From the NCBI GenBank assembly GCA_003707065.3, contig PPXM03000003.1, forward strand, positions 372,001 to 436,000: a DNA stretch of 64,000 nucleotides, written 5' to 3'. Source of the stretch: Trigonopsis variabilis (Eukaryota > Ascomycota > Trigonopsidomycetes > Trigonopsidales > Trigonopsidaceae). The notes beneath the pieces were generated by a model that was not told the DNA's origin, did not search any database, and was given only the letters and a program-made list of their open reading frames with translations. Of this stretch, positions 1-64,000 are shown in pieces; position 1 is the first letter of the stretch, and every line of letters begins with the position of its first letter. A program made the translations under genes and the position numbers.

Positions 1-650
1 ACGATCTCATTCGCAGTAACAATCGAGCCTGCTAAAGCTACTCGGTCAGGAATAGACTCTAATAGGCCAGCACTAGCAAAACCAAGACCAACATCTCGAA
101 GGGCAAGTCCCGCCAGCTTCTCGGTGCCTTTTCCATAGATAGTAATAGGATTCTCACCCAAGTCTAGACCAATATCTTTAGGGTTTGGGACCAGAAACTC
201 GTAAAATATTCCTGCAATGCTTTCGACAACTTTGGGAATCCCAATTGATCGAGAATATTTGACATGGTCTGCCTTCCCCTCCCATCCGCTAATTGGAACA
301 CGGAAGGGGTCAGTGCCAAAAATTGAAGGGAAATACACTGATACTTTATTTCGAACACTTCCATCGGCCAGAGCTTTCCAAGCTTGATCAGCATTGTCGG
401 TCCCTATCAAGTTATACAGAACATCAGCTCCTTCTAATGCTTTGTCAACGTCAGAATCAACTGTGAAATCTGTCTTATAGCCTTTAGCATTAGATCCATA
501 TTCTTTCTCAATCAAGGATGCATCTCCAGACGTGATGACTCGAAGAGGTAGAGTAATAGATCCTTTGAACGTCAAAAGGAAGGCATTAATTAGATGCTTT
601 CCGATAAAGCCATGAGCGCCTGCAATAGCAATCGTTTTTTTTGCAGTCAT
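1..650 (-). CDS. NmrA-like NAD(P)-binding protein, 3' end outside window
   Basis: Start ATG is at 650 and the frame stays open to base 1, giving 216 residues of a longer protein. The N-terminus is a beta strand followed by a dinucleotide-binding glycine motif, GAHGFIG (Gly11, Gly14, Gly17), as in atypical short-chain dehydrogenases of the NmrA / isoflavone-reductase group. Further along are features usual for this group: a substrate-side segment with SIFGTDPF and a predicted Rossmann strand pattern. These proteins either reduce small molecules with NADPH or sense the NADP/NADPH ratio (NmrA itself, HSCARG). I see no clue to the substrate. It is divergently placed to the membrane-protein gene at 1120. 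Family placement is fairly safe; function is not. Confidence 0.75.
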   Translation of the reverse strand, partial: MTAKKTIAIAGAHGFIGKHLINAFLLTFKGSITLPLRVITSGDASLIEKEYGSNAKGYKTDFTVDSDVDKALEGADVLYNLIGTDNADQAWKALADGSVRNKVSVYFPSIFGTDPFRVPISGWEGKADHVKYSRSIGIPKVVESIAGIFYEFLVPNPKDIGLDLGENPITIYGKGTEKLAGLALRDVGLGFASAGLLESIPDRVALAGSIVTANEI

Positions 651-1119
651 AGCTACCAGCAATTGAACGAGTTTATCTGTGGGGTAGTGGGTGCTCTCTC
701 CCTTAAAAACTAGCTGGCGTCTCTCTCAGTTGCTTGTAATATCCGCTCATGCTTGCATCATTAGGGCACTCCACTCTCCCAACGGCGGCCACTTTTGATC
801 ACACCCATTATAGACTCCATTACTAATTTTTGGTAATGTTCCCTAGTAAGCAAGGTGACCTTGAGATGGGATTAGTCGACATTGAAAATTTACTGTAATG
901 AGGTGACTGGCATTGCTAGGTATGTTTGAGGTAGGAGACATACACCAAAAGGAATAAGTCTTACCAATGCGCACCCACTGCGGGTCATCATTGTCAAGCT
1001 CAAACACAAAGACTACTGTACGACGTCGACAGGAACAAAGTCGTTTTAGATATGAAGATGCAAGAAAAAAGAATATTTATATAAGAATATGCAAAACTTG
1101 AAAACATGAAGCATTAGCG
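651..1119. promoter_or_regulatory. Divergent intergenic region with a minimal uORF
   Basis: 469 bp between the start codons of the NmrA-like gene (minus) and the MARVEL-like gene (plus), so it should carry both promoters. An AT-rich stretch with tatataag lies at about 1077-1086, some 35 bp before the plus-strand start. A three-codon minimal uORF (ATG AAG CAT TAG, 1105-1116) sits just 3 bp before the main ATG at 1120, if the transcript starts upstream of it. No other structure recognised. Confidence 0.4.
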
Positions 1120-1695
1120 ATGAACTTTAACGGAGGTAAAGCGAGAAGTAACGCGTGTGCTCGATGGGCCGAGATCGTGTTTAGAGCTCTAGAATGGGTA
1201 TTCTCCCTCTTTGTTATTATTCTCACAGCTATCTATATAGATGAAGCGAAGAAGTCAGGAGTAGAAATCTCTTCAGCGATATATACTGAGGTTGTTGCCG
1301 TGATATCTTTTTTGGGTAGTTTGGCGCTATGTTTCTTCCTCGGTAATGGAGCTAGATGGTTTTTTGTATTGGAAGGAGTCATTGCCATCCTATGGTTGAT
1401 CAGGTATACCTTTCTGAGCAAGCTTATTCCTTATCTAACTAACCTTTATAGCTTTGTTTGTTTGCTTAATGAAGTCATGCCTCTGACTTGCAAATGGGAA
1501 ACTTTTAACCCCTTTTCAAAGAACGAGTGTGGGCGAATGAGAGCTGATCTTCTCTTCCAGATTATCTCCTGGTTTGTCCTATGCACAGCATGTCTGACTT
1601 CTAGTGTCTTATGGTTCATCAGTGGTTTCAGCTTTAAGTGTCTATCATGTTTGGTATATAAAAAAATACCTACCTCTGGTGACAAAGGAGTTTGA
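1120..1695 (+). CDS. Four-pass MARVEL-type membrane protein
   Basis: 191 residues, single exon, start ATG at 1120. Four hydrophobic segments are visible at roughly residues 20-41, 54-75, 79-99 and 144-170. The hydrophilic loop between the third and fourth contains two cysteines (CKWETFNPFSKNEC), a layout typical of fungal MARVEL-domain proteins (Nce102/Fhn1 and relatives), which act in plasma-membrane microdomains, non-classical export and eisosome organisation. The basic N-terminus (about 20 residues) would be cytosolic. I infer the family from topology rather than from a diagnostic motif, so another tetraspan family is possible. Near the end TTG|GTATAT could be a donor site, so the last residues are uncertain. 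Confidence 0.6.
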   Translation: MNFNGGKARSNACARWAEIVFRALEWVFSLFVIILTAIYIDEAKKSGVEISSAIYTEVVAVISFLGSLALCFFLGNGARWFFVLEGVIAILWLIRYTFLSKLIPYLTNLYSFVCLLNEVMPLTCKWETFNPFSKNECGRMRADLLFQIISWFVLCTACLTSSVLWFISGFSFKCLSCLVYKKIPTSGDKGV

Positions 1696-3294
1696 TCGAT
1701 ATCAGAAACTATCACATTGGCCAGCCAGGACAATCTTCAGCTGCATCTGAAGATACCGCTTTTTTTTACTTTCCGGTCTTTCTAGTCATCAATTTTATTA
1801 TATACGCTATCAAGCATAGATGTGGCCTAGCAAGTAAACAATAGACAAGTCTGGTTATTAAATTACATGTTTAAAGGCGTAGATAAGTCGATCCACTATC
1901 AAGCACGCCTACTGAATATGTATATTTAAAGTGGTGCTCCAATCAGCCAAACGTCGGACTAGATATTCACTGATTGGTCTGAATTGATTTCCCTTCGAGA
2001 TGCTTCAACACTGAAGGTACTTTATGAGTAAATGATTGGTCCTTGTCAATCCTATACATCTCAGCAGTGATTATTATCTCTCTTTACCTTGTCCCTACTC
2101 GAATATCAGTCTGGACTCTCAGCACACCGGTCTCGTGGCATTCCTGGTGGGCGCGTCCAATGACGTCCATCACTTGATCCCATGGACCTTCTAAAATATA
2201 TTAATCATCGCATATCGATCATTCTCATACCAACAGTTGTGCCAGCACTGTGAAGAGAGTATTTCAATCCGCTGCTATCGACCAATTCCGATACAATTGC
2301 TATCTGTTTCGAGACAGATGCGTTTCCGGTCCCGATCTGAAGATTTAGTGCCATTTATAATCTCGATCATCCATACTGGAACCAAGCAAAAATCAGCAAT
2401 ACAATGCAGCGTACAGGTCATGGCTGAGATCTTGAAGAACGAGTTACGTTACGCAGCTCCGTGTGACATCGTCAATGACACGGCTTACTTAGGCTATGGA
2501 CGGGCAAGACTTGCCTGCTAATATAAGCTATCTGCTAAGAACACTTGAGATAAACGTGGGACTGCGATTGAATGGCTAATATTTTAAAACGTCTATTATT
2601 TTGTGAGACTGACACGAATTCCTGCAAATAATCAAACGTTAGTCATCTATACCAGAGAAGAATTCGTTTTTTTTTCATTCTGCCACATATATTCAATTAC
2701 AAGACCGGCAAGCGTTCATCCTGTACATAAAACAGTTCCATATCCAAGACAATAATAGCTCGGGTCCGTAGCGTCTTATCGTCCGGGCCTTGATCCATTG
2801 ATAACTACGAGACTCTCTGTTGAACAAGACTCATTGCATATCAGCGCAAGGATCATAACGAAAATAGCAAAAGGACAAATTCACGTTTGAGTCTCGTTCG
2901 AAATTGTGTAACATGTTTTCTATTGCTAGTGACAAAGAAGCTAGCATTCCCAAGGCACGCCAAGCATACAGAGAGATCAAAAGGTAGATTAACGCATCAG
3001 CAGACTGGAAGGGTCTAAAGTGGCTAGACATCTCAGCTCGACACGATTTGGATGATCCCAGTAGCAGTAGTAATGTCACATTGTCATGACCAGATCTCTG
3101 AGGTATAGGATTCAGATTTAAATTCAGGGCTCAAACGAAATGCAGAAGCTCATATAATGATAAATAGCTATGCAACGTAAGTTGGGAGGAGTGTTGCTGT
3201 TGCCCCTAACAACATGTACATACGCGTATCCAAGTGTTTACCAACATATCATTTGACTAGGCCGACTTGAAGTCGACAAATCTCGGGCTCGACG
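1696..3294. other. Intergenic, no gene supported
   Basis: 1.6 kb between two plus-strand genes. Open frames here (for example 2237-2521 plus and 2831-3079 minus) start at TTG or GTG rather than ATG and show no protein-like pattern. The 3' UTR of the membrane-protein gene and the promoter of the kinesin gene must lie here. Nothing else seen. Confidence 0.5.
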
Positions 3295-5871
3295 ATGGAC
3301 TTGTCATCTGCTCCTTCGAAAATCCCTCAGCCTGTTACGAAGACAGTGGGTTCACCATACAAAACTGCTAATGGGGACCCACTGCAGCCGATAAATATCG
3401 TAAACAAGCCTGCCTTATCTCGACCCTCGTCATATGGAAAACTAACTAGTCAGCCCTTCAAGACATCGATTGGAGCAAATAAAGCACAATTAGCCTCTCG
3501 CATAAGTATGGAACCGCTTAAATCTGGACGAAATGGGGCCTCGGGATTTGGAACTAATCGGCAAGTTCGACTGCATCGCAAGGAAGAAAATAAACAGGAC
3601 GTACGACGCGAATTGGGACTGATGCGGGAAGTTATAATGAAAGAAATTGACCAACGCCTTGAAGGTAAGCAGGAATCGGATACTTTGGCTAGTTTTGGTA
3701 AGTTGCTCCATCACTGGAGAAGAAACTGAACGATGCTGACTATCAAATTAGTGAATGAATTAATAACTGAACGACAACAATCCAATTTTAATATGGAAAA
3801 ATTAAAAGATCGTAATGATCAGTTGGAACAAGCAGAGCGGATGCTCAGGGGAGAGATTGATGAAATGGCTCGACATCTTCGTCACACCGTGCAGGACCTA
3901 GAACGAGAGCATCAAATCAAGATGGATGAGACCATAAGAAAAAGCTCACTTGAAGTAGATCGAATAACACGGGAATACCAGGAAAATATGATTTCTCTTA
4001 CGGAGGAGAATCACCAAATTCGCCAGGAACTTGAGAATGCTCTGAATGAACAAAGAATTAAGCTGGAGCAAGAGATTAAACAATTGAGTGAGGGTTTTGC
4101 AAATATTAGATTGATGAATCAAGATTTAACTAATGAACTGTCCAATCTTCGGACCGAGAATAATGATCTTTCCCGCGAAGTATGCGACGTTCGAGCAGAG
4201 TTAGAAAAGGAAAAGAATGCAGTAACCCGGGCTCACCAAGAAGCATACAATCAAACTCAAGAACAATTCAATGAGAAGCTTGGTCAAATGAAGCAAGAAC
4301 ACGAGAAAGCGCTAATTGAAATCACTGAGAAAGCTGAAGACGACGTTTCAGCAGCTTTTGCAGACTATGAGAACCGCTTGGCCAAGGAAATATCGCAGTT
4401 CAATACTATAAAGCTCAACTTTACCCAAAAAGTCAGCCAACTGCAGTCCGCCTTCGATCAAGCCCGAACAGAGATTGATACTTGTCATCAAGTTGAACGG
4501 GACCTTCGTCAACAGTTGGTTCGTGAGAAAGACTCTTCTTCAAGACTTTCTACCAAATTGTCTGAGAAATCCCGCGTTTCTATGACTTTAGAAGAAGATA
4601 CCAGGAAACTGAGGGAACGCATATGCGAGCTGGAGGAACAGCTTGATTCAAGAGAAAACACAATGGTTACGCTCAAGAGAGACCGAGATGAGGCCGTGGC
4701 AAATACAACAAACCTTTTAGATAAATTACGATCGGAAGAAACTTTGAGGCGTCGACTACATAATACAATCCAAGAACTCCGCGGGAACATTCGAGTCATG
4801 TGCAGGGTGAGACCGAGCCATGAAAATGAAACTGTTGCAAAGATCTCCTACCCTGATAAAGATTTGGAAGCTCGGCAAATAGATATCGAAGGCGCTGCTT
4901 CGGAGAATGCAGTAGGAGAGGTTACGACCAAGACTTATTCATTCACTTTTGATCATGTTTTCGATCCTTCTAGTTCAAACACTCAAGTTTTTGAGGAAGT
5001 GGAACTCTTGATCCAAAGTGCTCTTGATGGACATAATGTCTGCATCTTCTGCTATGGACAGACGGGATCAGGGAAGACTTTCACCATGACATCCCCCGAT
5101 GGAATCATTCCTAGAGCAGTGAAGCTTATTTATAAACAGGTGGCTGATCTTGCTGAGCGCGGTTGGGAGTATGTCATGCAAGGTCAATTTTTGGAAATTT
5201 ACAACGATACTATTGTTGACTTGCTGTGTCGTTCTGAAGACAATGAGACCAAACGGCACGAAATCAGGCATAATCCCAAAACTCGCCAGACAGTAGTGAC
5301 TGATCTTACAAGCGTCACCTTACACAGCCCCGAAATCCTGACGAAATTACTAGCCCAAGCAAATTCTAACAAATCGGTGGCTGCTACTAAAGCAAATGAA
5401 CGCTCATCACGGTCTCACAGTGTGTTCATTCTTCATCTCTCCGGTCATAACTCAGTGACTGGAGAAAGCAGCCAAGGGGTGCTGAATCTTATTGATCTCG
5501 CTGGCTCTGAAAGACTAGCCCAATCTCAAGCTACAGGTGATCGATTACGGGAGACTCAGGCGATCAATAAGAGCTTGAGCTGTCTAGGAGACGTAATTTG
5601 TGCCCTTGGCACCAGTAGGGAAGGCAGCCACATTCCCTTTCGTAACTCTAAGCTGACCTATCTCCTGCAGTACTCCCTCCTGGGGTCATCGAAAACCTTG
5701 ATGCTGGTGAACATATCTCCTGAGGCAAGCAGTGTCTCCGAGTCAATTAGCTCACTGCGGTTCGCTACGAAGGTAAATAGTACCAGCACTTCTTCATCGC
5801 GACGGCGGATGGGTAGACGGTCTCCAGACTCGACTACGAGCAGTCAAGGAAGTGAGAATCGTCAGCGGTGA
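3295..5871 (+). CDS. Kinesin-14, C-terminal motor (Kar3/Ncd/KlpA type)
   Basis: Minus-end-directed spindle motor. Exons 3295-3697 and 3752-5871 (intron 54 nt, branch GCTGAC, phase 1) give 840 residues. A second donor, GTAAGC at 3665, is also phase 1 and would remove 11 more residues; I prefer the shorter intron because it fits the window's size range. Residues 1-125 are a basic, Ser/Pro-rich microtubule-binding tail; about 130-470 is continuous coiled coil; the neck motif ELRGNIRVMCRVRP at about 478 joins straight to the motor, the hallmark of C-terminal kinesins. The P-loop GQTGSGKT is near residue 570, switch I is NERSSRSHS, switch II is LIDLAGSE. The length matches Kar3/KlpA (730-830). Ends 74 bp from the convergent tafazzin gene. 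Confidence 0.93.
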
Positions 5872-5945
5872 TAAATAATCATTAATGTACTTTTAATCGA
5901 AATGGATGGGAATAGGTATTGATGAACATGAAAGACCAACAGTGA

Positions 5946-7006
5946 TTACACTGGCATCTTTTTGCGTTTCCAGAATCGTGGCTTATCCAGGTGTAGAGGC
6001 TGCTTGGAGAAGCCTAAGGAAGTTCTGACATCTGACACTGCAGAACGTAGTTTACTAGCCACTGAAGAACGAAGATCTGCGGCAGGTCCCGACGCTAGAT
6101 TCGACTCTGGCTTTTCGGCCAGGTCGAGCCAGGACTTGCGTTCCGCGTCAAACAAGTGAGCATCAAGGGCTGGTCCATACTCCACGTGGATTTTTGTTTT
6201 AAAGAAATTCATTGGACCGCGTGATTTCCCATTATCATCTTCAGGCATAACTTTCTCGAGGCCGGTATGGAAGATCGGAATGATAATGGGAGGGACTCTT
6301 GATTCCAAGATCATCCGAGAGACACCCCAGCGGAAGTATCTCATTGTAGTGAAGAGTTCTGGTTCTCGGGGTTGGTGAACATAGCCTTCAGGAAAGACAT
6401 GGACCCATGGGGTCGATGAGATAGGAGGGTTCGACTTCTCAACTGGATTGAGAGAAGTGAATGTAGGCTTATAGGCCCCATTTCCATGAGATAGAATATA
6501 AATCGCTGCATCAATACTAGGCTGAAAAGGACCGCTTTTGTTTCGTTTAGCCGGCAGCACTTGGCCTAAGGAGAAGAAGAGAGACCTGAGCCTGGGTGTC
6601 TCAGTATATATTCATAGTCATAAGCATACCTTGTGGTGAAACAGATATCTTCGGCACCGAGAATCCATCGGCATTTGTTGGGATCACTTATTATCCTGTT
6701 GGGTAGACCCGCCCAGATCAAAGGATCATCTAACCTGACGCGTTAGTCCTACATTTATAATCTTACTCACACTGAAATATGATTAGCAATAGTCAGAAGA
6801 CCTCTTCCTTCCTGTTTGCATTGATCCAAAGCGTCAATAACATGCTCAGCTCCATGAAAAGTACACTGATAGACTGTCTTCACGAAATATTTCCCACCTA
6901 TCCCGCCTGACGCAATCACAATTTTTGATAATAACTTCCAGAACCATGATCGGCGGGGGTACTGGAGTAGAACATCATGGCCAGCTGCATATACTGCTGG
7001 TAGCAT
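5946..7006 (-). CDS. TAZ1: Tafazzin, cardiolipin transacylase
   Basis: Mitochondrial phospholipid-lysophospholipid transacylase that remodels cardiolipin. Exons 7006-6771, 6734-6630 and 6591-5946, with introns of only 36 and 38 nt, give 328 residues. The first intron splits the catalytic motif: spliced, it reads NHISVLDDP, with HX4D as His76 and Asp81. The rest follows the tafazzin family closely: DDPLIWAGLP, RWILGAEDICF, FFSLGQVLPAKR (yeast Taz1 has FFSLGQVL), PFQPSIDAAI, WVHVFPEGYV and RYFRWGVSRMILE. The start is supported by the N-terminal pattern YPRRS-W-LS. It lies head to head with another glycerophospholipid acyltransferase (Loa1), 461 bp apart, which suggests coordinated control. Confidence 0.93.
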
Positions 7007-7467
7007 CCGGGATTATCGTTTCCTTCCCACCTAACAAGCACTACCCAATAAATGTCGGCCAACGTCGCTGAACTGAAAAGTGAGTGTCCTCAGGTGATTA
7101 TTGACGGGGTGTGTTGATGGGTTACGTGACTCGTGATTTAAGCGACAACCCCTAAGACTTCTATGGACTATAAGTACGCTCATATGGATAAACTGATTCG
7201 TATGCCGTAATTAGACTAACCTTGCCGTCAAACAAAGTGGATCTTTGCTTCCCTGACGTGGGTGAAACTTCGCTCGACTGTTTTCAAGGCGACAATCGCT
7301 CGTGATCAGCAAATACCATTCATTCTAGATGTGAAGAACCCCCAGCTTTGGTGATTGCCATTGCCATTGAATATCCATCTACAAAAGAGGAGCGCTAAAG
7401 AAACAACTCTTCCCTGTGACCGCTACGTTACCACGCTTGATCTGATCCCGCTCTCATTAGTCTGGTA
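7007..7467. promoter_or_regulatory. Shared promoter of tafazzin and Loa1 genes
   Basis: 461 bp between two divergent start codons. Both genes make lipid acyltransferases. I see no exact repeated operator-like word that I could defend. Confidence 0.4.
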
Positions 7468-8465
7468 ATGGAGAAGTTTTCTCTTTGGCGAGACCAGGCC
7501 ACTGGGATAGCACCATTTTTACCCATTTATCAATCAACATCTGTAGTTGGACTGATTTTCGGTACAACCTCGTGCATTATTCGCCTACCACTTCTTTTAG
7601 GCACTCTTTTTGTTTACCTGACCATTGTCCAGAATCTACCTCGGATCACTGCGTTGGAAAAACTATGGAAGTGCGTTGTGGTTTTTCTAGCAGGTCTTTG
7701 GTGCTGGGATTTTGGAATAGAAGGAATTCGACGAGGGTATGTTTTGATTTTCGCAGGCTTTTCTGCTAATACATTTTTTAGTGACTTATCTAAACATCGA
7801 GACCGTCTTCCTAGGCCAGGTGATATCTTGGTTTCTAATTTCGTCTCTCCTCTCGACTCTCTGGCCTATACGGTCATCTTTAATTCCCTCGTAGCCATTC
7901 CAGTGGGTGATGACTATGCTACTTGCTCTTTGGCCAGATTTATCTTGATCGCCTTAGGATGGGCTTCACCTGATCATGAAGTAGCACAGAGTCTGGAGGA
8001 AATCTCCCGGAGTGGTCGCAACTCTGGTCGATCGGTCATCATCTTTGCTGAAGTATGTTCCAACCTGCTTTAGGCTTCTTATATACTAATCCTTTATAGG
8101 CTACTACGTCCAATGGAAAGGGGTTATTGTACTTCCCTCCTCTTTCTTATGACGAGTTACCGTCTGGTACGGCCATTTTTCCACTAGCTATCAAGTATTC
8201 CCCCGCTACTCTTGTTACTCCTATTCCTCAGAATCCCATCACTTGGCTCATTCGCCTTTGTTCTCGTTGGAATGGTTTCTCTGTGAGGATCCGATTAGGA
8301 GAACGGATCCGCTTTTCGAGTGACGCTACTCCAGCTAGTATTCACTCGGTCATTGTCCAAGGAATCTGCCGTCTTGGTCGGCTTCAGGCTCTCGGCCCTG
8401 GATTAGGGGTCAAAAGCAAGGGTGACTTTGCAAGAGCCTACCGAAAAGGACGCAAGTTACAATAG
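7468..8465 (+). CDS. LOA1: Lysophosphatidic acid acyltransferase, Loa1/Vps66 family
   Basis: ER/lipid-droplet acyltransferase that in yeast transfers oleoyl from CoA to lysophosphatidic acid. Exons 7468-8052 and 8100-8465 (47-nt intron, branch TACTAAT, phase 0) give 316 residues. The N-terminus MEKFSLWRDQATGIAPFLP is nearly the yeast Loa1 signature (MEKYTNWRDNGTGIAPFLP). A long hydrophobic region follows at about residues 25-100. The block after the splice junction, FAEATTSNGKGLL, corresponds to the PlsC-like motif (yeast FAEGTSCNGKSVL). Motif I is degenerate: the expected catalytic His position reads as NFVSPLDS, as in yeast, where it is NCTSPLDA. That is normal for this family. Confidence 0.88.
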
Positions 8466-8632
8466 TATTACAGTGCATTGTCTTTTGTCGCTCAATCTTA
8501 TATACAACTACTCCCATCAATTTTCTTTCTAGAATGCATGCATCCTTGGCATTTTGACAGAATCTGCTTTGGCTAAACCTACTCGTCCATATAGTACACT
8601 AGTGGCCTTCTCCCATCCGCATCCAACAGCAC

Positions 8633-10240
8633 TCACCAGGTTTCGGTAATATAGAGCCGGGCAGATTTCTTCTTCTCCCAAAACTCCTCTGCCTCTTGCT
8701 CACTTAGCCGTCCCTTTTCCATCGCCACGCGAACTAGAGCCCTATGTACACCTTCTCCCATCCCTTTTGTTGACCCGCAGACAAACACTTGGCCGTCAGG
8801 ATGAGATACTACAGTCCAAACTAGATCACTTTGATGTTCTATTTCATCTTGAACGTACTGATGAGTGCCCGCACGAGATTCCACGACGCGGCGGAACAGC
8901 TCGGCGTCAACACCCCATTCTCCAGAGTAGAGCTCGTCAACTAAATGATCTCGACATCCTTGAAGCACCCAAACTTTGTTTTTACAGTTTTTATTTCGAA
9001 GTCTCCGTTGAACAAAGCCGCGAAATGGGGCAATTCCAACTCCAGCACCAATTAATAACATTGGGCCATCCGCCCTAAATTCCCTTGCCAATGGGTTACC
9101 TTGTAACCCTCTAAACATGGGGATAGTGACTTTGGCCTCCGGATATTGATTTTTCAACAAGTGTAGTCGTTCCAGGTACCCAGAGCACACGCCAGTCCGA
9201 ACACCTGCAGGGTATCTCCACATTTCAGGAACTTCATATATTGTCACTGCAAATTCAATGGTTCGTTTAGTTCCTACATTATGAGGATCCGAGCTCAAAC
9301 TGTACCACCTGGGCATCAAAGTGGGCAGACTAGACAGAAGATCAGCCACATCCGGTACTGACGAAGGGAAAGCGGCCAGTAAGTGTAATAATGAGGGATC
9401 GACCAGACTCTTATAAGCGCGCTCGCCAATATCACAAGTCAGCCATTGTAAAATATATCGTTCGCTGGGATCGGTAGCTGCTTGGGCTAAAACAGATAGT
9501 AAAGATTTCGACAAAATCCCGCAGTTCAGTTCAACTGTCCAAATGAACAATTCTCGTAAAGAGCTAACAATTTTCCGTTCGCATGCGTCCCCCCAGATCG
9601 TAGGCCATCGTCCACCTTTAGTAGTGACTACTATTTCTCTCGATCGTCGTTCCTCCGGGATCTTTAATGCAGTTAAGATCTCATCGACTAGTCTAGTATC
9701 ATTTGGGGGACATATTCCAACCGCTCCTCCTACTTTGAAATCAATTCCTTCAATTTCATCTGGATAATCTGTGACATCGATTTCGTAGTCGATCGTCCTT
9801 TTCGGGGCCCCTGGTTGAGTTAGCTCTCGCGACGATAGGATCTCATAAGATCCAACTTTAAACGGGGGATGAGGAGCAAGGTAATTCGGAGCATGGACAA
9901 TATCCTCCTTAACATAGTGCTCCAAACTAGTCACAGCCACGTTACTCTGCACCACTCGAGAAATGGGAATTGATCCACTGGAGCTGATCTCATCCAATGG
10001 TAAATTTAAAGAATTAAAGGCCGGATTGTTTGGAAAAACTAGAAACCTTGGTCTAGAAATGTTGGCCGAGGTCTCCAGGCGATTGGACGCATCGATCGGT
10101 GAAGCAGCGGCGCAAGGACAAGGTTTTCCTTTGCCACAAGAGCTAGGATCTTGACATGGTCCTTGACCACACCCTGAATCGTAGAATGAGAGATTAGAGA
10201 GTTTAGAAACAATATCCGATTCCAACGCGTTGCTGGGCAT
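8633..10240 (-). CDS. FMN-less diflavin-type reductase with Cys-rich N-terminus
   Basis: 535 residues, single exon from ATG 10240. The C-terminal two thirds is a cytochrome-P450-reductase-like FAD/NADPH module: FAD motif RWYSLSSDP near residue 310, GVCSGYL near 348, NADPH pyrophosphate motif LLIGAGVGIAPFRGF near 393, FVCGSTKGMGEGV near 483, and the family's terminal Trp. There is no flavodoxin (FMN) domain. In its place residues 20-45 hold a short cluster, Cys24, 29, 35, 41 and 43 (CGQGPCQDPSSCGKGKPCPC), that could bind a metal. Relatives include methionine synthase reductase, Tah18 and Met10; the insert pattern resembles the first, but I cannot fix the partner. A second ATG at 10278 opens another frame that overlaps the start, so the N-terminus could still change with transcript data. 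Confidence 0.8.
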   Translation of the reverse strand: MPSNALESDIVSKLSNLSFYDSGCGQGPCQDPSSCGKGKPCPCAAASPIDASNRLETSANISRPRFLVFPNNPAFNSLNLPLDEISSSGSIPISRVVQSNVAVTSLEHYVKEDIVHAPNYLAPHPPFKVGSYEILSSRELTQPGAPKRTIDYEIDVTDYPDEIEGIDFKVGGAVGICPPNDTRLVDEILTALKIPEERRSREIVVTTKGGRWPTIWGDACERKIVSSLRELFIWTVELNCGILSKSLLSVLAQAATDPSERYILQWLTCDIGERAYKSLVDPSLLHLLAAFPSSVPDVADLLSSLPTLMPRWYSLSSDPHNVGTKRTIEFAVTIYEVPEMWRYPAGVRTGVCSGYLERLHLLKNQYPEAKVTIPMFRGLQGNPLAREFRADGPMLLIGAGVGIAPFRGFVQRRLRNKNCKNKVWVLQGCRDHLVDELYSGEWGVDAELFRRVVESRAGTHQYVQDEIEHQSDLVWTVVSHPDGQVFVCGSTKGMGEGVHRALVRVAMEKGRLSEQEAEEFWEKKKSARLYITETW

Positions 10241-10760
10241 CTTACCAGCAATAAGGGAAGTTGATCAGCCGTCGTCATGCGGGACGATCTGATAATTTTG
10301 ATACGACAACTTTAAAGCCAAAAGTGAGTCAGGTCAGGGTCATTGGTGGATCATAATTGACCACTGATCACTTACCGATACATGCTCGCTGGCTTAGCTT
10401 ACATACTTACGCGGTGCTGAAAGGCATGGCAAATATTTAAAGATAGTTTATTATTTGGAGATGCATGTTGGCCATTGCTATAACAAGAAAATTTGGATTA
10501 GGGGGTTGTACTCCTCTTTAGACGAGCGGAGACAATCTCAAGCAGCACATTGTATCTATGAATTTTGCTTTAGTAGAAAATACGGTTATTTTTGTGCTAG
10601 ATAATTTTGTTTTGGGTTTACAGATGCCTTGTGCGGTCAAACTATCAACAAACAGTGCTAGTATATTATACACCATAACCTTGTAAGCTAAAAATACAGA
10701 GGACCAAATACTTCAATGGTAATCGAAACTGGATGAATAAGAGGAAGAAGCCCTCCCGCA
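10241..10760. other. Intergenic between tandem minus-strand genes
   Basis: 520 bp holding the reductase promoter (next to 10240) and the 3' UTR of the SUN-domain gene (next to 10761). Contains an AT-rich core; no further gene or repeat recognised. The ATG at 10278 opens a 79-codon frame in another register that runs over the reductase start and could act as an inhibitory uORF. Confidence 0.4.
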
Positions 10761-12725
10761 CTAGGACGGTTGCGCGTCTGCGGATGGGGTTTCGTCTGAA
10801 CTCTCGGAACTATCCTCAGAAGGAATACGAGATGACCAGATTGATGATAAGCGGAGAGATAACGAAGATAAAATAGAGTCTGTAGAAAGAGTAGTGGAGT
10901 TCTCAGGATAGGGGGATATTACCGTCGCAATGGCATCTACACCACTTGGGATCCGTTGGTGTCCTTTCTGGAAAAGTGAATTGACTCGATCAAGTGGCCG
11001 AACAGAGGAGTGATCGGGAATTTCCAGTGCAGTCCCCTTGGCAAAGAGTACCAAACCTACAATTCCAATTAATAAGACAGACTGGACGATAAACATTCGA
11101 CGCTGAAAGCTAATTTCGATACTGAGGGCTTGTATCTGGCTGGACAGATCAGCTATCTGAGTGTCTACCTGCTTCCTATTTCCAAAAAGCTCCTTCTCCG
11201 CCAGTCTCAGTAGAGCGCTTTTCTGTATATTAAACGAGGAAATTTGATTGGTCAAAGTCCTATTCATAACTGTGAAAAATTGATCCAACTTTGTGCTGGA
11301 CTTTTTATCGAGTTTTGAAAAGGCCTCTCTGAGTTTTTTTCCTTGAGATTCCAAATATTCAATTGATAATGTTGAGTTTTCTTCGAGAGAAGACAGACGA
11401 CGGAGTATCATCTTATAGATCGAGTCTTGAGTTGTCGGTGGTCCCTGCGGGGACCGAAGTGGAGTTACAGTTGGGGTGGGCGAACTTTTCGAAGAGTCAG
11501 TTGCACCTGAGGTCGTCGAAGCTATGGAACGAAGAGGAGATCGAATTATTAGAGTACCAGGTAGAAAATCAACCAGCTCCAAAGCTTCCGCAGAATCGTC
11601 ACTCAAACAGACAAGATCGGTGTCAAGAGGTAGACCATAAGGCAGAGACAGTAGCTGATGGTAATTGACTCTGAGAACAACCTCTGGGCTGAAATTATGC
11701 TGTAATGGTACTAGCGTTGACGACCTTTCGGGTTCTTTCGGCTGAATAGAAGAAGGCTGTGAAGAGCCTGTTGAGGAAGCTATAAGAGTCTGGTAATGCA
11801 AAGAATCGACAGATCCAAAAGAAGAAAAATTCAGTGCCACTAAAATTGCTGAATCGGCATATTCTCGGATGGCTTTATCACCTTGGGCCTGAGTAGAGCT
11901 CTTGAGAACATCTTTTTTATATTCTTCTATCATGGTTGTTCCATGGACTCTGATTAAAGAAATCGGACAGTAGAATTCATCACCCCAGTGGGAAAGAAAC
12001 TCGACTTTGATATATCTAGCCCAGATTTGAGGATTCTTAACTGCAAACGATTGGATCGTTCGAGTATTCTTGGCTCTATAGGTTCCCAAAGATTTCCAAG
12101 CACTCGCTTGAGCAGTATATCTATCTGAAACTGAAACTTTGAAATCCTTTACCATTGAAGAGAAATACTCATAATTCGCAAGAACAACGGTATCGACCAA
12201 GATATCGTCACATAACTCAATAATAATAAATTTATCGGGCTGAGAGCATTTTGTAAGCATGTAAGATTCTTTGCTTTCTCCCAAGACTCCCGAAGCTCCT
12301 GTAGTACCTGGGTTCGTCTTAAGAACCGTGGCAGCGCAGTCGAACGAGGCATAGTTGAACCGTTCCTTCGAAGTATAGCCGGCTTTCGATATTTCTGATT
12401 CCTGTTGTCCTTGATTGTGAAACGCTTCATCATCAGAGTCTAATAGCAGTCCAAATTCCATTCCTAAATCAAGACCTTCTTCGCGATCTGGTTCAATTTC
12501 TCGATGTTTCCGTCGCCCAATCTCTTCTAAATGCCCGACTTTTTCTTTTTTCCATTCTTCAAATGACAGCAAGTCCTCTTCTTCATAGCGATCATTCAAA
12601 CAAGTCTCGTGATCTCTATCTCTAGGATACGGTCGCCGACCCAAATCAAGATGAGACGGAATCGAACAAATGGATTCAGCGGCGATCGCTAAGTGGATGT
12701 AAATAACAATAATCAGAGCTTTCAT
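10761..12725 (-). CDS. SLP1: ER SUN-like domain protein, Slp1/SUCO family
   Basis: 654 residues from ATG 12725. An N-terminal hydrophobic stretch (about residues 1-16) is a signal peptide. A SUN-like domain lies at about 120-275: it opens with RFNYASFDCAATVL and contains FIIIELCDDILVDTVVLANYEYFSS, WKSLGTYRAKNTR and a W-ARYIKVEFLSHWGDEFYCPIS block, as in SUCO, Osteopotentia and yeast Slp1. Coiled coil at about 440-530 precedes a single transmembrane segment near 541-562 (FIVQSVLLIGIVGLVLFAKG), then a Ser-rich tail. In yeast Slp1 works with Emp65 in the ER membrane to protect soluble secretory proteins from degradation. Divergent from PIK1 across 419 bp. Confidence 0.9.
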   Translation of the reverse strand: MKALIIVIYIHLAIAAESICSIPSHLDLGRRPYPRDRDHETCLNDRYEEEDLLSFEEWKKEKVGHLEEIGRRKHREIEPDREEGLDLGMEFGLLLDSDDEAFHNQGQQESEISKAGYTSKERFNYASFDCAATVLKTNPGTTGASGVLGESKESYMLTKCSQPDKFIIIELCDDILVDTVVLANYEYFSSMVKDFKVSVSDRYTAQASAWKSLGTYRAKNTRTIQSFAVKNPQIWARYIKVEFLSHWGDEFYCPISLIRVHGTTMIEEYKKDVLKSSTQAQGDKAIREYADSAILVALNFSSFGSVDSLHYQTLIASSTGSSQPSSIQPKEPERSSTLVPLQHNFSPEVVLRVNYHQLLSLPYGLPLDTDLVCLSDDSAEALELVDFLPGTLIIRSPLRSIASTTSGATDSSKSSPTPTVTPLRSPQGPPTTQDSIYKMILRRLSSLEENSTLSIEYLESQGKKLREAFSKLDKKSSTKLDQFFTVMNRTLTNQISSFNIQKSALLRLAEKELFGNRKQVDTQIADLSSQIQALSIEISFQRRMFIVQSVLLIGIVGLVLFAKGTALEIPDHSSVRPLDRVNSLFQKGHQRIPSGVDAIATVISPYPENSTTLSTDSILSSLSLRLSSIWSSRIPSEDSSESSDETPSADAQPS

Positions 12726-13144
12726 TCCTCATATGAACAGAACTAGACTTTATGGGGGGTTTTGTTTTTTCCAACTTTGGGCCTGGGTCTCCTGTTGAAC
12801 AAGCGCCCTTACTAGACTACTGCAACAGTATGCTTTTTCCAATCTTCCTTACTACGGACTCGCACCTAACTCGGGCCCCCGCTAGGTCCATCTCCCAACA
12901 CACTCCGCCATTCACTCACCAAAAACGTTCAAGTAGCTAACGATTCCCAAACATACTTTACAAATCCCAGAAAGCTAGCTTTGTTTCACTTGTTAGTCTA
13001 TATAAAAAGTTTGAGTTGGTTATAGGTAATTGTTGTCATCGCTCCTTAGAGGAGTAAATCTGAGTCTGGCGACAACGTAACAGACTCCAAGCCAGCAAAG
13101 TCACGAACGCAAGGATTGGGAGACGATAGGCCGTGAAGGCCAAT
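12726..13144. promoter_or_regulatory. Divergent SLP1/PIK1 promoter region
   Basis: 419 bp between start codons. A GTG at 13133 is in frame with PIK1 but the first ATG is at 13145, which I take as the start. A tatataaaaag stretch at about 12999-13009 lies roughly 140 bp before it. No further structure recognised. Confidence 0.4.
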
Positions 13145-15911
13145 ATGACAAAAATAGAAGCTAATGGCGCTGCTTTAGCTGAATTTATTCAAGGACCCGA
13201 ATTTTCTTTGCTCTTAGGTATATCTTACTTATGCCGATATGCCGATAGTATAGGAATCCAAGACCTTCTTTGTAACCGGCTCCGAACCTTTTCATATTCT
13301 GATTTAGAGTTTTATATTCCTCAATTGGTTCAGATTCTTGTCACCGTCGAGACGGAAGCAGCATCACTTGAGGATTTTTTATTGGAACTATGTGCTCTAA
13401 GTACTCACTGTACTCTGCTTACCTTCTGGGAACTTCAAGGCCATCTAAGACATCTATCTAAAGATCCGGAGACCTATGGATTCCAAGTCTGTCGACGGAT
13501 CTATAATAAGATCCAGTATTTGCTATTTAATATCGGGGAGCCTCCTCGGTCCAAGTTACGCGAGAATATTGCTCCGGTTACTGTTATGGTTTCTGCGTTA
13601 TTAGGTAAGTTCTCGTGTATCTGCTATGATGTATTAACTTTAAGCTTCAATCGCTTTGCCTAGTTTACCGCTTTCAGTAAAACCGTTGGTAATCTCTCAA
13701 GGACGTGTCGAACGATCGTTTGTTTTTACTCTATTACCTAGGATCTCCCGCTCAAAATCGACTGATTCTAAACTGAACCGCAAATCTGACTGGTTCGCTC
13801 GAAGCAAGATTGCCGTAAAACACGCTGCTACTCTTAAAGATATTAATTCAAAGACTGATTCCGTGTTGAATCAGTATCTTGAAGGATCCAATAGAGGGAT
13901 TTATGGCATTGGAACTGCTTCATCTTTGCCAGATCTACATACTACTCAATCCAATGAAACCACCTCTTCAGCATCATCAGGGTTGTCCTTGAGAATCTCT
14001 ACCGCTGATCTAGAGCCGGAATTTCTTGATCATCAGCCTCCGCCAAGTTCAAGCCAATCTACTTTATCAACTGCTTCCGGAATTCTCCCCTATGAGGAGA
14101 AGGTCAAAATTTTGAAGACCAACTATTTCCGATGTACGACTGAATTCTATCATGCTCTTCAACAAATTTCTTATCGATTATTGATGGTCCCAAAGGCTGC
14201 TCGTCTATCTTCTCTACGAGCCGAGTTGGCGCTCCTAAATGCTCAACTACCGTCAGAAGTTGATGTCCCTCTTCTGCTCCATGCCGATACCTTTCATCAA
14301 AATTCCGCTCAGCACAAGGTTGTTCGAATTGCTCCAGCTGAGGCTACAATCCTTAACTCCGCTGAGCGGGTCCCCTTCTTAATTTTGGTTGAAGTTTTAA
14401 AAGGAGGATTGAACTTTGACCCCAACGATCCAGATAATATCGATATAATCAAACGTCGTGACGACCATAATGTTTGTTTTGACGTTGGTCAAAGGGTCTT
14501 AACAGGCAATGTCTCTCCTCAGGAAGAGGGTCCAGGACCTACTGAAGTAGAGCCACCACTAGAAGAAACTGAAATGGGAGATCTTTCGGCATCTCCAATG
14601 CTTGCCGAAATGAAAATGGATGTTTTGGAAACGGTGCCGTTAGAAGCTATCTCCCGAGAGTCCAATGAAACAGATTCACCGCGAGAATCTAGCCTATCGT
14701 TTAGTGCTAGTTATAAGCGACATCATATAACTAAGGATTCAAGTATGGTCACAGAATTGGCCACTCACATGCGAACAGCAGCCATTATGCTTGCTCAACT
14801 AGAGGGACCAGCTAGCACCAAGATCGGTCGGACAGAATTGGAAGCGATAAAGGATCGGTTAGTCACTAGTATGCAGAGTATGGAGGAGCATAGTGTTTTT
14901 ACTGATATTCAAAACGTGGTTGGGGAAGCTGGAGAACGAAGAATGGAAAATGATATGAAAACCGGTGGACTGAAAACGGCAAGTGACGATCCTAGTGCTG
15001 CAAGTTTTGGAGAAGAATGGAGTGCAAAAAAGGAAAGAATTCGAAAATCCTCCCCTTACGGACATCTACCTAACTGGGAGCTTTTGTCAGTTATATTTAA
15101 AACTGGATCCGATCTTCGACAAGAATCTTTTGCCTGCCAGTTGATCCAAACTATCTCGAAAATCTGGGACGATCGATCAATTGGCGTATGGGTCAAGCGG
15201 ATGAGAATTCTTATCACCGGAGAAGCTTCAGGGTTGGTGGAGACCATAACAAATGGCATTTCTATTCATTCTCTTAAAAAAGCATTAACAAACAAAATGA
15301 TAGAACAGGGGGAGAACCCCAAAGGTACCATTGCGACGTTGAAAGATCATTTCTTGCAGGCATTTGGTCCACAATCCGGTCAAGCCTATTGCCAGGCCCA
15401 GGAGGCATTTATTCGATCTCTAGTGGCCTATTCTTTGATTTGTTATCTCCTTCAAATTAAAGATCGACATAATGGCAATATTTTGTTGGACAACTACGGC
15501 CATATCATTCATATTGACTTTGGCTTTCTTCTATCGAACAGTCCTGGCAAAGTCGGATTCGAGGCAGCCCCGTTCAAGTTAACATACGAGTATGTCGATG
15601 TGATGGGAGGTCTTGATTCGCCAATGATGGAACTTTTTCGATCATTGATGAAAGAAGCATTTAAAGCGGTAAGATCGCGAGCCGATGACATCATCGTGCT
15701 GGTCGAGATGATGCAGCGTGATTCCGATCTACCTTGTTTCCAGTCAGGCGATTCGACATCCATCTTCCTTCGCCAGCGATTTCAACTGTCGCTGACAGAT
15801 GAGGAGGTCGATGCTTTTGTCGACAGCACACTTATTGGAAAGAGTCTTGGAAACAATTTCACCCGTCTTTATGATCGGTTTCAGATGATCACTCAAGGCA
15901 TATACAGCTAG
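13145..15911 (+). CDS. PIK1: Phosphatidylinositol 4-kinase, Pik1/PI4K-beta type
   Basis: Makes PI4P at the Golgi. Exons 13145-13604 and 13678-15911 (73-nt intron, phase 1) give 897 residues, between human PI4KB (about 800) and yeast Pik1 (1066). Residues 1-160 are the helical lipid-kinase-unique region, with YADSIGIQDLLCNRL as in the frequenin-binding part. A Ser-rich linker follows. The kinase domain starts near residue 613 with PYGHLPNWELLSVIFKTG; the Gln/Arg-rich SDLRQESFACQLI block, the catalytic loop DRHNGNILLD near 749 and the activation segment IDFGFLLSNSPG near 766 are all intact. Another AG at 13663 would break the frame, so the acceptor at 13677 is preferred. Confidence 0.93.
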
Positions 15912-16202
15912 CATGGGATTTAATGCATATTCGATGGATATTCAGTCAGCGTAAGCAGAGCCTCTGGTGTACCCCTTGGTCTAGGGCTTACTGCCTTATT
16001 GAGGGACACGTATTTTTTTTCAAAAATCTTTCATGCCTCAAAAGTCCTACTACAAATACTGTAATTTACATGATTCCTTGCGAGGGACTTTTAGAATCTG
16101 CGGAGGAATTGGCAAGGGCGTTACTATAGAAACAGGGCACGTGAAGCTAAAATTTTTTCCCCACTGGTCGCACCATCGTGACTTAACCTTGAACGGCGAC
16201 CA

Positions 16203-16757
16203 ATGTCGGTGGTGTCGAAGCGCCGAGTTGAGTCTTCAACTAACAGTGGAGGGCGACGCCGACGGCGGGTGGAAATTGCAAAAGAGGCATCCGAGCCATC
16301 ATCTGCCGGCTCGTCAGATGGAGAGCTGGTTTCCGCGGCAACGACGCCATTATCGAATGATGACGAAAAGGGCCCGATGCTCTCTGTATTATCTCCCGCT
16401 GATATCGAACGTTTGAATGGAAATCCAGATTATATTGCGCTTGAAGCTGCATTAGGATTGCTGGCTGCTCAAAAGCGGATTGCGGAGCGGGATATTGTGA
16501 CTTTGGGAGCGCTTAAAGACCGGGCGTTACAGAACCCAGGTTCTTTTGTGGAGGAACTGAGACAACATGGACGAGTGCAAGGAGCCCCAAGGATGCAAGA
16601 TATCGTCCGGGCACCAATAGTATCCTGGGATCGATATGGCGTGAACAACCCGGGACTTGATCACGAGTTACGAGCCGGGATCGTTGGCCGGCATGCCGGA
16701 TGGGGCTCTCTAAGATTGTTTGGAGAGCCAGTAGGGCAGCGGAAAGCAAATATTTAG
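16203..16757 (+). CDS. Uncharacterised protein, basic N-terminus and helical core
   Basis: 184 residues, ATG at 16203, single exon. I do not recognise a named family. Residues 1-25 are strongly basic (SKRRVESS, GGRRRRRVE), consistent with a nuclear protein; 25-65 are acidic/Ser-rich. A helical core at about 66-118 (IERLNGNPDYIALEAALGLLAAQKRIAERDIVTLGALK) is followed by ALQNPGSFVEEL and then a Pro-bounded stretch, PRMQDIVRAPIVSWDRYGV, that looks like a conserved peptide motif. The last 40 residues are Gly-rich. Lies 291 bp downstream of PIK1 and convergent with the prefoldin gene. Could be a chromatin or transcription complex subunit; that is a guess from composition only. Confidence 0.65.
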   Translation: MSVVSKRRVESSTNSGGRRRRRVEIAKEASEPSSAGSSDGELVSAATTPLSNDDEKGPMLSVLSPADIERLNGNPDYIALEAALGLLAAQKRIAERDIVTLGALKDRALQNPGSFVEELRQHGRVQGAPRMQDIVRAPIVSWDRYGVNNPGLDHELRAGIVGRHAGWGSLRLFGEPVGQRKANI

Positions 16758-16913
16758 CATGGCGACTCTTTTTTTGGATGATGGCAGATCATTATGTATT
16801 ATAGCGATGTATTTAACCGACCATGAGTGACTATATTGCCCGTAGCCAGCTCGGACAGGTGTATCTGCGACTAACTAAATGAGTAGGGAAGTATAGTTCT
16901 GTTATAATACAAG

Positions 16914-17363
16914 TTACTGTTTGACAATTTTGACGTTATTCTTCGTTTGCCATTCTTTCAATTCTTTGTCGGTCTTGGAGTACTCTTCTTTCAATTGCTG
17001 AATGACAGCTTTAACCTATGGGTTAGTGATTCAAATGTTATGATGTGACCTACTCCGTCATTATTCTTCTCCAGGGTAGGAATGACTTCGCTAACAGTTT
17101 TCTCCACCAAAACATCCCCAATCATACGAAAGCATTTTCTATGACCATTCAGAGGCCGTAAAGTCTCACAGACCAATCTTTATGATTAGCTTATCTGTAC
17201 TTTCTGTTGCTTTACTCATGTTCATCGCTTTCCGATTCAAGTTCACTAATCTTCGCTGCAAGTTGTTCCAAGGTGGACTTATACTTATTGTATTGAGCCT
17301 GTAGCTCTAGACGCTCAGCAAAGGAAAAAAAATATATCACTTACCCGCTTGATTGACCGCCAT
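16914..17363 (-). CDS. PFD2: Prefoldin subunit 2
   Basis: Subunit of the hexameric prefoldin (GimC) chaperone that hands nascent actin and tubulin to the CCT chaperonin. Four exons, 17363-17345, 17306-17216, 17177-17054 and 17015-16914, separated by three introns of exactly 38 nt each, give 111 residues. Spliced, it has the prefoldin-beta layout: a coiled-coil arm (QAQYNKYKSTLEQLAAKI), the turn EHELVCETL, the hairpin core RKCFRMIGDVLVEKTVSEV (yeast: RKCYRMIGGALVESDV), and the returning coil ending KNNVKIVKQ. The first exon encodes only six whole codons. The exon-2 acceptor is the AG just before AGCTACAG; the nearer AG puts the reading frame out. Divergent from CMC2. Confidence 0.9.
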
Positions 17364-17526
17364 TTGTAAGACTGGTTATACCTAACTTGACTTCTGAGAC
17401 TCGACAACCGTTCCTCGAACGCCCTCACAGTCTAGACGCCCTTACTACCACTGTGTGCAACCAGTGCACAGCAGCGTGACATCGTCGACCCGACAACTTT
17501 GACAACTTCCGCCCTCTGGTATCTTA
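17364..17526. promoter_or_regulatory. Compact divergent PFD2/CMC2 promoter
   Basis: Only 163 bp between the two start codons, so both core promoters and 5' UTRs must share it. Confidence 0.5.
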
Positions 17527-17929
17527 ATGCATCCTCAGTTATCCGAGTTCAAACAAGTCCGTAAGTCTGGGTTCTGCTATAAGTTTTAATGATCCAGAAT
17601 GTATGGACCTTATTGTTGCGTTGGACGAGTGTCATAGGAAGAATATTCTCCAGCAATCACTTGGAGCTTGCAACGCAATCAAACAAGAGTTAAATCTTTG
17701 CTTACGAGCTGAACGGATGGAACGAACGATGAAAAACCACGAGTTATCTCAAAAGATCTCAAGTCAAAATGACCGAGTTATTCAGAAAGCTGAAGAGGAA
17801 GAATGGGGACCTGGCCTAGTGCTAAAGAAAAGAATGTCTGAGTATTGGGAAAGTAACAGAGAAGATGTTATTCGAGCTGCTGAAAAAGTTGATAAACTCC
17901 TGACCCAGGAGAAGTCAGGTTCTAAGTAA
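17527..17929 (+). CDS. CMC2: COX assembly twin-CX9C protein, Cmc2 family
   Basis: Intermembrane-space protein needed for cytochrome c oxidase assembly. Exons 17527-17560 and 17598-17929 (37-nt intron, phase 1) give 121 residues. The N-terminus MHPQLSEFKQ is the family's. Two CX9C motifs are complete: C-MDLIVALDE-C and C-NAIKQELNL-C, with the conserved CH after the first pair and LR after the second; the first cysteine is only created by splicing (CAA TGT across the junction). The acidic/basic helical tail is longer than in yeast Cmc2. Import would depend on Mia40 oxidation. Confidence 0.9.
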
Positions 17930-18541
17930 GCGTACGACTTTCCACCAAAAGATATCAATCTCTTGTCATTTCGTGCAAGATACACTATAGTTCGTCTCTG
18001 TCTTTTTCTTCTCGCCTATAAATATTCAGCTCCATCCAAACTTTTTGTATATAGTGGATTATAGCCATTAAGTTGACCCCAATCTCTTGTTCATACCATC
18101 CTATTGCCGCCCCAGCTGTACATCGGCACTTAAAATCAATATACGAGGCGGTTTATTGTGCACTAATCTGGGAATATGTATGCATATCTACGGCAAGTAC
18201 ATAACAGTCGTATTGCATCATCGCTAAGGCCGGAATACAGAGTCATACTATCAGCTATATTTCTTCAGATTTCGCAGTCATGGCACTCATTTGCATCCTT
18301 TTACCCCTTATCATCCAATTAAAGATTCACTCGCCTGTCTTATGCGGGTCGTATAAGCTCCTATCACCGCGGAGTTACAGCCGAAATGAGTCAGTCTTCA
18401 CGTGCAGAACGTTACCCTCTTTTCCTTATCATAAGGGAAAAAAATTTACATGTTAACCAACTCTATCCTGACCTTGGTTAGCTAATTATTGATTGGTCAA
18501 ATCATCAACGGGATCCTGAAACTACCCAACTAATTATTTAT
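17930..18541. promoter_or_regulatory. CPA1 upstream region
   Basis: 612 bp between CMC2 and the first codon of the CPA1 leader peptide; it holds the CMC2 3' UTR and the CPA1 promoter. Several short ATG-initiated frames occur (for example at 18386, ATG AGT CAG) but none resembles a conserved peptide. No gene seen. Confidence 0.4.
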
Positions 18542-18692
18542 ATGAGATTTATCTCAGTTTTCACTTGTCAAGTGAGTAGAAAGTTTTGGTCTCGGGTTTA
18601 ACCTTGCAGGACTATATATCAGGTAGGACCTATCTTCAATTTGGAGCGTCTGGCTAATACAAGATCATATTTGGAAGCGTTCCCAAGCTTAG
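18542..18692 (+). CDS. Arginine attenuator peptide uORF of CPA1, split by two introns
   Basis: A 23-residue upstream ORF assembled from 18542-18571, 18610-18622 and 18664-18692, removing introns of 38 nt (GTGAGT..GCAG) and 41 nt (GTAGGA..CAAG, branch CTAAT). Spliced, its core reads SVFTCQDYISDHIWK, which is the conserved core of the fungal arginine attenuator peptide (Neurospora SVFTSQDYLSDHLWRA; yeast CQDYISDHIWK). The Asp after Gln, whose change abolishes regulation in Neurospora, is residue 11 here. The peptide stalls ribosomes at its stop codon when arginine is high and lowers CPA1 translation. The stop ends 16 nt before the CPA1 ATG. Unspliced, the frame runs into TAA at once after the donor, so splicing decides whether the switch exists. 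Confidence 0.93.
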
Positions 18693-18708
18693 AATTGAAT
18701 TATAAATC

Positions 18709-20037
18709 ATGTTTTCCCGATTGTCTTACAGATTATCTTGCCGAACGGTTCCTATGGCCCAAAATGGTTTCAAGCGTTGGCTGGCCACGAGCACTGAGGA
18801 GATTGTTGATGCGAAAACCTTGGATCGTGCTACTTTTACAATCCAAAATGGACCTGTTTTTCACGGTCGATCATTCGGAGCGAATTTGAATGTGTCAGGC
18901 GAAGCCGTTTTCTCGACTGCCTTGGTTGGATATCCGGAATCGATGACGGATCCTTCCTACCGTGGGCAGATTCTCGTATTTACTCAACCTTTGATTGGCA
19001 ACTATGGAGTTCCTGCCGGTGTCCGGGATCAGTACAATCTTCTCAAGTATTTTGAATCTCCTCAGATCCAATGCATTGGCATTGTGGTCTCTAATGCTGC
19101 CATGGCTTATTCTCACTGGACCGCTGTCGAATCTTTGGGCCACTGGTGTCAACGAGAAGGAGTTCCTGCTATTACTGGAGTTGATACTAGAGCCATTGTG
19201 ACCTATCTTCGAGAGGAAGGATCATCTCTTGCTCGAATCACTGTGGGTGAAGAGTATGATGCTGATGAAGATGAGGCTTTTGTTGATCCTGCAGAAATTA
19301 ATTTAGTTCACAAAGTTTCCACTAAATCTCCGTTCCATGTTACTGCTAACGGAGATTTACATGTCGCTGTTATCGACTGTGGGGTCAAGGAGAACATTCT
19401 CCGTTCCCTTGTTTCTAGAGGTGCCAATGTGACCGTCTTCCCTTATGACTTTCCTATCCAGCAGGTCGCTCACCACTTTGATGGCATTTTCATTTCAAAC
19501 GGACCCGGTGATCCAACACATTGCTTGAAGACCGTTCACAATCTTCAGGACACAATGGAATCTTATCAAGGACCTATATTTGGTATCTGTTTGGGACACC
19601 AACTTCTTGCCCTTGCGGCCGGCGCCAAGACAGTTAAGCTCAAGTATGGCAATCGCGCTCACAACATCCCTGCTCTTGACTTGACTACTGGGCGATGCCA
19701 TATCACTTCTCAGAATCATGGATACGCTGTCGATGCTACAACACTACCGCCGTCATTTAAACCTTATTTTGTTAACCTGAATGATCAATCCAATGAGGGC
19801 ATGATTCATGTCTCTCGGCCCATTTTCTCGACTCAATTTCACCCCGAAGCTAAAGGAGGCCCTTTGGATTCGAGCTTCTTGTTTGACAAGTACGTCGACC
19901 AAGTCAGACAGTATAAACAATCCTTGCCTACTAGTACTGCCCCTAGTGGTCCTTCCTATGACGGCAATATTCTCTTCCGCGATATCTTGCCTAAAGAGCG
20001 AGTTGGCGTTGAAATTCAACGAGCAACAGCATTATAA
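18709..20037 (+). CDS. CPA1: Carbamoyl-phosphate synthase, arginine-specific small chain
   Basis: Glutamine amidotransferase subunit that feeds ammonia to the large chain (CPA2) for arginine synthesis. 442 residues, single exon. The first 25 residues ([20 protein letters not shown]) are Arg/Ser-rich without acids, fitting a mitochondrial presequence as in filamentous fungi. The CPSase small-chain domain runs to about residue 185 ([14 protein letters not shown]). The class I amidotransferase domain has the nucleophile Cys294 in GICLGHQL and His378/Glu380 in FHPE; all three of the catalytic triad are present, with the oxyanion strand NGPGDP upstream. Translation is expected to be arginine-repressed through the attenuator uORF immediately upstream. 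Confidence 0.96.
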
Positions 20038-20471
20038 ATATTAATGTATGGGATGAACAATAGTTGTTTTCAGCATGTCGTAGAAGTTGTCAATCCATCG
20101 AAGTTAATCGATATCCAAGATGTAGTCCCGAATGCCTAATACCGTAAGTGTCTTTTCCGTCTGATAGATACCTATTGCTTAATGTTATACCCGAGGAAAA
20201 AGAGTAATATCGGCTCTAACTGATTCCGACCGAGAAATATGTCAGGATGACGTTTCAGTGGATGGCATAAATGGAAAAATTAACGGTATAGAAGCAAACG
20301 GCTACTAATTACCCAATTAGACAGATCGCTTTCCAGCCTGTTGGATCCAAGGGAGGGGGATGCACAGGCACACAAGCCTTCATCGGTTTCTATGACGTTC
20401 CCGATCGATTCTGGCAACAGGAATAAACTGGCATAGATAGCTACGAGGCCTTTCACCATCCATTAAGGTCA
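20038..20471. other. Intergenic CPA1 to Hri1-like gene
   Basis: 434 bp, CPA1 3' UTR and the promoter of the next plus-strand gene. Nothing else seen. Confidence 0.4.
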
Positions 20472-21224
20472 ATGTCTCAGATATCAATTCGGAAAAGTAT
20501 AACATGGAGTCTTCCCAATTACGCAGCCCCTCCGATCGAGCCTACGTACACATTGACGATAACTAGCTCCAAGGGTACATACATTGATCTTCGCATAAAA
20601 AGAGATAGTGTCAGCGAAGAAATGAGAAGCTATGAGGACAGCGGAGCAAGCTTAAGTCTAGTTCCCTATGAATATTATGACCAAACTTTACCAATTGATC
20701 CCGTGACGGACGCAGTAATAGACTGGGCAATCTTGGGCGAAAGCATCACGAAGGGTGAAGAAACAGTGGAATTCGTTCATCAAATTGACTCGAGAGGACA
20801 TTATGAACATGATGAGGGATCGTTTAATCGAGGAGTGATTGATCAAGATCAAGATGTCGTGGATGTCGAGTATGGAAGAATGTTCAACCCTGAAAATGGC
20901 TCTGTCCAGGCGTATCGAGAAGTCTGGAAGCCTTTGCCTCCTCATTCCCCTTTTTCAAATGTCCTTGAGTGTTCTGGTGATACTGGAAAAGTTGTCCGCC
21001 AAGGAATCTACCTAGAAGCGATCCTGAAGTCTGACCAGGGTATCTCTGTCCTTCGGGCGGTTTGTCAAAAAATTACTTCTTCTAGCCCAGAATCATGGTC
21101 TGTTCTCTATTCTCTCGGCCCTCAAGCTCACCTTTTCCCCATCAGCTCCATACCATGTCAAGGTAATCTACAAATAGGCACTAAAATCGAATCTGATGGG
21201 ATAGCCTGGACAGTGGTGGAGTAA
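20472..21224 (+). CDS. HRI1: Hri1 family protein
   Basis: 250 residues, single exon, about the length of yeast Hri1 (244). Shared landmarks in the same order: an N-terminal TYTLTITSSKGTYIDLR strand pair, a middle block ending AYREVWKPLPPHSP (yeast SFRELWQPVDPS), LYSLGPQAHLFP (yeast LLSYGKEVNKIP), and the C-terminal IGTKIESDGIAWTVVE (yeast KGSTVTSNGLNWEVIE). The yeast protein folds as two lipocalin-like beta-barrels and has been linked to Hrr25 and Sec72; its biochemical role is not settled, so none is assigned here. An acidic loop in the middle (GHYEHDEGSF, DQDQDVVDVEYG) is longer than in yeast. Confidence 0.8.
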   Translation: MSQISIRKSITWSLPNYAAPPIEPTYTLTITSSKGTYIDLRIKRDSVSEEMRSYEDSGASLSLVPYEYYDQTLPIDPVTDAVIDWAILGESITKGEETVEFVHQIDSRGHYEHDEGSFNRGVIDQDQDVVDVEYGRMFNPENGSVQAYREVWKPLPPHSPFSNVLECSGDTGKVVRQGIYLEAILKSDQGISVLRAVCQKITSSSPESWSVLYSLGPQAHLFPISSIPCQGNLQIGTKIESDGIAWTVVE

Positions 21225-21475
21225 CGACATCTATATTGGTACTCCTGCTTCTTTTCTGTGCTCACCGTGGATAATACGTTGGAGCAGGATGAAATTTTTA
21301 TCAACAAGCCAGCTCACCAAGGAGACTCTTTGTAATCCAATTCCCTTTCTGTCAACACTATCCGCTTCCGTGCAGAGAACGAGCGACAATTTTTGGCATG
21401 GCCGCATTGTGCTTGCTTACAAGTTACCCGGGGGGAGAAAAAAATATTTGCCCTCGTGCTGATTTGCTGTGGCCC

Positions 21476-21523
21476 ATGTTACCCTGCTGCGGACTCTTCT
21501 TCTTGTCATCAACAAAGCCATGA
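21476..21523 (+). promoter_or_regulatory. 15-codon uORF overlapping the next start (ATGA)
   Basis: ATG at 21476 opens a 15-codon frame whose TGA (21521-21523) overlaps the ATG of the following gene (21520-21522) in the sequence ATGA. If it lies in the mRNA, translation of the main frame would need termination-reinitiation or leaky scanning. Peptide conservation is unknown. Confidence 0.4.
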
Positions 21524-22230
21524 GAAAAAGTCTTCGTTTGGTGTCTAAATTATATCGAGACTCTCTATATTCAACCAAAAGACCTCATGAAGTTGCAAGC
21601 TCACCATCGCATTCAGTGGCGGCTTCATCTTCGTCGTCTCTTCATCATCCCAAGCGACTGAAGATAGCTGGCGACGACGGCTTGGTCGAGGAAGATGATA
21701 TATGGGACGACATACATGCTTGGCCTACTCCTGGTGCTCCTACTCCTTTGATTTCCGATCTTGTCTCTTGTTTCGATGTTGCTCCTGACCAGAACGAGCC
21801 ATGGATGGAAGACGACTCTTTGACTCCGCCGTCACCCTCTTTATCTCCTAGTATGCAGGAATCAGTCCCTACACTATCATTTAAGCATCTTGATCTCGGA
21901 AGATGGCCCATGGAACCTGGGAATGTCGATCTTTCTCCTGTTGGTACTCGCCATCCGGCCGAGCCGGCTAAGAGAGAATGGATTAGTACGACTATGAATG
22001 ATGTGGACGTGGATAAAATGTTGGAGGATTATGTCGACTGTCCCTCTGGAGAAAGTGCCACATCCACCTTTTCGGCGGAACGAATCACTCAGGTCCCTGT
22101 CTTTACTTATCTTCACCGACATCGACCCGATGACTCCACAGGAACCACCGTTGGCCTGAAACATAGGAGTTTGTTCAACGGAAAAGCTACCCAAATGATC
22201 GGTGACCTGGGAATGGAAGTGGCTAGGTAG
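21520..22230 (+). CDS. Uncharacterised Ser/Pro-rich acidic protein
   Basis: 236 residues from ATG 21520; an in-frame GTG at 21469 would extend it but is an unlikely start. No family recognised. A basic N-terminus (MRKSLRLVSKLYRDSLYSTKR) and a nuclear-signal-like HHPKRLKI are followed by an acidic/aromatic patch (EEDDIWDDIHAWP), a Pro-directed Ser/Thr region (LTPPSPSLSPS) with possible MAPK/CDK sites, and a final stretch with SLFNGKATQMIGDLGMEVAR. Mostly disordered by eye. Long open frame and low bias suggest a real gene, but I have no homologue to confirm it. Confidence 0.55.
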   Translation: MRKSLRLVSKLYRDSLYSTKRPHEVASSPSHSVAASSSSSLHHPKRLKIAGDDGLVEEDDIWDDIHAWPTPGAPTPLISDLVSCFDVAPDQNEPWMEDDSLTPPSPSLSPSMQESVPTLSFKHLDLGRWPMEPGNVDLSPVGTRHPAEPAKREWISTTMNDVDVDKMLEDYVDCPSGESATSTFSAERITQVPVFTYLHRHRPDDSTGTTVGLKHRSLFNGKATQMIGDLGMEVAR

Positions 22231-22768
22231 GAGCCGGATAACAAGGATAAAGGCAAAAGTTTGGGTTTCTGGGGCTTCTCTCTGGTTTCTTTTTTTTCTG
22301 GGTGGTGTCTTTAGGTTTTAATAGTTCTATAGTCTTTCTGTGAAATCTATCCAAAGATAGATATACAACTGTAGCAGAGTTTTTTTTTTCTAAATAGCAG
22401 ACCCAACATAGTGGTGAGCGTACTTTTCAGGATAGGCGTTAATGATTTACGTCTGTCGAGAGCGCTATTCTATCAAGCAAACCGTAGATAATAAATGAGA
22501 CTAGAGTTCTCCTATATAAGCTAACCTCCTTTGCGCATAGGTGAAATGCAGTTTTGACGGTCACGAGTTGAATCGCTGCTTCGTAGTAGAAGGTTCAGAG
22601 ATGTGCAAGGAAGAACAATCGCATCCAAACTAGTTTATATTATTCTTCCTGCTGGATCAGAAGGTCCAGTATATGACCATATCAAATAAATCGGACCCTG
22701 ATGGGACAAAGAGGAAGACCAGTATTTGCTCCCACTCACGGGTGACGGTAAGTAACAACACCTCTACT
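22231..22768. other. Intergenic before ARP1
   Basis: 538 bp. Contains T-runs at about 22290-22300 and 22381-22389 in the 3' UTR of the upstream gene. An in-frame ATG at 22673 lies upstream of the ARP1 start I chose; the residues between are not actin-like, so the later ATG is preferred. Confidence 0.4.
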
Positions 22769-24101
22769 ATGTCCTTGTCGGACAAGCTATTGAACCAACC
22801 AATTGTGATTGACAATGTGAGTAAAGCAATTCGCTGTACTAATATATTAAGGGAACAGGGATAATAAAGGCAGGCTTTGCCGGTCAGGAACAACCGAAAT
22901 GTTATTTTGCGTCGTGGTAAGATAAGCGTTATGTATTCGTGCTAAGTTCTCTAGTGTTGGGCGCCCAAAACATAATCGAGTAATGGCTGGGGCTCTTCAA
23001 GGCGACACGTTTATAGGAAGTCATGCTCAACAGCATCGGGGATTATTAAAGCTGCGTTATCCAATCAGTCATGGAATAATAGAAGACTGGGGAGATATGG
23101 AGCGGATCTGGTCCTACGTGTATGATGGGCCTGGTGAATACTCTTTGAGGGCTCATGCAGATGATCATCCATTATTAGTCACCGAAGCCCCTCTGAACCC
23201 GTCGTCAAATAGAGACCAAATGGCCCAGGTGTTATTCGAAACGTTCAATGTACCCGCACTATACATATCCATCCAAGCTGTTCTGAGTTTATATGCATCT
23301 GGTTCGACAACTGGGCTGGTTTTGGACTGCGGAGATGGAGTGTCTCATGCTGTGCCTATTTACCAAGGATTTGTGCTCAATAACGCTGTAAAGCGAATAG
23401 ATTTGGCGGGACGTGATATTACCGAACATTTACAGTTGCTTTTACGGAAGAGCGCGTCGGGTCTAGTATTTTTGTCTTCTGCCGAACGGGAAATTGTTCG
23501 ACGGATTAAAGAGACCTGCTGTTATATTCCTAAAGATCCACGGCAAGAAGAGATTCGTTGGGCTAGTTATCGGTTGAACTTGCTACGACAGCCAAAAGGA
23601 TCGAGAGTGATCAGCACCTCTAAGTCCAGAGTCACATCTGCTGCCAGCGCCGACACTGAAGGTGATGTGGATCAACCTCTTCGTCCAAGCACGTATACGT
23701 TACCCGATGGCCGTACAATTCAACTGGGAGCTGAGCAATTTAGAGCCAGCGAGATTTTATTCGACCCCGAAATCATTGGAGTAGAAAGCCTAGGTGTCCA
23801 TCAGCTCATCGCCGATGCTGTTAATCGGGCTGATCTTGACCTGAGATCAACTCTGTACTCTTCCATTGTTTTATCAGGTGGATCTACCATGCTTAGTGGA
23901 TTCGGTGATCGCCTTCTCCATGAACTCCATCTCCTGGCACCCAGGGATACGAAAATTCGTATCGTTGCTCCTCCTGAACGACGCTATACCACATGGATCG
24001 GTGGATCCATTCTAGCTGGCTTGTCGACTTTTAAGAAGATGTGGGTCAGCAAACAGGAATGGGCTGAAAACCCTGAATTGATCCATTCCAAATGTATGTG
24101 A
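22769..24101 (+). CDS. ARP1: Actin-related protein 1 (centractin), dynactin subunit
   Basis: Forms the short filament of dynactin that couples dynein to cargo. Exons 22769-22816, 22852-22916 and 22955-24101 (introns 35 and 38 nt) give 419 residues. Spliced, the N-terminus reads [19 protein letters not shown], the actin phosphate-loop pattern, then [61 protein letters not shown] (actin subdomain landmarks), [17 protein letters not shown], and the Arp1-type C-terminus [20 protein letters not shown]. It is about 40 residues longer than animal Arp1 because of an insert near residues 225-275, as in other fungal Arp1s. The final codons overlap a GTATGT, so a tiny last exon is possible. Confidence 0.92.
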
Positions 24102-24762
24102 AGCCCCTATACCTCAAACCTCATGTAATTTTCTCTTTTATCCGTGCTTCAAATCTTCTGCTATACTTCTTCAGTATGCACCTGCCTTACGGGCTTCTTC
24201 TTTCTCACCAGGTACATTAATGTCTCTTTGCTACCGCCTCTTCCACCTTCAAGCTGCATTATGTTATTGCATTTCGCGTCTAGGTAAATACCCTAGACAT
24301 ATTTGAGCGAAGTCCTTCCGAAATCATAGTGCTCAGTCCTGTGCTTATTGGCACGGTTTTCTCGTATCAGGCCACCCTATGTCCATTGGCTTCTCTAAGT
24401 ACCTCCTTCAGCTTCGATGGTCCCTTTGGTCCAATGATTAGGATCTTCCCTGTGACTCGCATGTACTAATAGAAAGCCCAAGAAGTCTTCTGAGACGCGT
24501 AAAGTAACTCCTCACGTGAGGTAGCGTTATGTTTGCGGCTCTTCTGCGGCGCCTTCCTAAATGGGTAATTATCGTGATCACTAAGAGATATCAACTGCTT
24601 CCCCGGACAACAATGAACACCAGACTTGCATGAACACACTCCTCTTATGCCCGATCACATTGACTTTTCTTAAATTTAATAGAACAGTTTATCATTTTCT
24701 GAGTTCGCTGCTACAACACTTGACAGAAATTATTTGCTAGTACCATGCCTTTTTAACCTAGA
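24102..24762. other. Convergent 3' region ARP1 / ELL
   Basis: 661 bp between two convergent stop codons. Pyrimidine-rich on the plus strand (24120-24260). No gene or RNA recognised; a small terminal ARP1 exon could hide here. Confidence 0.4.
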
Positions 24763-26362
24763 TCACCAGTCACCCCGCCTTTGTCCTGGAGGCACACCTG
24801 CCCAAAGTTTTGCCTTCCACTGCTTGAGTTGATTATGAAGACTATTCAATTCATCCACCATTGTAGTCTTGCCTTCTTTAACTTGCTGCTGCACAACATC
24901 GTATAGCCGATTATATTCCTCGTAGGCCGTCCTAAATTTGCGCGCCAGAGAGAACATATGTTCTCGGGATTCGTCATCTATCTTCTTATTAGATGAGGGT
25001 CGATCGTCAATGGTCCTTGATCGCTTATGCCGAGACTCAGATAGGCCACCACTTCGCGAGTCATCGGGTTCGAGAGACTTGCGTTTGTTGGTCTGTCTGC
25101 TAGTACTCATCTTGAGCTTTTCATCACCAGAATCTAGACTAGTCCTAACCGCAAGCGCCTTGACTTCAGACTTGGGAGAACTTGATGCTACTTGAGAAGA
25201 GTTGGAGTCCCCCTTTGTAGGACTGGGCGTTCGCGGTGCCATTTTCGGAGGAGAGGGTTCATCCTCATCATCACTATCTCTGACGTATTCAGCAGACTTG
25301 ATCTTTGATCTGGACTTGGCCGTAGTCTTCTTAACTTCTGCAGAAACAGCCCCCGTTAGCAGAGGAGATGAAGATGCTTTTTTCTCTACCGTTGGAGTGG
25401 AAGAGAGTAAAGGAGAAGAAGCCAGGGGTGTCGAATTGGAAGCCGAAGATAATACTGCTGGGATTTGACGCCTTCTTGATACAGGCTCAATCAACCTTTC
25501 CCTTGCTGGATGGTTGGAAGGGAGCCCTAGACGGTCATACACTTCTTGAGCTTTCTTGATAACTCGTTCTCTGTCGGGAACTGAATAAGGTTTCCAGTCC
25601 CACACACGAAGTTCGAGGTATCCTTTATCGGCGAGTTCGTACGACGATCCCACCGCAACGGCATATTGGTTGAGCAGCTCAGAGACAGATTCGCGGTCAC
25701 GGGCGGCATGAAGACGTTGGATGATTGCAGCAAAAGGGAGTGGATTAAGAGCCAAGAGATGTATTAGACGCATATCAAGGCTTTGCATCGGGTTAGAAGG
25801 TTTGGGAGAAGGCTGAGATGAAGAAGGCGCAGGAGAAGCCCGAGACTGAGGAGTGGAGTTTCCATTTGAAGAGAGCCAGCCCAATTTCTGAGAGCGGCTT
25901 TGACTTTTTCTTGTTTTTTCTCGACTAGGTTCCTCTTCAAGAATCGTCGCCTTCTGAGCTTTTCTCGCTCGGGCCAAGGTTTGACTCTGGGTCTTTAAGC
26001 GAGCTGCTGCTTTTGAATTCAGAGGCCGTGCCAACGAAATTCGGTGTGAAATGTCACCAACGTACACCAGAGATTCGTCCGCACCGGACGACGAAATGCC
26101 AGAGTAGACAGAAATATTTGCCGGTTCCGGGACCGCACTAATGGGGCTTATGTCTTCTCCAATTTGAATCCCCTTTAAGTTAGAATGCATAAAGGACCAA
26201 TTAAATTACCATTGAAGGCCCAAGGATCAGCTTCATAGGTGTCGAAGGATCGACCGAAGAGAGGTGATCAAGGACATCAAGAGAAAGTCGGACGTGGATG
26301 ACCTGGCTGCCACCGGTAGAGGAAGGATGTAAAATAGAAGGAGCAGGGAAAACAAGGGCCAT
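24763..26362 (-). CDS. ELL-type RNA polymerase II elongation factor
   Basis: Suppresses transient Pol II pausing, normally with an EAF partner. Exons 26362-26210 and 26172-24763 (37-nt intron, branch TCTAACTT, phase 0) give 520 residues. The first exon supplies QVIHVRLSLDVLDHL and MKLILGP, which complete the N-terminal ELL fold. The winged-helix part lies at about 183-260 (RLIHLLALNPLPFAAIIQRLHA, LLNQYAVAV, YLELRVWDWKPYSVPDRE). A long Ser/Pro-rich disordered linker with nuclear signals (KRKSLEP, RHKRSRT) precedes an occludin/ELL homology helical hairpin at about 465-510 (FRTAYEEYNRLYDVV, LHNQLKQWKAKLW). Comparable to S. pombe Ell1. Convergent with ARP1 and divergent from GAPDH. Confidence 0.8.
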
Positions 26363-27906
26363 GGCAATTATGGGAACTGGGTGATAGAGGGCGACTCAAT
26401 GCTAAAGAGAGAAACAACTAAAGAAATACCAAAAACAAAAAGTCTAACTTGATAAAAAGGCTAAGAAGGCGTATAGTCCAAGCAAATGAAGGCGATTCAA
26501 GAGTGTTGCCAGGGGAGGTCGTGTGTTTGATAGGACGTTCGTTTCTCAGGCGGACGAGCGAACAAAGTCAGGCAATGTTACTTTCCGTTCCAAACCACAG
26601 ACAGATAAACCTTGTTCTCCTTACTAGTCTCGCTTCTACTGGATATAATGACTCTTAGACAGCTATACTGACTGTATCTTAATATATAACTACACGTCTG
26701 TTTTCTACGCTTGGAGGTGCTTTCAAGTCTGTTGTCACCTCGTTGGCGCTAACCGAGTTCGAGAACAAAGACAGAAGTCGGGTCCGCTGACCGACATATC
26801 TGTCGCCTCATCTTCGACCGCGTAGCCTGGCTGTCCCTTTAGAATACGTGTTTAGCTTGGTCGCAGCATGAAAGTAGGTAATGCTGCGGAATCCGTGGAC
26901 ACACTTATACTATCGCTCTTTGAAAAAGCATTTGAGCTGATCTGTCTAATATAGAAAACCCATTTCCATAGAATGCAATGCTTGTGTGTTTTACGTATAT
27001 ATATATGGTGTCCCCATGTCCTAGGATATGATACGTTAGTTACCCTTGCATGAACGTCAGGTTGGTGTGGTGCTTCCATAAGGCGTCGGAATTTGACCAG
27101 TTCCAAGAGTCAATCATTGTAGTAATCAATCCTAGAAGTGCTCAAACCAATCCAATCAATAAATGTAGCAATCTGCTGCTGCTTTTATGATAATAGATCA
27201 TTATGCTCAATCGTCATGATCTCAGTATCGGCTGCTGCTCAATACCGGCAAAGAAACGACTGTCTGGGCCCGGGCTACAAGGGCGTACCTAACTAGGAAA
27301 TTCCGCTCAGATTCAGTAACCCCAAACAATAGAGGCCGCCACATGGTCTAGGACAAGTGAATGATTTAATACTTTGTAATACCATGTAGCAGAGGGTATA
27401 GCGTGGGAACGTCATACATGAGAGACTAACACGTCGAGGGCCTTACGGAGTGCAAGGAAGACAAGCAAGCCTGATTCCAATCAGATGCTTGGATCAAACG
27501 ATTGTAGTATATGTAAATTTGTTCTATCCGAACAAATCCTCGCATATACATCCTGCGATCTGCGCTAGACAAGAGGAACATGTGGTACCAGATGTGGTGT
27601 AATGTGACAGCTTAGGGTTTTACTAAGTCGAGTCTGGCATGATTGTCGGGCCCCTTCCACCAGCAATGGATGATGTAAAAAGCCAAAAAGCGATTGAAAT
27701 GTACAAGATTAAGCAGTCTATAGCTTTGACAGAGAAAAATTAGATGATCCGGTTCTGGTATCCTTGCAATCGTCAGAGAAAACCGCAAAAGATGGTCGAC
27801 CAGGTAGAGGCCATATGTAAGTGTCACCAGATTAGTGCTTTTAAGAACGTCGTCACCCGCTCCCACCCTCTTTCTTGACAGAGAATTTTCTAGTCACTTA
27901 TTAAAA
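26363..27906. promoter_or_regulatory. Long ELL/GAPDH intergenic region
   Basis: 1.54 kb with no supported gene; open frames at 26852-27106 and 27612-27866 (minus) and 26449-26658 (plus) lack protein-like character. A TATATATATA run lies near 26998-27005. Immediately before the GAPDH ATG is a pyrimidine-rich tract (CACCCGCTCCCACCCTCTTT, about 27856-27875), typical of strongly expressed fungal promoters, followed by an A-rich start context (TTAAAAATGG). Confidence 0.5.
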
Positions 27907-29625
<1,719 letters not shown>

Positions 29626-29828
29626 GAGGCTATCTGTTGAAATATAATGGATAACGTTAAATGTTGCTCGATTGACGTAGATTGTATGCTATCATCATGT
29701 TCTAAGCCGATCGTGGAATCAGCGAACCGGGTAAATTGTAACGGTTGTAACAGCTGACCCTGGACCGTTAATCTCATCCATTCTGACTCGTTCTCGACCG
29801 AATCTCAACTGTCGTCTAGTCTGACTCA

Positions 29829-32231
29829 ATGGAAACAACCAGCGATGAAGCCGGTCATATTTCTCCTCGACCTGAGGCTGAACGAGTGATAAAATCAGAA
29901 CAAGAATCCGGTTCGAGCACAGGAACGGAAAGGCCGATTAAAGTCGAAGAGGGAAATCAAGATCAAAAACTGGAGATGTGCGAGACAATTATAGATGATG
30001 TATCGATTGGGATTCTGCCTTCTGATAAACAAGAGCTAGTACCGGGCTGTTTACCGAGTGGAATAAAGATGATTGACTCGGGAACCAGTAACGAAGATGT
30101 CCAGGAAAGCAAGCTTCGTGATGGCGGTACAAATGGACGCATCAAAAGGAATGGTTCATTTGGGCAGGATAGCGAAGAATTTAAAAGAATCAAGCTTGAA
30201 CACAAAGAAGAAGGCGAAGGAAAGAATGGACGAGAAAGCAACATTGATGATAAAGAAATCATCAAGCCTAGACCGGGAACTTTAGATATGCTACCATATT
30301 CGAGCAAACGAACCGGGTTAGCTTATGATGTTAGGATGAGAAGCCACGCTAGATTAGTGGCTAATTCCAATGATTATACTGACCCACATCCTGAAGATCC
30401 CCGTCGGATCTATCGAGTCTATAAGACCCTTGTTGAGGCTGGATTGGTTGATGACCCTACAATGTCTGGGAAGAGCGATATCGGATCACTGTTTCTTACT
30501 ATTCCTATTCGAGAAGTGACCAAGGAGGAAATCCTGAAGGTTCATATCCCTCAACATTGGGATTTCATGCAATCGTCTCCTAACTGGACCCGGGAGCGGT
30601 TTTTAAAAGAAACTGAGACTGGTGATAGCGTTTATTACAATACCGAGTCATTTTCAAGCGCAAAGTTAGCTTGCGGAGGAGCAATTGAGACCTGTTGTGC
30701 AGTCGCTAGTGGGAAGGTGAAGAATGCATTTGCTGTTATACGACCTCCGGGACATCACGCTGAACCAGAAAAATCTGGTGGTTTCTGTATTTTTGCCAAC
30801 GTTTCGGTTGCTTGTCATGCAGTCTTTGATCGTTTTCCGGATACTCAACGTATCTTGATCCTTGATTGGGATGTCCATCATGGAAATGGTACTCAAAAGA
30901 TATTCTATCGTGATCCAAGGGTCCTTTATATTTCTCTTCACCGCTACGATGGGGGTTACTTCTATCCAGGCGGAGACTTTGGTAATATGCATCATTGTGG
31001 AGAAGGCCCTGGTTTAGGGTTTAATGTTAATATTCCGTGGGAAGAATCTGCGATGAAAGATGGGGATTATATGTATGCGTTTCAACGTGTCATTATGCCT
31101 ATTGCAAGGGAATACGACCCTGACTTGGTCATCATCTCGTCCGGGTTTGACGCTGCCAAAGGTGATCCTATTGGCCGGTATGAAATTACGCCAGCTTGCT
31201 ATTCCCATATGACTCATATGCTGAAGACTCTGGCTAACGGTAAGGTAGCCGTAATCATGGAGGGTGGTTACAATCTGGATTCTATAGCACACTCGGCTTT
31301 GAGTGTCGTCAAAGCTCTTCTTGGAGAACCACCAGGACGAATAGAAACTACTGTTCCTCAGCATCGGGCTGTTGAAGTCATTGCCAAGGTCATCTCTGAG
31401 CAATCCAAGTACTGGAAATGTCTGAAACCTGGCATGATGGCTTTAGAAGTGCCGCAATTGACCGCTTTCCGCCGCCTCCATAATGTCGTCCGATCTTATC
31501 AAGCGAGACTTTTTTACGATCTCTACGGACTGATCGTCCTTCCTATATTCCGAGATCGAGTATCGGAATCGTTTGTTGACCAAATCCTAGCAACTCCCTC
31601 GTTCCACACCGATGATACTTTGGTCCTGATCTTGCACGATACGCCGCCAATCTGGGGACAGGTTGACCCTAATACAGGAGCGATCGATCCGGCCGAATCG
31701 TTGCTATTAGACAATCTACATAAGTATATTGACTGGTTCCATTCCAAGAAATTTGCGATTATGGACGCTAATATCCCTTCCATCCTCAGTGGCTTGGAAA
31801 ATGAGCCTTATTCTCCGCAACAGGCAGCTCAAGATATAGCAGTCTATCTCTGGGACAATTATATCGAAGTCTCTGAGACAAAGAACATTATTCTCCTTGG
31901 CATTGGTGAAGCAGCTGGCGGACTTGTCCATCTGATCGGCCACCGTGATGTCCGCGAACGAGTCCTTGTATCCATTTCAATCGTGGGTAAAGAAGCTGTG
32001 CGACCCGTTCAAACGCTTCTTGACGAAAGCATTGTCGACTGGTATTATCGCAACTCTCTGGTCTTCACGACCCCAGATCACCCGGTCTGGCAGCCAAAGA
32101 AACCGCGCAAGAAATTCGGTAGAGTTGAGAAAGCGGAAGGAATGGAGATTAATGTGATTATGGAAGAAGTCCGAGAAGGCGTTTTTGACTTTATCGAGGA
32201 GGCCATTGAAGAGGCTCAAGACTCAAAGTAG
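29829..32231 (+). CDS. HDA1: Class II histone deacetylase, Hda1/Clr3 type
   Basis: Zinc-dependent lysine deacetylase acting on H3/H2B tails in repression and silencing. 800 residues, single exon, ATG 29829. Residues 1-150 are acidic/Lys-rich and disordered. The deacetylase domain spans about 170-490: His309-His310 in RPPGHHAEPEKSGG, zinc-ligand block DWDVHHGNGT near 350, SLHRYDGGYFYPG, SSGFDAAKGDP (second Asp ligand) near 440 and the catalytic-Tyr-type GGYNLDSIA near 480. The C-terminal third (about 540-790) is an Arb2-like domain, as in Hda1 and Clr3, which mediates complex assembly. Everything needed for activity is present. Confidence 0.95.
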   Translation: METTSDEAGHISPRPEAERVIKSEQESGSSTGTERPIKVEEGNQDQKLEMCETIIDDVSIGILPSDKQELVPGCLPSGIKMIDSGTSNEDVQESKLRDGGTNGRIKRNGSFGQDSEEFKRIKLEHKEEGEGKNGRESNIDDKEIIKPRPGTLDMLPYSSKRTGLAYDVRMRSHARLVANSNDYTDPHPEDPRRIYRVYKTLVEAGLVDDPTMSGKSDIGSLFLTIPIREVTKEEILKVHIPQHWDFMQSSPNWTRERFLKETETGDSVYYNTESFSSAKLACGGAIETCCAVASGKVKNAFAVIRPPGHHAEPEKSGGFCIFANVSVACHAVFDRFPDTQRILILDWDVHHGNGTQKIFYRDPRVLYISLHRYDGGYFYPGGDFGNMHHCGEGPGLGFNVNIPWEESAMKDGDYMYAFQRVIMPIAREYDPDLVIISSGFDAAKGDPIGRYEITPACYSHMTHMLKTLANGKVAVIMEGGYNLDSIAHSALSVVKALLGEPPGRIETTVPQHRAVEVIAKVISEQSKYWKCLKPGMMALEVPQLTAFRRLHNVVRSYQARLFYDLYGLIVLPIFRDRVSESFVDQILATPSFHTDDTLVLILHDTPPIWGQVDPNTGAIDPAESLLLDNLHKYIDWFHSKKFAIMDANIPSILSGLENEPYSPQQAAQDIAVYLWDNYIEVSETKNIILLGIGEAAGGLVHLIGHRDVRERVLVSISIVGKEAVRPVQTLLDESIVDWYYRNSLVFTTPDHPVWQPKKPRKKFGRVEKAEGMEINVIMEEVREGVFDFIEEAIEEAQDSK

Positions 32232-32400
32232 ACCTTTGTGTGATGTACACTATTAAAAATTTGACTATTTGCTTCTGTAGAACAGAGTATACACTCTCAA
32301 TGGCAATCTCGACCCCTAGGCAAGAAAGTATAGATCTCAGAAAAAGATTCGAGAGAAAAAAAAATTAGCGAAATGTTCCCACAAAAAAGGAAAAAAAGCC

Positions 32401-32410
32401 AAAAAAAAAA
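32401..32410 (-). terminator. Pol III terminator (T10)
   Basis: Ten A on the plus strand, read as T10 directly after the 3' end of the tRNA gene on the minus strand; standard RNA polymerase III stop. Confidence 0.85.
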
Positions 32411-32484
32411 TGATTCGACCCAGGATCGAACTGGGGACGTTCTGCGTGTTAAGCAGATGCCATAACCAACTAGACCATCGAACC
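32411..32484 (-). tRNA. tRNA-Val (AAC)
   Basis: 74 nt with no intron. The acceptor stem pairs GGTTCGA with TCGAATC (one G.U), discriminator A. Anticodon arm TCTGC-TTAACAC-GCAGA gives anticodon AAC (Val, GUU/GUC by inosine). T arm CCCCAG-TTCGATC-CTGGG; A box TGGTCTAGTTGG and B box GTTCGATCC are intact. The anticodon arm, variable loop and T arm are almost the same as in yeast tRNA-Val(AAC). No encoded CCA, as usual in eukaryotes. Confidence 0.96.
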
Positions 32485-33669
32485 GTTGCTTGTTGGAAAC
32501 GTTTTCTTTTTGGCATATAAGAGCCTCCAACGGCTATTCTAATACAAAAAAAGAACGCTATCTGATGCATTAAATAGGACAAATACCCAAAAACTTTTCC
32601 CTTGGAGAACGGTATTTGATGTAAATAGCATTAAAAAGAGGGAAGAATACTAGAAAAAAAATGGCAGCAGTTAGAAAGAAGCTTGAATGAACATTAATCA
32701 GGAGACCAATTTGGAAAAAAGTTGAGAACGCATGCCTCTCATTGAGGTGCGTATTCCAAATACAATAAGAAAGGCTTGAAATTGGAGATAATTTTCCCGC
32801 TAGGTTGCAACTATTTGGAATCGAAGTATGCTGTAAAGTAATCAAAAGGCCTAGACTGAATAGATGAAAAACAATGATGCATCATTGAGGTATAAAACTT
32901 GGGTGCTCCTGGGAGAACGTAGGCATCATGCGCGAGCATGCTAAAGAGGGAAAAGATAGTGGATACAAAGGCTTGAATAACCCGAAAAACTAAGCGAAAC
33001 GGCAAAGAAAAAGAAAGCCAGATTCCAATAATAATAAGTTTACTGACACTTTTCCGTAAGTCCATTCCATATACGTATTTCTGCCTAGAGCTCAACATAT
33101 ACATATGGGCATGTTCCAACAGGCAGCATAAGAAAAATTTCTCCCTATTCTCAGTTCGAGCCTTTCAATTGGCATTCTCTTCTACGTGTTCTCTGGACAG
33201 TGATTTCATTCTACCATTTGAAGAATTAATGTGAGTTTTTTTCTCCATTTTATCGGCGAGTCGATCAATCTGATGATAAAATTAAAAAGACAGAACACGC
33301 TTGTAGCAACATCTCTATGTTATTTTTATAGTTTAACAGTGGAATAGAATGAACCAATAATTTTGGTTTTCTCGGCAGCTTTCCTTTGTCTTGTTGTAAC
33401 TATACAGCTAGCACAAGCTATGATAGCACACTTGGACAGGTTGGGATTAATGCAGTAGGAGCAACTTGATTATCTGGCAGATGAAAAGGAGGATTCAGAG
33501 AAGAATAAGGCCTATAAGTGTAAAATAGGATGTTTCAATTGAACATTATTAAGAAATGAGATTGCTGCAAGCCACACAAGACCGTCACGATCTAGTCACG
33601 ATCGTCGTTTAAGTGTGATGTCAGAAGAGCATAGCTCTTTTGCAGGCACCCTTGTGGATAAGATAAGCT
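32485..33669. other. Gene-free, AT-rich
   Basis: 1.2 kb between the tRNA 5' flank and the stop of the guanylyltransferase gene. Open frames on the minus strand (32570-32845, 32811-33119) are hydrophobic by AT content and lack a family pattern. Nothing else seen. Confidence 0.45.
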
Positions 33670-35123
33670 TCACATGATAATCGAGGGTTCTTCCACATTT
33701 ACTGACAAAGTCTTATGAGGCAAGACCTGCCCGCCATTAACGTAGACTTCATCAGCAAGAGTGACGTCATCTCCAAGAACCGAGACGTTCTCGAGACGCG
33801 CCCACCGGCCAACCGTCGAATTCCAGCCGACTATCGAAGATTTTATCCAAGCGTGTTCCTTCACTTGCGAGCCTTCAAGCAACACGCAGTATTGGAGCCG
33901 AGCGCCATCCCCAATCACACAGTTAGGCCCAATGGTGACATTGGGTCCAATTTTACATCCTTTTCCGATCTTGACGGAAGGATCAATGAGGACATTGCCC
34001 TGATGAATGTAATCAAGGCAAGATGGGGCCAAGAGAGGGGACTCTCGGTTGGTCAGGGACGAGAGATAGAGACAAGTACCAGATAGAAAGTCTTTGGGAT
34101 GACCAACATCCATCCAATAAGACTGTAGATCGAAGCTAAAAAGACTTCCTTCCTTCACTATTGTGGGGAACGTTTCTTTCTCAATCGATGTAGGGCGCAG
34201 TTCGATCAAGTCAATAACAGAAGGGTTGAGGATATAGATACCAGCATTGATTCGGTTTCCCACAAATTCGACTGGCTGTTCAGCAAAACGCTCGATTCTA
34301 CCCGATCCATCGGGAGAAGTAATAAGCACACCATATTTCGATGGCTCATCGAATCGAGTAGCCACTATAGTACGTTTACCGCCATGACTTTTGTGGAATT
34401 TTGCCAATTCTATAAAAGGATAGTCACAGATAATATCAGAATTCAATACAAAGAAAGGAGAGTCGTCCTTCTTCAAGATCTCTTCAGCCAACTTCAACGG
34501 ACCTGCGGTCCCCAAAGGTTCTTTCTCAACCGAAAATATGATATTCACCCCATACTCTTGCTCGTACCTTTTTAGAGTAGACACCATGATTTCAGGACGG
34601 TAGTTGACTGCTAGCACAATATCAGTAGCTCCCGCGGCAGCAAGAGATTCGACCTGGTGAAGAATCATGGGTCGATTACCAAACTAATGTTAATACAGGA
34701 ATTAATCCCAAGGGGAAACTCTAGGGGATGTCATATGCAAATGCTAAATGACTTTGCGAAGGGTCAATTGATCTGCAGTAATATATGGACGAAGATAGTC
34801 CAAGCCCTGGTATGCATGTTCAACTGGAGTTGTGAGCTGCTGCTTTAGGACCAGAATAATTCATTTATTACTTGGACCTCTGCGACAGTTCTCACCCCAA
34901 AAAAGACTCCATCAGAACACGCCATGTCCTGAGCTCAACCCAAAGCAAACCACCAACTCCCCTAGACCGATGCAGAAGATTCCCGAAGGCTCGAAGGCAT
35001 CCTGCTGCCTACCTCGACAAGTGGCTTTGGCAGAGTCAACGTCTGAAATTAGAAAAGGAGACGATCAAGGCCCAATGGTCGAAGACGAGTTCCATAGCCT
35101 CCAACAAGAATAAGTCCTTTCAT
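33670..35123 (-). CDS. MPG1: Mannose-1-phosphate guanyltransferase (GDP-mannose pyrophosphorylase)
   Basis: Makes GDP-mannose for glycosylation and wall mannan. Exons 35123-35073, 35042-35013 and 34683-33670 give 364 residues, the family's usual length (yeast Psa1 361). Exon 1 encodes [17 protein letters not shown] with the nucleotide-binding G-GTRLRPL motif; exon 2 encodes only [10 protein letters not shown]; exon 3 continues [10 protein letters not shown] and carries [31 protein letters not shown]-type [14 protein letters not shown] and left-handed beta-helix repeats ending NVEEPSIIM. The protein junctions match yeast Psa1 exactly. Intron 2 (329 nt) has normal ends; intron 1 (30 nt) has a good branch and acceptor but begins GG instead of GT. 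This could be a sequence error, a rare non-canonical site or real damage. Confidence 0.9.
34684..35012 (-). other. 329-nt intron 2 of the guanyltransferase gene
   Basis: GTAGGC donor, acceptor in TATTAACATTAG. Six to ten times the window norm. No open frame or RNA recognised inside. Confidence 0.6.
35043..35072 (-). other. Donor-less 30-nt intron of the guanyltransferase gene
   Basis: Between CGACCATTG and ACGTTGACT lies a segment ending TTTTCTAATTTCAG, a normal branch point plus acceptor, but starting GGCCTTG. Its length is a multiple of three but it contains an in-frame TAA, so retention would stop the protein at about residue 26. A GC donor one base on would put the rest out of frame. Confidence 0.7.
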
Positions 35124-36707
35124 AGGAATGAATGCTCAGTGGGTAAAAGCTCCTGAACAGCAAAGAGCTAGCCAATAGACAAGAGAAATCAGACTCTCGC
35201 GCTCGAACGGCACTGGGGCATTGGGTAGTCAGCTGACAGGTGGATAAAAAAGGGTCAAAAAGAACAAGTTGTGGCATAATCATGGCGTCACAATTGAGAA
35301 CCAACGCGCATGGGTTTGTGGACTGCTCACCTTTAGGAAGCAATAAGAAGCACGCAAGTCAAGGTTTGAGAGTCATAGCAGGCTATTATGTTGTCCTGTA
35401 CCCCAGGAACACAAGTAGGTGAAGTATCTTATTTTACCAAAGCTGTGAGAGGGACCTTTGTCATGGCTATATTGTTCTTCGTATCGGCTACAGCCATGAA
35501 GCGTCAGATGTTTGGAGACAATGGCCATTTTCCCAGCAGTATGTATACTCGATCGAATCGCAGTCATTGTCGCTTCACTACAAGGACTTTCGGATCAGAC
35601 TGTCTATTCTAAAGTAAGGAATCAGTTAACATAATGTTTTTCCTACTAATCGAAAGAGCGATAGATGCGTATCTAGCATTGTCTTCTCGATCATCGCTCC
35701 CCAATATTGGCCCCATGGATGATTATTTCTGTTTCGGTAATTTGTAGCGGCCAGAAGATTCTTAATGTTGGTTAGCGGACATAGGCATGAGCTGAACTTG
35801 AAGTAGGCGCGTGCCAAAAATTTCTATTAGACTATTCGAAGTGACAAGGTTTTGCAACCATGCTGCCTCTGAGGGCTGCATTGTGCCCATCCCTAATGGT
35901 ATTGGTAATTCTTCTTTCAGCAGAAGATTCCTCTTCTAGGAATGGTCGCTTTTCTCTTCTTTCAGACATTTCTCCTCGACACAAGCCCTGAGAATTTGTG
36001 TTTCTTACCTTCAGATCTACCGTAACAGCACATGACTTTCACAAGAATTCACAACTAAATATTATCGAAGGACATATAATAATTCAAGGCACTTGATGAA
36101 ACTTATCAAGATGAGAGTTAAATTCCCAAAACCAACTGTAATAGTTAGTATCGAAGCGAATACCGACCGGTAGGGCATGTGCAGTCGACTGGATAGAGCA
36201 GCAAGGCAACTTACAACTCTGTATCTCTCTGTAAAGAATGTGTAAAGAATGTGATGAATCATGTTACGGTTTGTTCAACTACAGGGAAATTCGAAGATTC
36301 CGTGCCCCGAAACCTCATTACAGAAATGGAACCATAATAGTCTCTTATTGAGCGAGAAACCTTATATTACTGCTACCTTTCTACTTGATATCAAGATAAA
36401 GAAGTCCGTCCTGTTCTGGAACGGTAAACATAGGAGGCTCTATTATCCCAAGAGTAGACTTAGAGAGGAGGATAATACTGTTATCCACCAATCTATCTAG
36501 ATATCTTTTCACAAGCTCTGACATATGCACTATTGAAATCAGCAAATGCAGCGAACCGCGTGATGAAAGCTACGACTGAGAACCAAGAGATAAAAGTTCA
36601 ACATATAACTGCGCAGCACCCTCAAACATATCGTTCCAACATATCTTAACGAACTTCTATCTTAAAAAAACCGCCAGGGGATAATATAAAAATCGTCGAA
36701 CACCTCT
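35124..36707. other. Intergenic, no gene supported
   Basis: 1.58 kb. Short ATG frames exist (35240-35422, 35388-35612 plus) but none shows domain-like sequence. Includes the guanyltransferase promoter next to 35123 and the 3' UTR of the proteolipid gene next to 36708. Confidence 0.45.
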
Positions 36708-37142
36708 CTAAGGACCTCCATATTGGATTTTGGAATCCCTCATGACATCATCGTAAGCAGGAGGATTCTGAGGACCTTGGGATCCCGAGGCATCAGCTGG
36801 GCCAATCGAACCATAGGAAGCAGTTCTGGGATTGGGCTGACGCTGCGGTTTAGGTTGATGTTGATGTTGATGTTGATGTTGAGGTTGAGGTTGAGGACGG
36901 GGGGGGGAAGTCTGAGGAGGTCGAGTAGCAGTTCCGGATTCTATGTCGATGTATATATATTCCTCATCTGGATATTTGGCAATGATATACCACGAATGAA
37001 TCAGCCCGGGAAGGTATCCCAAGATACAAAGCATGATATTGATAAGCGCATCAGCGGAACAGATGCCTCTCTTGATGAAGACTGGTAACGGAGGGAAGAT
37101 AAGGGCAATGATTGCCAGGATACAATCGCCTGAGCAGCACAT
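36708..37142 (-). CDS. Pmp3/UPF0057 proteolipid with PPxY tail, Sna3/Sna4-like
   Basis: 144 residues, single exon, ATG 37142. Residues 1-60 are the Pmp3 domain: two hydrophobic hairpin helices (DCILAIIALIFPPLPVFIKRG and NIMLCILGYLPGLIHSWYII) around a short polar turn. The extended cytosolic tail, absent from Pmp3 itself but present in Sna2-4, has an acidic Tyr-rich start, a His-Gln repeat (about residues 85-97) and NPPAYDDV, whose PPAY (about residues 127-130) is a ligand for Rsp5/Nedd4 WW domains; in yeast this sends Sna3 into multivesicular bodies. Divergent from the unknown gene at 37351 across 208 bp. Confidence 0.85.
   Translation of the reverse strand: MCCSGDCILAIIALIFPPLPVFIKRGICSADALINIMLCILGYLPGLIHSWYIIAKYPDEEYIYIDIESGTATRPPQTSPPRPQPQPQHQHQHQHQPKPQRQPNPRTASYGSIGPADASGSQGPQNPPAYDDVMRDSKIQYGGP
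36853..36897 (+). repeat. Short tandem hexamer array (TTGATG/TTGAGG)
   Basis: About seven tandem copies of TTGATG then TTGAGG, encoding the His-Gln and Pro-Gln repeat on the minus strand. Frame-preserving, so length variation would change only repeat number. Confidence 0.75.
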
Positions 37143-37350
37143 GAGGAAGTCAGGTCAAGTGAGAAAAGCTCCACTTATATCTGCAGGATTTTCTTTCTGG
37201 GGCAGGTCGGAGAAGGCCGAAAAGACGAAATTGTAGAGGCCGGAAACAGGCGCTGGGGCTTGGTTGCAACGTAAGGACTTCGTCAGCACTTCCTATCGCC
37301 ACTAATCCGCTACGAGGGTACCCCAGGGTCCTATTAGATACTGATGTCGA

Positions 37351-38412
37351 ATGAGCATTCGAAATGATCCGGTCATAGTGTCCGAATGTACTGATCAGAA
37401 GGTTGAGGTCAGAAAATCTGCAGGAAAATCGCGAGATCGGGGTCGACGTTGCCGACTTGACCCTGAAAAGATTAATGAGATCTTTGATCCTAAACGAGAG
37501 CCTGAGATTGGACAAGTAGAGCGATGGGCTAAGAAACTTCGAGCCCTAGATCGATATAATGAGTCCTATATTGCCCCAGACCAACCTAGACGATCCCTTG
37601 TTGAGCGAAAGGCTGCAAACTGGCTAGACATGGATGAATCACAAATGGCTTACCTAACGGACAGGTTGATGTCTATCTTTACTCCGAATCCCATTTTATA
37701 TGGTATTCTCTTGGCTGCATTTTTTGATTTTCATGGTGTTCTCGTTTATCTTGAAGATTTAAATTTCATAAAGAAAACCAGTAAAAGGAGTAACAAATTT
37801 ATGAATATTTTGCCTATTCTGCCATCTAGGGTCAATAGATTCATGCTTAAAGCTTTTGAACTGTCTCTTCCGCTCCATCCTAGTAGAGGTGATGTGACAT
37901 TTGAGCAATGCAGACAAGCTCGCGGAAATGATGCCAGGAAAATCTGGCTTTACCTAAAATCTCTAGAGATAAGTTGTAACATATATGCAGCTTCGACAGC
38001 TGTGTTTCACGTTTTGGGGTTTATTCCGGGTTTTATGTTGTATTCGGTAGACGTCCAACTTTACACTTACTTGTATCTTACAGATTATGTCGAAAAGTAT
38101 TTTGGCCGCCATTATACTCATTCTGATCGACTAATGGGTGTTTTTCTCGCCCTGTGCCGAATTATTAACGACGATGGTCTTATTGCCCCATCTGCTTACT
38201 GGGACTCTGTTCCTCCTATTGGTCCTTCTACCAACGTCTACGAAAGAATACTGATACCTATCCTTCGACCTCATCTTAATCGCAATAGGCTTGCATCCAT
38301 TCGAAAGGCTGAACAGCAAAAGGTTAATATAGTTTCTCAAGACCCTAAACAAATAGAAGCTAAGGTAAGACGAAAATGGTACTCTCGAAGAAACCAGTAC
38401 AAGCAAAAATGA
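37351..38412 (+). CDS. Uncharacterised membrane-associated protein
   Basis: 353 residues, single exon, ATG 37351. I do not recognise a family. The first 75 residues are basic and charged (KSRDRGRRCRL, ERWAKKLRALDRY). Two clear hydrophobic regions occur, about 115-138 (ILYGILLAAFFDFHGVLVYL) and about 208-240 (AASTAVFHVLGFIPGFMLYSV), separated by a polar section with basic patches; a third weaker one is near 258-275 (LMGVFLALCRII). The C-terminus is strongly basic (VRRKWYSRRNQYK). No signal peptide. The uninterrupted long frame and ordinary codon use argue for a real gene. Confidence 0.6.
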   Translation: MSIRNDPVIVSECTDQKVEVRKSAGKSRDRGRRCRLDPEKINEIFDPKREPEIGQVERWAKKLRALDRYNESYIAPDQPRRSLVERKAANWLDMDESQMAYLTDRLMSIFTPNPILYGILLAAFFDFHGVLVYLEDLNFIKKTSKRSNKFMNILPILPSRVNRFMLKAFELSLPLHPSRGDVTFEQCRQARGNDARKIWLYLKSLEISCNIYAASTAVFHVLGFIPGFMLYSVDVQLYTYLYLTDYVEKYFGRHYTHSDRLMGVFLALCRIINDDGLIAPSAYWDSVPPIGPSTNVYERILIPILRPHLNRNRLASIRKAEQQKVNIVSQDPKQIEAKVRRKWYSRRNQYKQK

Positions 38413-38700
38413 TATCTGCCTAATATATCCCCAGTTATCATCTTAGCACATTGTTGTCGAGTGTTTGGAACACATTGTAATGTCTGCAAGCGTGAGAACT
38501 ATAACTTGCTGCAATAGCTCAACATGAGAACGCCGTAATAAAACGATCATATTTACAAGGTAAACAACTTCTCGTCAGATAGCAGCGGGAAGGACTTTAC
38601 GCATACTGAGCCCTTCACCAGTTTAGTGTCGTATCAGTCAGTCCCAACTGCTACGACCGAGCCTAGGTGGAACAACGCGCATTAGACGCGTCTGACTGAT

Positions 38701-41591
38701 ATGTCTGATGACAACTATGGGAGTTTTACTATCGAAGATGACGATCTGGCCGAGATTGAGAGATCAGAAACATTCATGAGTTCCTTTATGCCGTCATCGA
38801 CATTATTAGAGCCTCCTCACAATGTCTGCTCGCTGTCAAAGATACCACACATAGCATTAGACAATGGTACCATATCAAAGCCTAATCCAAAGAAATCGAG
38901 CCAAACGGCAAAAGTAGGATGGCAAGAGTCGTGGAAAGAGAATTTGGAAGCCGGTGTTGATGCTAGTAAGAAACAACGGTCAAAATCTAGCGGTCGAATC
39001 TTCACGAAGTCCTCGTCTGATGACAGATTAAGACAAATGACTTTATTTGGGAAAGTGGCTGATGTGGATCCAGAGCCGAGATCTTCACAAACCCCAAACC
39101 GAAGTCGAGGTTGGAGATCAAAGACTGAAGTATTTGAGGAAGGTCCTACACATCATGATTTGGTCCTAGAGGCATGCGATACATGGATTTATCCTTTGAA
39201 CCGGCCTGTACGTGGTTATCAGCGAGAGATCACTAAAGTGGCACTATTCAACAATACTCTTGTTTGTATCCCCACTGGACTAGGAAAGACTCTTATTGCC
39301 AGTGTGGTTATGTATAATTGGTGGCGATGGACTAAAGATGCCAAGGTTGTTTTTCTTGCTCCTACGCGACCATTGGTACTACAACAGGCTGAAGCATGTT
39401 ATAATATAATGGGTATACCGCGATCTCAGACTGCAATTCATACGGGACAGTTAGTACGCCCCGAGGGACGGGCTGAAAATTACGAAAGTAAACGAGTATT
39501 TTTCATGACTCCTCAGAATTTGGAAAATGATCTCGCAAGAGGGATAATTGATCCTAAATCTATCGTTTGCATGGTATTTGATGAGGCTCATAGGGCATCA
39601 GGAAACTACTCGTATGTGAAATTATGTCAAATGGTTTGTCAGATGAATAAATCGGTTCGGATCCTCGCTCTAACCGCTACACCAGGTAAGTTGATCTTTT
39701 TGAGTATGCACCTCTAATGACCACAGGAACTACTATTGAGGGAATTCAGCAACTACTAGCGAACCTTAATATCAGTCGCATTGAAGCCAGAACTGAAGAA
39801 AGCATGGACATTGCTCAGTTTGTTTACAAGAAACGAATTGATCGCCATTTGGTCTCGTTGACTCCAGACCAAGCCAAAGTGTTATCAATGTATTCGGAAC
39901 TAGTCGACAAAACTCGTCATCCGCTTGTTCAACGGAATATCCTTGACCGACACATCTCGGCTGATTTGCTATCTAATTTTCTGGTTTTGAAATCCATGAG
40001 ACAATACGCAGAAAAGATGAAGGGGAACCGAGGTCCTGAGTTCTTTGCAAACGCTGCCGTTCTGTCTCTTTTATCTAAGGCTTGCCACGCTACGGGATTG
40101 ATATCCGAACATGGATTGGGCGCTTTTTATACTTATATTTGTCGAATGAAGGAAAAAATGAACTCCAGCCAAAGCAAGCACCAGAAGAATTTTATCAATA
40201 GTGGGATTTTTAAGGATATCATCGAATTTTGTCAGGATACAATGGCTCAGCCTGGGTACTCCAGTTCGGCGAAAATGGACCATATGGTGGGGATAACTTT
40301 GGATTACTTTGATAGGTCCGATTTGTCAAAGAAAATTATAATATTTTGCGATATTAGAGACTCGGCTGTCGAGGTTTGCAAATTATTAGAGGCACATAAG
40401 CCTCTGGTCCGACCCCATATATTCATCGGTCAAGCTAAGCGGGAAGATGCAAGTGGTGGAATGACGCAAAAGATCCAGATGGAAGTCAGTAAAGGATTTA
40501 TTGAAGGCAAATACAATGTTTTAGTTTGTACATCTATTGGAGAAGAAGGTCTCGACATCGGAGATGTCGATATGATTATCTGCCACGATGTATCGGCCAA
40601 TCCTATTCGAATGATACAAAGAATAGGCCGTACTGCTCGCCAGAGGACCGGAGATGTGGTACTTTTAATGACGGACCGAGAAAACAAAAAATGGGACAAA
40701 GCCAACGATAACTATAAACAAATCCAAAGATCTCTAGCCGATCCTAATGCTTGGGATTTTTGCTCAAGTCATCGAATTATTCCTAGTCATATTGATCCTA
40801 TATACAATGCGCAGCTGATGGACATTCCTCTCGAGAACTCCCAGGGCAATGAGCAACGCCCCACAAAGCGAAAAACTTCCGATAGGGAAGGCGATCGATC
40901 GAAATCCACAAAGCGGATCAGAAAAGAGAATGCTGTCCCGCAAGGATCAAGTGGTTTTATGTCAGCTCGTAAGCTCGTCACTGACTATAAAATCCGAGCT
41001 CTCAGAGAGACTCGAGACTCCAGCGACCCTTCATCGAAGGCTTGGCAAGAGCGGGAATGTATATCTATACTAAATGCCAATAACTTGAGTCATGATCAGT
41101 GGGCTTTGTCGTCAGAAGAGCAGCAGGAGCTTTACATGGAATATGCGAGTATAAATGCTGCAGCGGGTCGAGGACAAGAGAATGTGGTTGAACTTCTCGT
41201 GGGCGAAAGTGATCCAATAAAAGCATTGAAAGGAAAAATATATCGTGGACTAACAAAGCCTGGGCGAGTCTCTGCTCGTCTCTATCGGATGGTCAATGAA
41301 TCGTGGTCTGTCCTGATGAATTCTGAAATCTTAGGCGAGAAAAACGATGAAATATCTCCAGGCAACCTCAGAGCTGCAAATAATAAGTGGCAAGAAGCTA
41401 ATATTGACGAAGAAAGTTTGGTCGGATCGGAAGTTGGACTAGATGCAATTTTTGAGGACTCTGAGAACGACAAATGGGACAACGAGTACCATAGAAACAG
41501 TTTAGATATAATATTCTCTGAAGAAGAGTCAGATGATGGTGGAGAATTCTTGGAACGGCTGGTGAATGGTAATAAACGCGTTAACAGCTGA
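38701..41591 (+). CDS. MPH1: FANCM-family DNA helicase Mph1/Fml1
   Basis: DEAH-box 3'-5' helicase that remodels D-loops and replication forks. Exons 38701-39685 and 39727-41591 (41-nt intron, phase 1, placed inside the motif TATPG) give 949 residues. Motif Q/I region VRGYQREITKVAL and PTGLGKTLIA near residue 190, motif II VFDEAHRASGNYSY near 293, motif III LTATPGTT, helical insert between the two RecA lobes, motif V CTSIGEEGLDIGDVD, motif VI QRIGRTARQRTGDV. The C-terminal 300 residues are poorly conserved and acidic, with a basic nuclear-signal-like KRIRKE. The length and FANCM-type insert separate it from Dicer and RIG-I relatives. Confidence 0.93.
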
Positions 41592-41758
41592 ACGCCCGCA
41601 GAAAGAAAAAGAAGATGACAAGATTAATGTAAGTATTTATACTACAGGGACCGAAAGGGCCCGGAGGCCGATTAATTGAAAGTACATGAGAAAACCAAGA
41701 CCAACCAAGAGCCCTGAGTGCTTTTGTTGAATCAAAAATAGAAAGCATAGCCAGACAA

Positions 41759-42556
41759 TCAATTGTCATTGAGTTTCAGGATACGTCGAAGATCATTTTC
41801 CATGCGCGAGATATCGTTAGAAGCCGGGTGAGCAGAGGGTGGTGGCTGCTGGGAGTCAAGGCCCCAGAGGAGATTACGGAGCTGCTGGGACTGTTGCTGC
41901 AGATCAGGTCCTGGGTCTGGCGTAGAGGCATGATGACTTGGGTTGTGAGAAGACGAGCTGACAGGAGGGGAAGAAGAATGTCTTTCCTGGTCGGCGGCCT
42001 GGAGGAGCTGTTGGAACAAGAGCGGAGGTTGGTCATCAGGAAGAGCGTCAACTTTAGTAGAGAATTTAGGAAGCGGCAATGAAGAAGGGGCAGGAGAATG
42101 ATGAAAAGTAGGACCAGCATACCGAATTTCGTCATTTGTTGGAGCACTCGTAGGAGAATGAACGGGAGTAGATCGGGCAGGAGTAGTACTATTAGAATGG
42201 GTTGATTTCGATTTCAACGGAGTCGATGTTGATGACTGTTTAGAAGGAGTCACATTTTTGGATTGACCAGTCTTTTTGCTGGGCGCTTTCCTTCTTGGAG
42301 TTTCCACTGTTCTTGCGTCAGACCGTTTTGACCGTTTCTGTTTCGAAGTGGCTGGCTCATTCTTGGGCGAAGGTTGAGAAGAAGAAGGATCATGAACAGT
42401 CGGCTCCTTAGTGGCCTTAGAAGATGTTGCGGTAGAAGGTTGCGAGTGTGATTTAGAAGCTCTCGCCTTTGGGCGTTCCGGTTTCACCTTGGGTTGCTGG
42501 GGACTAGAGAGCTGGTCCAAAGGTTTAGACAGATGGAGTATACCAGGTACTCCCAT
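41759..42556 (-). CDS. Edc1/PNRC-like decapping activator
   Basis: 265 residues, single exon, mostly disordered and Ser/Pro/Lys-rich. The one conserved block, near residues 147-167, is YAGPTFHHSPAPSSLPLPK, which is the PNRC/Edc1 motif: a YAG element followed by a proline-rich SLPxP that binds the EVH1 domain of Dcp1 and stimulates Dcp2-mediated cap removal. The C-terminal MENDLRRILKL is a second short motif seen in fungal relatives. A Gln/His/Pro-rich segment precedes it. Assigned from motif alone, but the motif is long and specific. Convergent with MPH1 (167 bp between stops). Confidence 0.75.
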   Translation of the reverse strand: MGVPGILHLSKPLDQLSSPQQPKVKPERPKARASKSHSQPSTATSSKATKEPTVHDPSSSQPSPKNEPATSKQKRSKRSDARTVETPRRKAPSKKTGQSKNVTPSKQSSTSTPLKSKSTHSNSTTPARSTPVHSPTSAPTNDEIRYAGPTFHHSPAPSSLPLPKFSTKVDALPDDQPPLLFQQLLQAADQERHSSSPPVSSSSHNPSHHASTPDPGPDLQQQSQQLRNLLWGLDSQQPPPSAHPASNDISRMENDLRRILKLNDN

Positions 42557-43158
42557 TGTTTATGGTCAGATCAAGATTAAAATAGAGCCCGGGCTTATCA
42601 AATAGGGTGAATCTTCCGGCGCAGTTGATGTGACAAGAGATGGCTGGCAACTGTGTCGACGAGGTGTAACTACTACTGCGAACGGTCGGTGGGCCCAACA
42701 GCAATCGATCATGACGACTGCAAAGGGCAGCCAGTTGAAGTGAGTGTGGTTCCTAGAAACTAAAATGGGGCAGCATTATTTATTCGGAGAGAATGGTCTT
42801 CTAGGCATTGGCCATATATATCATGAATGCTGTTATTCTAGCACCATGGATTGTATTTTTGCAGCATCGAGGAGACATTATAGCTGAGTTGACTATAAGA
42901 CTCGTTTGATATAGAACAGGATTGTAAATAAAAAGACTAGCCATTATGGGATGGCACAGAGGGAACTTTGATGAAGACGAAGATCGTTTCCTTTATAACG
43001 GTAATATTCGTGGCAGCATCGGTGTCGTAATTAGGATGCATTTTAGTGAGGTAGTTAAGCTCCCCAAGTTAGCAGTTAAGAAGGACATTAGTAAACCTTG
43101 AGTGCAAGTACTACACCCACCTGAACCTTGACGCTACCATCGCTTGATCTCACGCATC
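42557..43158. promoter_or_regulatory. Divergent region Edc1-like / RBX1
   Basis: 602 bp between two divergent starts, no gene inside. Carries both promoters. Nothing specific recognised. Confidence 0.4.
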
Positions 43159-43617
<459 letters not shown>

Positions 43618-43690
43618 CCCAGTGGCTCTGGATCTACATCTGCTCTCTTCTCTGTCCGTTCCAAACCTAGTCACTTTTCTTATTTACATC

Positions 43691-44662
43691 TTATACGGTC
43701 TTTCCAAACTTGCCGTAACTCCCAAACAGATATACTCGTCGTGCCTCTCGTTTTAGGTCTCTCAATGCCTCTTGCATACCCTCCGTGTCCGCCCGCGCCA
43801 AAACTTCAATGAAAAAAATGTACTCCCAGTTCCTGCCTCTACTGGGGAGGCTCTGGATGTAACATAAATTGAAACTAGAAAATGCTCCCAAACACAAAGA
43901 TAACGCCCTGGGCCGGTTATGGTCAAGCGAAAATCCAACCAACGTTTTGCTTCCTTCTTCTTTGTGCACCAAGGACTCCATTCGTCGACCTTGCCTACTC
44001 AACACGAGGAATCTCGTTGTGTTGTCCTTAAGATCTTCAATCGCTTCGTGTAAGATTGGCACATCGTATTTGATCGCAGCCGAAACAGAGGCCACGGCCG
44101 CACTGTTAGGCTCTTTGGATGCCATTTCTGCTGCTTGCGCCGTACTACTCACACTGATCATCTCAACATCTTTGAGATGACTTCTAACCCATTGGTCAAC
44201 TTGGCCCCATGCCTGAGGGTGACTGTATAGCCGTTCAATCTGGTCCAATCGAACGTGGCTCATCAACGTATGATGTACTGGTACAAACACTTCTCCAACA
44301 ACAGTTATGTCTGAATCTCTTGTTTCATCCATTGGACAATCAAGCCCAGATGCTTGCCGAAAGAGGTCATGCGTCATCATGACAGGACCATTAGTAGAAT
44401 TTTCAAAAGGAACAACGGTAAAAGAAAAGTCATCGTCCACCAAAGCATCGAAACAGTCTATCGATTAAAAAATAGAACCAGACTTAATCCAAACCTTGTA
44501 TACTTGGAAGAGGAACAAGATCATCTGAATCGGGGAAAACCAGCCGAGCAGCCTGAGAATCAGCTTTAGATCGTCAAAGTGAAGAGATCATACCTGGTAG
44601 GTGTAGGTGCCTTCAGGACCGAGATAACCTATTCGGGCAGGATGCTCATAACTAGAAACCAT
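43691..44662 (-). CDS. PHA2: Prephenate dehydratase
   Basis: Converts prephenate to phenylpyruvate in phenylalanine synthesis. Exons 44662-44594, 44552-44495 and 44457-43691 (introns 41 and 37 nt) give 297 residues. Spliced N-terminus IGYLGPEGTYTYQAA is the family's opening motif; FTVVPFENSTNGPV follows; STAQAA and the TRFLVL catalytic-region motif (NTTRFLVL) are intact. The C-terminal ACT-type regulatory domain (TLVGFSLDHNRPRALSLCLGAF, then IQSLPSRGRNWEYIFFIE) contains the ESRP-equivalent QSLPSR, which suggests feedback control by phenylalanine. Confidence 0.94.
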
Positions 44663-45018
44663 ATGGAATAAACAAAAAAAAATGCAACGATAAGTCCGTG
44701 GCAGCTAAGCGAGACCTGCGGAACCTGGCTAGTTATGTGGTCGAGCGCAGGTTGTCAAGCAAATGTGGTCTGCGGTAACGCTGTAACGATGACGACACGC
44801 GATGCGATTTTTTTTTCAGTACCTCCTAGACGAATCCTATAAATTCGTCGAGGAGTCGATGTCCAGTGATGAGACAAACCCAAGTCATCCTTATTATGAG
44901 CTAGCTTGACCACTAGTGCATGAAATGATTGGGAATATCTGAGGCATTAGAGGAAGCAGAGAAAGAGCAAGAGAAGAAGAGGATCAAGCAAAACAGAGAC
45001 TGAGCAGTTCCTGTCCCC
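44663..45018. other. Intergenic between tandem minus-strand genes
   Basis: 356 bp with the PHA2 promoter and the PPAT 3' UTR. A T9 run lies near 44809-44817. No gene seen. Confidence 0.4.
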
Positions 45019-46092
45019 CTAGGAGGAAAACCTATGCTGAGCAAGAGATTTTCGTATATCTGTTGAAGATATCTTTGTATCCATAGTGGAACCCCCCAAC
45101 AGAGAGACAACAAGGATTGATACTGGATTGAATTTTTTCTCCTTTCGTAGCTTATTAATAGACTCTCCTCCACCCATGGTTTCACGAGATACCACAAGAG
45201 CTTGGATCGAAGGGTCGGAAGAAGTTGGGCCGTAGATATCGCTAAGTTGAACCAGATCAACGGTAAGATCGGGGAATCCATAGGATAGAAATGCATCAAC
45301 ATGACCCTCACGGACTTTATAAGGTTCCATTTGTTCAGAATACTTTTTATTCAACAATAAGGAAGGCCCTGTAATACCAACAATCAGCCGCTCTCGACAA
45401 GAAAAAGCTGCCATAGTCAATAAAATCTTGTGGCCCCAATGTAAATGATCAAACGTTCCCCCAACTGCCACAATATCAAAGCATGCTTCAGCATCACCAG
45501 ACTCATCATAACTAGACTCTGCATCGCTCAACGCTTCTTCCAGTGCTTCCAAGCCAAACGGCAATTCTCCACCCCCTGGTAGAATGACGGACGGGATAAT
45601 CGGTGCAAATGGCGATAAAGACCAGCAATCCATGAAGAATCTCAACAATGGCCTATCTCGACTAATAACTCCAACTGCTTCCCATGGCCGATCAACTGGA
45701 CCGGTTACCTTCGAGATCTCCGGTCCTATATTAAATCCTCCCACTCCATTTAACAATATTCGCAAATTTACTGCATTCTGGTACAGGTCATATAACTCTT
45801 CATTTCCCTTAGCCTTGTGCTGGTCATAATTATATCGCCATAAGATCTCATATAGGATACTGACCATGTCTTGAGTGATATTGAAGTCGCTCGATGGAAA
45901 CATCACTAAGACATCCAAGGAGCCTCCCCTTTTTCCGGGCATACACATCCGATAAGCTGCTTCTAATGCTGTCTTATAGTCGCGAAGGATAACCTGTTTG
46001 ACGCCAGCAGTCTGTGCTTCTCGCGACAGATACTTCAAGTGCTTCAGATCTGGCGAAACCAGTAAAAGCATCGTTGTATATAAGCATGACAT
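45019..46092 (-). CDS. CAB4: Phosphopantetheine adenylyltransferase (CoA pathway)
   Basis: Forms dephospho-CoA from 4'-phosphopantetheine and ATP. 357 residues from ATG 46092. The C-terminal half is the nucleotidyltransferase domain with the T/HxGH signature in VAVGGTFDHLHWGHKILLT, RLIVGITGPSLLLNKKY, VSRETMGGG and the ISSTDIRKSLA equivalent of the bacterial ISST/SR motif. The N-terminal 190 residues (LLLVSPDLKHLKYL, LDVLVMFP, YDLYQNAVNLRILLNGV) match the divergent leader domain found in fungal PPATs. Upstream, in other frames, ATGs at 46192 and 46157 precede the start; the latter opens an 18-codon uORF. The start therefore needs transcript support. Confidence 0.9.
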   Translation of the reverse strand: MSCLYTTMLLLVSPDLKHLKYLSREAQTAGVKQVILRDYKTALEAAYRMCMPGKRGGSLDVLVMFPSSDFNITQDMVSILYEILWRYNYDQHKAKGNEELYDLYQNAVNLRILLNGVGGFNIGPEISKVTGPVDRPWEAVGVISRDRPLLRFFMDCWSLSPFAPIIPSVILPGGGELPFGLEALEEALSDAESSYDESGDAEACFDIVAVGGTFDHLHWGHKILLTMAAFSCRERLIVGITGPSLLLNKKYSEQMEPYKVREGHVDAFLSYGFPDLTVDLVQLSDIYGPTSSDPSIQALVVSRETMGGGESINKLRKEKKFNPVSILVVSLLGGSTMDTKISSTDIRKSLAQHRFSS

Positions 46093-46279
46093 GTTGTTGG
46101 TTATGCTCCAGCTCCGTCCTCAATCGTGTGGGGAAGCGCCGTTGCCTCATTCCCCATGGGATCAGCCGAACTGATCCTCCCAGCCTTGCCATCAATGTGT
46201 AAAACACCTCTACGCGGAAAGCTTACCATACGACCTTGTCGCTAATATCGAGTCTATATTTCTCTATAATACAATCGCC

Positions 46280-49279
46280 TCATTTGTGGGCTAGATCACT
46301 AAACACCATCCGTTCAACCAAAGAAGCGTTTGATTCTTCCGCCTTAACTTCGTCAATTCCTTCGCTCACACTGCGATCAAGGGCAAGCTTGGTATTGGCC
46401 AATGACAGAATCGCCTCTTCAATCGTCCCTTTCGAAACCAGCCTCATCACACGAACATTGCGTGTCTGACCCACCCGGTGGGCCCGATCTTCAGCTTGTT
46501 TGTCATCATGAGGATTGAAGCTTAGGTCAAAGATGACAACGACATTCGCACAAGCAAGATTGATGCCAAATCCTCCGGCCCGCGTTGAAAGTAAAAAGAC
46601 CGTAATATCTTTTTCCTCGTAAAATTTATCAATCAAGTCTTGTCGAACCTCTACTTGAGTCGATCCGTCTAAGCGAACGAAGGCTAATCCTAACGTTGAT
46701 AACACTCGCTCAAGGATATCAAGCATCTGAGTAAATTGTGAGAAGACAAGAAACCTATCATCGCTCTTCCGTTCTTTGAGGATCTCAACCAATTTTTTGA
46801 CTTTGCCGGAATCCATCCACTCTGTGTGTTTTAATGCATATTCGCCGATCGAGCTAAACTGCTCGCACAATCTATTAAGCTCAAAGTCTGTCATTACTTC
46901 CATATCTTCAAAGATATATTGCTCATTGGCCTTCTCGTACTGTGGCTCCTTCATGATGGCTTTCGCCATCTTGCGTAAGGTATCTTCGTCATAAATCCGT
47001 CGAAATAATAACTGATGTAAGGCTGCCTTTCGTAGTTGCATCAATACGTTGGCCGACGATCGCTCATTCTTGCTCAATTTGACACCCGCCTTGCGAGCTT
47101 CGATGACCCGCCGAGATGAAGCCATCTCTTCGTCATAAATGACCTTCTGTTCTGGTGTCATGTCGCAGTACTCAACCGAATGGATCTTGCGGGGTAAATG
47201 TTGCAACACTTGATCCTTGCGCCGTCGCAACACAAACGGAGTCATCATTGTTTTGGCTCGAGCAATTCTTTGCTGAGATAGCAAAGCTGTATTTTGCGCA
47301 TCGACAGAGTCCTGAGTCTTGGCCTTATGGCGAAATATTCCGATCAGGTCACCTCTTCGCTCCTCAAAAATATCAGGTAAAATAAATGCCAAGAGCGAAA
47401 CAAGCTCCTGAAGGTTGTTTTGCAGGGGTGTTCCAGTCAAAAGTAATCTAAATCGAGCAGGAAGACGCATCAGTTTTGAATAACGCTCAGAAGAGGAGTT
47501 CTTCAATAGGTGACCTTCATCATAGACACACACGTTGAACTTTAAGCTCCTCAGGAACTGAAAGTCGGCCTTCTGGCCACATGCAAGGTTATAGGTTGTC
47601 ACCAAGACATTAAATTCGTCACGTTTCTGAAACAAGGCTTCCCGCAATTCTTCTCTCTCAGGCTGAGAGCCATAGTAAGGCTCCACTCTTAGGGAGGGAG
47701 CAAACCTTTTAAACTCCCGAAGCCAATTCTCAAGGGTTGATGCAGGGACAACGACAAGATGTGGACCCTTTTCACCTCGTTCAGTCAAAGCCGCAAGAAA
47801 AGTGATAACCTGACAAGTCTTACCGAGACCCATCTCATCCGCGAGAATACAAGACAGGCCTTTATTATATAAGAGCATCAACCAGTTGAGACCTACTTGC
47901 TGGTAATCTTTTAATTGAACGTCATCGGCTAATAATCGGGGTTTATCTCTCATGAAGTCACCGCCGCTCTGTCCCAGGGGAGTATCGTCGACGTCGATTA
48001 CATCCAATTCTCCCGAGCCATTAAGAGAAACACCCCAGGCAGCAATAGCATTGGAGACATCCTTACCCATCTCGTCACACCTATGAATTAACGAATCCAC
48101 GGCGTCGTATCCCCTCAGTGTTGTAATACAAGTATCAACTATTTTCCATCCGATAGGCTTTCGTAAGGCACCCCTTCTGCGCTGACCACCCCGTTTTTTG
48201 AGCGCTTCCTCATCTTGTTTAACTTTGACAGGATCGTCGACAGCCCTAACTTCCGCAAGACTCGAAAAAGGCCTATTCTGAAGCACAGCTTGGGCAATTT
48301 CAGCCGAACAGCAAGCAATGTCGGCGACGTCGGCAGCGCTAGCCGTGTTAAAGAATTCAAGAGTACGTTGTTCAATTTCAATATCGTCTTCGTCTGGCTC
48401 ATAAACGCCGTCTTCGCTAGAGTTATCACTGTCGAGCTCTTCCTCTTCTTCATCCTCCTCTTCCGAGTCTTGACGCTTGCGACGACCTTTCACCAATTTT
48501 CTTTTCGGTTTCTTAGATTGAGCAGGGGACACGCTATAAGGCCTAGGAGCCGTTGGCATCATATTTGTTCTAAAGTTGACATAACCCGGAGCAGGCACCA
48601 CACCAGGCTGAGAGTACTCATAGGGAGTCCCATGGAATTTAACGCCAGCCGTCGAAACGCTACTAAACTTGTCTCTAATAGATTTTTGGGGACGGTTGAT
48701 GACCCTCTTGGAATCTGGAACGGCGTACTGCTGCTGAGGGACAACCCGATATGGCTGAGGAGTTTGAGGAGCTTGCGGCTGGCCATAGACAGGCTGACCG
48801 GGCATATAACCATAAGAAGGCTGAACAGATCTGGACAAGTAATTGGCAGCAAGTTCGAAATTGCCTTGGTACGAATCTAAGACCGCCTGAAGGTGAAGAG
48901 GATTAACGTAGGGGAATAAAGCTTGAAGATGAGCAGTAGGAGGAGCATTTACCATGTTAGGAGGATAAGGCTGATACTGATTATTAACCGGAAGAGCCGG
49001 AGAAGGTCCTCTCTGCATTTTCAATGTCTCGAGTCGACCAGGATTTTGATAAGCAAATCGATTCAACGAACCTTGATACGCCGCTTGACCTTGATTCTGA
49101 TAAGCCGGAGTAGATTGATTTACTCCTGGGAATACCGCATAGGGTGATTCCGCTCGGCTTTGAGGTTCTGCTGATGGACTTGAGGACGGGACTTGAACAT
49201 CAGAAAAATTAGCAGAAGACGCGTTGGGACCTTGATGTTCAGTAGGTTCAACCCAAGGTGATTGATTAGGAGCTGACAT
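46280..49279 (-). CDS. FUN30: SNF2-family chromatin remodeller Fun30/SMARCAD1
   Basis: ATP-dependent nucleosome remodeller for silencing and DNA end resection. 999 residues from the ATG at 49279 (MSAPNQSPW); the open frame continues upstream only through a TTG. A Pro/Gln/Tyr-rich N-terminus is followed by a CUE-like ubiquitin-binding motif at about 118-150 (HLQALFPYVNPLHLQAVLDSYQGNFELAANYL), an acidic/basic linker, and a helix-hairpin segment near 300. The ATPase has LADEMGLGKT near 478, motif II as DEGH (VYDEGHLLKN) near 585, the variant that marks Fun30/SMARCAD1 rather than DEAH remodellers, LTGTPLQNNL, and motif VI DRAHRVGQTRNV near 936. 187 bp separates its stop from the PPAT start. Confidence 0.94.
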   Translation of the reverse strand: MSAPNQSPWVEPTEHQGPNASSANFSDVQVPSSSPSAEPQSRAESPYAVFPGVNQSTPAYQNQGQAAYQGSLNRFAYQNPGRLETLKMQRGPSPALPVNNQYQPYPPNMVNAPPTAHLQALFPYVNPLHLQAVLDSYQGNFELAANYLSRSVQPSYGYMPGQPVYGQPQAPQTPQPYRVVPQQQYAVPDSKRVINRPQKSIRDKFSSVSTAGVKFHGTPYEYSQPGVVPAPGYVNFRTNMMPTAPRPYSVSPAQSKKPKRKLVKGRRKRQDSEEEDEEEEELDSDNSSEDGVYEPDEDDIEIEQRTLEFFNTASAADVADIACCSAEIAQAVLQNRPFSSLAEVRAVDDPVKVKQDEEALKKRGGQRRRGALRKPIGWKIVDTCITTLRGYDAVDSLIHRCDEMGKDVSNAIAAWGVSLNGSGELDVIDVDDTPLGQSGGDFMRDKPRLLADDVQLKDYQQVGLNWLMLLYNKGLSCILADEMGLGKTCQVITFLAALTERGEKGPHLVVVPASTLENWLREFKRFAPSLRVEPYYGSQPEREELREALFQKRDEFNVLVTTYNLACGQKADFQFLRSLKFNVCVYDEGHLLKNSSSERYSKLMRLPARFRLLLTGTPLQNNLQELVSLLAFILPDIFEERRGDLIGIFRHKAKTQDSVDAQNTALLSQQRIARAKTMMTPFVLRRRKDQVLQHLPRKIHSVEYCDMTPEQKVIYDEEMASSRRVIEARKAGVKLSKNERSSANVLMQLRKAALHQLLFRRIYDEDTLRKMAKAIMKEPQYEKANEQYIFEDMEVMTDFELNRLCEQFSSIGEYALKHTEWMDSGKVKKLVEILKERKSDDRFLVFSQFTQMLDILERVLSTLGLAFVRLDGSTQVEVRQDLIDKFYEEKDITVFLLSTRAGGFGINLACANVVVIFDLSFNPHDDKQAEDRAHRVGQTRNVRVMRLVSKGTIEEAILSLANTKLALDRSVSEGIDEVKAEESNASLVERMVFSDLAHK

Positions 49280-49855
49280 GCCGGCTCTGGTTATGATTAG
49301 TACCAATCATTCCAGTCTATCCTACCTGTGTTTTCTGTTCTATTGCTGCCTCAGAGGGGTTTTGGTTGTATGAGGTGGGAACGTAGGGGCCACAGCAACC
49401 GCTTAAGCAATCCGTTGTTTGCCTTACCTTTAGGCCCTTTTTTCGAAACAAAAGTCTTTTTTTGCCCAGTTTTTTTTTTACCCGTCTACTTCTTCTACTT
49501 TGCTTTCCTATTCTACTCATATTAGCCGCTCACTTTGGCCACGGTTCTAATCTTTTGTCTCGTACCTTTCTCGGTCCTTTCTCCTTTGTTATGTATTTAT
49601 CCCTATTTTTCTCTTAATATTACTTTGTAGAATTGAGTGAATTTTCTACTTGAACTTTTTGGACCCTGATTAATCTCGTTTAGGTAAGGTGAAAAGGACA
49701 GGGTTGCCAGATAGGGCATTGTTCAGTTGCGGTACTAAACACTCTAGAAAAGAGGACAAACAACCTGTAGCTGGGAAGGTGGAACCGTACCCGCAATAGC
49801 TAGTACGTTGGGACATAGGCGACACCACCGAGAAAAGGTTCAATTAAGCAGGAAA
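49280..49855. promoter_or_regulatory. Divergent FUN30/VMA21 region
   Basis: 576 bp between starts, T-rich on the plus strand (49436-49660, with T10 near 49472). Contains the candidate leader intron listed separately. No gene inside. Confidence 0.4.
49287..49325 (-). other. Possible 39-nt intron in the FUN30 5' UTR
   Basis: On the minus strand, ACACAG|GTAGGATAG ... GGTACTAATCATAACCAG|AGCCGGCATG fits the window's intron pattern in length, branch site and ends, and sits 7 nt before the ATG. Splicing does not extend the coding frame upstream, so it would be a leader intron. Confidence 0.5.
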
Positions 49856-50191
49856 ATGCCAGAAGAAAAAGAGATCCAGCGAGTTCCAAGGTAAGCTCGA
49901 TTACTTCATAGAAGATAGCTCTAACCTAGATCTGTGGTTTATAAGTTGATGGCCTTCTCGTTCGCCATGATCACTATTCCATTGGGTTGCTTCTACCTCT
50001 GTCGAGCTTACTTTTTTGGTGAGGATCAATGCTGCATCTGTCTAACTTATTTAGGTGGCAATTCAGTCTATGCCGGAATTAGTGCTGCGGTGGCTGCGAA
50101 TTTGATTCTGCTCCTATACATCATTGCTGCTTTCATGGAGGACGATTCGAGCGCGTATACGATCCGGCCGGAATCCAAAAAAGACCAGTAA
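49856..50191 (+). CDS. VMA21: V-ATPase assembly factor Vma21
   Basis: ER membrane chaperone for assembly of the V0 sector of the vacuolar proton pump. Exons 49856-49890 and 49930-50191 (39-nt intron, phase 2) give 98 residues. Two membrane helices, about 17-35 (LMAFSFAMITIPLGCFYLC) and about 58-80 (AGISAAVAANLILLLYIIAAF), enclose a lumenal loop; the acidic ending of helix 2 (FMEDDS) and a terminal dilysine ER-retrieval signal, KKDQ, match yeast Vma21 (FREDTED.., KKED). The loop has a CCIC cysteine cluster that is not usual. Confidence 0.88.
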
Positions 50192-50401
50192 TGTGCCGAG
50201 GGCTTATGTGTACACTACTATTTTTCGAATGTCTGGCACCTTTAAGCTATTAAGTCCGATTAGTCATACTTTACACAGTTGATACAGATTAGATGTCCTT
50301 GATGAGACATAACATCCAGTTATTTGTCGCTTCATAGCTTCATGATCTCATAGCCTCATATGATACATCCCTCATCTCTGATTCCCAACTTCACTGCTGT
50401 T

Positions 50402-51960
50402 TTATCCCATTATAGGCACTCCTAGAACTTCAGCACCCCAGTAATCGTATCGATCGTCTCCTAGCACGGAGCTATCGTGACCAAGATCCTCCACTTTAGA
50501 AAAGACATCCTCCAAATCTCGATGCACCCTCATTATCTGTATTCGTCCTCCTCCCATCGACGGCAATACACTGGATTCCGGAAAACAACAAATCACAAAC
50601 TGAATATTAGGGCATTTTTGACCTAGCTGTGTAGCCAAAACGGTAATATGTTTTGCACAATCTTCACGACTCCAGGCATCCGTGTCCGGGCTTTGTTCGG
50701 CCGGCTGGGTGTCGAGCGTGTTTGGGAAATCAAATATCAGTTGAAGAATTCGGAAATTACTTTTTGACGCCAAAGTTTCGACTAGGGATGAATAAACCTC
50801 TGGACCCGGTTCTACCACTGTAGGATGTAAAGCGGTAATATTAAGGATCTCAAGCTCATCCAAGGGTGTAGCCAAGCTGACAATCTCATCAATAGTCGGC
50901 GGATTCGGAGCATGGAAAGAGACTATTAAGGTACGTAAGCGACGGTTGATCAATACTGAGGGAATCAGCTCATCGAATCTGATTTCGTCCAGAAGAGTAG
51001 AGATCTGAATCTGATAAAACTCGACCCCTGTAGTGGTCGTTGTGAACAGCTGAGCAGTTTTATTGAAGGTAGCTTGATATGATTCCACGGTCTCAAAGTT
51101 GCAGAAGCGTAAAGAGACATTTCGTAGATTGGTGTAGGCATTGATAGCCATCACGGCGGACGCGTCAGTCTGAGCAGGCGAGACTTTGACGGCCTCGAGA
51201 TGATGAACAGAGCTCATCATGACTTTCATTAGAGACGGCGAGATGACTGAGCGACTGAAATTTTGATCAACGATCGATAGTCCAACCAGCGGCACCAGGA
51301 CCTGATCAAGCTCATCGACTGCCTCTGCCGGATCACCGGGAGTTATTCGGACGACTAAATTTAATTTAATTTTCTCGTAATGAGGAAATTAGCGTAATGC
51401 ACGAAAAAATGAGATGAATTGCTTAGTCGTAATCCAGTCGACCATGATATTATGCAGTACCGGGCAATGAGTGCTCATCGTCGACATTGGGATGGGTGTT
51501 GGGAGCTCCCATACGACATAGCTCATATTAGTAAACCGCTTGACGAGATCTTCATATGGTTTTTGAGGATTAGGTTGAGCAGATGAGTTTCTTTGGGCAC
51601 GGACGCCTCTAGTGAGTCAGCAAAATAACAAACAAAAACACGACAAACTCAACATTTTCCTGTGCGTGAGACTGACCTTGTGTAGCGAAAAGAGTCTTTG
51701 ATGACGAATTTGTGGACCAACCGCGCATTAGATGGCTGACGGAGAGAGGAGATTAGACGTTTAGCCGAGCGGGAGATCTCCCTAACCTTTGGTCTGACTG
51801 TGCTAACATCAAGAACGACGGTGGAGAAGAAGACCTGACGGGCACAGATAGACAGTTCTTTTGAGGCCAAGAGACATGTCGATAATGTGTCATGATCAGT
51901 GTAGAAGAGGACCTTGGTAAGAATCTCTCTGGGAAGAATAGGTAGAGATGGATCTGCCAT
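50402..51960 (-). CDS. F-box-like protein with LRR-like C-terminal region
   Basis: Exons 51960-51677, 51608-51403 and 51354-50402 (introns 68 and 48 nt) give 480 residues. The N-terminus LPILPREILTKVLFYTDHDTLSTCLLASKELSICARQVFFSTVVL has the F-box pattern (LP-EIL--IL, -L--C--VSK-----) seen in the many divergent F-box proteins of fungi; these link substrates to Skp1-cullin ligases. The rest contains irregular leucine-rich segments (LRTLIVSFHAP, LDELEILNITALHP, FRILQLIFDFPN) but no clean repeats. The substrate is unknown. Both introns preserve frame, and the third exon alone has no ATG near its start, which supports the join. Confidence 0.75.
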
Positions 51961-54900
51961 AATAATATAAAACTTTCTTTACCGGTCGAACCACAATATG
52001 AATGAGATTATTTGGTTCAGACCAACGAGAGCATGTTAAGTGGTGGTTGTTATGAATTTGGAAAAGTCCCTTGCGCCCATTTAGGAAATGTCAGGATGAA
52101 ATGCACGGTTGATGGCTACTTGATTAAGCTTGCTCACTAGGGTTTAGCGTCCTAGGCCAGTTTTCATCATCACCCGGGGGTCAAGTCTTTCTCCGGCCGG
52201 ACTTGAGATCGAACAGGAGTACTAACCTATGCGCCGTATTCTTTTTTCTGATATTCTTGTAAGGTGTTTGTTTTCTTAACCAATGCTTTGAAGCATTCAA
52301 TCTAGGGTTGACTAATGGCTTGAGTGGGGTAAACGTGTGGTTGGACACCAGTCATCCGCCTGCTCACCGAAAGAGTCGGCTAAATGTGTGAAAAGAAAAG
52401 TGGATGAAGCCAGCAAGCTGGTTTGGAATCAAGTATTATTAGAATACTTGAGCTAAAGAAAAAGTAGTACTGCACTTTCCATGTGTCTTGACCAAATATC
52501 AACTTTTGCCTGTTCTGGAAAAGATTTATATGCGAAGATCTTTGGATTTCGTACGTTCCAGAGGGCGGGAATCTAGCCGACGGTAGAGGATCTAATTCCC
52601 GTCAGCTGAGGACCTCCGTTCTTTCCCAATCTTGCAAGAAGACATGGCGTGGTTTCAAAAAAATCGGGCCAAAAGTGCCTAGCGGATAAAAACTTGGTTC
52701 CGCCGTCACAGGTACAAGAATAGTAGAGTATCCTCAGATCTTGCAAATTAGATGTTATCGGAATGGCTCGTACCTGCGCGAAACTTCACGCAGCCGTGAA
52801 TTAAAATAAGAGACACATTTTTTATTTTTATATTGTGCCAGCAATTAAATGGCGTGATAAAGGGATCCAAAGAATTATGGAAATCTCAGCTGAGCGGACA
52901 TTATTTTCTCCCGAGCCGTAGTCCACTCGCTAGTCTCGATCTCCGCGCTTGTCACGAATTGACAGGGGTCCAAGGAGTGGGATGACCCGAGCAGTTGGAC
53001 AGACTAAAGTTGCCAAATCACCAAACAAGTACTTGACAGCCCATCTTGACCCACCCGATCTCCAATTTTATGACCCACTTTTGTGACGGTCCCTTCAACA
53101 TAAACACACACCCCTGTCTCTTTAGTTTTGGTGACTCTGGTGAGATCGAAAAATATTTATGGCATTTGTAGGCCTTGAATTTTTTCCTTCATAACTTTTC
53201 ATTTAATGATCATTTATATCTTGTTCGACGTCTGCTTTTTAAGGCCAGTACAATTTGAAGGCGTCAGACTGATATGATAATGGGTCTCCGGCAAGCAATA
53301 AGTAACTCACTAGATGGGATAATGTTTTTGTCGGGAACAGGTAACTTTTACGCGCCTCCGATAATTACACACTTTTCGAAACGCCTCGGAAGTGCGATTA
53401 AGTAGATCGGCGATCTCTCACCAGACACCCAGCTCCTTATGAGCTGCGATAATCATGATCGGTGATAAATCTATTCTATGATCCTGTTTGTTGACGCCAC
53501 ACCAATACGGACCAGCGAGCCTTCTTGTATGGGCAGGCCGGGTAGGTCTAGGCCATCGCCTCGTGAGCAAGCACCCTCTAATGAGGTTAGGACAAGACTT
53601 CTTTACCGTTGCCCAACAACATGGTTCAGTCTAAGCGCGCGCGGCGAAAAGAAACCCTGACCTATGAAGTGATATGATCATTCAAAGGCTCACCGCACTT
53701 CGATTTATGAAAAGCAAACCTCGCTTGTACTGGCATCAGAAAGTGGTCTGTTATCTTGACGAGGAAGGTGCGGATCAAAGGACCAAAGTCTTGGGGACTA
53801 TATCTTGGCTGCTGCCGGGACCTGATGGGACGGCTTATTTTTAGAAAGTTTTCCCAATCTGGAAGGGAAGGCACGTAGGTGACAGTGGCATCTCAAAAAG
53901 GACGGCGCGGCTAGTGACCATTGATCTCACTAAAATTTAATTCAGTTGCAAGGGTGTTTCTATACTACGCTTTACTCATTAGGGAATTATGGATCATTTC
54001 CTGAGCCTGCTACCAATAACCACATTTACCGGTTCTTAGAATAAGGGTAATGCTGCCCTCAAACAGGAATTAATACGATAAAGAAAGAAATCTTCATGAA
54101 GGCTCCAACCCAACCCGTCTTGAAGTACGAACGCTTGGAAGGATGCTCCATTTTCCCGGACATCCCAAGTGATATATCGTCTTTCGCGTAAAAGATTCCT
54201 AATGTGTTAGATCCCAGGATGACGACAAAAGAAATCACTGCAGACCGGGTCCGAGCTTCCAAGTCTCCACTGGGCTTTCTAATAAATGCTTTCAATCTTA
54301 CGGACCACCTTAAACGGCTGTTAGGCCGATAAACCCCGGAACTCCCCTAATTTGAGAATTGGGCAGAGAGTCAAATGTGGTGGCCATTCGGAGCCCTATT
54401 CATTAATGGCAATAACCTACCTACTTTAGACAGCTAAACAGCCACGGTCTATCCAGAAGACAAATCTCATCTGTCGTACCGAGCGGCCTTGCCAGAAAGG
54501 TATTATTCCTGCAATGCGATACGAATCTGCTGATGAAACTCATCACCCAAATAGGTTGGAAATCCGAAAGACACGTCGAAACCGGCGTAGATCTCAGACC
54601 CGGTCCCTAAGATCCCATAGTTCAGGAAGCGGAATTGCCGCGCTGTTGTCGGCGCTAGCCATTCTTGATCGACAATGCTATTGGTCAAACGGTATAAGAG
54701 CAAGAACACGATGATCACGAGTATTGTACCACAGCGTTCAGGATGTTACGGGGATCGGGAGTATAAACCCGAAAAGACTCTTTCAGGTGGCAGAGTATCA
54801 GTATGTACACGAATCCATCTGAATTGAAATAAAATATATATCATCAGAAGGAAAATATCTGTCAGCTCACATTCCCAAGGAAAGCATATACTCATTTTAA

Positions 54901-56331
54901 AGAGTCTCGGCCAGATTAAAGTTCCACGCGCAAAAGAAAGTTTTAAAGGTGATGAGAGCGTTTTTTATTTGGCACACTTTCTCGATCCATCCTCGAGTGC
55001 TCAAGAGTTTTTTTGTTTACTTACTACTAAGCAAATAATCCCTACCAATCCCCGTACAAGCCGAAACTAGGACCGACAAGTGCAGCCAGACTGAAAGGTC
55101 TATTAGGTGTTAGCACCGTCTCATATTCCTTAGAGCCATCTCTTTTTGGTTTAGTTTCGACCTTGTTCAAAAGTCAAATACTTCACTTTTGACGCTGATG
55201 GCCAAGTCGATACTTGATGCCGTAATAAAACGCCCAAGGTCTAACTTGCTTGGGGGATAGCTCGACAGTCCAAAGCTGCGGTCGTGAGCGATACATCTGT
55301 ACATCCAAGATTCGTCTAGCGCTCTCTTCGATGTACAAATGATTTTCATACATGTCTTTGAAATACAATCTGAAGTAACTCTGCTCTTGCACGCCATATC
55401 GCTCTGTATGAAGGCATGTCTGGAAGTTCTGCGATGAGTCTGGAGCATGGATTGATAACCAAGTCACCGGCGGATTAACTCCGTGGCTTGTGGAGATGGA
55501 ATGAAACCAACTTTTAATAGGTCTTTGTACTTTTTAAAGCACTATTACAAAAGCCTTCTTTATAACTTCTTCACAGCTTACTGACACATAGTTTAGCTGC
55601 AGGATGCTTAAACGACCAAGACATGTGACGTTAAGATGCCATTGGACCGCCTATAGCCTCAAACCAGTAGCATGCACTCGCCAGACAGTGAAGAGGATGA
55701 AGAGAAGACATACTTCAGCCATTAGATGAGTTGCAAGGTGATGAGATAGCAGGACCGTAGTACCTTGTAGCATCCTGCAGCAGCTTGTAAACGAAGGTAT
55801 CCAAACAAAACCAATGAAGAATACTATGTTTTATTATTTGTTCTTCTGTTAAAAGTGCAAATTTAAGGAAAATTAAACGAATTAATTATTAAATTGTTTG
55901 TGTACAAACAATTAATTTATCAAAAGATAAGAAGAGTATTGGTCGAAAGAGACGTCCCTAGTCGTGATCTAGTTGCGTTATGAAACAAAAAAAGGCCTCT
56001 ACAAGATGCTCAAGTAATACTGATTTAAAGCCACTGCTGGACTAAACCAATTTCCATAAAGCATGCAAGCTTAAGAGTACGCCTGCGTTATCATCAACGG
56101 GCACGCAGGAGGAGATCTTAATACCGAGAGATACAAAAGTTGCAAAGATTCCACAAAGGTCGCCTTTAAGAACGCCTTCTGACCCAATAACAATAAATTT
56201 GCATAAATGAGATAATTTGCAGCTCTCTGATCGAAGATACTACTTAGTTACATATTGTGTCTCTCTGTTGTCGGTGAGCGCTCCGTCGTGTCCGTGCTAC
56301 GGAAACCGTTACTATTCAGCGCAAACTTCTC
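51961..56331. other. Gene-poor region with ATG-less open frames
   Basis: 4.4 kb without a complete gene, the only such gap in the window. It must include the F-box gene promoter and that of the uL5m gene. Several open frames of 70-120 codons on the minus strand (55179-55541, 54503-54718, 54059-54295, 53662-53874) read protein-like but lack an ATG start and do not match any family I know; they may be relics of a host gene or chance. A minimal uORF (ATG AGA TAA) lies near 56207. No terminal repeats, transposase, reverse transcriptase or RNA gene recognised. Confidence 0.5.
55892..55913. repeat. Small perfect inverted repeat
   Basis: AATTGTTTGT, spacer GT, ACAAACAATT: 10-bp arms, in an AT-rich setting that partly extends the symmetry. 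Could form a hairpin or be a dimeric protein-binding site. No flanking direct repeats seen. Confidence 0.7.
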
Positions 56332-57261
56332 ATGATGATCCGGCCAAAGGGGCCGAGTGGGTCGAGAATATATACGTCCTCTTGCAGGTCTTTTCACATA
56401 TCTAGCATCAACCGAGGCAAGCCTGGCTATTCTATCGTTCATCCTGTCCATCATACCATCCGATACAAAAAATTCCAGTTGTCTCCTAAGTGGAAGGCTT
56501 TGACTATTCCTAAAAGCGACATTCAATCCCATCGATGGAAACCAATGGATGTTTCTCCTAGTGCGGCTCGTGATCATTATGAAAATACGTTAAAGTCAGA
56601 CCTTTTGTTGGTGAATTACACACATCATGAAGAGCCTCCCAAACACCTTGCTTTACGGCCATGGTCGGGATCCTCTCCATATCACCTGAACCGACCAATG
56701 CGTCCTGCTCCTGGTATCAGTGGAAGACCTACCCCTAAATATCAGGTCCATGACTGGAGGGCAATTCCAGAATTAAAAGCCATCTACGTGTCTACCTATG
56801 TTCGAGGAGGTCTCGTACATCCAAAATTTGTACTCGAACCTACCGTTCTCTTACAGCAGATTACTGGAGTTGTTCCAAGACCCATTCATACAAAGACCCT
56901 TGCTCCTGATTGGAAAGTTAAGCCCGACAAGCTCATCGGTGCGCGATGTGAGTTGAAGGGTCTTCCAATGTATTCTTTCCTTTCTACTTTAGTCGATTTC
57001 GTCTTTCCCCGGTTACGAGATTGGCAAGGTATCCCAAACACGAGCGGCGACTCTTTAGGGAACATCTCCTTCGGTATGAGTGCTGAAATGGCTCGCCTTT
57101 TCCCGGAAATTGAGGCTGATGCCGATCTTTGGCCCAGATCCACGGGCATGAACATTTCGTTTGTCACAAGTGCTCAAACTGATGTTGAGGCTCGAACATT
57201 TCTATCCTCTCTGGGTCTCATCTTTGGTAAAGACCACGAGCGCCCTAAGCTTCCTAAATGA
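56332..57261 (+). CDS. MRPL7: Mitochondrial large-subunit ribosomal protein uL5m
   Basis: 309 residues, ATG at 56332 (a second ATG follows directly). The first 30 residues are Arg/Ser-rich without acids (RPKGPSGSRIYTSSCRSFHISS), a mitochondrial targeting sequence. The C-terminal half is the uL5 fold: QQITGVVPRPIHTK, GARCELKGLPMYSFLSTLVDFVFPRLRDWQGI, SLGNISFGM-AEMARLFPEIEADAD, and MNISFVTSAQTDVEARTFLSSLGLIF. The middle section (about 60-140) is the extension typical of fungal mitochondrial uL5. A possible upstream intron ending CTCTTGCAG is ruled out because the continued frame stops at once. Confidence 0.9.
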   Translation: MMIRPKGPSGSRIYTSSCRSFHISSINRGKPGYSIVHPVHHTIRYKKFQLSPKWKALTIPKSDIQSHRWKPMDVSPSAARDHYENTLKSDLLLVNYTHHEEPPKHLALRPWSGSSPYHLNRPMRPAPGISGRPTPKYQVHDWRAIPELKAIYVSTYVRGGLVHPKFVLEPTVLLQQITGVVPRPIHTKTLAPDWKVKPDKLIGARCELKGLPMYSFLSTLVDFVFPRLRDWQGIPNTSGDSLGNISFGMSAEMARLFPEIEADADLWPRSTGMNISFVTSAQTDVEARTFLSSLGLIFGKDHERPKLPK

Positions 57262-57381
57262 TTGCTTTTTTGTATATAGACTTACGATGCGATCCTGTAA
57301 TTATGATGTAGCCCTCCGTTTCTCATAGAAAATAACTCCCAGTAGATCCTAACTCCACCTCCCTCCAAACAATCCCTCTAT

Positions 57382-59905
57382 TCACTTTGCCCCGACGATT
57401 GGCCGTAGGAATGGATGACTCAAAAGGTCGGTTGCGCTCGGGCGCTTTTCATGGTCAACCTCAAAAGTTTGAAGCAGAAAAGACTGCCCCTCAGGAGTCA
57501 TTCCTTCAGGAACTGAAGGAGCGCAGGAACTTCCAATCTTGAAAATAGCTTGCATCTGACTAAATTCGGGAAAAGGGTGCGAGCCTGTAAACATCTCAAC
57601 CACCAGGCAGCCCAGGGACCATATATCTGCCTTTAATGTATATGAAGTCTGCTTGACCACCTCGGGTGCCATCCAATATACCGATCCCTGCATGGACGGC
57701 CGGCGACTCAAGCCATAAGAATGAAACTCGGTTTCAATCTTCTTTGAGATTCCGAAATCGCTGATTTTGATAACGCCTTTATTATCGACTAGGACATTAG
57801 CTCCTTTAATGTCGCGGTGAATGATTCCTTGATCATGCAGATATCTTAATCCTTGGAGGATTTGACGGATGAAATTCCTAATTAAGGGCTCTTCAAATGG
57901 CCCATAATTGTTCAGCAGACTTGCCACACTACCACCAGGAACATATTCGAGGAAAATATTCAAGTACTGACCGTCGTTATTGGAACCTCGATACTGGACA
58001 ATATTTTCATGTTCAAGCTTCTTGAGCAACTCAATTTCCCGGTGTAAAGCATCAATCATCGACTGCTTCCTGCTATCGGCTTGAACTACTCCAGAAGGTA
58101 GTTCGACTTGCTTCACGGCCATCAGCTCACCTGTCAAGGAGTTCAAGCCCAAGACAATAGAGCCAAAACTTCCTGAGCCAATCAGCGCACCTTTAATCCA
58201 TTTACTCGGCCCCGATAAATCATCCGGGTTAAGAAAGTCGTCGTCATCATATTCATCGTCACTCAATTCTTCTTCTAATATCAGTTGGGAGACATCGCTG
58301 GTGGTGCGCTCATGTGATTTGGGATTCATTTCATCTGCCTTTGTTCCTTTTATCGCTGAAATTTCAGACCCCTCTTTGTTCGCTTCATCATTTTCCTCAG
58401 ATGATTGTCGCAAGGTACTATCATCATCTATATCACCTGAATCTTGCGCCGCTGAGACAGTAGTACTGTATTTAGACAAACGGCTTGTCCGCTTGGCAGA
58501 AATTGCTCGTGGTATTCGCGGAGAGTTAGTGTCTATCCCTGGAGTTCGAGAAATACTTGCTCGAGATATGCTCGTTCTAGGACCGTTCCCAAGGGCAGAA
58601 TCGTTGGCATGAATCCATGCATCACCAATTGAGGAGTTTAGGCTTATGATACTCATTCTGACCGAAGATCTTCCACTCATCGAGAAGCGTTTTGACGACC
58701 TGATTGAATTTCGAACTGTCTGTTCCAAGACACCTCTTTCCTGGCCAGGGAAGTATTCGGCCAAATTGGACGAGATTAACTCTGAAGGCGGGCGTTGACC
58801 AAAGAAATTTCGAATGCGCTTGATTCGTGGTAACATTCCTGGGAAAAGTGATGATTCCTTACTAGGGCCTTCTTTGTCTTTATCCAGCGGAGATAGTGGT
58901 GAGGAAATCCGGCTTGGTTTCAGTTGGCGTCCGGCGTCGGGATCAGACAAGATCTGCCATGTGGCATATTCATCTTGGCCTGGTGCACTTCCCCCCCTAC
59001 ATAAGACGAGAAGATTATGATCTGGATGTTTCGGATCCCTACAGATATCCAACAGCTGAACATCACTGAGTTTTCGCGGGGACCCCGATTCCGAAAAGAC
59101 GTAAATTGACCATTGGTCAGGAGAGTCTCGAGCAAATCCAAATTTTCTACTTGCTCTCTTCCTAACTAGATCCGCATTATCAAGACAGTCTTCGACATAA
59201 ACGGATTTCCAGATGCCTCCTCTAGAGATAAAGCGAGCGTAATTTTGATTAGTAAGAGAGTCTGACGAAGCATTGGAATATTGGGCAGAGCCCTTATGGC
59301 TAGACCGTATGAAAGGAGAAAGGCAGTTCTCATCTAACACTTCTAAAGCTTTCTGGAAGGTCAGTACTCAATAAAAAACATCGCCTTACCAATAGATCTC
59401 GTGACTCGGACGGGCTCGCACATTTTTTCCGTAGAGCCTTAATGCCTACCATTAAGCGCACTCGGTCGCCGACCTTATTAATCTTCATTTCTTCAAGAAG
59501 CTCATAAGAGCAGTCTAGCAATGATTCGCCTGTGATGGCATTATCTTTCTTCGTCAGCGCGAGTTACTCTTCTCTCAACGAACCTTCGAAGACAGACGAA
59601 TATTTGGAAAAGTTTATATTGGTCAGCCACCTAGATACGTCTTGACTTGTCCAAGCACTGCGAAAATTAATATAAATTCGGCTGTCTTGTACTTACAGAA
59701 CATCTAATCGTACGTTCTGATCCACGTCAGGCACATTCAAGAAACTCCTATTGGTCTCCATCAAACTATCAGAAACAATCACTTCACTGCGGCCAAGTTG
59801 ATCAAGAATAGACCTGAATTCAAGAAATGAAACACGAGTTTGAGATCTAGGCCAGCGTCCGAGCTGCGGCAGGGTAAGCGATATCGTTACCGACCGACTA
59901 CCCAT
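57382..59905 (-). CDS. STE11: MAPKKK of the Ste11/Byr2 type (SAM-RA-kinase)
   Basis: Top kinase of the mating/osmotic MAPK cascade. Exons 59905-59697, 59657-59584, 59544-59390 and 59352-57382 (introns 39, 39, 37 nt) give 802 residues. The SAM domain at about 70-140 only appears after splicing (WTSQDVSRWLTNINFSKY, NAITGESLLDCSYELLEEM, GDRVRLMVGI); it binds the Ste50 adaptor in yeast. A Ras-association-type domain lies at about 190-262 (WKSVYVEDCLDNADLVRKRA ... NLLVLCRGG). A Ser-rich autoinhibitory linker follows, with acidic patch EEELSDDEYDDDD. Kinase at about 532-796: GSGSFGSIVLG, AVKQV, HRDIKGANVLV, DFGISK, APE and WSLGCLVVEM intact. Starts only 62 bp from TAF10. Confidence 0.93.
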
Positions 59906-59967
59906 CAGGACCAGACCGACAGGCACGAAAGTCGCGAGGACGAGGTCGACATCAAGAACTTGTGGAA
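59906..59967. promoter_or_regulatory. 62-bp head-to-head STE11/TAF10 gap
   Basis: The two start codons are separated by 62 bp, less than a normal core promoter plus leader, so at least one transcript must start inside the other gene's coding region or the STE11 start lies further in. Confidence 0.5.
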
Positions 59968-60651
59968 ATGCCGGCGAAGCGGACAAGAGAAGCCAAAGAA
60001 GAGCATGAAGATGGATTGAAGAAGCCAAAAGATGAGACCAATGAGGAAGGTGAAGAACGAGAAGAAGAAGGTGGAGGGAAAGAGGAAGAATTAGAAGATG
60101 TGGATGTTGATATGGATCTACACGATTTACAGGAGCCAGAGGAGAAAGAAGAGATGGTAGAACTGCCAGATGGATTGGAGGAAGATTTAGTATTGCCTGA
60201 ATTCTTAGAAGGAGGAGGTACAGAGAAAGACCGAACACTAAAGGAGTTTTTGAAATTGATGGACCACTATAGTCCGATCATTCCTGACCAGGTGACGGAT
60301 TATTATCTGATGAAGGCTGGATTTGAATGCAGCGATGTCAGGATCAAGCGGCTATTGGCGTTAGCTACGCAGAAGTTTGTGTCTGATATCGCCACCGATG
60401 CATATCAATATTCAAGAATCCGATCATCTAATAGCGTTGCGGCAGCTTCCTCGACATCGAACGCGGCGGCCTCGGGAATTGGCGTGAGAGCTAGTCGGAC
60501 AGGAGGGACTACTGCGGCAGTCACTGCCTCAGGGACTATTTCCGGGGTCAGCCAATCTGGGCAACCTAAAGTAACTCTTACAATGGAAGATTTATCGAGC
60601 GCTTTGGCAGAATACGGGGTCAACGTCAAAAGACCTGACTTTTACAGGTAA
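59968..60651 (+). CDS. TAF10: TBP-associated factor 10 (TFIID/SAGA subunit)
   Basis: 227 residues from ATG 59968 (an in-frame GTG six bases upstream is not used). A highly acidic Glu-rich N-terminus (residues 10-75) precedes the TAF10 histone fold: LKEFLKLMDHYSPIIPDQVTDYYL, GFECSDVRIKRLLALATQKFVSDIATDAYQYS, then, after an Ala/Ser/Thr-rich loop of about 60 residues, the last helix TLTMEDLSSALAEYGVNVKRPDFYR. The loop insertion within the fold is as in yeast Taf10. Partners with Taf3 or Taf8 in TFIID and Spt7 in SAGA. Confidence 0.94.
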   Translation: MPAKRTREAKEEHEDGLKKPKDETNEEGEEREEEGGGKEEELEDVDVDMDLHDLQEPEEKEEMVELPDGLEEDLVLPEFLEGGGTEKDRTLKEFLKLMDHYSPIIPDQVTDYYLMKAGFECSDVRIKRLLALATQKFVSDIATDAYQYSRIRSSNSVAAASSTSNAAASGIGVRASRTGGTTAAVTASGTISGVSQSGQPKVTLTMEDLSSALAEYGVNVKRPDFYR

Positions 60652-60847
60652 CTTGTATGATAGGATTGGTTTGCGTTATTGCGATGATAGTATTTATGAT
60701 ACAGAAGTTCGTTTCAGCATATAAATTAGACACTTTTATGTAAATCTTGCCGATATCTCGGACTCTACGTCCAAACCACTTACGAGGTGGTTACACGGCT
60801 TCACAAGGTCCACCAGTCAACGCAAAGTTTTAGTATATACAGTAGAA

Positions 60848-61212
60848 TCACTTTTTATTGGAAGCATTCTTGAGTGCTTGTGCTCTTGGGGTCGTTTTCG
60901 CTACAAAGTAATGCGTCGCCCTATGTTGAGGTCAGTACTAGAAAGAGAGCATCCGACTTACCGTTTCTTGGTATTCACAAAGTCGCCAAGCTTATAACCA
61001 ATCATATTTTGAGTAATCTCAATAGTCTCATAGGTTTTACCATTATGAACTGCGAATTTTAGACCTTTGAAATTGGGCAGGACGATTTGAGACCTGGCAT
61101 CGGTTTTGATCACAGGAGTCACTTGGCCAGGCTTTATTGTAGGAATCTTCAATGGCGTCAAATGAGGCCCTTTCCAAGCTGACCGAGACAGCGCAACTAG
61201 AGTTGATCTCAT
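60848..61212 (-). CDS. RSM19: Mitochondrial small-subunit ribosomal protein uS19m
   Basis: Exons 61212-60962 and 60920-60848 (41-nt intron, phase 2) give 107 residues. Start ATG 61212 gives MRSTLVALSRSAWKGPHL, with the uS19 opening RSAWKGPHL; a longer upstream frame to 61470 has no ATG-led family similarity and runs antisense to BCD1. Internal landmarks are SQIVLPNFKGLKFAVHNGKTYETIEITQNMIGYKLGDF, and the spliced tail NTKKRATHYFVAKTTPRAQ. It sits in the head of the mitoribosomal small subunit. Convergent with TAF10, divergent from BCD1 (165 bp). Confidence 0.94.
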
Positions 61213-61377
61213 GGGAGAAGTGATGAAAAGTGAGTGAGGTAGCGCTAAGCGTCGGGACGAGAGTGGTAGCACTACTAAAGTTCCACGAGCTAGCTTTTTT
61301 GTTTGACCTCCCTCTAATAGGCAAGAGAAAAGTCTTTTAAAGACATCTGGGTGAGACAGACATCCTCTTACAAGATC

Positions 61378-62253
61378 ATGGTGACTTGCCTGCTGTGTAA
61401 GAAAGCGGCCAAGTACAAATGTCCAGCTTGTGGGCGAGTCACTTGCAGCTTGGAATGCTCTAAACGGCACAAGAACGAGTTCCAGTGTACTGGAAAGATC
61501 GATGTTACGCAGTATAAACCCAAGGAAGCATTAATGGACCCTTTAAGTATCAACAGAGATTATAACTTTTTGGTTGGTTTAGATCGCCATGTTAAAAGGG
61601 CTCAAGTTCAACTTATACCGGAGAAAGGACGACGGAAGATGGATTTCACGGAGCGAAGAGGCGTTAAGATATATAATTTGCCGGCAAGAATGGAGCGAAG
61701 TCGAATGAATAGATCTGGATGGAATAAGCAACTGAAATGCTATTCCTGGACTGTCAAATGGATTAGGCACGATATAGATGATAGGTCTATTACGGATCTA
61801 TCTAAAGTGCCTGAGATACATTCCCTTAAAGAAGCCTTGCCTGAGAAATTATCAGTTGATGACGACCAGTCAATTGGCTATTTCATTGAAAAGGTCAAAA
61901 GCGCAGGCCCCAATATCATATTATCCTCCATTAATCCTAACCAGCCTTTAATGGAGATTTTGAGTGGGAAAACTGTGATAGAGTTCCCCAATATTCATCT
62001 TTTGTACAAAGTTGGTGGTGACTGGTATGTCCCAAAAGGATACCAAAGAGACCACAGTATTGAAGATTACTCCTCCTCATCTGGTTCCTCATCATATGAA
62101 TCCGAGTCAGACTCTGGAACATCCGAAGATGGCTCTGACCAGCCTTATCCTTCTAATTCTAATCATAAAAGTGACGACATGTCATCTTCTGACGACCAAC
62201 CTGAAGAGACATCCTCTAAAATCCAACCACTTGTTTACTATGAGTCCGAGTGA
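61378..62253 (+). CDS. BCD1: Box C/D snoRNA assembly protein Bcd1, zinc finger HIT
   Basis: Needed for early assembly and stability of box C/D snoRNPs. 291 residues from ATG 61378. The zf-HIT domain is at the very N-terminus: CLLCKKAAKYKCPACGRVTCSLECSKRHKNEFQC, with all eight cysteine/histidine ligands in place. The following region (KEALMDPLSINRDYNFL) and a basic block RRKMDFTERRGVKIYNLP plus GWNKQL match Bcd1. The C-terminal 70 residues are Ser/Asp/Glu-rich and disordered, with many CK2-type sites. Confidence 0.92.
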   Translation: MVTCLLCKKAAKYKCPACGRVTCSLECSKRHKNEFQCTGKIDVTQYKPKEALMDPLSINRDYNFLVGLDRHVKRAQVQLIPEKGRRKMDFTERRGVKIYNLPARMERSRMNRSGWNKQLKCYSWTVKWIRHDIDDRSITDLSKVPEIHSLKEALPEKLSVDDDQSIGYFIEKVKSAGPNIILSSINPNQPLMEILSGKTVIEFPNIHLLYKVGGDWYVPKGYQRDHSIEDYSSSSGSSSYESESDSGTSEDGSDQPYPSNSNHKSDDMSSSDDQPEETSSKIQPLVYYESE

Positions 62254-62698
62254 TCTAGCGTCCAGCTATAGTCCTCTCCGGAACTCGTCAATGAATTACA
62301 TTTATTGTGGCTCAGACTACTTCTCAAAGTAACTCCCCCGGGGCGGCTAGCGCATGATTAATTTATGCAGACATTTTGATTTGCTAAAAGAAAATCATAA
62401 ATCATAATTGTTTAGGTACCTTGTGCCGACTCACTCTGACCGTCCCTCGTCCCTCACTTCTTAAGGAATCGAGACATCCCTCATTCTCGATTTACAACAG
62501 CATGACTGCTCCATTGGACTATTTTAAACTGATTATATGCTCATTATATCATACGTTACCTCCTATTAAGTCGTAAAAGAGCAGCCTGGTAACTATGCAC
62601 TCGAAGGAAGCAGATATCTCCCAGCCTAGTTTGTAACGTTCCACCAAACGTACCTCTCATCTAGCTACTGTTTCTCCCTCATGCACTGATCAAAGCAA
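62254..62698. other. Intergenic, BCD1 to TBC-like gene
   Basis: 445 bp with a BCD1 3' UTR and the promoter of the following plus-strand gene. Nothing else seen. Confidence 0.4.
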
Positions 62699-64000
62699 AT
62701 GCTGTCTTTTCTAAGAAAAGGCCGTCAAGGTCTGGACGAAGCATCTGATACACCAAGGGAATCTAATGCACCATCAATAGCGGCGGATCCCTTGGTTGGC
62801 CCGACGCAAATTCTAGAGCCTCCTGAGACAGCGAGGCCTCCCAAGTCTCCAATAGCCAAATATATTGCTCCAAAGCGTCCCGCAGATACATTTTCTATAT
62901 CGAACGCATCTACAGATGATGATTTGCCGGGCGAGTTTGCTTCCAATGCCGCCGTACCTCAGTCAAGTCGACTATTTTCTGATTATGATGATGTGTTTGG
63001 CGCTTCTTCTTATTATGAGATCCCTGGAAACATCCATTTACTTTCAGATTCAGCTATAGATCATCTTCTTTCTCTACGGGGTCCAAGGCCGCTGATTCGT
63101 CAGTTGGCTTCAGACTTGGCTCATCAGGAGTCTCGATTGAATCTTATTTCTCAAAAATATCGCGAAAGAGAGAAAGCTTTAAAAGCACTGCTGGCAGAAT
63201 GTGGAGTAGGAGTGAGTGTAATTGATCGACGACTGTTGACAGTCGAGCAATCCAATAGGGTAATGGAATCAATGATTGCCGATGCAATGTCCTTAAGTCA
63301 AATTGATCACACTCCTTCTAGAAATTCAGCCTCAACTCCTCAGCGGCCTTCTTCCCCTCAGCCTACCGACACCATTCCATCCCCTAGTCCCGACGCGACT
63401 CCTGAACAAGCTGAAGCGAAATCCCCAGAAAAGCGTCAAAGTTGGCTATATTGGTGGTATGGCGATTCTCAGAGTATCTCAGATATTCCACAAAGCCAGG
63501 AGACTATGAAACCCAAATCTTCTTCCAAGTCACGCCCTGGGCTTGCTCAAAGAATAAGCTCGAGTTCAAGTGATCGGAAACGAAATGTTTCAGGATTACC
63601 GCCTCATGTAGTTGTATCCACGTCTGAGAGGCCTCGAACTTCCTCTATATCATCGACTGGCAGCGGCAACCAGTTCTCTCGAGCTAAATCGGCAGTTCAA
63701 GCCCTTCATCCAGAAGAATGGATTCCTCAGAGTATATTGGACCATATCCCGCAACAAGTCCACACGGTACTAAGCTCTCATGAACCTTCCACTGGACCAG
63801 TGGAACTCGGATCTATAGTTCCAGAAACCGACCGCCCTCCTACCCTCACTCAAATTCGGAAAGACCGTGAGCCTCAAAATAGTGAACACCTTTTAACAGA
63901 TCGTTTTGGCTTTATCCATGACCGCGATAGATTTAAACGAATGTCTCAGAACTACAATGACCGCAACTCTTGGCAGGACGAGACCCATGAACAGGTCCTT
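62699..64000 (+). CDS. Probable TBC-domain RabGAP, 5' part only
   Basis: ATG at 62699 and an open frame to the window edge give 434 residues without a stop. The first 150 residues are Pro/Ser-rich and disordered; a short helical segment follows at about 122-175 (LSLRGPRPLIRQLASDLAHQESRLNLISQKYRER). Near residue 240 is WLYWWYG. Close to the edge DHIPQQVHTVLSSHEPS and LLTDRFGFIHDRDRFKRM resemble the region just before the TBC domain in fungal Rab GTPase-activating proteins of the Gyp type, where LTDRFGFIYD is common. The catalytic domain itself would lie beyond 64000, so this is provisional. Confidence 0.5.
   Translation, partial: MLSFLRKGRQGLDEASDTPRESNAPSIAADPLVGPTQILEPPETARPPKSPIAKYIAPKRPADTFSISNASTDDDLPGEFASNAAVPQSSRLFSDYDDVFGASSYYEIPGNIHLLSDSAIDHLLSLRGPRPLIRQLASDLAHQESRLNLISQKYREREKALKALLAECGVGVSVIDRRLLTVEQSNRVMESMIADAMSLSQIDHTPSRNSASTPQRPSSPQPTDTIPSPSPDATPEQAEAKSPEKRQSWLYWWYGDSQSISDIPQSQETMKPKSSSKSRPGLAQRISSSSSDRKRNVSGLPPHVVVSTSERPRTSSISSTGSGNQFSRAKSAVQALHPEEWIPQSILDHIPQQVHTVLSSHEPSTGPVELGSIVPETDRPPTLTQIRKDREPQNSEHLLTDRFGFIHDRDRFKRMSQNYNDRNSWQDETHEQVL

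Follow-up and report, generated by a model that had tools for sequence, protein, structure and literature searches.

Directly upstream of the CPA1 gene of Trigonopsis variabilis, we identified an upstream ORF (uORF) whose predicted spliced product is confirmed as an arginine attenuator peptide of a known family. The best explanation, in which we place high confidence, is that this is an ordinary arginine attenuator uORF divided by two mini-introns of the usual size and signal, and that the mature mRNA works as in other fungi. The sequence itself, the family match, the intron-like signals and the position next to CPA1 were observed directly. The window referred to below is the whole stretch of DNA analysed, with a length of 64,000 nt and a GC content of 44.5%.

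Removal of introns 1 and 2 (Table 1) leaves a 72-nt uORF of 24 codons, that is, 23 residues and TAG, with the product MRFISVFTCQDYISDHIWKRSQA*. The exon and intron coordinates of the preliminary description, together with the 16 nt that it gave between the uORF stop and the CPA1 ATG, proved exact on re-reading of the sequence. The Asp codon immediately after intron 1 (18610–18612) specifies the residue that pairs with residue 12 in the alignment to the Neurospora crassa peptide 2XL1, and a second Asp codon is divided by intron 2 (G/AT).

Table 1. Features of the CPA1 leader and gene (positions within the window)
Feature	Position	Strand	Description
Possible Gcn4/CPC1-type site (weak), TGAGTCA	18387..18393	+	Upstream of the uORF
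uORF exon 1	18542..18571	+	30 nt; MRFISVFTCQ; ATG with T at −3
Intron 1	18572..18609	+	38 nt, phase 0; donor CAA/GTGAGT, 7/9 vs CAG/GTAAGT
uORF exon 2	18610..18622	+	13 nt; DYIS and first base of Asp codon
Intron 2	18623..18663	+	41 nt, phase 1; donor CAG/GTAGGA, 7/9
uORF exon 3	18664..18692	+	29 nt; HIWKRSQA; stop TAG 18690–18692
Spacer, uORF stop to CPA1 ATG	18693..18708	+	16 nt
CPA1/arg-2 homologue (carbamoyl-phosphate synthase small subunit)	18709..20037	+	442 aa, single uninterrupted ORF

The spliced product was compared with Pfam and PDB. In Pfam, the sole family detected was Leader_CPA1 (PF08252; E 1.5e-13, 50.3 bits against a cut-off of 18.5), and in PDB the product matched 2XL1, ‘ARGININE ATTENUATOR PEPTIDE’ (E 3.8e-05), with no other distinct sequence at E up to 10. 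The cores of the two peptides are collinear and gap-free, with 11 of 15 residues identical, and QDY and HIW of the uORF lie opposite QDY and HLW of 2XL1, so that both the Asp (residue 12) and the Trp (residue 19) are present. Asp 12 of the Neurospora attenuator peptide is known to be critical, and Trp 19 is likewise important. Membership of Leader_CPA1 is thus indicated by a profile score above the curated cut-off, by the position of the uORF directly before the CPS-A small-subunit gene, and by the presence of the Asp and Trp residues. The identity of the peptide as proposed in the preliminary description was borne out by both database matches, and the critical Asp to which it pointed is there, with the refinement that the residue-12 equivalent opens exon 2 and that the Asp divided by intron 2 is the other one.

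Next to the peptide, we analysed the signals of the two introns. Among the 21 GT dinucleotides between 18300 and 18708, the two uORF donors ranked first and second, and the next best matched CAG/GTAAGT at 5 positions. Intron 1 contains a branch-like TTAAC followed by 8 nt and ends with the acceptor GCAG, and intron 2 contains a branch-like CTAAT followed by 6 nt and ends with AAG. The introns used for comparison were hand-picked from the window by gene homology or reading frame, and comprised five short introns, in the genes for Arp1 (35 and 38 nt), an MPH1-like protein (41 nt), GAPDH (37 nt) and a CMC2-like protein (37 nt), as well as a 668-nt intron of the GAPDH gene. The joined Arp1 and GAPDH proteins aligned with PDB relatives across the junctions, and the MPH1-like and CMC2-like introns were placed by reading frame alone. 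All five short introns carried a similar branch motif 8–9 nt before the 3′ end, compared with the spacings of 8 and 6 nt in uORF introns 1 and 2. The two uORF donors were as good as or better than those of four of the six introns compared. Intron 2 was the less canonical: its donor hexamer (GTAGGA) is weaker, its branch motif lies nearer to the 3′ end, and its acceptor is AAG, an ending shared by Arp1 intron 1.

The Arp1 homologue (dynactin actin-related protein) lies at 22769–24101, with both of its short introns near its start. The GAPDH gene occupies 27907–29625, and its 668-nt intron (28102–28769) is far longer than the mini-introns of the window. At 38701–41591, two ORFs joined via the 41-nt intron (39686–39726) would, by frame only, form one helicase, which presumably resembles MPH1/FANCM. 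A tRNA-Val(AAC) is located on the minus strand at 32411–32484, and no Rfam family match was detected anywhere in the window.

Compared with the hand-picked set, both uORF introns have the donor, branch motif, spacing and length of constitutive short spliceosomal introns, and their signals appear adequate rather than exceptional. Across the window, the short-intron consensus was not clearly enriched: it occurred 29 times on one strand and 18 times on the other, compared with a mean of 20.6 (sd 5.3) after shuffling. At least two matches were found in 40 of 2000 shuffled leaders. A separate pattern scan for short introns gave 48 matches compared with 40.4 in shuffles, the excess being confined to lengths of 35–39 nt (10 vs 3.1). 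Intron finding by codon score was dropped as too noisy, since it ranked the known introns low and gave high scores to many long false candidates. It is the peptide match that makes the attenuator assignment convincing; the intron signals alone would not convince. Taken from the sequence, the rank of the two donors as the best of 21 GTs and the likeness to the other short introns of the window suggest that both uORF introns are most likely removed constitutively.

We then read eight alternative forms of the leader: unspliced, with each intron alone removed, with exon 2 skipped, with three other acceptors and with one other donor. The whole core, SVFTCQDYISDHIW, was kept in none of the eight, in agreement with the earlier claim that it appears only when both introns are removed, and splicing would therefore be needed for arginine sensing. 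The unspliced form and that with only intron 2 removed encode 19 residues and stop at 18599–18601. For these two, the preliminary description was right that partly spliced leaders stop soon after the first donor; the form with only intron 1 removed departs from this, reading 25 residues to a stop at 18655–18657 within intron 2. With exon 2 skipped, the product has 23 residues and its frame closes 3 nt short of the CPA1 ATG. Two hypothetical cryptic-acceptor forms and the alternative-donor form would read 181 nt beyond that ATG, which should repress rather than relieve CPA1 translation. The product of the form with only intron 1 removed still scored 27.5 bits with Leader_CPA1 (cut-off 18.5) although it lacks SDHIW; a match to this profile alone is thus no proof of a working peptide.

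The loss of the core from every mis-spliced form leads to the foremost alternative, namely that splicing is a regulated second layer of control, in which conditional retention of an intron, more probably intron 2, abolishes arginine sensing and frees CPA1 from control by arginine. In its favour, intron 2 departs further from the canonical hexamer and acceptor than intron 1, and both retained forms stop within an intron. However, both donors match the consensus at 7/9 positions and equal or surpass those of four of the six other introns, splice dependence is expected for any intron-split coding sequence, and nothing here points to regulation. In addition, a uORF persists in the retained forms, which might stay in the nucleus or be degraded. 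We consider this alternative unlikely. The same low estimate applies to its consequence, that leader splicing gates arginine sensing, such that an mRNA retaining intron 2 (or intron 1) would be arginine-blind and splicing efficiency could switch CPA1 between feedback-controlled and feedback-free expression. The second control layer put forward in the preliminary description thus finds no support, the introns being like the other short ones of the window and their donors the best of the region, and the escape from arginine repression that it foresaw for partly spliced leaders is a matter of logic only: the retained forms would lose sensing, but a uORF is still present.

A further alternative treats the attenuator peptide as a relic, with a leader that is untranscribed or poorly spliced and no longer regulates CPA1. 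Decay would be expected of a relic, and the core is intact, the frame is open over three exons, both introns have usable signals and the uORF sits in the correct place before an intact CPA1; we therefore regard this as very improbable. For the possibility of a chance match, we generated 25,930 dinucleotide-preserving shuffles of 18300–18708, allowing any ATG and any zero to two GT-AG introns of 30–70 nt, and the best core identity obtained was 8 of 15 residues (seven times). Although two free intron choices offer many possible readings, a chance product is extremely improbable, because no shuffled leader reached at least 9 of 15 core residues, against 11 in the real leader, and the match sits before the one gene where an attenuator peptide belongs.

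According to two papers (PMC11550727; PMC2075485), fungal attenuator peptides arrest the ribosome on the stop codon of the uORF in the presence of arginine, which blocks scanning to CPA1 and exposes the mRNA to nonsense-mediated decay, and at low arginine CPA1 is made by leaky scanning. With the ordinary attenuator uORF preferred here, we infer that the leader is transcribed and spliced and that stalling, the arginine response and decay follow this pattern. Both mini-introns would be spliced from the CPA1 leader in the nucleus, and part of the scanning ribosomes would translate the uORF of the mature mRNA. At high arginine, the nascent peptide would hold the ribosome at the stop codon of the uORF and block scanning to the CPA1 ATG, and the stalled mRNA would probably be routed to nonsense-mediated decay; at low arginine, release of the stall and leaky scanning would allow CPA1 to be made. 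A T at −3 is common to the uORF ATG and two other predicted starts in the window (HDA1 and HRI1), and the −3 context is therefore no evidence for leaky scanning at the uORF.

The CPA1 ORF matched the Pfam families CPSase_sm_chain (145.3 bits) and GATase (glutamine amidotransferase; 179 bits). Its N-terminus (18709–18825) is Arg-rich, shows no homology until about residue 40, and looks like a mitochondrial presequence. On the 5′ side of the attenuator uORF, an extra ATG opens an 11-codon frame at 18450–18485 (MLTNSILTLVS), which could matter only if transcription starts above 18450. The sequence TGAGTCA, a possible but weak site of the Gcn4/CPC1 type, was not enriched, with seven copies in the window compared with 11.18 expected.

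This family of peptides is already known, as are its position and mechanism. Work by Hood from 2007 (Fungal Genet Biol 44:93), judging by its title, reportedly deals with the evolution of the gene and its uORF. Phrase searches of the literature library used here returned no report on introns inside uORFs, a result that leaves room for a prior description of split attenuator uORFs. Patterns were also searched in DNA collections: a degenerate DNA pattern for the attenuator core had no match in viral and genome contig collections, both of which are without fungal genomes, and none of the 29 stretches matching a CPA1 pattern in viral contigs was confirmed. This study adds a well-supported attenuator peptide from a fungus with mini-introns. 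It also carries a warning that scans of unspliced genomic DNA would miss such a uORF, since the core is absent from every unspliced reading. If intron retention did prove to control the leader, this would be a rare case in which splicing decides whether an mRNA senses a metabolite through a nascent peptide.

Among known systems, the Neurospora crassa arg-2 attenuator (2XL1) has the core identity to the Trigonopsis peptide given above, and both precede the gene for the CPS-A small subunit. The Trigonopsis uORF differs from arg-2 in that two introns must be removed, a comparison in which the Trigonopsis genomic copy was the only one inspected for introns. The likeness to the Saccharomyces cerevisiae CPA1 leader peptide lies in the Leader_CPA1 family, to which the Trigonopsis peptide was assigned by computation and the yeast peptide presumably belongs; we know of no intron in the yeast CPA1 uORF. 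Cryptococcus offers a likeness of another kind, an attenuator uORF in an intron-rich fungus. For its CPA1 homologue CND01050, a published study (PMC7049704) describes a uORF strongly occupied by ribosomes, a main ORF that is translated little and a 5-fold increase when upf1 is mutated, the occupancy and the sensitivity to nonsense-mediated decay being data on Cryptococcus.
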